Assembly: GCA_025357175.1 (NCBI GenBank)
Contig: JANXPS010000049.1
Coordinates: 1-34,281, forward strand
Length of the DNA: 34,281 bases
Source of the DNA: Deltaproteobacteria bacterium
GTDB lineage: Bacteria; Desulfobacterota; Deferrimicrobia; Deferrimicrobiales; Deferrimicrobiaceae
Direction: 5' to 3'
Shown here: piece by piece, positions 1-34,281 of the stretch
How positions within the stretch are numbered: the first letter of the stretch is position 1
Layout: every line of letters begins with the position of its first letter
Translations under genes and position numbers: made by a program
The notes under the pieces: model-generated
Told to the model about the DNA's origin: nothing
Seen by the model: the letters and a program-made list of their open reading frames with translations, nothing else
Databases searched by the model: none

Positions 1-414
1 GATGCCGAGTTCGAGCGGATGTCGCGGGGGCGGGCATTCCCGATCAGCTTCATCGCGGCCGACATCAACGGGCTCAAGCAGGCCAACGACCGGCGCGGAA
101 ACGCGGTCGGCGACGAACTCATCGCACGGGTGGGCCAACTGCTTCGCAGCCACGTCCGGGGGGACGACATCCTCTCCCGGATCGGCGGCGACGAGTTCGT
201 CGTCATCCTGCCGAATGCCGACGCGGCGGCGGCCGAGATGATCATCTCGCGCATCCGGCTCGCCATCGAGGCCGCGAACACCGATCCCGATCTCATTCCC
301 ATCTCGCTTTCGATCGGCTCGGGAACCGCTCCCACCGCCCAGCGGATGGCGGACGCTTTCAAGGAAGCCGACGACCGGATGGTGATCGACAAGGCGGCGC
401 ACTACCTCAAGTAG
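1..414 (+). CDS. GGDEF-domain protein (diguanylate cyclase-like), C-terminal part; gene begins upstream of window
   Basis: Frame 1 open from base 1; FIAADINGLKQAND...DDILSRIGGDEFVVILPNAD has the GGDEF motif; stop TAG at 412-414. Confidence 0.93.
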   Translation, partial: DAEFERMSRGRAFPISFIAADINGLKQANDRRGNAVGDELIARVGQLLRSHVRGDDILSRIGGDEFVVILPNADAAAAEMIISRIRLAIEAANTDPDLIPISLSIGSGTAPTAQRMADAFKEADDRMVIDKAAHYLK

Positions 415-459
415 CCCCGGGGCCGGTCCCGCTGCCCGGAATCCCGCCCGGAATCCCGC

Positions 460-489
460 TTGACGTTGCGCCCTCCTTCCGTCCACAAT
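460..489 (+). promoter_or_regulatory. Putative sigma70-type promoter for B12 riboswitch/btu operon
   Basis: TTGACG (460-465), 18-bp spacer, CACAAT (484-489), just upstream of the riboswitch. Confidence 0.45.
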
Positions 490-499
490 GTCAGGACGG

Positions 500-745
500 A
501 AGTTCCCGTCGGGTGGCAACCGCGCCGAAATCGGTCGGTACGCGTTGCCACTGGGAAGATGGTTCAAGTCCATCGCTGCCCCGCAACTGTAACCGGCGAC
601 GAAATCCACACCGCACCCTCCGCTCTTTAGGGAGGGGCAAGCCACCGGGCGCCATGCGCCTTCGGGAAGGCGTGGAAAGTAGGCCGCGGCCCCCTGCAAA
701 GAGGTTGGCCGCCGAAACCGGAAGCCAGGAGACCGGCCCGACGTG
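500..745 (+). promoter_or_regulatory. Cobalamin (B12) riboswitch 1, upstream of btuF
   Basis: CTGCCCCGCAACTGTAACCGG...GAAATCCACAC...GAAGCCAGGAGACCGGCC conserved B12-box elements; possible P1 closing pair GTCGGG (508-513)/CCCGAC (737-742). Confidence 0.93.
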
Positions 746-827
746 AGTTTTCCCGGGATACCTTTCGTGGGAGAAGGGTCGGGAAACGCGGGTCAAGGGC
801 GTCATTCGCGCATTGCCTGTCATCGTT

Positions 828-871
828 CCCCCTCCTTGTCCCCGTCGGGGAAATGGCGGGGGATTATTTTT
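828..871 (+). terminator. Imperfect hairpin plus T-rich tract between riboswitch 1 and btuF; likely expression platform
   Basis: CCCCCTCCTTGTCCCCGTCGGGGAAATGGCGGGGGATTATTTTT: outer CCCCC/GGGGG and inner CCCC/GGGG pairing followed by T-rich tract. Confidence 0.6.
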
Positions 872-929
872 GGCGCATTCATCGTACGACACGAAATCGG
901 GTGGGCGTTGGCGTCATGCGCCGAGCGCA

Positions 930-1835
930 ATGCTTTTCCTCCTGATGCTCGTATTCGCGCCCCTCCCGGCTGACGCCTTTTACCCGGCCCGCGCCCCTTC
1001 CGACGCATTCCCCCTGGCCATCAAGGACGACCGCGGCGCCACCATCCGGCTCGCGGCGGAACCGCGCCGGGTCGTATCGCTCGCCCCCAGCATGACCGAG
1101 ATCGTCTTCCTCCTCGGAAAGCAGTCCGTGCTGGTCGGCACGACCCGCTATTGCGATTTTCCTCCCGCCGCCGCGAAACTCCCGAAGGTGGGGGGGATAT
1201 CGGACCCCGACATCGAGCGCATCGTTTCGGCGTCGCCCGACCTGGTGCTGTGCACGAGCGACGGCAACCCGAAGGAAAAGGTCGAGGCGATCGACGCGAT
1301 GCGCATCCGCGCCTTCTGCGCGGCCCCCCAGAATCTCGCCGGCATTTACGCAACGATCGAACGGGTCGGTTCCCTGCTCGGCGTCCCGGCGGAAGGCAGG
1401 CGGCAGGCCGGGTTGCTCCGGCTGCGCGCAGAGCGGGCGAAGCGGCCCGTTTCCGTCAAGGGTCCGCGCGTGCTTTTCGTCGTCTCGACCAGCCCGGTCA
1501 TCGCGGCGGGCAAGGGCACGTTCATGGACGAACTGATCCGCCTGTCCGGAGGCGCCAACGCGGCCGACCGGTACGGTACGCGCTACCCGCGGCTCTCGAC
1601 CGAGGATCTGCTGACCGCCGCTCCCGACGTGATCGTGGTCGCGTCGATGGTCGGCGTCGACCGCTTCCCGGCCGAGGTGACGCGCTGGAAGCAGGTGCCC
1701 GCGTTCCGCGAAGGCGCAGTCGAGTATGTCGACGGCGACATCGTGACGCGCCCCGGCCCGCGCATGGTGGACGCGCTCGAAACGGTTTCCCGCCTCCTCG
1801 ACCGCTGGCGGGCCGCACACCCGGGTCGGCGCTGA
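930..1835 (+). CDS. btuF: Cobalamin ABC transporter periplasmic substrate-binding protein
   Basis: Signal peptide MLFLLMLVFAPLPADA from ATG 930; PRRVVSLAPSMTEIVFLLGKQSVLVGTTRYCDFP typical of BtuF-type binding proteins; followed by BtuC/BtuD. The longer ORF from 813 would include the terminator hairpin. Confidence 0.9.
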   Translation: MLFLLMLVFAPLPADAFYPARAPSDAFPLAIKDDRGATIRLAAEPRRVVSLAPSMTEIVFLLGKQSVLVGTTRYCDFPPAAAKLPKVGGISDPDIERIVSASPDLVLCTSDGNPKEKVEAIDAMRIRAFCAAPQNLAGIYATIERVGSLLGVPAEGRRQAGLLRLRAERAKRPVSVKGPRVLFVVSTSPVIAAGKGTFMDELIRLSGGANAADRYGTRYPRLSTEDLLTAAPDVIVVASMVGVDRFPAEVTRWKQVPAFREGAVEYVDGDIVTRPGPRMVDALETVSRLLDRWRAAHPGRR

Positions 1836-2819
1836 ATGCGCCCGCTGGTCGTCTATCCGCTTCTGGGCGCGGCATTCGCGGGCGCCATGGCGCTGTCGCT
1901 CGCGACCGGGTCGACGCACATCCCGCCGGGCGACGTGCTCGCCGCCCTGTCGGGCGGCGGGGCCGACACGGCGGCCCGCGTCGTGCGCGAACTGCGGCTG
2001 CCGCGTGCGCTGCTCGGGGCGATGGTGGGCGGCGCGCTGTCCGTGTCCGGCGTCGCGTTCCAGGCGCTGCTGCGAAACCCCCTGGCCGACCCGTACATCC
2101 TCGGCGTCTCGGGCGGTGCGGCGGTCGGCGCGCTGATCGCGTCGCTTTTTTTGGCAGGGGCGTTCCTGCCGCTCCCGGCATGCGCGTTCCTGGGCGCCGC
2201 GATGGCCGCGACGGTCGTATTCCTGCTGGCCCGGCGGGGCGGCGGAGTGACGCGCGAGCGGCTCGTGCTGATGGGCGTCGTCGTCGGGGCATTCCTCAAT
2301 GCGCTCATCATGATGATGGTGACGATGGCCCCGCCCGGAAAGATCCCGGGCGCGATCTACTGGCTCATGGGCGACCTCGGACAGGGGACGCTTCCAAGGG
2401 TCTTCCTCCTTGCGCCGTACGTGCTGATCGGCCTCGTCGCATTGATGACGATGTCGCGCGGCCTCGACCTGCTGCTGCTCGGCGACGAGGCGGCGTTCCA
2501 CGCGGGGCTACCGGTCGAGCGCGTCAAGACGGTGCTTTACCTGACGGCGTCGCTGCTCGCCGGCTCGGTCGTCGCCGTATCCGGGCTGATCGGCTTCGTC
2601 GGCCTGATCGTGCCCCACGGCGCTCGCGTGCTGGTCGGATCGGCCCACCGGAGGCTGCTGCCGGCCGCGCTCCTGCTCGGGGCGGCGTTCCTGACGTTTG
2701 CCGACGTCGCGGCGCGCACGCTGTCGCCCTCGGGCGAACTGCCCGTGGGCGCCGTGACCGCGCTCGTCGGCGCGCCGTTCTTCCTGGCGCTTTTGCGCGG
2801 CAGGCGGGGCGGGCCGTGA
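1836..2819 (+). CDS. btuC: Cobalamin/iron-siderophore ABC transporter permease (FecCD family)
   Basis: LRLPRALLGAMVGGALSVSGVAFQALLRNPLADPYILGVSGGAAVGA and GLIGFVGLIVPHGARVLVG are FecCD family signatures. Confidence 0.95.
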   Translation: MRPLVVYPLLGAAFAGAMALSLATGSTHIPPGDVLAALSGGGADTAARVVRELRLPRALLGAMVGGALSVSGVAFQALLRNPLADPYILGVSGGAAVGALIASLFLAGAFLPLPACAFLGAAMAATVVFLLARRGGGVTRERLVLMGVVVGAFLNALIMMMVTMAPPGKIPGAIYWLMGDLGQGTLPRVFLLAPYVLIGLVALMTMSRGLDLLLLGDEAAFHAGLPVERVKTVLYLTASLLAGSVVAVSGLIGFVGLIVPHGARVLVGSAHRRLLPAALLLGAAFLTFADVAARTLSPSGELPVGAVTALVGAPFFLALLRGRRGGP

Positions 2820-3637
2820 CCGCCCCCGCGCTGGCGGCGCGCGGCGTCTCGTTCCGGTACGGCGGACGCGCGGTGCTGTCGGATGTTTCGTTCGCGCTGC
2901 AGGCGGGCGAAGTCGCCATCGTGCTGGGCCCCAACGGCGCGGGGAAAAGCACGCTCCTGCGCCTGCTCTCCGGGACGCTTCGCCCGGCGTCCGGCGATGT
3001 CGCCCTGTTCGGGCGTCCGCCGGCCGACTATTCCCGCCGCGAGATGGCCCGCAACCTGTCGGTCGTGGGACAGGACCCGCCTGTCGATTTCCCCATGTCG
3101 GTCGAGGAATACGTGGCCCTCGGGCGTTTTCCGCACCTGGGGCTGTTCGGCGGGGCCTCGCCCGGCGACCGGGAAATGGTGGCGCGGGCGCTGGCGTCGG
3201 CCGGGCTGACCGATCTCGCGGAAAGACCGCTGTCGGCGCTCTCGGCCGGCGAGCGGCAGCGGGCCGCCGTCGCGAGGGCGATCGCCCAGGACGCGCGCGT
3301 GATGCTGTTCGACGAGCCGACCGCCTTTCTCGACATCCGCCACCGGGTGTTGTTCCACGAGATCGTCGAGCGGCTTGCGGAGGAGCAGGGCGTCGGCGCG
3401 CTGGTCGCGTCGCACGACCTGTCGCTTTCCGCCGAGTACGGCGATCGGATCGTGCTGCTTGCCGGCGGCCTGGTGATGGCCGACGGGAAGCCGGAAGAAG
3501 TCCTGACGCCGGAAAACGTGTTCGCGGCGTACGGAGTCGAGGTCGCCTGCGACCGCAACCCGGCGACGGGGGCGGTGCGCATCACCCCGGTCCGGCGAAG
3601 GAGGATCGGACGGGAACCGAACCGGGACCCGAAGTAA
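2816..3637 (+). CDS. btuD: Cobalamin ABC transporter ATP-binding protein
   Basis: GTG start overlapping btuC stop (GTGA); Walker A GPNGAGKST, signature LSAGERQR, Walker B VMLFDEPTAFLD. Confidence 0.94.
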   Translation: MTAPALAARGVSFRYGGRAVLSDVSFALQAGEVAIVLGPNGAGKSTLLRLLSGTLRPASGDVALFGRPPADYSRREMARNLSVVGQDPPVDFPMSVEEYVALGRFPHLGLFGGASPGDREMVARALASAGLTDLAERPLSALSAGERQRAAVARAIAQDARVMLFDEPTAFLDIRHRVLFHEIVERLAEEQGVGALVASHDLSLSAEYGDRIVLLAGGLVMADGKPEEVLTPENVFAAYGVEVACDRNPATGAVRITPVRRRRIGREPNRDPK

Positions 3638-3639
3638 GA

Positions 3640-3812
3640 ACAAGGCAGGTTCCAACGAGGGCGGGAACCGGGGAAGGCCGTGGGATTCGGCCGCTGCCCC
3701 GCAACCGTAAAGGGAACGAAACCCGCAGAAGTGCCACTGGGGAATCTCTCGGGAAGGCGCGGGGAGTAGGCAGTCGTCATGACGCCCGAAGCCGGAAGAT
3801 CCGGACCGCCCC
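3640..3812 (+). promoter_or_regulatory. Cobalamin (B12) riboswitch 2, upstream of btuB
   Basis: GCTGCCCCGCAACCGTAAAGGG...GTGCCACTGGGG...GGGAAGGCG...GAAGCCGGAAGATCC; in btuD-btuB gap. Confidence 0.92.
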
Positions 3813-3819
3813 ATTTCAA

Positions 3820-3842
3820 CCCCCTTTCGAGGGCAAAGGAGG
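3820..3842 (+). promoter_or_regulatory. Putative SD-sequestering hairpin of riboswitch 2
   Basis: CCCCCTTT (3820-3827) can pair with AAAGGAGG (3835-3842), the Shine-Dalgarno of btuB (ATG 3847), with one mismatch. Confidence 0.5.
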
Positions 3843-3846
3843 ATTC

Positions 3847-5730
3847 ATGCGGTACGGAAAAGGAAGCATGGCTGTCGCCGTGCTGCTGGCGTGCTTCGGC
3901 ATGCCGGCGTGGGCGGACGAAGACAACGTGACGCGGGTCGAGCCGGTGCAGGTGACGGCGACGCGCATCCCGCGGAAGGTGAGCGAACAGGCGTCCTCGG
4001 TCAGCGTGGTCACGCGCGAGGACATCGAGTTGCAGAGCCCGCCGCTTGCGAGCGATCTCGTGCGCAACCAGCCCGGGGTCGACGTCCTGCGCTCGGGAAG
4101 CCCCGGCGGGATCGAAAACATCAAGATCCGGGGCGGCCGCGCGGCCCACACCCTGGTGCTGATCGACGGGTTCCAGGTGAACAGTCCGATGCGCGGCGAG
4201 TTCGACCTCGGTGCGCTTCCGGCCGACATCTTCGACCGGGCGGAAGTCGTCCGGGGAGCCCAGAGCGCGCTTTACGGTTCCAGCGCGATCTCGGGCGTCG
4301 TCAATTTCATCCCCCGGAAAGGGGCGGACGCCGACCGGGGCGGAGCCGGCCTGTCCGGAGGCAGCCATAACTCGCTTCAGTGGAACGCGTTCGGCCGGGC
4401 GGGAGAAGGCGAACGGAACCTGATCGTCCAGGGGAACGGCTTCCGCGGCGACGGCATCATGGCGAACGACGGCATCGAGATGACCTCGTTCCTGGCCGCG
4501 GGAGAACTTCCCGTCGGCGAGCGCAACCGGCTCCACGCCATTTTCCTGTCCACCGACGAGCAGAAGCAGGTCCCCATCTCTCTGTTCGTTCCCCGCAATA
4601 CGAACCAGCTCGACGTTCGCCGGTCGAACCTCGTCGGCGCGAGATGGGAGACGGATCTCTCGAAGATGCTGACCGTGATCGCCTCCGGCAGCTACCAGGA
4701 CGACTACTTCAATATCGACAACCCGCCGGCGCCCGGGAAGTTCGCCTTCACTTCGCTTACGAAGTCGCGAAGGAACACGGCCGACCTCCAGGCACGCTTC
4801 TCGCCGAACCGCTATTCGACGAGCATCCTGGGCGGGGAGTACGTTCGGGATCACGGCTTCAACGAATTACGCTCGGTTCCGCCGAGCCCGTTCGATTTTC
4901 CGGCCGTCAGCGAGGGGCTCTTGACCCGGTCCCTTTATTTCCAGCAGGAATTCCGGCCGACCGACCATTCGGGGATCAGCCTCGGGGGCCGGTTCGAGCG
5001 TGCGGGCGACCAGCCGGCCAAGTTCAACCCCAAGGCGGGCGCCTACTGCGAGCTCCCCGGAGGCACGATCCGGCTCCGCACCGCGGCGGGACGCGGGTAT
5101 CGCGTCCCGGCGATCCTCGAGAAGTTCGATGCGTTCCTGGGGAATCCGCAGCTCAAGCCCGAGTCGGCCTGGTCCTACGAGGCGGGCGCCGATGCGGCCT
5201 TCGCTTCGAAACGGGCGAAACTGTCGGCGACCTGGTTCTACGAGGACTTCCGCGACATGATCGATTTCCCGGCGCCGACGTTCGTCGGAGCGAACGTGCC
5301 CCGCGCGTTTTCCAGAGGCGTCGAAGGATCGGCCGACCTCGCCCTCGTCCGGAGCGTCCGCCTGATCCTGGCCTACATGTACACCGAAAGCTGGGTGCCT
5401 CAGTTCCAGAGCGCGGTGACGGCCGTTCCGAAGCAGAGGGGCACCGTCTCGATGGTCGCGAATCCCCTTTCCGGACTCGAGACGCGGGCGGACTGGCACG
5501 TGGAAAGCGACATGCTCGATTCCCCGCCGAATGGCGAGACGCGCCGCCGCCCCGGTTTCGCGAGGGTGGACCTGTTCACGAAATACGGTTGGTCCCCGGC
5601 CGGCTCCGGCGTCCGGGATGTGGCGCTGACGGGCGAGATCCGCAACGTGCTCAACCGCGACTACGAAGAGCGCAGGGGGTACCCGGCGCCCGGCATCACC
5701 TTCATGGTGGGGACGCAGATCCGCATCTGA
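3847..5730 (+). CDS. btuB: TonB-dependent outer-membrane vitamin B12 receptor
   Basis: Signal peptide; TonB box-like VEPVQVTATRIPRK; plug domain LVRNQPGVDVLRSGSPGGIENIKIRGGRAAHTLVLIDGFQVN; C-terminal aromatic/charged beta-strand; riboswitch upstream. Confidence 0.93.
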   Translation: MRYGKGSMAVAVLLACFGMPAWADEDNVTRVEPVQVTATRIPRKVSEQASSVSVVTREDIELQSPPLASDLVRNQPGVDVLRSGSPGGIENIKIRGGRAAHTLVLIDGFQVNSPMRGEFDLGALPADIFDRAEVVRGAQSALYGSSAISGVVNFIPRKGADADRGGAGLSGGSHNSLQWNAFGRAGEGERNLIVQGNGFRGDGIMANDGIEMTSFLAAGELPVGERNRLHAIFLSTDEQKQVPISLFVPRNTNQLDVRRSNLVGARWETDLSKMLTVIASGSYQDDYFNIDNPPAPGKFAFTSLTKSRRNTADLQARFSPNRYSTSILGGEYVRDHGFNELRSVPPSPFDFPAVSEGLLTRSLYFQQEFRPTDHSGISLGGRFERAGDQPAKFNPKAGAYCELPGGTIRLRTAAGRGYRVPAILEKFDAFLGNPQLKPESAWSYEAGADAAFASKRAKLSATWFYEDFRDMIDFPAPTFVGANVPRAFSRGVEGSADLALVRSVRLILAYMYTESWVPQFQSAVTAVPKQRGTVSMVANPLSGLETRADWHVESDMLDSPPNGETRRRPGFARVDLFTKYGWSPAGSGVRDVALTGEIRNVLNRDYEERRGYPAPGITFMVGTQIRI

Positions 5731-5821
5731 CACGGCACCCGGGGGCGGCGCATCGCAGCCCCCGGGTGGTTCATCAAACCAGAATGCGCAGGAACCGCGA
5801 ATTTGGCGGGAAGGAAATGGA

Positions 5822-6805
5822 ATGAGTCGCGGTCACGAGGAGATTATCGAAAATCCGGAGAAACGGTCGGGGTCGTCGAGGGCCGGGACGGCGCTGGCAT
5901 TTTCGATCGCTCTCCATCTGGTTGCCCTGGCGGTCCTGGTTGCCGTGGTCGCGCTGACCCCGCCGGTCCCGCGGATCGTCTGGTTCGACCTGACCGTCCC
6001 GGATTTCGAGGGTGCGATGGCGGCCATGTCCGGCCGGGCGCCCGCGGCAGCGCCGGGTTCGGCCCGGCCTGCGAAGGTCCCGGCCGGAATCCACGGCCCG
6101 TCCCGGCCGGTTACCGGGCCGGTTGTCGCGCCGTCGCTCCCGCCGTCGTCCGCTGCCCCGTCGTCGCAGGCCGCACCACCCGCGAGTTCGGCCGCCCCCG
6201 CTTCGCCGGAATTCGCGGCCGGTGAAAGTACGCCCGCCGTACCCATCGCGCAAGTCGCGCTTGCGGCGACGGTCGCCCACGTTGCGGCCCCGGCGGTTCC
6301 CCGGTCGGCCGGGTTGGCTGACGGTGTTTCGGGGTTCCCTCCCGTTTCGTCTTCGACGGGTTCTGCGGTCATTCGTGAATCCGGCTCTGGAAGCGGGTTT
6401 GCGGGGGGGGCGACATCCAGCGGGAGCGGTGCGGGACGAGGCGGCCTGTCGGCCGGCACCGGAACCGGCGGCGCCTCGGCCGTGCACGGCACCCGCCGCG
6501 AGGGCGACGCGGGGCAGGCCTTCGGCGACGGGACGGGGGCGGTTCCGCGCGCCCCCCGCGCCCTGCGCGACCGTATCCAGTCGCGGGTCGCCTATCCTGC
6601 CGAATCGGTCCGGCGGGAAGAGGAGGGCGAGGTGCTCCTGCGGGTGTTCGTGGGCGCAGGCGGCGCGCCGGGCGAGATTCGTCTCGAGCGAAGCAGCGGC
6701 ATCCGCCGCCTCGACGACGCGGCCCGCAGGGGCGTCAGCGGCGCCGCTCCGCTCCCGTCTTCCCCCGGCTGGTACGAGGTCCCCGTCCGCTTCTCGCTTC
6801 GCTGA
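5822..6805 (+). CDS. tonB: TonB-family energy transducer
   Basis: Single N-terminal TM (ALAFSIALHLVALAVLVAVVAL), long Pro/Ala then Gly/Ser linker, TonB_C-like end YPAESVRREEEGEVLLRVFVGAGGAPGEIRLERSSGIRRLDDAA. Confidence 0.85.
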   Translation: MSRGHEEIIENPEKRSGSSRAGTALAFSIALHLVALAVLVAVVALTPPVPRIVWFDLTVPDFEGAMAAMSGRAPAAAPGSARPAKVPAGIHGPSRPVTGPVVAPSLPPSSAAPSSQAAPPASSAAPASPEFAAGESTPAVPIAQVALAATVAHVAAPAVPRSAGLADGVSGFPPVSSSTGSAVIRESGSGSGFAGGATSSGSGAGRGGLSAGTGTGGASAVHGTRREGDAGQAFGDGTGAVPRAPRALRDRIQSRVAYPAESVRREEEGEVLLRVFVGAGGAPGEIRLERSSGIRRLDDAARRGVSGAAPLPSSPGWYEVPVRFSLR

Positions 6806-6815
6806 CCCGCCCCCG

Positions 6816-8519
6816 TCATCCCCCGGCCGCCGGCGGGTTCCCGCCGGAAGTCCCCTGAACCGCCCTTCTCGACAGATACTCGCGGAACATCGCGTCCGCC
6901 TCGGCGGTCCGTCCCTCGGACAGATACTCGATCCCGAGGTTGTTGTAGGGGTCGGGGTAGCCGGGCCGCTCCCGGATGGCCTCGAGGAAGCATTTCTCCG
7001 CCTCGACGTGTTCCCCCCGCATGGACCGGATGTTGCCCATGTTGTTGTACGCCTCGGGATACCACGGCTGGATGACCAGCGCGAGCCGGATCTGTTCCAG
7101 CGCCTCGTCCGTCCTCCCGAGGCGGGCCAGCACGGCGCCGTAGTTGTTGCGGGCGCTCGGGTGGAACGGTTGCCTCGCAAGCGATGCCTCGAAGTGTCCG
7201 GCCGCCTCGGACAGTTTCCCGGTTTTGGAAAGCACCATGCCCAGGTTGTTCTCGGCGAACCAGTTGCCCTTCGTTACGGCGATCGCCCGGCGATAAACCG
7301 TCTCGCTGTCGTGCCAGTATTCCGCCTGCGTCCGGCAGGCGAAGCCGAGGCTCGCAAGCACGAGCAGCGCGCCCGCGGCGAGCGTCCGCCGGATCACCGG
7401 GCGATCCGGGAGGAGCGCCGGGATTCCCCACGCGGCCGCGATGAACAGTCCGATCGCGGGCAGGTAGCTGTACCGGTCGGCGATGAACTGTTCTCCCACC
7501 GGGACCAGGCCGATCACCGGGACGAGCATGCCCAGGAACCAGAACCCGCCGACCGGGAGGCAGGGGAGCCGTTTCCGGAATCCCAGGGCAAGGGCGGCCA
7601 AAAGGAAAAGGAGCGCCGCCGCGCCCGCGGCCACCGGGACCGGGAAGGGCGTTGGCGGCTTCGGGTAGAACATCGAGAGGCCGGAGGGCCAGAAAAGCTT
7701 CGACACGTAGGCGCCGCAGGCGACCGCGGCGTCCCCGAACCGCCTGGGCAGCGGAACATCCTGCAGGGAAAGGACCATCGCGCCGCCCCGGCGCTGGGCG
7801 ACGACGGTGACCGCGCAGAGCGCCGCCGAGAGCATCAGCAGCGGAATTTTTTCGGCCAGCAGTCGGGAGAGGGAAACGGCTGTCGCGCGCCCGGAGCATT
7901 CCAGCCGGCCGAGCGGCCAGAAATCGAGCAGCAGCAGGAGAAACGGAAGCGTCACCGCCATCGGTTTCGAGAGCAGCGCCAGCGAGAAGGCAAGAAGGAC
8001 CAGGGCGTAGCGGCCGGCGCCCGGCTGCCTCGCATGCGCGGCGTAGGCCCATATCGTCATGAAGGTAAAGAAGGCGCAGAGGAGATCCTTGCGCTCGGCG
8101 ATCCAGGCGACCGATTCCACGTGCATCGGGTGGAGGGCGAACAATGCCGCGACGAAGGCGCTTCGGCCGGTCGCTCCCGTCAGCGAGCGGAGCGCCAGGA
8201 ACAGGAGGAGCGCGTTGACCGCGTGAAGGAAGATCCCGATCCCGTGCTGCCTCCCCGGATCGGGGCCGAACAGCGCCACGTCGGCCATGTGGGACAGCCA
8301 GGTCACGGGATGGTAGTTTGCCGCGTCCATCGTCGAGAACGCCCATTTTACCCCTTCGATCGTGAGGCCGGCCAGCACGCGGGGGTTCTGATAGACGTAG
8401 GCGGGATCGTCGGTCGTGATGAATCCCGCATCGAGGGTGGGGAGATAAACCGCGACTGTCGCCAGCGCGAGTGCGAATGCGATCAGCAGGGTGCGCCTGG
8501 GTTCGGACATTCGGATCAT
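6816..8519 (-). CDS. Multi-pass membrane protein with C-terminal TPR repeats, TMTC/GT-C glycosyltransferase-like
   Basis: N-terminal GT-C-like TAVYLPTLDAGFITTDDPAYVYQNP and ALHPMHVESVAWIAERKDLL, many TM segments, C-terminal TPRs (NNLGMVLSKTGKLSEAAGHFEASLARQP...). Start placed at ATG 8519; 8510 is possible. Confidence 0.85.
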   Translation of the reverse strand: MIRMSEPRRTLLIAFALALATVAVYLPTLDAGFITTDDPAYVYQNPRVLAGLTIEGVKWAFSTMDAANYHPVTWLSHMADVALFGPDPGRQHGIGIFLHAVNALLLFLALRSLTGATGRSAFVAALFALHPMHVESVAWIAERKDLLCAFFTFMTIWAYAAHARQPGAGRYALVLLAFSLALLSKPMAVTLPFLLLLLDFWPLGRLECSGRATAVSLSRLLAEKIPLLMLSAALCAVTVVAQRRGGAMVLSLQDVPLPRRFGDAAVACGAYVSKLFWPSGLSMFYPKPPTPFPVPVAAGAAALLFLLAALALGFRKRLPCLPVGGFWFLGMLVPVIGLVPVGEQFIADRYSYLPAIGLFIAAAWGIPALLPDRPVIRRTLAAGALLVLASLGFACRTQAEYWHDSETVYRRAIAVTKGNWFAENNLGMVLSKTGKLSEAAGHFEASLARQPFHPSARNNYGAVLARLGRTDEALEQIRLALVIQPWYPEAYNNMGNIRSMRGEHVEAEKCFLEAIRERPGYPDPYNNLGIEYLSEGRTAEADAMFREYLSRRAVQGTSGGNPPAAGG

Positions 8520-8643
8520 GCGTGCGTGGCTCCGTGTCGCCGGGGATGGGACCATGATAGCGCAGAGGGCTCCCCCGCCTTTACTCCATGCGGGTTTGGG
8601 GTTATTTTATTGGATAGAGTCGTCTCACGGGGGCAAAAGCCGC

Positions 8644-9000
8644 ATGGACACCAAGGTGTTGGAAAAGTGCCGGGAAGCGCTTCAGCGTCAGATGAACGAA
8701 CTGATGGCCGAAACGGGTAAAACCCTTTCGGACATGACGCTGGGTCCGGAAGACAACTTCCCCGACCCCACTGACCGCGCCGCGCTCGAGTCCGACCGCA
8801 ACTTCACGCTTCGTCTCCGGGATCGCGAGCGCAAGCTGATCGCCAAGATCAAGGAGGCGATCAAGCGGATCGAAGGCGGCACCTTCGGCACCTGCGAATC
8901 GTGCGGCGGGGAGATCGAGGAAAAGCGCATGATCGCTCGCCCCGTCACCACCGAGTGCATCGACTGCAAGACCGCCGCCGAGGAAGAGGAAGTCCGATAG
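8644..9000 (+). CDS. dksA: DksA/TraR C4-type zinc finger transcription factor
   Basis: Coiled-coil tip DPTDRA (DxxDxA) and CESCGG-x-CIDC zinc finger. Confidence 0.93.
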   Translation: MDTKVLEKCREALQRQMNELMAETGKTLSDMTLGPEDNFPDPTDRAALESDRNFTLRLRDRERKLIAKIKEAIKRIEGGTFGTCESCGGEIEEKRMIARPVTTECIDCKTAAEEEEVR

Positions 9001-9079
9001 AAACGGGCCGGTGCGGCATCGCACGCCGCCCCCATCCCCATTGCAGCAGCTTTCCCGTCAATAATCCCCCGGAGGCCCA

Positions 9080-10075
9080 ATGACCGAACTTCGAAAAGAC
9101 CCGATCGTGGGCCGCTGGGTCATCATCTCCACCGAACGCGCCAAGCGTCCTCACGACGTATCGGAGCAGGCCGCCCCCCGGGTCGCCGGCGTCTGCCCTC
9201 TGTGCCCCGGCAGCGAGCGGATGACGCCCCCCGAAATCATGGCGTTCCGTCCGGACGGCGGCGCCAACGACGCCAACTGGACCGTCCGCGTCGTTCCCAA
9301 CAAGTTTCCGGCGCTGCGCATCGAGGGCGACCTCGGCAAGGCGGCCGAGGGGCTCTACGACCGGATGAACGGCGTCGGCGCCCACGAGGTCGTGATCGAG
9401 AGCGAGCGCCACGACGTCGACCTCTACGACCTTCCGCCCAAGCAGTTCGAGGACGTGCTCTGGGCCTACCGGGAACGTCTCATCGATCTCAAGAAAGACA
9501 AGCGCGTCAAGTCCGTCATGATCTTCAAGAACCACGGCTCGGCGGCGGGCGCCTCGCTTGCCCACAGCCACTCCCAGCTCATCGCGCTGCCGATCGTGCC
9601 CAAGCGCGTCATCGAGGAGATGACCGGCTGCAAGAATTATTACCGGTTCCGGGACCGCTGCCTTTTCTGCGACATCACGATGCAGGAGATGGACCAGAAA
9701 AGCCGCATCGTCGAGGAGAACGGCGAATTCGTCGCCTACGCCCCGTATGCCCCGCGGTTCCCGTTCGAGACCTGGATCGTCCCCAAGCGGCACCAGTGCG
9801 CCTACGAGATGATCGAATTCGAGCAGATCCGATCGCTGGCCGCAATCTTCCGCCGGACGCTTCGGCGCCTCAATCTCGCGCTCGAAAATCCGCCGTTCAA
9901 CTACATCATCCACAGCGCCGCCTTCCAGGAAGGCGCGGCCGACTATTACCACTGGCACATCGAGATCATGCCGAAACTGACCAAGGTCGCCGGCTTCGAA
10001 TGGGGCTCCGGATTCTACATCAACCCCACCCCGCCCGAAGAGGCGGCGAAGTTCCTGCGCGAACTGCCCGAGTAA
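9080..10075 (+). CDS. galT: Galactose-1-phosphate uridylyltransferase
   Basis: LRKDPIVGRWVIISTERAKRP start; HSHSQLIALP HIT-type motif; YYHWHIEIMPKLT. Confidence 0.93.
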   Translation: MTELRKDPIVGRWVIISTERAKRPHDVSEQAAPRVAGVCPLCPGSERMTPPEIMAFRPDGGANDANWTVRVVPNKFPALRIEGDLGKAAEGLYDRMNGVGAHEVVIESERHDVDLYDLPPKQFEDVLWAYRERLIDLKKDKRVKSVMIFKNHGSAAGASLAHSHSQLIALPIVPKRVIEEMTGCKNYYRFRDRCLFCDITMQEMDQKSRIVEENGEFVAYAPYAPRFPFETWIVPKRHQCAYEMIEFEQIRSLAAIFRRTLRRLNLALENPPFNYIIHSAAFQEGAADYYHWHIEIMPKLTKVAGFEWGSGFYINPTPPEEAAKFLRELPE

Positions 10076-10080
10076 GGGAA

Positions 10081-11538
10081 ATGAAGGTACTCATCGTATC
10101 CTCCGAGGCCGTCCCGTTCGCCAAGACGGGAGGGCTTGCCGACGTCTGCGGCGCGCTTCCCGGGGCTTTGCGGCGGATCGGGATCGAGGCCGACATCGCG
10201 TTGCCGTTCTACGGCTCGATCGATCCGGCCCGCTTCGGGACGATGCACGCCGGCTCCTCCATCCCGGTCCCGCTCGGACATCGCGAGGAGGCGGGCTCGG
10301 TCGACGAGATCGTGGGCGGCGACGGCTTCCGCACATTCCTGGTGCGCAACGACCGCCTCTTCCACCGGGAATTCCTCTACGGCACCAAGGACGGCGACTA
10401 CGTCGACAACTGCGAGCGCTTCACCTTCTTCTGCCGCGCCCTGATGGAATGGATCCGGCGCACCGGCCGGCATTACGACGTCATCCACTGCAACGACTGG
10501 CAGTCCGCCCTGATTCCCGCCTACCTCAAGACGCTCTACTCGCACGACCCGGCGTTTCACGGCACCGGTTCGCTCTTCACCATCCACAACCTGGGCTACC
10601 AGGGGATCTTCTGGAACCACGACCTGCCGCTGACGGGGCTCGGCTGGGACCTCTTCACCCCGCAGGGCGTCGAGTTCTACGGCAAGCTCAACGTCCTCAA
10701 GGCGGGTCTCGTGTTCGCCGACTTGCTGTCCACCGTCAGCCCGACCTACGCCCGCGAGGTGCAGACGGGCGAATACGGCTACGGGCTCGAAGGGGTGCTG
10801 CACGAGCGCCGGGAGGCGCTGGTCGGCATTCTCAACGGCGTCGATTACGACGAGTGGAATCCCGCGACGGATCGCTTCATCGCGGCGCCCTATTCGGCGG
10901 ACGACCTGTCCGGCAAGCTGGCCTGCCGCGCCGAGCTGCTGCGCGAGTTCGGCCTGCACGACAGCCCCGACGAGCCGGTGGCCGGATTCATCGGGCGCCT
11001 GAGCGAACAGAAGGGGGTCGACCTGATCGAACGGGCGGGCGAGTGGATCGCGGGCAGTCCGATGCGTCTCGTCGTCCTGGGCCTCGGGGAGCGGCGCTAC
11101 GAGGATGCGCTGACCGAACTGGCCGGAAGGTTCCCGGGAAGGATCTCGGTCCGCCTTGGCTACGACAACCGGCTCGCGCACATGATCGAGGCCGGCTCCG
11201 ACCTCTACCTGATGCCCTCCCGCTACGAGCCGTGCGGCCTCAACCAGATCTACAGCCTCCGCTACGGCGCGATCCCGGTCGTCCGCAAGACGGGCGGGCT
11301 GGCCGACACGGTCGTCGACGCCGACGCGTTCCCATCCGACGGCACCGGCTTCGTGTTCTCCGGCTACGACTCCGGCGAATTCACCGGCGCGGTCGCCCGC
11401 GCGCTCGAGGCGTTCCGCGACACGGCCCGGCGCGATTCGATCATCCGGCGCGGCATGACGCGCGACTTCTCCTGGGATGCCTCCGCCCGGGCCTATGCCG
11501 CCCTTTACGGAAGGGTGGCGGCCATGGCCGCCCGCTAG
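10081..11538 (+). CDS. glgA: Glycogen (starch) synthase, GT5
   Basis: MKVLIVSSEAVPFAKTGGLADVCGALPGAL KxGGL motif; HCNDWQSALIPAYLK; SRYEPCGLNQIYSLRYGAIPVVRKTGGLADTV. Confidence 0.96.
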   Translation: MKVLIVSSEAVPFAKTGGLADVCGALPGALRRIGIEADIALPFYGSIDPARFGTMHAGSSIPVPLGHREEAGSVDEIVGGDGFRTFLVRNDRLFHREFLYGTKDGDYVDNCERFTFFCRALMEWIRRTGRHYDVIHCNDWQSALIPAYLKTLYSHDPAFHGTGSLFTIHNLGYQGIFWNHDLPLTGLGWDLFTPQGVEFYGKLNVLKAGLVFADLLSTVSPTYAREVQTGEYGYGLEGVLHERREALVGILNGVDYDEWNPATDRFIAAPYSADDLSGKLACRAELLREFGLHDSPDEPVAGFIGRLSEQKGVDLIERAGEWIAGSPMRLVVLGLGERRYEDALTELAGRFPGRISVRLGYDNRLAHMIEAGSDLYLMPSRYEPCGLNQIYSLRYGAIPVVRKTGGLADTVVDADAFPSDGTGFVFSGYDSGEFTGAVARALEAFRDTARRDSIIRRGMTRDFSWDASARAYAALYGRVAAMAAR

Positions 11539-11553
11539 CCTCACGGGGCCGAC

Positions 11554-14016
11554 TTGAAAACCGGAAGCGAACGTCCCGCCTACGTGCTGTCCCGCGTCAT
11601 CGAGATCTGCAACTCCAACGTCCAGATCGAGAACCGGCTGAAACACATCTGCGATTTCCTGTGCAAGGAAACGTTCGCCGACTGCGTCTGCGTCTACGGC
11701 CGCGAGCAGCGAACGGGGCTCCTGCACCCCTGGGTCTCTTCCTGCATGCAGATCCAGGAGTGTTCGCAGATGCCGTTCCGTCTCCGTCCGGGCGAGAGTA
11801 TCGCCGGAAAATCCGCACAGAAAAGGGCGCCGCTTTTTTTCCAGGACGTCCGGAAGATACCTCCGTCGCTTCCCGATCCGCGGGAGCTCCGGGACTTCAC
11901 GTCGATCCTGTCCATCCCGGTGATGGACGACGTCTACCTCTACGGCGTCATGAACCTGTCCTCCTCGGCTCCCGCGAAATATTCGGAGGACGAGGCGGCG
12001 CTCATGCGCACGGTCGCCGTCGAGGTGGCGGGCGCGATCCGGAACAGCCGTCTCTACCACGACGCCCGCAAGCGTGTTTCCGAGCTGGTCACCCTGAACG
12101 AGATCGGGCGGGCGATCACCTCCACCTTCCACGTCCGGGACCTGCTGGGATACGTCGCCAAGACCACTTCCCGGCTGCTCCAGGCCGACGGCTGCACGAT
12201 TCGCCTCGCGGAAGGGGCGTCGAAGGGGCACCTCAAGGTCATGGTCGACGAGGGCTACCTCCGGGCCGGCATCCGGAAAGAGCTGCGCGACCAGGGAAAA
12301 CGACTTGCCGAGCACATCGCGCGGGACCTTAAGCCGGTTCTCATCAACGGGCCCGAGGATTCCCCCGCGTGGGCCTCCCTTTCGAAAGACGGGGTCGCCT
12401 CCTTCCTGGGGCTGCCGATCCTGTCCAAGGGGAAGGCGCTCGGGGTCATCAGCTACTATTCCTATTCCCCGACGCTCGTGTTCGACATGGAAGTGGTCAA
12501 CCTGATGCAGACCGTCTGCAGCCAGCTTGCCAACATGATCGAAAACGCGACGATGTACCGCGAGGCTCAGCAGCTCGCGCAGGAGAACCAGGACAAGGTG
12601 CAGCGGCTGTCCACGCTTTACGACGTGGCGCAGGCGCTCATGGCCACGGTCAAGACGGAACCGCTGCTCCAGGCCATGCTTTACGCGCTCACGTCGCCGA
12701 AGGGCCTCAACTTCAGCCGGGCGATCCTTTTCCTCTTGTCGGAAGACGGAACAAGTCTCGATGGCCGGATGGGGATGGGGCCTCGCAACCGGGGGGAGGT
12801 GCGACGCCTGGCGAAACTCGCCGCATCGGTTTCCGGCGGGATCGAGGGACCGGGCGAGGCGGTCATCGGAAAGATGCTCTGGCCCGACATCGAGCTCATC
12901 CGGATTCCCGTGACGACGGGAGGCTGTCTCGTCGCGCAGGCGGTCAACGAGCAGCGCGCCATCCGGACCGAGACCGGCTGCGGCGGCGCCGATTCGGACC
13001 GCCTCGAGGGATTCTGCGCGATGCACGCGTCCGCCTACGCCACCGTTCCCCTGATCGTCAAGGGGCAGGCGCGCGGGGCGATCTACGTCGACAACCAGTT
13101 CCGGGAACGGGAGATCACCGACGAGGACATCCAGGTGCTCACCATGTTCGCCTCCGAGGCGTCTCTCGCGATGGAAAACGCCTCCCTTTACGAGCGTCTC
13201 GAGAAGGCGCTGCAATCCGTCCGGGCCACCCAGGACAAGCTGCTTCAGAGCGAGAAGCTCGCGGCGCTGGGCGAGATGGCGGCCAAGATCGCCCACGAGA
13301 TCAAGAACCCGCTCACGGTCATCGGCGGTTTCGCGGCCCGCATCGTCTCGAAGGGCAAGTCGGGCGAGGTCGACACGGGGATGGCGGTCCGCTATTCCCG
13401 CATCATCCAGAAGGAAGTTCAGCGGCTCGAGCGGATCCTGCAGGAGACGCTCTATTTCTCGCGGGAGGTGGCGCCCAGCGTCCGCAGCGTCGACGTCAAC
13501 ACCGAGATTCGCGAGGTGCTGCTGATGTTCCGCGACGAGCTCGAGGAGTCGCGGATCACGATCGTCGGCGATTTCGCCGAGGAGCTGCCGATCATCTCGG
13601 TCGATCCCGACCAGCTCCACCAGGTGATGTGGAACCTGATCTCGAACGCGGTGCAGACGATGGGACAGGGCGGGATGCTGACGCTGGCGACGCGCGCTTC
13701 CTTCCCCGAAGAGGGCGACGGGATCGTCCTCCTGATCGGCGATACCGGGGGTGGCATCCCGCACGACGTGGTGCATAATATCTTCAACCCCTTCTTCACG
13801 ACCAAATCCAAGGGAACCGGTCTCGGGCTTCCGATCGTCCACGCCATCATCGAGCGGCACGGCGGCACGATCCACCTCGACAACCGGGAAGGGGTCGGCG
13901 TCACATTCACGATCTACCTGCCCCGCTTCCCCAAGGAAACGGGGGCGTCGGGGCGGCTGCTCGACCAGATCCGGAAAGGCGGAACGAATGAAACCGGAAC
14001 TAAGATCAATCCGTGA
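11554..14016 (+). CDS. Soluble multi-GAF sensor histidine kinase
   Basis: GAF-like modules; H box LGEMAAKIAHEIKNPLTVIGGFA; N box QVMWNLISNAVQTM; G boxes GDTGGGIPHDV and TKSKGTGLGLPIV; TTG start. Confidence 0.93.
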   Translation: MKTGSERPAYVLSRVIEICNSNVQIENRLKHICDFLCKETFADCVCVYGREQRTGLLHPWVSSCMQIQECSQMPFRLRPGESIAGKSAQKRAPLFFQDVRKIPPSLPDPRELRDFTSILSIPVMDDVYLYGVMNLSSSAPAKYSEDEAALMRTVAVEVAGAIRNSRLYHDARKRVSELVTLNEIGRAITSTFHVRDLLGYVAKTTSRLLQADGCTIRLAEGASKGHLKVMVDEGYLRAGIRKELRDQGKRLAEHIARDLKPVLINGPEDSPAWASLSKDGVASFLGLPILSKGKALGVISYYSYSPTLVFDMEVVNLMQTVCSQLANMIENATMYREAQQLAQENQDKVQRLSTLYDVAQALMATVKTEPLLQAMLYALTSPKGLNFSRAILFLLSEDGTSLDGRMGMGPRNRGEVRRLAKLAASVSGGIEGPGEAVIGKMLWPDIELIRIPVTTGGCLVAQAVNEQRAIRTETGCGGADSDRLEGFCAMHASAYATVPLIVKGQARGAIYVDNQFREREITDEDIQVLTMFASEASLAMENASLYERLEKALQSVRATQDKLLQSEKLAALGEMAAKIAHEIKNPLTVIGGFAARIVSKGKSGEVDTGMAVRYSRIIQKEVQRLERILQETLYFSREVAPSVRSVDVNTEIREVLLMFRDELEESRITIVGDFAEELPIISVDPDQLHQVMWNLISNAVQTMGQGGMLTLATRASFPEEGDGIVLLIGDTGGGIPHDVVHNIFNPFFTTKSKGTGLGLPIVHAIIERHGGTIHLDNREGVGVTFTIYLPRFPKETGASGRLLDQIRKGGTNETGTKINP

Positions 14017-15081
14017 CAAGGTCGAGGCGGGGACGCGCCTGACGGACGACGACGCCCTGACGCTCTACCGGTCGCGCGACCTGATTGCGGTGGGCGAGAT
14101 GGCCGACCTTGCGAACCGCCGGAAAAACGGCGACCGCGTCTACTTCATCGTCAACCGGCACATCAACCCGACCAACATCTGCATCAACCGGTGCAAGTTC
14201 TGCGCGTTCAGCAAGAGCGAGGACGAGCCGCTTGCCTACACGATGACGATGGAAGAGATCCTGTCGCGCGCCGAAGAGGCGCAGGCGCAGAAGGCGACCG
14301 AGCTCCACATCGTCGGCGGGCTGCACCCCCGCCTGCCTTTCGGCTTCTACCTCGAGATGCTGCGGACGCTGCGCGAACGCTTCCCCTCGATGCACATCCA
14401 GGCCTTCACGGCGGTCGAGATCGACTATTTCGCGCAGATCACCGGCCTGCCGCTGCCCGAGGTCATCTCGCAGCTGAAAGAAGCGGGGCTCGGCAGCCTC
14501 CCGGGCGGCGGTGCCGAAATCTTCGCCCCCGAGGTCCGCGCCGCGATCTGTCCCGAGAAGATTCCCGGCAGCCGGTGGCTCGAAGTGATGGAGGCGGTCC
14601 ACGCTGCGGGGCTCAAGAGCAACGCCACGATGCTGTACGGCCACGTCGAATCGCTCGAATCGCGCGTCGGCCACATGCGTCTTTTGCGCGAGCTGCAGGA
14701 TCGCACGGGCGGCTTCCAGGCGTTCATCCCGCTGGCCTTCCACCCCAAGAACACCGAGATCGCCAAAGGGTTCACGACCGGCGTCGAAGACCTCATGGCG
14801 CTTGCGGTCGGGCGGCTCTACCTCGACAACTTCGCGCACATCAAGTCGTTCTGGATCATGGTCGGTCCCAAGCTCGCCCAGGTTTCCCTCCACTTCGGCG
14901 TCGACGACATCGACGGCACGGTGGTCGAGGAGAAGATCACGCACGCCGCCGGGGCGCAGGCCGGGCAGGAGATGGGCGTTTCCGACCTGGTGACGATGAT
15001 CCGGCAGGCCGGACGCATTCCGGTCGAGCGCGACACCCTCTACAACGTGGTGCGGGAATTCCCGGCCGAGGGCGTTCGCGC

Positions 15082-15085
<4 letters not shown>
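13988..15085 (+). CDS. mqnE: Aminofutalosine synthase (radical SAM), menaquinone futalosine pathway
   Basis: NRHINPTNICINRCKFCAFSKSEDEPLAYTMTMEEIL (CxxxCxxC), IVGGLHPRLPFGFYLEMLR; overlaps HK 3' end by 29 bp. Confidence 0.94.
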
Positions 15086-16151
<1,066 letters not shown>

Positions 16152-16164
<13 letters not shown>

Positions 16165-17429
16165 AATTCGTCCGCGAGAACATCGGCACCGTCGAGGAGG
16201 CGCTGCGAAAACGACGCTCCGACCTTTCGCTGGAAGGATTCCGCGGACTCGACGAAAAGCGGCGCACGATGCTTACCGCAGTCGAGACGCTGCGCGCCGA
16301 GCGCAACGCGGCCTCCGAGGAGATCGGCCGGCTGCGGCGCGAAAAGCAGGATGCGGCCGGGCTGATGGAACGGATGAAAGCGGTTTCCGCAGCGATCAAG
16401 GAGGCCGAGACCGGGCTGCCCGATATCGAGGCGCGGATGGATGCGCTGCTGCTCAACATCCCCAACATCCCCGACGCCTCCGTCCCCGACGGGGCCGGCG
16501 AGGAAGACAACCCGGTGATCCGCACCTGGGGCACGCCGCGCGAATTCGATTTCCCGGTCAGGGACCACGTCGACATCGGCGAGTCGCTCGACATCCTCGA
16601 TTTCGAGCGGGCGACCAAGATCGCCGGCGGGCGCTTCTGCCTCCTGAAAGGCGCGGGGGCGCGGATCGAGCGTGCGCTGATCAACTTCATGCTCGACGTC
16701 CACACGGGCGAGCACGGCTACACCGAGATGCTCCCGCCGTTCATGGCCAACTCGGCGTCGTTCCTGGGCACCGGGCAGCTTCCGAAGTTCGAGGACGACC
16801 TGTTCAAGGTCGAAGGCACCGACTACTACCTCATCCCGACCGCGGAAGTGCCGGTGACCAACATCGTGCGCGACGAAATTCTCGACGAGGGGGTCCTGCC
16901 GCTCAAGATGACGGCCTACACCCCCTGCTTCCGGAAGGAGGCCGGCTCCTACGGCAGGGATGTCCGCGGCATGATCCGGCAGCACCAGTTCAACAAGGTC
17001 GAGCTGGTCGCGATATCGAAACCCGAGAGCGCCTTCGAGGAACTCGAAAAACTGACATCGCACGCCGAGGAGATCCTCAAGCGGCTCGGCCTGCCCTACC
17101 GCGTGGTGACGCTGTGCACCGGCGACATGGGCTTCTCCTCGGCCAAGACGTACGACATCGAGGTGTGGCTGCCGTCGCAGGGCCGCTACCGCGAGATCTC
17201 GTCCTGCAGCTGCTTTTCCGATTTCCAGGCACGGCGCGCGAAGATCCGCTTCCGCGACGGCACCACGGGCAAGACGCGTCTGGCGTACACGCTCAACGGC
17301 TCCGGGCTGGCGGTCGGCCGCACGTCGGTCGCGATTCTCGAGAACTACCAACAGCCGGACGGCTCCGTGACCGTTCCCGAGGCGCTTCGCCCCTACATGG
17401 GCGGGATCGACCGGATTGTCCGGCGATAG
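16152..17429 (+). CDS. serS: Seryl-tRNA synthetase
   Basis: [21 protein letters not shown]; class II motif 2 [26 protein letters not shown]; motif 3 [18 protein letters not shown]. Confidence 0.97.
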
Positions 17430-17480
17430 TACGCATTTCCCGGCGCATCCCAAGATTTTGTCCGCCGATGGCGCCTCATC

Positions 17481-17489
17481 TGGTACAAT
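17481..17489 (+). promoter_or_regulatory. Possible extended -10 promoter for ferritin-like gene/greA
   Basis: TGGTACAAT (TGn-TACAAT) in the serS-ferritin intergenic region; -35 match TTGTCC has a long (20 bp) spacer. Confidence 0.4.
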
Positions 17490-17567
17490 TTTTATCCTGT
17501 TCCGGCAATTGCCGCGTCTTATTCCCATGATAAACGTTCACAAAAAACGACAGGGGGGGTTATCGTC

Positions 17568-18095
17568 ATGAATCAGATTCCGGAGATCGTACTCGTCGTT
17601 CACCAGGCAATCGAGCACGAAAAGGAGGCGATCAGCATGTACCTCCATTTCGCCAAATTGACCAAGGACGCCAAGGCCAAGAACGTCCTCATCAACCTCG
17701 CGGCCGACGAGGTCGGCCATATGACCAAGCTTGAGGACTATCTTGCGGCACTCCTGCAGGGCAAGGCCTCCATCCCGGGGGCGATGGTCCCCTCCGAGGC
17801 GATGGCTTCCGTGATGACCCGGAGCATCAAGCTCGAGGAGTTCGACAAGAAGCTGCTTGAGAAGGCCGACGAGGTCCGCATCCTCGAGCTGGCGATCGAC
17901 AAGGAGATCAAGGCGAATCTCGGCTACATCGAAATGGCCGCCAAGGCGCACAGCGACGAGGGCAAGGCGATGTTCCTGTCGCTGGCCGCCGAAGAAGATC
18001 TCCACGCCCGGATCCTGCGCGCCGAGGTCGATGCACTCGGGCAGGACGGCTTCTGGTTCGACATTCAGGAATTCACGATGGAGAAGCAACAGTAG
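17568..18095 (+). CDS. Ferritin-like / rubrerythrin-domain diiron protein
   Basis: Four-helix diiron pattern: AIEHEKEAIS, LAADEVGHM, AIDKEIKANLGYIEMA, LAAEEDLHARIL. Confidence 0.85.
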   Translation: MNQIPEIVLVVHQAIEHEKEAISMYLHFAKLTKDAKAKNVLINLAADEVGHMTKLEDYLAALLQGKASIPGAMVPSEAMASVMTRSIKLEEFDKKLLEKADEVRILELAIDKEIKANLGYIEMAAKAHSDEGKAMFLSLAAEEDLHARILRAEVDALGQDGFWFDIQEFTMEKQQ

Positions 18096-18117
18096 CAGGG
18101 AAGGATACGGAATCTCG

Positions 18118-18606
18118 ATGGAAATCATCAGGCAGGCGCGTCAGCGTCTAGAGGAAGAGCTCCAGCGGATCGACCACGAGTTGCGGGTCGACCTGCCAAA
18201 GGAGATCATGGTCGCGCTGGCGCAGGGAGACCTGTCCGAAAACGCCGAGTACGAGGCCGCCAAGGACCGGCAGTCCACGCTGCAGGCGCGCATGGGGCAG
18301 ATCCAGAAACGGCTTGCGGATCTTTCCCGCATCGACGTGAAGGGCATTCCCACCGATCGGGCGGGGCTCGGCAGCGAGGTGACGGTCGAGAACCTCGAGA
18401 CGGGCGACATCATCAGCTACACGCTCGTCATTCCCGAGGTCGCCGACGGCAAGAACAACCTGGTGTCGGTGGCGGCGCCGGTCGGGAAGGCGCTGCTCAA
18501 CCGGAAGGTCGGCGATACCGTCAACGTCGAGATTCCCAAGGGAAGCTACGAGTTCGAAGTCCAGAAGATCGTCACCACGTTCGGCGTCGTGCTCGAGGCG
18601 GAATAA
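18118..18606 (+). CDS. greA: Transcription elongation factor GreA/GreB family
   Basis: GDLSENAEYEAAKDRQ acidic-tip motif; C-terminal FKBP-like VSVAAPVGKALLNRKVGDTVNVEIPKGSYEFEV. Confidence 0.94.
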   Translation: MEIIRQARQRLEEELQRIDHELRVDLPKEIMVALAQGDLSENAEYEAAKDRQSTLQARMGQIQKRLADLSRIDVKGIPTDRAGLGSEVTVENLETGDIISYTLVIPEVADGKNNLVSVAAPVGKALLNRKVGDTVNVEIPKGSYEFEVQKIVTTFGVVLEAE

Positions 18607-18635
18607 CGCCGCGCCAGTCGTTGGTCGCGTTTTTA

Positions 18636-18679
18636 AAGGGGCGGGCGGCGCAAGAGCGCTTCCCGCCCTTGGTTTTTTT
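18636..18679 (+). terminator. Rho-independent terminator downstream of greA
   Basis: AAGGGGCGGGCGGCGCAAGAGCGCTTCCCGCCCTTGGTTTTTTT: long GC stem plus T7. Confidence 0.85.
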
Positions 18680-18684
18680 ACGGG

Positions 18685-19752
18685 TCACGCCAGTTCCGGG
18701 TATTTCCCCTTCACCTGGTCCACGATCCCCTTGACCTCTTCCGATCGGTTGCGTGGGCACACGAGCACCGCGTCCCCGCTGCGGACGACGACCACGTCTT
18801 CCATCCCGAGGACGGCGACGACGCCCCGGTCGGAGCGGACCAGCACGTTCCGGCAATCGGTGGCGATGACATTGCCGAAAAGAACGTTGCCCGACTCGCC
18901 GTGCCCCAGGAATTCGTGCAGCGACCGCCACGTCCCGATATCGTTCCAGCCCACGGCGGCCGGGACGACGAGAATCTCGGGTTCGTGCTCGAGCAGCCCG
19001 TGGTCGACCGAGACCGACGGGATCGCCCGGTACGCTTTTCGGATCGCGGCCTGGAATCCCGGTTTTCCCGCCTGCCGGAACGCGGACTCGAACGCGGCAT
19101 GCACGTCGGGCAGGTGGGCCCGGAGTCGTTGCCGGAACTCGGGGAGCCGGAAGAGGAAGAGGCCGCTGTTCCAGTCGAACCGGCCGGATCGCAGGAAGCG
19201 GCGTGCCGTCGCGGCGTCCGGTTTTTCGGCGAAGCGGCGGACGCGGAAGGCGCCCGTTTTCGGATCGCCGTACGGCTGGCCGCGCTCGATGTATCCGTAG
19301 CCGGTGGCGGGGTGGGTCGGGGGGATGCCGAGTGTCACGAAGCATCCGCTTTCCCGCGTCAATCGAAGCGCCCGGCGAAGGATGGCGCGGAATTCCTTGA
19401 GATCCGCGATCGCGTGATCGGCTGGTGAAGCGACCACCACCGCCTCGGGGTCTTTAAGGCGGATCGCGGCGGCGGCGAGGGCGACCGCGGGCGCCGTGTT
19501 CCGCCCCTCCGGTTCGAGCAGCAGGTTCTCCGGAGGAATGCCCAGGGCGGCCGGGGACAGATGCTCACGGTCCTTTTCACCCGCGACGACCCAGATGTTT
19601 CCGGGAGGAACGAGAGGCGCGAAGCGGCGGATCGTTTCGGCGATCATGGTTCCGTGCCCGGTCAGGTTCAGGAACTGCTTGGCACGCTTCGCCCGGCTTT
19701 CGGGCCAGAAGCGGGTTCCCGATCCGCCGGCCATCACGACCGCGTGATTCAT
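18685..19752 (-). CDS. manC: Mannose-1-phosphate guanylyltransferase (nucleotidyltransferase domain only)
   Basis: VVMAGGSGTRFWPESRAKRAKQFLNL; EPEGRNTAPAVALAA; FAEKPDAATARRFL; 355 aa, too short for a fused isomerase domain. Confidence 0.92.
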   Translation of the reverse strand: MNHAVVMAGGSGTRFWPESRAKRAKQFLNLTGHGTMIAETIRRFAPLVPPGNIWVVAGEKDREHLSPAALGIPPENLLLEPEGRNTAPAVALAAAAIRLKDPEAVVVASPADHAIADLKEFRAILRRALRLTRESGCFVTLGIPPTHPATGYGYIERGQPYGDPKTGAFRVRRFAEKPDAATARRFLRSGRFDWNSGLFLFRLPEFRQRLRAHLPDVHAAFESAFRQAGKPGFQAAIRKAYRAIPSVSVDHGLLEHEPEILVVPAAVGWNDIGTWRSLHEFLGHGESGNVLFGNVIATDCRNVLVRSDRGVVAVLGMEDVVVVRSGDAVLVCPRNRSEEVKGIVDQVKGKYPELA

Positions 19753-19829
19753 TCGTCTCCTCCGTGGAATGGCCCGGGAGCCGAATGATGGTGCGCCGCC
19801 CGTTCGCCGTTTGCGTTAGAATACATCCC

Positions 19830-20441
19830 GTGCAGATCAACCTCAAAAAGAGTTTCATCACGGGGATCTTCGTCGTCATCCCGATGGTGCTGTCGATCGG
19901 CCTGCTCACCTGGTTCTTCACGCGGGTCGACAACTTCTTCTCGCCCATCATCGACGGCGTTCTGCCGCTCGTCACCGGATACCCGGCGCACATCCCCGGC
20001 ACCGGCATCATCACGGGAAGCGTCATCATCCTGCTGGTCGGCATGATCGCCCGCAACGTCGCGGGCGCCAAGATGCTCGGTGCGTTCGACCGGCTAATCC
20101 ACCATGTTCCGGTATTCCGCGCGATCTATTCGACGATCAAGCAGATGACCGACGCCTTCTCGCCCGACAACACGACCGCATTCAAGGAAGTCGTGCTGGC
20201 CGAATACCCCAAGGAAAACTCGTACGCGCTGGGCTTCCGCACATCGACGGTCGAACTCGACGGCGAGCGGATCGCGATCGTCTTCGTCCCGACCAACAAC
20301 CTCTATCTCGGCGAAGTGCTGCTCGTCCCCGAGGCGCGTCTGCGTCGGCTCGACATGAGCATCGAACTCGCTCTGCGCTGCCTGGTCTCGGGCGGCACCG
20401 CGGCACCCAAGAAACTGCACAGCGTCCTTCCGCCGGCCTAG
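19830..20441 (+). CDS. DUF502 family membrane protein
   Basis: LKKSFITGIFVVIPMVLSIGLLTWFFTRVDNFF...PVFRAIYSTIKQMTDAFS...IVFVPTNNLYLGEVLLVP; GTG start. Confidence 0.85.
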   Translation: MQINLKKSFITGIFVVIPMVLSIGLLTWFFTRVDNFFSPIIDGVLPLVTGYPAHIPGTGIITGSVIILLVGMIARNVAGAKMLGAFDRLIHHVPVFRAIYSTIKQMTDAFSPDNTTAFKEVVLAEYPKENSYALGFRTSTVELDGERIAIVFVPTNNLYLGEVLLVPEARLRRLDMSIELALRCLVSGGTAAPKKLHSVLPPA

Positions 20442-20450
20442 CTCGCCCGG

Positions 20451-23400
20451 TTACTTGAGAACGAAGTCCACCCGGCTGTCTCTCACTTTATCTTTCTTCG
20501 CCGGCGCGAGCGTTTTCGGCTCGACGGTAAAGACCCGGCCCGCCTCGACCTGCTTCGTCGCCACCAGATAATCGATCGCCCGCTTCGCGCGCTCTTGCGC
20601 CAACTGCCGCAGGTCGTCGTCGGTGACCTCGACGTGCGTCAGGATCAGCTTCTCCATCTCGGGCACGGGCAGCTCCTTCTGCAACCCGATCAGATTTCTC
20701 GGCTTGGAAAACGTCTCGGCCGAATACGCTTTGAGCAGGTATTTCGGATATTCGGCGGGGAGCACGGTCACGTTGTCGGGCGATTGCTGCCCGCCACCCT
20801 GCTTCGCCACATCCTTGATCTTCTGCGCCCGGATCTTCCGTTCGAATGCCGCCGTTCTCAGGGCATCGCGATCGGCCGGCGGATCGGCGTGCCCGACGAC
20901 GTCGAGCTTGAGCGCGGGTCTTTCGCCAAGCGCCTTTGCGAGCGATTTCAGCTTGCTCTCGCCCGCCCCGTCCAGCACGGTCTGCCCCGCCGGAAACTCG
21001 AGGTAGCTCAACTCCTCCCCGTTGCCCATCAGCGCGCCGAGCAGCGCGAAGGGGGAGGTCGCCGCCTTGACGAGCAGGTTCTTGACGATCTGCCAGACGA
21101 CCCCCCAGACGTTGAATTTCGGGTCGTCGAGATTTCCCGTGACGGGCAGGTCGAGACGGATCTCGCCGTTCCTGTCTTTTAGAAGCGCCACCGCGAGGCG
21201 GACGGGCAGCTTCGTGGCGTCGGGGCTCTCGATCTTGTCCCCGAAGTCGAACTGGTTGATGAAGACGCTGTTTCCGGCGTCGAGCTTCTTCTTGACGATC
21301 AGGTATTTCAATCCGAGCGACAGTTTCCCCTTTTCGATCGAATAGCCGGCGTAGCGCCCCGAGTAGGGCGTCATGGGGCTCAGGTCGATGTCCTTGAAAT
21401 CGACCTTGAGGTCCACGAACAGGTCGTCGCGCAACGGGTTGATCCGTCCCGTGATTTCGAGCGGGGCCTGGCTGTCCAGTCGACCGCGAAGAAGGACGTC
21501 GGCCATCTTCGTCTCTTCGGAGGACAGGCCGGACACCCGGCCGCCCACCTCTTTCAGCTTCGCCGTGTAATTGGGGTGGACGTGCCGGTCCGTGAACAGG
21601 ATCGTGCCGCCCTGGAGCGTCACCGTATCGATTGCGACAGGCGTCGGCCCGGAGGATGGGGGAGGCTGGGTGGCGGGCACCGAGGGCGTACCGGCCGCGG
21701 AGGCTCCGCTGTTGTCGGTCCCGGCCGCGCCGGGCTCCTTCCGGACGATCCCCTGGACGTTCAGCGACCCGTCTTCATTGACCACGATCCGCGAATAGAG
21801 CCCGGAAAGCGAGAGGTCCCGGATCGCCACCGACATGGGGTTGACGCCGATCTTCATCCCGGCGAGGTGGAGCGCCTCCCACTTGAGGAAGTCCTCGCTC
21901 GTCTCCTTGTCGACCATGGAGAGACCTCGAAGCGATGTTTCCCCCTCCCAGGATGCTTTCATCGGTTCGCCTGCGGGCATCGAGAGCGAGAGATTCCCGT
22001 TGGCGTCGACCAGTCCGCCGGTCATGTCGATGCTGAGTTTTTCGGTGAAGTAGGGCTGCAGCGGCACGAGGTCGATTCCCTTCACGCTGACCGCCAGGTT
22101 GGCCATGGAAGGAGCGATGCCGACCGTCCCGCTCACGGCGGCCGTGCCGGAGCCGTTGAGCGTCATCCGCCCCGAGGCCTTTCCGTGGACGTTTTTCGCG
22201 GTCGAAAGGTTTGCGGCGGTGATGTCGAGCGGCGCCACCTTCAGAAGAACGGCTTCCTCCGGCTGCTGGTCGTCCCACGTGACGTCCCAGCGATCGAGCG
22301 CCAGCCTGCCGAGCACAACCTGCCAGGCCGCCGGTTCGACCGACTTGCCGCGCACGGCGTCCTTCGATGCCGGCGCTTTCGAATCGGCCGGGGGCGGGGG
22401 GGGCGTCAGCCCGGCCAGGTTGACCTTCCCGTCCTCGCCCCGCTCGATCCGCAGTTCGCCGCGGCTCCCGGCGATGGATCCGACCCGGACCGATCTCCGC
22501 CCGAGATCGACGACGCCATCCTTCATCTCGATCCGCGGAATCCGGAGGAAATCGGAATCGCTTCCGCGCCGCCGCAGCTTGAGCGCCGCCAGCGCCACGG
22601 ACAGGTTGTCGACGGCCGTGACGGCATTGTCGCCGACGGGGCGGTACGCATACCGGGCCGACAGGTCGAGCAGCCCCTCGCGCACGTCGAACAGCACGGA
22701 CTTCGAATAGTAGGGGGAGTATTTCCCGAGCGAGACCCGGGCGATCCGGAGCTCGCCGCGGGCGTCGAGCGGCGAAAGCGCGAGCAGCCCGTCGTGCCGC
22801 ACCGTCTCGCCTGATTCCGTGGCGAGCGCCAGTTCGAGGCGGAACGGCTTTCCGGGCGCGTTGGTGAAGTCGCTGACATCGAGCGTGATGGGGGCGAGCG
22901 TGGTCCGGAACGGCTTCCCCTCGACCGCCGCGTCGGCAAAGATGATCTTTCCGCCGGTCAGCCGTATCGACGTCGCTCCGACGAGCGGCGGCGCAGTTTC
23001 GTTCTTCGGCTTCGGGGGCTTGTCCGCAGACGGCCCGGGATTTTGCCCGTCGCCGCCGGGGAGCAGGGAGAGCAGCGTCAGCCGCCCTTCCCGGTCGCGC
23101 GAAAGGTTCAGCTCGGGCGAGGTCATCAGGATGCCGCCGAACTTGACGCGGAGCGGATCCGGCGACGCGGATTCAAGCGGAATGTCGAGACGCGGAACGG
23201 ATAGTACGGGGAGGTCCCCCCGGTCGGTGATCCGGAAATCCTTCAGCGCCAGGGCTCCCGACAAGACGACCGTGGGCGGGGCGTTTTTCTTCCGGGTGAA
23301 GAACAGGGTCGCCTTCACGTCGATTGCCCCGGACGGCACCTTGAACTTGAGCGGCACCGGCGAATATTCGAGGTAATACGGCAGGTCGAAGTCACGGATG

Positions 23401-24083
23401 TCCATCGCGAAGGATGTTTCACGGGCGTCGCTGAATGGCCGCGTCCTGCCCGTGAGCGCGACCGGCCTTCCGTTGACGTCGGCCGAGAAGGCGGGCTGCA
23501 CGTAACTGTCGACGTAATACGGGAGGTTGGACAGGAAGGGCACCGACAGTGCGATGTGCCGCACCGCGTGGCGCGTCTTCTTCGGCCGGTCGTCGAAATC
23601 GAAGGCGCCGTCGATGATCCGGATGTTGTTGAAGGAGAACCGGAGCGGTTTCGAGTCGGGCGGCGACGGTTTGCCCGTGAATTCGTCCACGAGGTCGGAG
23701 AAGTTGTAGCGGCCGTCGGCTTTCCGGACGACGGTGATTCGCGGCGAGCGCAACGTGATCTCGCGCAGCACGGGGCCGCGGTGCCAGGCCGAGGCCAGCT
23801 GGGCGTCCACGAACAGTTCCTCGAACGAGAGGAACTCCCCGCCCGTCTCCCGGTCGGCGACGGCGAGTCCCCGCAGGGAGATCGACAGCGTGAACGGGTT
23901 GATCCGCACCTCGCGCAAGGTCGTCTTGCGGTGGAGCGCCCGGGTCGCCTGCTTCTCGACGACCGACCGGACGATCGGCGGCAGCGCCAGGAACCCGACG
24001 ATGGCCACCAGCGCGATCGCGGATGCGAGGCCGATCAGCGCCTTCCGAACGGCCGGTTTCCCCGCAAGCTCGACACCGTACAT
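20451..24083 (-). CDS. DUF748 / AsmA-like large envelope protein with OmpA-like C-terminal segment
   Basis: N-terminal TM; LREVRINPFTLSISLRGLAVADRETG...; repeated AsmA-like blocks (LSPMTPYSGRYAGYSIEKGKLSLGLKYLIVKKKLDAGN); C-term LKLDVVGHADP...DSRVDFVLK. Confidence 0.85.
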   Translation of the reverse strand: MYGVELAGKPAVRKALIGLASAIALVAIVGFLALPPIVRSVVEKQATRALHRKTTLREVRINPFTLSISLRGLAVADRETGGEFLSFEELFVDAQLASAWHRGPVLREITLRSPRITVVRKADGRYNFSDLVDEFTGKPSPPDSKPLRFSFNNIRIIDGAFDFDDRPKKTRHAVRHIALSVPFLSNLPYYVDSYVQPAFSADVNGRPVALTGRTRPFSDARETSFAMDIRDFDLPYYLEYSPVPLKFKVPSGAIDVKATLFFTRKKNAPPTVVLSGALALKDFRITDRGDLPVLSVPRLDIPLESASPDPLRVKFGGILMTSPELNLSRDREGRLTLLSLLPGGDGQNPGPSADKPPKPKNETAPPLVGATSIRLTGGKIIFADAAVEGKPFRTTLAPITLDVSDFTNAPGKPFRLELALATESGETVRHDGLLALSPLDARGELRIARVSLGKYSPYYSKSVLFDVREGLLDLSARYAYRPVGDNAVTAVDNLSVALAALKLRRRGSDSDFLRIPRIEMKDGVVDLGRRSVRVGSIAGSRGELRIERGEDGKVNLAGLTPPPPPADSKAPASKDAVRGKSVEPAAWQVVLGRLALDRWDVTWDDQQPEEAVLLKVAPLDITAANLSTAKNVHGKASGRMTLNGSGTAAVSGTVGIAPSMANLAVSVKGIDLVPLQPYFTEKLSIDMTGGLVDANGNLSLSMPAGEPMKASWEGETSLRGLSMVDKETSEDFLKWEALHLAGMKIGVNPMSVAIRDLSLSGLYSRIVVNEDGSLNVQGIVRKEPGAAGTDNSGASAAGTPSVPATQPPPSSGPTPVAIDTVTLQGGTILFTDRHVHPNYTAKLKEVGGRVSGLSSEETKMADVLLRGRLDSQAPLEITGRINPLRDDLFVDLKVDFKDIDLSPMTPYSGRYAGYSIEKGKLSLGLKYLIVKKKLDAGNSVFINQFDFGDKIESPDATKLPVRLAVALLKDRNGEIRLDLPVTGNLDDPKFNVWGVVWQIVKNLLVKAATSPFALLGALMGNGEELSYLEFPAGQTVLDGAGESKLKSLAKALGERPALKLDVVGHADPPADRDALRTAAFERKIRAQKIKDVAKQGGGQQSPDNVTVLPAEYPKYLLKAYSAETFSKPRNLIGLQKELPVPEMEKLILTHVEVTDDDLRQLAQERAKRAIDYLVATKQVEAGRVFTVEPKTLAPAKKDKVRDSRVDFVLK

Positions 24084-24170
24084 GGTCTTCCCTCCGGTCG
24101 TGATGAGTCGATTCTAGTCCTGATTCCCCTTCCGAGGGAACCGTTACGGCACCCGTCGCATCAAAACCGC

Positions 24171-24791
24171 ATGAGAGCGGAACGGTTCACCACGATCATC
24201 ATCTTGTTATTTCTGGCGGCTTCGGTCGTTTCAGCGGGGGACAAGCCAATGTCCGCGACAGGGGGAAAGACGGAGACGGCGACGTTCGCCGGCGGCTGCT
24301 TCTGGTGCATGGAGCCGCCGTACGACAAGTTGCCGGGCGTGCTGAAGACGACAGTCGGGTACACCGGCGGTCACAAGACCAATCCGACCTACGAGGAGGT
24401 GTCGGCCGGGGGAACGGGACACGCCGAGTCGATCGAGATCGTGTTCGATCCGTCGAAGGTCACTTACGGAAATCTGCTCGAGATTTTCTGGCGCAATATC
24501 GACCCGCTGGTCAAGGACCGGCAGTTCTGCGACGTGGGTTCGCAGTACCGCACGGCGATCTTTTTCCACGACGAGGCGCAGCGCATGGCGGCCGATGCGT
24601 CGAAGGCGGCGATCGAGAAGACGAAAGGGTGGAAGGTGGCCACGCAGATCGTGGCGGCGACGCCGTTCTATCCCGCCGAGGAATACCACCAGGACTATCA
24701 CGACAAGAATCCGGTCCGGTACAAGTTCTACCGTTTCAACTGCGGACGCGACCAACGGCTCGACGAACTCTGGGGCAAGGCGGCGAAATAG
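24171..24791 (+). CDS. msrA: Peptide methionine-S-sulfoxide reductase A with signal peptide
   Basis: FAGGCFWCMEPPYDKLPGVLKTTVGYTGGH; YHQDYHDKNP; N-terminal hydrophobic export signal. Confidence 0.95.
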   Translation: MRAERFTTIIILLFLAASVVSAGDKPMSATGGKTETATFAGGCFWCMEPPYDKLPGVLKTTVGYTGGHKTNPTYEEVSAGGTGHAESIEIVFDPSKVTYGNLLEIFWRNIDPLVKDRQFCDVGSQYRTAIFFHDEAQRMAADASKAAIEKTKGWKVATQIVAATPFYPAEEYHQDYHDKNPVRYKFYRFNCGRDQRLDELWGKAAK

Positions 24792-24792
24792 G

Positions 24793-25395
24793 ATGGGAGC
24801 CCCATCCGATTCCGCCTCCTTTCCGGTGAGCGTGCCGGAGCGTCCCTGGAAGCCGACAAAGGAGCAACTCGCGGAAGCGGGATCGACCGGCTCGGTGCCC
24901 GACGTCATCGGGAAGGGGCTCGCGGTCCTCTTCGTCGGGATCAACCCCGGGCTGTACTCGGGGGCGATCCGACATCATTTCGGCAGGCCGGGCAACCGCT
25001 TCTGGCCCGCGCTCCGGGACTCCGGATTCACGCCCCGCCTGCTGTCACCCTTCGATGAGCGTGAACTGCTCACGTTCGGCCTCGGCATCACCAACCTCGC
25101 CGGGCGGACGACCGCGACCGCGGCGGAACTGACCGCCGACGAACTGGTCGAGGGCGCACGGGCGCTTGCCGAAAAGGTGAAGCGCTACCGCCCCGGTTTT
25201 GTCGCCTTCCTCGGCATCACCTCCTATCGGGCGGCGTTCAATCGGCCGAAGGCGGTTCTGGGGCGGCAAACGGAGCCGTTCTCGGGCGTGCGGGCCTGGG
25301 TCCTGCCCAATCCGAGCGGCCTGAACGCCCACCACCAGGCGCCCGGCCTCGCAAGGATGTTCCGGGAGCTGCGCGCGGCGGTGAATTTCGCTTGA
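24793..25395 (+). CDS. mug: G/U mismatch-specific DNA glycosylase (Mug/TDG family)
   Basis: AVLFVGINPGLYSGAIRHHFGRPGNRFWPALRDSG and VLPNPSGLNAHH motifs. Confidence 0.93.
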   Translation: MGAPSDSASFPVSVPERPWKPTKEQLAEAGSTGSVPDVIGKGLAVLFVGINPGLYSGAIRHHFGRPGNRFWPALRDSGFTPRLLSPFDERELLTFGLGITNLAGRTTATAAELTADELVEGARALAEKVKRYRPGFVAFLGITSYRAAFNRPKAVLGRQTEPFSGVRAWVLPNPSGLNAHHQAPGLARMFRELRAAVNFA

Positions 25396-25421
25396 CAAAC
25401 GCCGTTAGATACTCGTACTCT
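25392..25421 (+). promoter_or_regulatory. Putative promoter of leuA leader
   Basis: TTGACA (25392-25397, overlapping mug stop codon), 18-bp spacer, TACTCT (25416-25421; weak -10). Confidence 0.4.
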
Positions 25422-25431
25422 GTGTGACATC

Positions 25432-25515
25432 ATGAAGACGAACACCGCGCGCATCGCTGTCGTTGGAAGCCTCGCTCTAGCAGGGCTGCCCGGAGGCCGG
25501 TCCACCGCCGCGTGA
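25432..25515 (+). CDS. Candidate attenuator leader peptide MKTNTARIAVVGSLALAGLPGGRSTAA
   Basis: Short ORF in leader between a promoter-like sequence and tandem terminators of leuA; Ile/Val/Val/Leu/Leu/Leu residues, includes a CTA codon; no clear SD. Confidence 0.45.
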   Translation: MKTNTARIAVVGSLALAGLPGGRSTAA

Positions 25516-25548
25516 GCGTAAGTCTTATTTTCTAAAAAACCGCTACGG

Positions 25549-25589
25549 GCCGCGGAACCGGCAAAGGTTCCCGCGGCTTTTTTGTTTTT
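25549..25589 (+). terminator. Terminator hairpin T1 in leuA leader
   Basis: GCCGCGGAACC-ggcaaa-GGTTCCCGCGGC followed by TTTTTTGTTTTT. Confidence 0.85.
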
Positions 25590-25590
25590 C

Positions 25591-25628
25591 AAAAGCCGCC
25601 GGGGATCGCCTCCCGGCGGCTTTTTTTT
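25591..25628 (+). terminator. Terminator hairpin T2 in leuA leader
   Basis: AAAAGCCGCCGGG...CCCGGCGGCTTTTTTTT. Confidence 0.88.
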
Positions 25629-25664
25629 AATGCTTCGAGAGACGAAAATAAGGAGGAACGGATC

Positions 25665-27242
25665 ATGGCTGAAAAGGTATTCATTTTCGACACGACGTTG
25701 CGTGACGGAGAACAGGTTCCCGGCGCAAAGCTCGCCAAGGAGCAGAAGGTGGAGATCGCCAAGCAGATCGCGGCACTCGGCGTCGACATCATCGAGGCGG
25801 GCTTCCCGGCGTCGTCCCCGGGCGACTTCGACTCGGTCCAGACGGTGGCGCGCGAGGTCAAGGGACCGATCATCACGGGCCTCGCCCGTGCCGTGAAAAA
25901 GGACATCGACGCGTTATGGGCGGCGGTCAAGGTCGCGAAGCGTCCGCGCATCCACACGTTCATCGGCACCTCCGACATCCACATCCAGAAGAAGTTCAAG
26001 TCCGACAAGGACAAGATCCTCCAGTGGGCGGTCGATACGGTGAAGTACGCCAAGTCGCTCTGCAACGACATTGAGTTCTCGACGGAAGACGCGGCCAGGA
26101 CCGATTTCGAGTTCCTCTGCCGCTCGGTCGAGGCGCTGGTCAAGGCTGGCGCGACGACGATCAACGTGCCCGATACGGTGGGCTACGCGATGCCGGGCGA
26201 GATGGCCGACCGGATACGCCGTCTCAAGGAAAAGGTGCCTGCGCTCGACAAGGCGATCATCTCGATGCACTGCCACAACGACATGGGACTCGCGACCGCC
26301 AACACGCTGGCCGGCGTCCTCGCGGGGGCGCGGCAGGCCGAGGTGACGATGAACGGCATCGGCGAGCGCGCGGGCAACGCGGCGCTCGAAGAGGTCGTCA
26401 TGGCGATCCGCACCCGGAAGGACATCTTCAAGGGACTCTACACCGACGTCAACACGAAGGAAATTTCCAAGACGAGCAAGATGGTGTCGACGCTCATGGG
26501 CCTGCCCATCCAGCGCAACAAGGCGATCGTCGGCGTCAATGCGTTCGCCCACTCGTCGGGCATCCACCAGGACGGCATCCTCAAGGATCGTTCGACCTAT
26601 GAAATCGTCCGGCCGGAGGATGTCGGCGTTTCCGCCCACGCATTCACGCTGACCGCAAGGTCCGGCCGCGCCGCGCTCAAGCACCAGATTTCCGCATTCG
26701 GCCACAAGGTCACCGATCCGCAGCTCGACGCGATCTACGAGCAGTTCCTCACGCTGGCCGACAAGAAGAAGGAAGTGGCGATCGAGGATCTCGAGGCGCT
26801 CGTGCAGGAAGAACTCTTCAAGGTGCCCGAGATTTTCAAGCTCGAGCACATCCAGTTCCTCTCGGGCACGAAGGCGACGCCGATGGCGGCGCTCCGGATC
26901 CGCAAGGGAAAGGATGTCATCGAGGAGGCGGCGACCGGCAACGGTCCCGTCGACGCAGCCTACCAGTGCGTCGAGAAGATCGTCGGCCGGAAGTTCACGC
27001 TGATCGACTGGGGACTCAACGCGATCACCTCCGGCGAGGACGCGATCGGCGAGGCGCGGGTGCGCATCCGCTTCAAGGACACGATCGTCTCCGGTACGGC
27101 TACGTCAACCGACGTCATCGAGGCGTCGGTCAAGGCGTACCTCGCGGCGATCAACCGCTACATCGCATCCGAAGAGCGCGACAAGGCTGCGAAAAAGGTG
27201 AAGGGCGCGCCCAAGAAAAAGACGGCGAAGCCGTCGCTTTAA
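25665..27242 (+). CDS. leuA: 2-isopropylmalate synthase with C-terminal regulatory domain
   Basis: [64 protein letters not shown]-terminal LeuA_dimer-like domain; SD AAGGAGG. Confidence 0.95.
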
Positions 27243-27267
27243 CGGCGGCGCCCGACCCGGGAACCAC

Positions 27268-28536
27268 TCAGCGGGTTCCGGCGTCGGGCAGCACGTAACC
27301 CGCGTCGGGCAGGATCAGCGGAGGCGGCAGCTCACCCAGTGCCGCCTCCGCTTTTTTTAGCGCATCCGGCAGCGATGCGGCCGGCGCCATTCCCATCCGC
27401 TCGACGTCTTCGGGCCGGAGCGACGAGACCAGGATCACGCGGCAGCCGAGCGCCTTGCCGAGCGTGGCGTGCGCGGTCTGGCCGTAGATCTGGTACCGCT
27501 CCCGCAGTTCCAGTTCCATCAGTTCGGGATCTTCGAAACGGAACCACGGGAAGAAGTGGGGGCTGCCGAACCCGTCCGCACATTCCGCGAGCAGGATCAG
27601 GACGCCGCCCGGCGTCACGGCGCGGAAGGCGTTGTCGAGCGCCTTGTGCGACTGGATCAGGTTGATGTCCTTGGGCCAACCACCGGCGGATGCGATGACG
27701 AAGGGGTAGCGGTGCGGCAGGGAAACGCGAAATACGGCCGCATACCGTTCACACGCCTCGCGGTGCGCCGACAACCAGTCGCCGGCGACGGCGTCGAACA
27801 GCTTCTTGCCGGGCGTCAGCAGCGTGTTGAGCAGGAAGGCGGGAGAAGCCATCGCGACCGCCTCGCGGATGTCCTCGTGCACCGGATTGCCGTCGAGCTG
27901 CCCGGCGCGCGCCAGCGGATGCTTCCCGGGCCCGTCGGGCAGGAAGACGCGGAAGTGGGTATCGGCGGCCGTGTCGCGGTGGGCGCAGCCGGGCACGAGC
28001 GCCTTGCGCCCCCCTCCGAATCCGGCGAAATAGTGAAACGAGATGGTACCGGTCAGCACGATCCGGTCGTGTTCCATGACGGGAAGGCAGACCCGCACCC
28101 GGGTCCCGCGCGTGGTCGTGCCGAGCGTCGCCATGGCGCCGTCGGGGTCCGACTGCACGACGCGGATGCCCGAGGAAAGTTCGCTTCCCACGATCGCGGC
28201 GATCTCGGCGTCGGTCTGCGCCCGGTGCGTTCCGCGCGCGATGAACAAGGTCACGCGATCGCGGGGCACGCCTGCCGCGTCGGTTTCGGCGAGCAGCGGC
28301 GCCAGGAATATCTCGGTCGCGCTGTAGCGGGTGATGTCGGAAATCGGGATCGCCACGGAGTCGGAGGGGCCGAGCAATGCCCGAAGCGGGGGAGAATCCA
28401 CCGGGTTCGCAAGCCGGTCGCGGAGCATCCCGGCTTCATCGGCCGGAAGCGCGACGGCGCGCGCGGCGACCACCGATGAACGCGCGGCGAGGCCGGAGGG
28501 CAGCTCCGCCGTCCCGCGGCCGTATTTCAGCTTCAT
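27268..28536 (-). CDS. larA: Nickel-dependent lactate racemase-like protein (LarA/DUF2088 family)
   Basis: IARGTHRAQTDAE; HDRIVLTGTISFHYFAGFGGGRKALVPGCA; start placed at ATG 28536 (MKLKYGRG). Confidence 0.88.
   Translation of the reverse strand: MKLKYGRGTAELPSGLAARSSVVAARAVALPADEAGMLRDRLANPVDSPPLRALLGPSDSVAIPISDITRYSATEIFLAPLLAETDAAGVPRDRVTLFIARGTHRAQTDAEIAAIVGSELSSGIRVVQSDPDGAMATLGTTTRGTRVRVCLPVMEHDRIVLTGTISFHYFAGFGGGRKALVPGCAHRDTAADTHFRVFLPDGPGKHPLARAGQLDGNPVHEDIREAVAMASPAFLLNTLLTPGKKLFDAVAGDWLSAHREACERYAAVFRVSLPHRYPFVIASAGGWPKDINLIQSHKALDNAFRAVTPGGVLILLAECADGFGSPHFFPWFRFEDPELMELELRERYQIYGQTAHATLGKALGCRVILVSSLRPEDVERMGMAPAASLPDALKKAEAALGELPPPLILPDAGYVLPDAGTR
27317..27358 (+). terminator. 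leuA terminator lying inside the 3' end of convergent larA
   Basis: AGCGGAGGCGGC-agctcacccagt-GCCGCCTCCGCT (12-bp perfect stem) followed by TTTTTT. Confidence 0.85.
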
Positions 28537-28708
28537 GCGCCGGGGCCGCCCGGTTTCCCGAACGTCGGGTCTTTTCGCGGTGTGGTCATCGCGCCAGTGT
28601 GATGGAAACAGGCGAGGGGAGTCAACCGGATCTGTTGCCGCCATCACCGGCGCCCAGTAGAATCCGGGTTACTATCATCCATCGATCACACACCGGACGG
28701 AGAGACCA

Positions 28709-29497
28709 ATGGACAATCAATCGCTGCTCGAATTCGCCCGCGAGACCGCGGCAGGCGCGGGGGAAATCCTGCGCAGCAATTACGGACGCCGCCAGAAGAT
28801 CCACTTCAAGGGAGAGATCAATCTCGTCACCGACGTGGACCGGGCGTCGGAGGCGTATATCAAGGGGCGCATCCATGCGCGCTTTCCCGATCACGGAATC
28901 ATGGCCGAGGAAAGCCCCGAGGACAAGTCGCCCTCGCCCTATCGCTGGATCGTGGACCCGCTAGACGGAACGACCAACTACGCCCACAACTATCCCTGTT
29001 TCTGCGTATCCGTGGGAGTCGAGCACGACGGCGTGCCGGTCGCGGGCGCGGTGTACGATCCGCTGCTGAGGGAAATGTTCACGGCGACGGCCGGGGGGGG
29101 CGCATTTCTCAACGGGGAGAAGCTCGCCGTCTCGGACATCGGCGACTTGCGCCACGGCCTGCTGGCCACCGGATTCGCCTACGACGTCAAGACTTCGACA
29201 GACAAGAACTTCGACTATTTCCAGTCGTTCGTCATGACCGGGCAGGCGATCCGGCGGGATGGTTCGGCGGCGCTCGACCTGTGCTACCTCGCCACCGGCC
29301 GCTTCGACGGCTTCTGGGAAATGCAGCTCAAGCCCTGGGATACGATCGCGGGATTGCTGATCCTGCAGGAGGCGGGGGGCATGGCAACCCGCATGGACGG
29401 CTCCCCGTACGACATCCACCAGCCCGACGTGCTGGCGACCAACGGCCGGATCCATGGGCAGATGCTGGAAGTGATCCGGCGAGTGGCCGGCCGGTAG
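28709..29497 (+). CDS. suhB: Inositol-1-monophosphatase family protein
   Basis: RWIVDPLDGTTNYAHNYP; WDTIAGLLILQEAGG. Confidence 0.93.
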   Translation: MDNQSLLEFARETAAGAGEILRSNYGRRQKIHFKGEINLVTDVDRASEAYIKGRIHARFPDHGIMAEESPEDKSPSPYRWIVDPLDGTTNYAHNYPCFCVSVGVEHDGVPVAGAVYDPLLREMFTATAGGGAFLNGEKLAVSDIGDLRHGLLATGFAYDVKTSTDKNFDYFQSFVMTGQAIRRDGSAALDLCYLATGRFDGFWEMQLKPWDTIAGLLILQEAGGMATRMDGSPYDIHQPDVLATNGRIHGQMLEVIRRVAGR

Positions 29498-29510
29498 TTC
29501 GCCGGGAATG

Positions 29511-29542
29511 AAAAAGGGCGCCCCGGATGGTCCGGGGCGCCC
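29511..29542 (-). terminator. Terminator of the DUF2155 lipoprotein gene
   Basis: On minus strand GGGCGCCCCGG-acc at-CCGGGGCGCCC then TTTTT. Confidence 0.88.
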
Positions 29543-29568
29543 GCGAAACCGTTGCGACGAGGGTCGCG

Positions 29569-30117
29569 TTACTTCTTGATCGGCTCCAGCATGATCACGC
29601 CGTACTGGTCGTGCTGGAACGGATGGACCGCCGGGAACTTGCCGAACAGCCAGCCATTGAACAGTTCCTTGCCGCCCTGCTTGATCTCGATGTGAAGCGC
29701 CGGGTTCTCGAGCTTGTTGGAGCTCGAGGTGATCGAGTCGCCGTTCATCGTGAAGTGGGGCAGGAAGTCGCCGACCGCCAGCACCAGGTCGCTGTCGGGC
29801 ACCTTGAAGGTGGAGTTCAGGTCGACGTTGAAGGTCTTCTTGCTCTTCTTCTGCTTGAACTCGACTTCGATCTTGGCGCCCTTCCAGCCCTTCTTGACTT
29901 CCTCGGGGATGACGATCTTCTTGGGGCCGCCGCCGCCCATGTCGCCGTGCGGTGCGCCGCCGCCCTGACCGCCCATGCCGGGAGGAGCCTGGCCGGGCGC
30001 CTGGCCGGGCGCTTCGCCCTGCGGAGGCATCGGGGGAGGAGTCTCCTTCTTCTTGCAGCCCGTGGCCGCGAGGCCGATCGTAACGAGAAGGGCGATCAAC
30101 AGTGCAAAACGCTTCAT
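29569..30117 (-). CDS. DUF2155-family lipoprotein
   Basis: Lipoprotein signal MKRFALLIALLVTIGLAATGCKKK; FKVPDSDLVLAVGDFLPHFTMNG...NPALHIEIKQGGKELFNGWLFGKFPAVHPFQHDQYGVIML; SD GGAGAT upstream of ATG 30117. Confidence 0.85.
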   Translation of the reverse strand: MKRFALLIALLVTIGLAATGCKKKETPPPMPPQGEAPGQAPGQAPPGMGGQGGGAPHGDMGGGGPKKIVIPEEVKKGWKGAKIEVEFKQKKSKKTFNVDLNSTFKVPDSDLVLAVGDFLPHFTMNGDSITSSSNKLENPALHIEIKQGGKELFNGWLFGKFPAVHPFQHDQYGVIMLEPIKK

Positions 30118-30183
30118 CTTGAAATCTCCTTTCGGTTCTTTACTCAGGGGTTCGAAACAAACTTCATAAAAAAAACGGGAATA

Positions 30184-30275
30184 TGGCGGAGAGGGAGAGA
30201 TTCGAACTCTCGGAACCCTTTTGAGATTCACACGATTTCCAGTCGTGTTCCTTCGGCCAGCTCGGACACCTCTCC
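30184..30275 (-). tRNA. tRNA-Ser(GGA)
   Basis: GGAGAGG/CCTCTCC acceptor, anticodon loop CTGGAAA, long variable arm, GTTCGAATC T-loop, encoded CCA. Confidence 0.95.
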
Positions 30276-30342
30276 GCTTGAAAAACCGTCTGATCAAAGA
30301 TCAAGTCTTGATGAATGCCACCTTCCCCTTGCAGGGAAAAAG

Positions 30343-30436
<94 letters not shown>

Positions 30437-30467
30437 CATTTCGGGGGTCCGTCAGGAAAGACTACCT

Positions 30468-30554
30468 GGCGGAGGGAGCAGGATTTGAACCTGCGGAGCA
30501 TCGCTGCTCAACGGTTTTCAAGACCGCCGCCATCAGCCGCTCGGCCATCCCTCC
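30468..30554 (-). tRNA. tRNA-Ser(TGA)
   Basis: GGAGGGA/TCCCTCC acceptor, anticodon loop CTTGAAA, long variable arm, GTTCAAATC, encoded CCA. Confidence 0.95.
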
Positions 30555-30599
30555 CCGAACCTTCTATTTATACCCGAATTTCCCGCCGATTGGGACAAA

Positions 30600-30840
30600 A
30601 AAATGATAACACCGGGAATCCAATCCGGGGTGCGGCCCATGGCTCCCCTTCGATGCCCATTCCCTGGACGGCCATAAACTCTCCGTCTAGCGCCACGCGG
30701 GGGCCTCTTCCCGGGGGACGTCTTGTTCGGGCATCCCTGCCCTCTCTGCGACTCCATACCCCTCGCGCCGCCAATCCATGGCGGCTACACCCGCTCGGGG
30801 CATAGGCCCCCGTCCAGAGACCCCCGCTTTGGCGTACGCC
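30600..30840 (-). repeat. Structured intergenic repeat, copy L (inverted relative to copy R)
   Basis: Minus-strand blocks GGGGGCCTATGCCCCGAGCGG, GCGAGGGGTATGGAGTCGCAG, CGTCCCCCGG, GCCCCCGCGTGGCGCTAGACGGAGAGT shared in the same order with 30920-31180 plus strand; hairpins at 30797-30810, 30767-30785, 30729-30742. Confidence 0.75.
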
Positions 30841-30919
30841 GGAGAGCGTGAGGCCTCAATATTATTCTCCAAACCGGGTCGTCGCCGATCTTAACTTCGG
30901 GGCTCATCTCGGCGCGTAG

Positions 30920-31180
30920 CGGATTCGGGTGTCTCCTGGAAGGGGGCCTGTGCCCCGAGCGGAATTAAGCGCCAGGGATGGCGCTGCGAGGGGTATGGAG
31001 ACGCAGGCGGCCCATGGAAGGGCCGGCAAGGCGTCCCCCGGAAGGAGATACCCGATCCGCCTGAGCGATGAGCACTTGCCCCGCCCACCTCTCTCGCAAC
31101 CGAAACTTGCGTGTATGGGAAGGGCGCCCCCGCGTGGCGCTCGACGGAGAGTCATGGGCCATACTCTAGAGGGGATGTCC
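30920..31180 (+). repeat. Structured intergenic repeat, copy R (with about 80-nt insertion)
   Basis: GGGGGCCTGTGCCCCGAGCGG, GCGAGGGGTATGGAGACGCAG, CGTCCCCCGG, GCCCCCGCGTGGCGCTCGACGGAGAGT; hairpins at 30943-30956, 30968-30985, 31008-31025. Confidence 0.75.
31063..31160 (+). repeat. Second repeat module, unit 1 (overlaps copy R)
   Basis: GAGCGATGAGCACTTGCCCCGCCCACCTCT...GGGAAGGGCGCC...CGGAGAGTCATGGGCC; matches unit 2 at about 129-bp offset. Confidence 0.6.
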
Positions 31181-31191
31181 GGGCCGCGGCC

Positions 31192-31280
31192 GAGCCGACG
31201 AGTGCTCGCCCCGCCCACCTCTTTAGTAATCCCAACTACCCGCGTACGGTAAGGGTGTCTGGCCGGAGAGCATCGGGCCG
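31192..31280 (+). repeat. Second repeat module, unit 2
   Basis: GAGCCGACGAGTGCTCGCCCCGCCCACCTCT...GGTAAGGGTGTC...CGGAGAGCATCGGGCC. Confidence 0.6.
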
Positions 31281-31305
31281 ACTCAGGTTTTCGGGGCGGG
31301 CTCCG

Positions 31306-31334
31306 TTGCCGCGGGCGTCATCTTCCAATATGAT
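31306..31334 (+). promoter_or_regulatory. Putative promoter of DegT-waaF-waaC operon
   Basis: TTGCCG (31306-31311), 17-bp spacer, TATGAT (31329-31334), 35 bp before ATG 31369. Confidence 0.5.
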
Positions 31335-31368
31335 GGGGGGCTACACCAACTGTCGAAGGGGAATTCCG

Positions 31369-32469
31369 ATGGCGATACCGTTCATGGACCTCAAGGGCCA
31401 GTTCTCGGCGTACGAATCCGACATCCGCGCGCAGGTCGACGACGTGCTGAAAAGCGGCGCGTTCATCATGGGCCCCAAGGGCGCTGCGCTGGAAAAGGCG
31501 CTTGGCGGATTCGTCGGCGCCCGCCACGCGTTCGGATGCTCCTCGGGCACCGATGCGCTGCTGCTCGCGCTCATGGCGTACGGGGTGAAGCCGGGAGACG
31601 AGATCGTCACGACGCCGTTCACCTTCATCGCCACCGCCGAGGTGATCGCGCTGCTCGGCGCCGTTCCCGTATTCGTCGACATAGAACCGGTCCACTACAA
31701 CATCGACCCGTCGAAGATCGATGCGGCGATCACCCCGAAGACGCGCGGCATCATCGCGGTCTCGCTCTACGGGCAGTGCGCCGACATGGAGGCGATCCAG
31801 GCCGTCGCCGAAAAAAGGAACATCTTCCTGATCGAAGACGGATGCCAGTCGTTCGGCGCGGCGCGCAACGGAAAACGGTCGTGCGGATTCGCCCACGTCG
31901 GGACGACCTCGTTCTTCCCGTCCAAGCCGCTCGGCTGCTACGGCGACGGCGGGATGGTGTTCACGTCCGACGACAAGATCGCCGACCTGATCGCCGGGCT
32001 TCGAAACCACGGGCAGTGGGAGCGGTACCGCCACCGGGTGATCGGCATCAACGGCCGGCTCGACGACCTGCAGGCGGCGGTGCTCCTGGCCAAGTTCGCA
32101 CGGTTCGAGGAGGAGCTTGCGGCCCGGGCGCGGATCGGCGCGCGCTATTCCGAAGCGCTGGGCGACGTCGTGACCGTGCCCGCGATCATGCCGGGCAACA
32201 CGCACGTCTTCGCGCAGTACTCGATCCGGACCGCTTCGCGCGACGCGCTGGCGAAGGCGCTGGGCGACAACGGCGTGCCGACGGCGGTCCACTATCCCAT
32301 CCCGCTGCACATGCAGGAAGCGTTCTCGGGGCTGGGACTCGGGGCGGGCGCGTTCCCGGTTTCCGAGTCGGTTTCCACGGAGATTCTCTCGCTTCCGATG
32401 TCCGCGTTCCTGTCGCAGGCGGACCAGGACGAGGTGATCCGCCAGCTCCGTCGATTCTTCGGAAAGTGA
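31369..32469 (+). CDS. DegT/DnrJ/EryC1/StrS family PLP aminotransferase (nucleotide-sugar aminotransferase)
   Basis: MAIPFMDLKGQFSAYESDIRAQVDDVLKSGAFIMGPKGAALE; CSSGTDALLLAL; TSFFPSKPLGCYGDGG. Confidence 0.93.
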   Translation: MAIPFMDLKGQFSAYESDIRAQVDDVLKSGAFIMGPKGAALEKALGGFVGARHAFGCSSGTDALLLALMAYGVKPGDEIVTTPFTFIATAEVIALLGAVPVFVDIEPVHYNIDPSKIDAAITPKTRGIIAVSLYGQCADMEAIQAVAEKRNIFLIEDGCQSFGAARNGKRSCGFAHVGTTSFFPSKPLGCYGDGGMVFTSDDKIADLIAGLRNHGQWERYRHRVIGINGRLDDLQAAVLLAKFARFEEELAARARIGARYSEALGDVVTVPAIMPGNTHVFAQYSIRTASRDALAKALGDNGVPTAVHYPIPLHMQEAFSGLGLGAGAFPVSESVSTEILSLPMSAFLSQADQDEVIRQLRRFFGK

Positions 32470-33527
32470 CGGCGTCCGCGCCCACGAAAGAGATCCTGGT
32501 CCGCGCGGTCAACTGGCTGGGCGACGCGGTGATGACGACCCCGGCGCTCGCGGCGCTGCGCGAGGCCAGTCCCGGGGCCCGCATCACGCTGGTGGCCAAG
32601 CCGCTCGTCGCCGACCTTTTCAAGGGGCACCCCGATATCGACGAGGTGATGGTCTACGACCGCGACGGGGTGCATCGCGGTTTTTCCGGGAAGCTTCGCA
32701 TGGCGTCGGCGCTCCGGGCCCGGCGATTCGCATCCGCAATCCTGTTTCAGAACGCTTTCGACGCCGCGCTGCTCGCCTTCCTGGCCGGCATTCCCGAACG
32801 GGCGGGTTATTCGACGGACGGCCGCGGGCTGCTGCTGACGCGGCCCGTGTCCGTCACGGCCGAAACGATGGCACTGCACGAGACGGAATATTACCTCTCG
32901 CTGCTCTCGGCGCTCGGCGTCCCGCGTCCGGCGACGCCGGCGCTCAGATTGCACGTCTCGGAGGTGGAACGCGCCGGGATGGCCGCGCTGCTTGCCTCTC
33001 TGGGGATCGAACCGGGCCGGCCGCTCCTCGGGATCAACCCGGGCGCGACGTTCGGCTCGGCCAAGCGCTGGTTCCCCGAGCGGTTCGCCGCGGTCGCCGA
33101 TGCCCTGTCCGACGCCTGGGGTGCGGAGGTCGTCCTGCTCGGCTCCCGCAAGGAGGCGCCCCTTTCCGACGCGATCGAGGCCGCCATGAATAAGAGGCCG
33201 CTCAACCTGACGGGGAGAACGACCGTGCGCGAAATGATGGCGCTGCTCGAGCGGTGCGCGTTCCTCGTGACGAACGACTCCGGCCCGATGCACATCGCGG
33301 CGGCGCTCGGCACGCCGCTGACGGCGATCTTCGGCCCGACCGAATGGGATCGCACCTCGCCGCTGACGAAACGCGCACGGCTCGTGCGCGCCGACGACAT
33401 CGCCTGCGCCCCGTGCAAGCGGCGCGAGTGCGACCGGGAGCACATCTGCATGCTGGGCGTGACGGCCGAAATGGTGATCGAGGCCTCCCTCGGCCTCTCT
33501 CGCGAGGTGGCCGGTGGCCGCGTCTAG
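32466..33527 (+). CDS. waaF: ADP-heptose:LPS heptosyltransferase II (GT9)
   Basis: ILVRAVNWLGDAVMTTPALAALREASPGARITLV; GINPGATFGSAKRWFPERFA; TNDSGPMHIAAALGTPLTAIFGPT; GTG start overlapping the upstream stop. Confidence 0.93.
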   Translation: MTASAPTKEILVRAVNWLGDAVMTTPALAALREASPGARITLVAKPLVADLFKGHPDIDEVMVYDRDGVHRGFSGKLRMASALRARRFASAILFQNAFDAALLAFLAGIPERAGYSTDGRGLLLTRPVSVTAETMALHETEYYLSLLSALGVPRPATPALRLHVSEVERAGMAALLASLGIEPGRPLLGINPGATFGSAKRWFPERFAAVADALSDAWGAEVVLLGSRKEAPLSDAIEAAMNKRPLNLTGRTTVREMMALLERCAFLVTNDSGPMHIAAALGTPLTAIFGPTEWDRTSPLTKRARLVRADDIACAPCKRRECDREHICMLGVTAEMVIEASLGLSREVAGGRV

Positions 33528-34281
33528 AATCCTGATCGTCAAGCTGTCGGCGATGGGCGATGTCGTCCACGGGCTCGCCGCGGCGGCGTTTCTCCGGAAG
33601 GCCGCGCCGGACGCCCGGATCGCGTGGGCGGTAGACTCCCGTTTCGCGGGACTGGTCGAAGGACATCCTGCGGTCGACCGGGTCGTTCCGCTCGATATCA
33701 AATCGTGGAAAGGACGCTGGGCGGCCCCGGAGACACGGAAGGAAGTCGCCGCGGCGCTCCACGCGCTGCGCGCAGGCGGCCACGACGTCGCATTCGACCT
33801 GCAGGGAAACATCAAGAGCGGCGTGGTTGCCTGGCTCTCGGGCGCCCCGGTGCGCGTCGGCTTCCCGAAGGAGACCGTCCGGGAAAAGCCGAACCTGCTG
33901 CTCACCAACCGGCACGTGGCGCACGACCCGGCCGACCGGCATATCACCCACCGGTTGCTTCGGCTGGCATCCGCCCCGTTCGGCGGGACGTTCTCGCCGG
34001 AAGATGCCCGGCCTTTTTTCCCGGTATCGCCGGACGCGCGGCAGGCGGCGGGCGACCGGTTGCGGGAGGCACTCCCGGGAGCGACCCGTTTCCTGGCGCT
34101 TCATGCGGGAACCACCTGGAACACCAAGCGGATGGACCCGACCTTCTGGGCAGCCGTGATCGTGTTGTTGCGCGACCTGCAGCCCGGCCTTGGAACCGTG
34201 CTGTCGTGGGGCGGCGAGGCCGAAAGGGTCGAGGCGGAGCTGATCGCAGCGCTGGACGGATTCCTCGCCGCCGACGCCGCC
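33514..34281 (+). CDS. waaC: Heptosyltransferase I-like (GT9), truncated by window end
   Basis: GTG start; ILIVKLSAMGDVVHGLAAAAFLRKAAPDARIAWAVDSRFAGLVEGHPAVDRV; FDLQGNIKSGVVAWLSGAPVRVGF; LHAGTTWNTKRM; open to base 34281. Confidence 0.88.
   Translation, partial: MAASRILIVKLSAMGDVVHGLAAAAFLRKAAPDARIAWAVDSRFAGLVEGHPAVDRVVPLDIKSWKGRWAAPETRKEVAAALHALRAGGHDVAFDLQGNIKSGVVAWLSGAPVRVGFPKETVREKPNLLLTNRHVAHDPADRHITHRLLRLASAPFGGTFSPEDARPFFPVSPDARQAAGDRLREALPGATRFLALHAGTTWNTKRMDPTFWAAVIVLLRDLQPGLGTVLSWGGEAERVEAELIAALDGFLAADAA

Follow-up and report, generated by a model that had tools for sequence, protein, structure and literature searches.

A dispersed intergenic repeat with two conserved ANGGA hairpin loops and a possible link to CsrA in Deferrimicrobiaceae

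The window (the whole stretch of 34,281 nucleotides analysed here) contains two similar sequences, L and R, lying close together in opposite orientations, and the question is what kind of element they form and what it might do. A preliminary description proposed that L and R share ordered blocks in an inverted arrangement, and these blocks can be read directly in the sequence. A repeat search of the window resolved three inverted pairs: 30698-30773/30979-31054 (76 nt, 72%), 30774-30817/30936-30979 (44 nt, 82%) and, outermost, 30678-30704/31126-31152 (27 nt, 96% complementarity), the last giving the locus the terminal inverted repeats that are a trait of MITEs. The features are as follows.

30665-31152, no single strand: composite of a minus-strand core (L) and a plus-strand core (R) inside outer inverted ends
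30665-30857, minus strand: copy L, a subtype A element, its extent set by similarity to other copies
30701-30815, minus strand: core of L, covariance-model match of 121.7 bits
30767-30785, minus strand: hairpin H2 of L, GCCGCC-ATGGATT-GGCGGC, with a putative CsrA-type loop that has one additional T in L
30729-30742, minus strand: hairpin H3 of L, GGGC-AGGGAT-GCCC, with a putative CsrA-type loop
30938-31051, plus strand: core of R, covariance-model match of 116.8 bits
30968-30985, plus strand: hairpin H2 of R, AGCGCC-AGGGAT-GGCGCT, with a putative CsrA-type loop
31009-31024, plus strand: hairpin H3 of R, GGCCC-ATGGAA-GGGCC, retaining ATGGA but with A as the last loop letter
30916-31058 (approximate extent), plus strand: portion of R missing at the same locus in congener G001
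30678-30704, minus strand: left arm of the outer inverted repeat
31126-31152, plus strand: right arm of the outer inverted repeat

At gathering thresholds, every Rfam match in the window was a tRNA or a cobalamin riboswitch, and none lay on the element. At relaxed thresholds (E <= 10), positions 30150-31400 gave only sub-threshold chance matches, with no match to a CsrB, CsrC, RsmY or RsmZ model. The earlier view that no recognised RNA family accounts for the region therefore stands, as does the view that it is apparently noncoding, no conserved protein having been seen across the element. The two cobalamin riboswitches lie on the plus strand at 494-755 and 3630-3823, and three consecutive minus-strand tRNA-Ser genes (GGA, GCT and TGA) occupy 30184-30554, adjoining the element.

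L and R belong to a larger family. When 30560-31360 was used as a BLAST query against the same genome (2.52 Mb in 321 contigs), L matched other contigs at 81-92% identity over 170-215 nt, with E values down to 2e-69. The element consists of a core of about 115 nt within an imperfect palindrome of about 150-200 nt, and it occurs as two subtypes: A, which is L-like, and B, which has GCGAGCCTGGGCACCCGAGG after the first hairpin. The head-to-head inverted A/B pair is also present on four other contigs (C293, C177, C79 and C41). A covariance model built from 39 copies found at least 24 copies in this genome (G000), at least 16 and at least 22 in its two congeners (G001 and G002, respectively), and at least 18, 28, 11, three and one in members of other genera of the family (G010, G012, G018, G021 and G014, respectively); with 93 candidates scored per genome, these counts may be low. 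A single marginal match was found in G004, and, at 93 candidates each, no copy was found in the remaining family members or in 16 genomes from outside the family. The suggestion of a dispersed structured repeat is thus borne out by the further copies in the genome itself. No plasmid match to the element was found. An exact-pattern search of the whole collection returned nine matches, seven of them in one 'Deltaproteobacteria' MAG; the other two, in Paenibacillus and an actinomycete MAG, may be chance.

None of 200 dinucleotide shuffles folded as well as L (z -6.4) or R (z -4.2). The preliminary description had pointed to three hairpins, H1 to H3, kept by paired changes. For H2 and H3 this is confirmed by covariation across the 39 copies: H2 is paired in 97% and H3 in 93% of cells of the alignment, and nine of their 12 pairs change on both sides. 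The three helices together have both-side changes in nine of 17 pairs and 68 double-change cells, where shuffles give 21.6; none of 500 shuffles reached this total, and the slid controls fell far below it. For covariation, the three-helix structure scores 0.307, compared with 0.097 for shuffles and at most 0.060 for slid controls. H1 did not survive as a hairpin; its letters are conserved, yet none of its five pairs covaries and no double change was seen in the 39 copies. In the consensus fold these letters pair elsewhere (columns 13-14 with 68-69 and 19-21 with 61-63), columns 14/68 exchanging CG for GC in 15 copies, and with the 3' half of H1 taking other partners a three-way junction results. 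The predicted core fold is a long stem with two arms, each ending in an ANGGA hairpin loop, the two loops being about 41 nt apart. Paired changes in the stems argue for selection on a folded strand, in agreement with the earlier suggestion of selection on RNA or DNA structure. The element family is a dispersed intergenic repeat conserved as a folded strand.

A reading of the locus as an ordinary feature, either a short coding sequence or a terminator, is largely contradicted by this combination of covariation and dispersal. Short ORFs do run over R on both strands, but the copies are intergenic at unrelated loci, their variation follows base pairs, length changes break frames, and no T-tract follows the hairpins. 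We regard such an explanation as very improbable.

The preliminary description had noticed neither the ANGGA loops nor a link to CsrA, although the repeat itself and the covariation of H2 and H3, if not H1, were recognised correctly. In both hairpin loops A and GGA are invariant in all 39 copies, whereas other unpaired columns average 80% identity. The N is T, G or A but never C, the loop mostly has the form C[ANGGAU]G, and the closing C-G of H2 is nearly constant. Two covarying ANGGA hairpins thus provide the multiple GGA motifs in hairpin loops that are a trait of CsrB/Rsm-type RNAs. The CsrA SELEX consensus is RUACARGGAUGU; its GGA mostly lies in a hairpin loop of six nucleotides, which the flanking AC/GU close (PMC7652899). 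Judged by its letters, C[ANGGAU]G agrees with the consensus CsrA/RsmA site in its hairpin form if U is permitted at N. Two features count against this match: N is most often U rather than A or G, and the stems of the element (5-7 bp) are more stable than those of most SELEX hairpins, which have four or fewer contiguous pairs (PMC7652899).

CsrA is a global regulator whose known RNA decoys come mainly from Gammaproteobacteria. In this MAG, a Pfam search gave no match to CsrA. In both congeners csrA adjoins fliW after flgL, and the encoded CsrA, inspected by eye, keeps L4, R44 and N55. The syntenic contigs in this MAG end inside flgL on one side and, on the other side, about 2.5 kb further, from which we infer that its csrA falls in the unassembled gap. 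G136, an apparent exception considered below, likewise has a syntenic contig that ends before the expected position of csrA. The apparent absence of CsrA from both genomes is thus explicable as an assembly gap. An initial conclusion that CsrA is absent and the CsrA idea fails was withdrawn, given the positive congeners and the unassembled csrA locus of this MAG.

With this MAG left aside, eight family members have a CsrA match (G001, G002, G009, G010, G012, G014, G018 and G021), while CsrA was not found in ten others tested (G003-G008, G011, G013, G015 and G017). Elements or ANGGAU hairpins are present in all eight CsrA-positive genomes, in one of them weakly, and are nil or at background in the ten CsrA-negative genomes, barring one marginal match. 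Defined as at least three model matches or at least 20 GCCANGGATGGC matches, the trait is present in seven of eight genomes with CsrA and none of ten without (Fisher p 2.5e-4), a threshold set after the data had been seen and with GCCANGGATGGC hairpins counted in only part of the 8 + 10 genomes. Defined as at least one model match, it is present in seven of eight and one of ten, respectively (p 0.002); neither p value takes account of kinship. Three observations indicate that the co-occurrence goes beyond shared ancestry. G010 and G015, of one genus, differ in both CsrA and the element; in G018 and G021 the elements were found first, and CsrA was then sought and found to be present; and G009, which lacks any relative of the element, has 34 hairpin matches in an unrelated repeat, some in tandem arrays. 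These arrays of CATGGATG-loop hairpins have a period of about 25 nt (L149 1300-1589, L150 1450-1750 and L113). Within the family, it is thus the CsrA-encoding genomes that carry either the element or an unrelated repeat bearing these hairpins.

In the phylum outside the family, the mean hairpin count is 5.84 with CsrA and 3.47 without (p 4e-4), whereas a reversed-pattern control that keeps a self-complementary stem showed no difference with CsrA there (p 0.16). Three genomes count against the association, having 10-17 hairpin matches and no CsrA match (G156, G167 and G209). In another family, f17, genomes G109 and G136 have 163 and 62 GCCANGGATGGC matches, respectively, in a different dispersed repeat. 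Many of the f17 hairpins take the form GCAATCAAAGCCATGGATGGCTTTGATTGC (e.g. L117, L135, L138 and L141). Paired or tandem CANGGATG hairpins also occur on IMG/VR contigs (L164, L165, L169, L174, L176 and L177), and the spacers of L165 resemble those of G009; they may be phage-borne CsrA decoys. Several further viral-contig matches look like coding repeats.

The surroundings of 46 copies were inspected; because genes were assigned by a simple GC3 criterion, single context cases may be wrong. Nearly all copies are intergenic, in convergent, divergent and codirectional gaps alike, and the 46 favour neither strand with respect to genes, have no preferred position and show no evident functional theme among neighbours. 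Not all copies are recent, since several keep the same neighbour genes in two or three species. Comparison of R with the same locus in G001 revealed a clean presence/absence difference of about 145 nt, with no clear target-site duplication. In place of copy L, G001 has a different hairpin-rich sequence at this locus (L053, about 1290-1430). A further segment of about 120 nt (window about 31145-31264) is missing in that congener and resembles a tandem duplication with a 42-nt direct repeat (31066-31107/31196-31237). Mobility, also suggested in the preliminary description, is compatible with the presence or absence of R between congeners but unproven, given the loci shared by two or three species and the missing RAYT/Y1. 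A RAYT/REP repeat as such was rejected, the Y1/RAYT transposase (PF01797) having no match in the three genomes of the genus (G000, G001 and G002).

On balance we favour, with a little more confidence than doubt, a dispersed RNA-structured repeat whose transcripts would bind CsrA, acting as distributed decoys or as local landing sites; both transcription and binding are inferred. Transcripts of the GGA strand would bind a CsrA dimer with one hairpin on each RNA-binding face, as the repeated hairpins of CsrB and RsmZ do, and loops 41 nt apart would suit such a dimer. With about 16-28 copies in each genome, placed in every gene context and in either orientation, the elements would mainly serve as distributed decoys for CsrA, present as part of read-through transcripts or UTRs; they might also affect their host mRNA locally. 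The family would have spread by a transposition-like process, as suggested by copy number and the one presence/absence difference. Copies without strand preference, unlike a designed regulator, count against this reading.

The main rival, which we consider unlikely though a serious contender, places the function in DNA: a MITE- or REP-like palindrome in which the ANGGAT loop is a mark read by a transposase or nucleoid protein on single-stranded or cruciform DNA. The link to CsrA would then be coincidental or would follow flagellated lineages, and since CsrA tracks such lineages the correlation may indeed be indirect. Dispersal in inverted composites with inverted ends, the variable presence of R, the lack of strand bias relative to genes and the many copies at contig ends all suit such an element. 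It is less easily reconciled with the failure to find a Y1/RAYT transposase in any of the three genomes of the genus or with the co-occurrence with CsrA, and the same loop on unrelated repeats in G009 and f17 would be hard to explain by a single cognate transposase. Alternatively, each copy may be a cis-acting RNA that recruits CsrA, an RNase or another RNA-binding protein to its own transcript, setting the stability or translation of neighbouring genes with no decoy effect. Many copies do lie within a few hundred nucleotides of genes, and several retain their neighbours across species, but the lack of a preferred orientation or position and of an evident neighbour theme makes this improbable in our estimate.

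The CsrA-binding repeat that we favour resembles CsrB/CsrC and RsmX/Y/Z in having more than one GGA-loop consensus hairpin per RNA, alongside CsrA. It differs in having two strictly placed loops rather than many, in occurring as dozens of dispersed copies rather than one to few dedicated genes, and in its host lineage, which also has FliW; moreover, it is known here from sequence alone. Working like CsrB is kept apart from membership, as the element matches no CsrB/Rsm family in Rfam. REP/BIME and MITE sequences are likewise short, intergenic, palindromic and multicopy, are sometimes inverted pairs and vary in presence between related species. The element departs from them in its covarying internal hairpins and invariant ANGGA loops, in a genus without Y1/RAYT transposase and, in an unsystematic look, with no cognate transposon seen. 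In the available portions of two papers, Geobacter 'multicopy nucleotide sequences' are dispersed, intergenic and in some cases palindromic, with no assigned function, and are proposed as IHF/HU sites or RNA elements, CsrA not being proposed there (PMC2700814, PMC2996986). Compared by these partial descriptions only, they and the element are both dispersed intergenic sequences of Deltaproteobacteria-type genomes. In the literature searched, the Geobacter supplementary alignments aside, no earlier description of dispersed CsrA-binding repeats was found.

The position of csrA beside fliW after flgL in relatives recalls the CsrA-FliW system of Geobacter, Bacillus and Campylobacter, in which CsrA is thought to be controlled by the FliW protein. 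FliW is taken as the CsrA antagonist in former Deltaproteobacteria such as Geobacter (PMC13407953), where no CsrB-type RNA has been characterised (PMC13407953) and three have been predicted by machine learning (PMC11934962). More tentatively, we suggest a distributed CsrA buffer in this family and in some others of the phylum such as f17, in which tens to more than 100 repeats of independent, unrelated origins would have converged on C[ANGGAU]G and been gained or lost with CsrA. If these proposals are correct, a dispersed repeat family presenting CsrA-type hairpins would add RNA-based control of CsrA to such bacteria, and the expansion of a repeat would be tied to post-transcriptional regulation.
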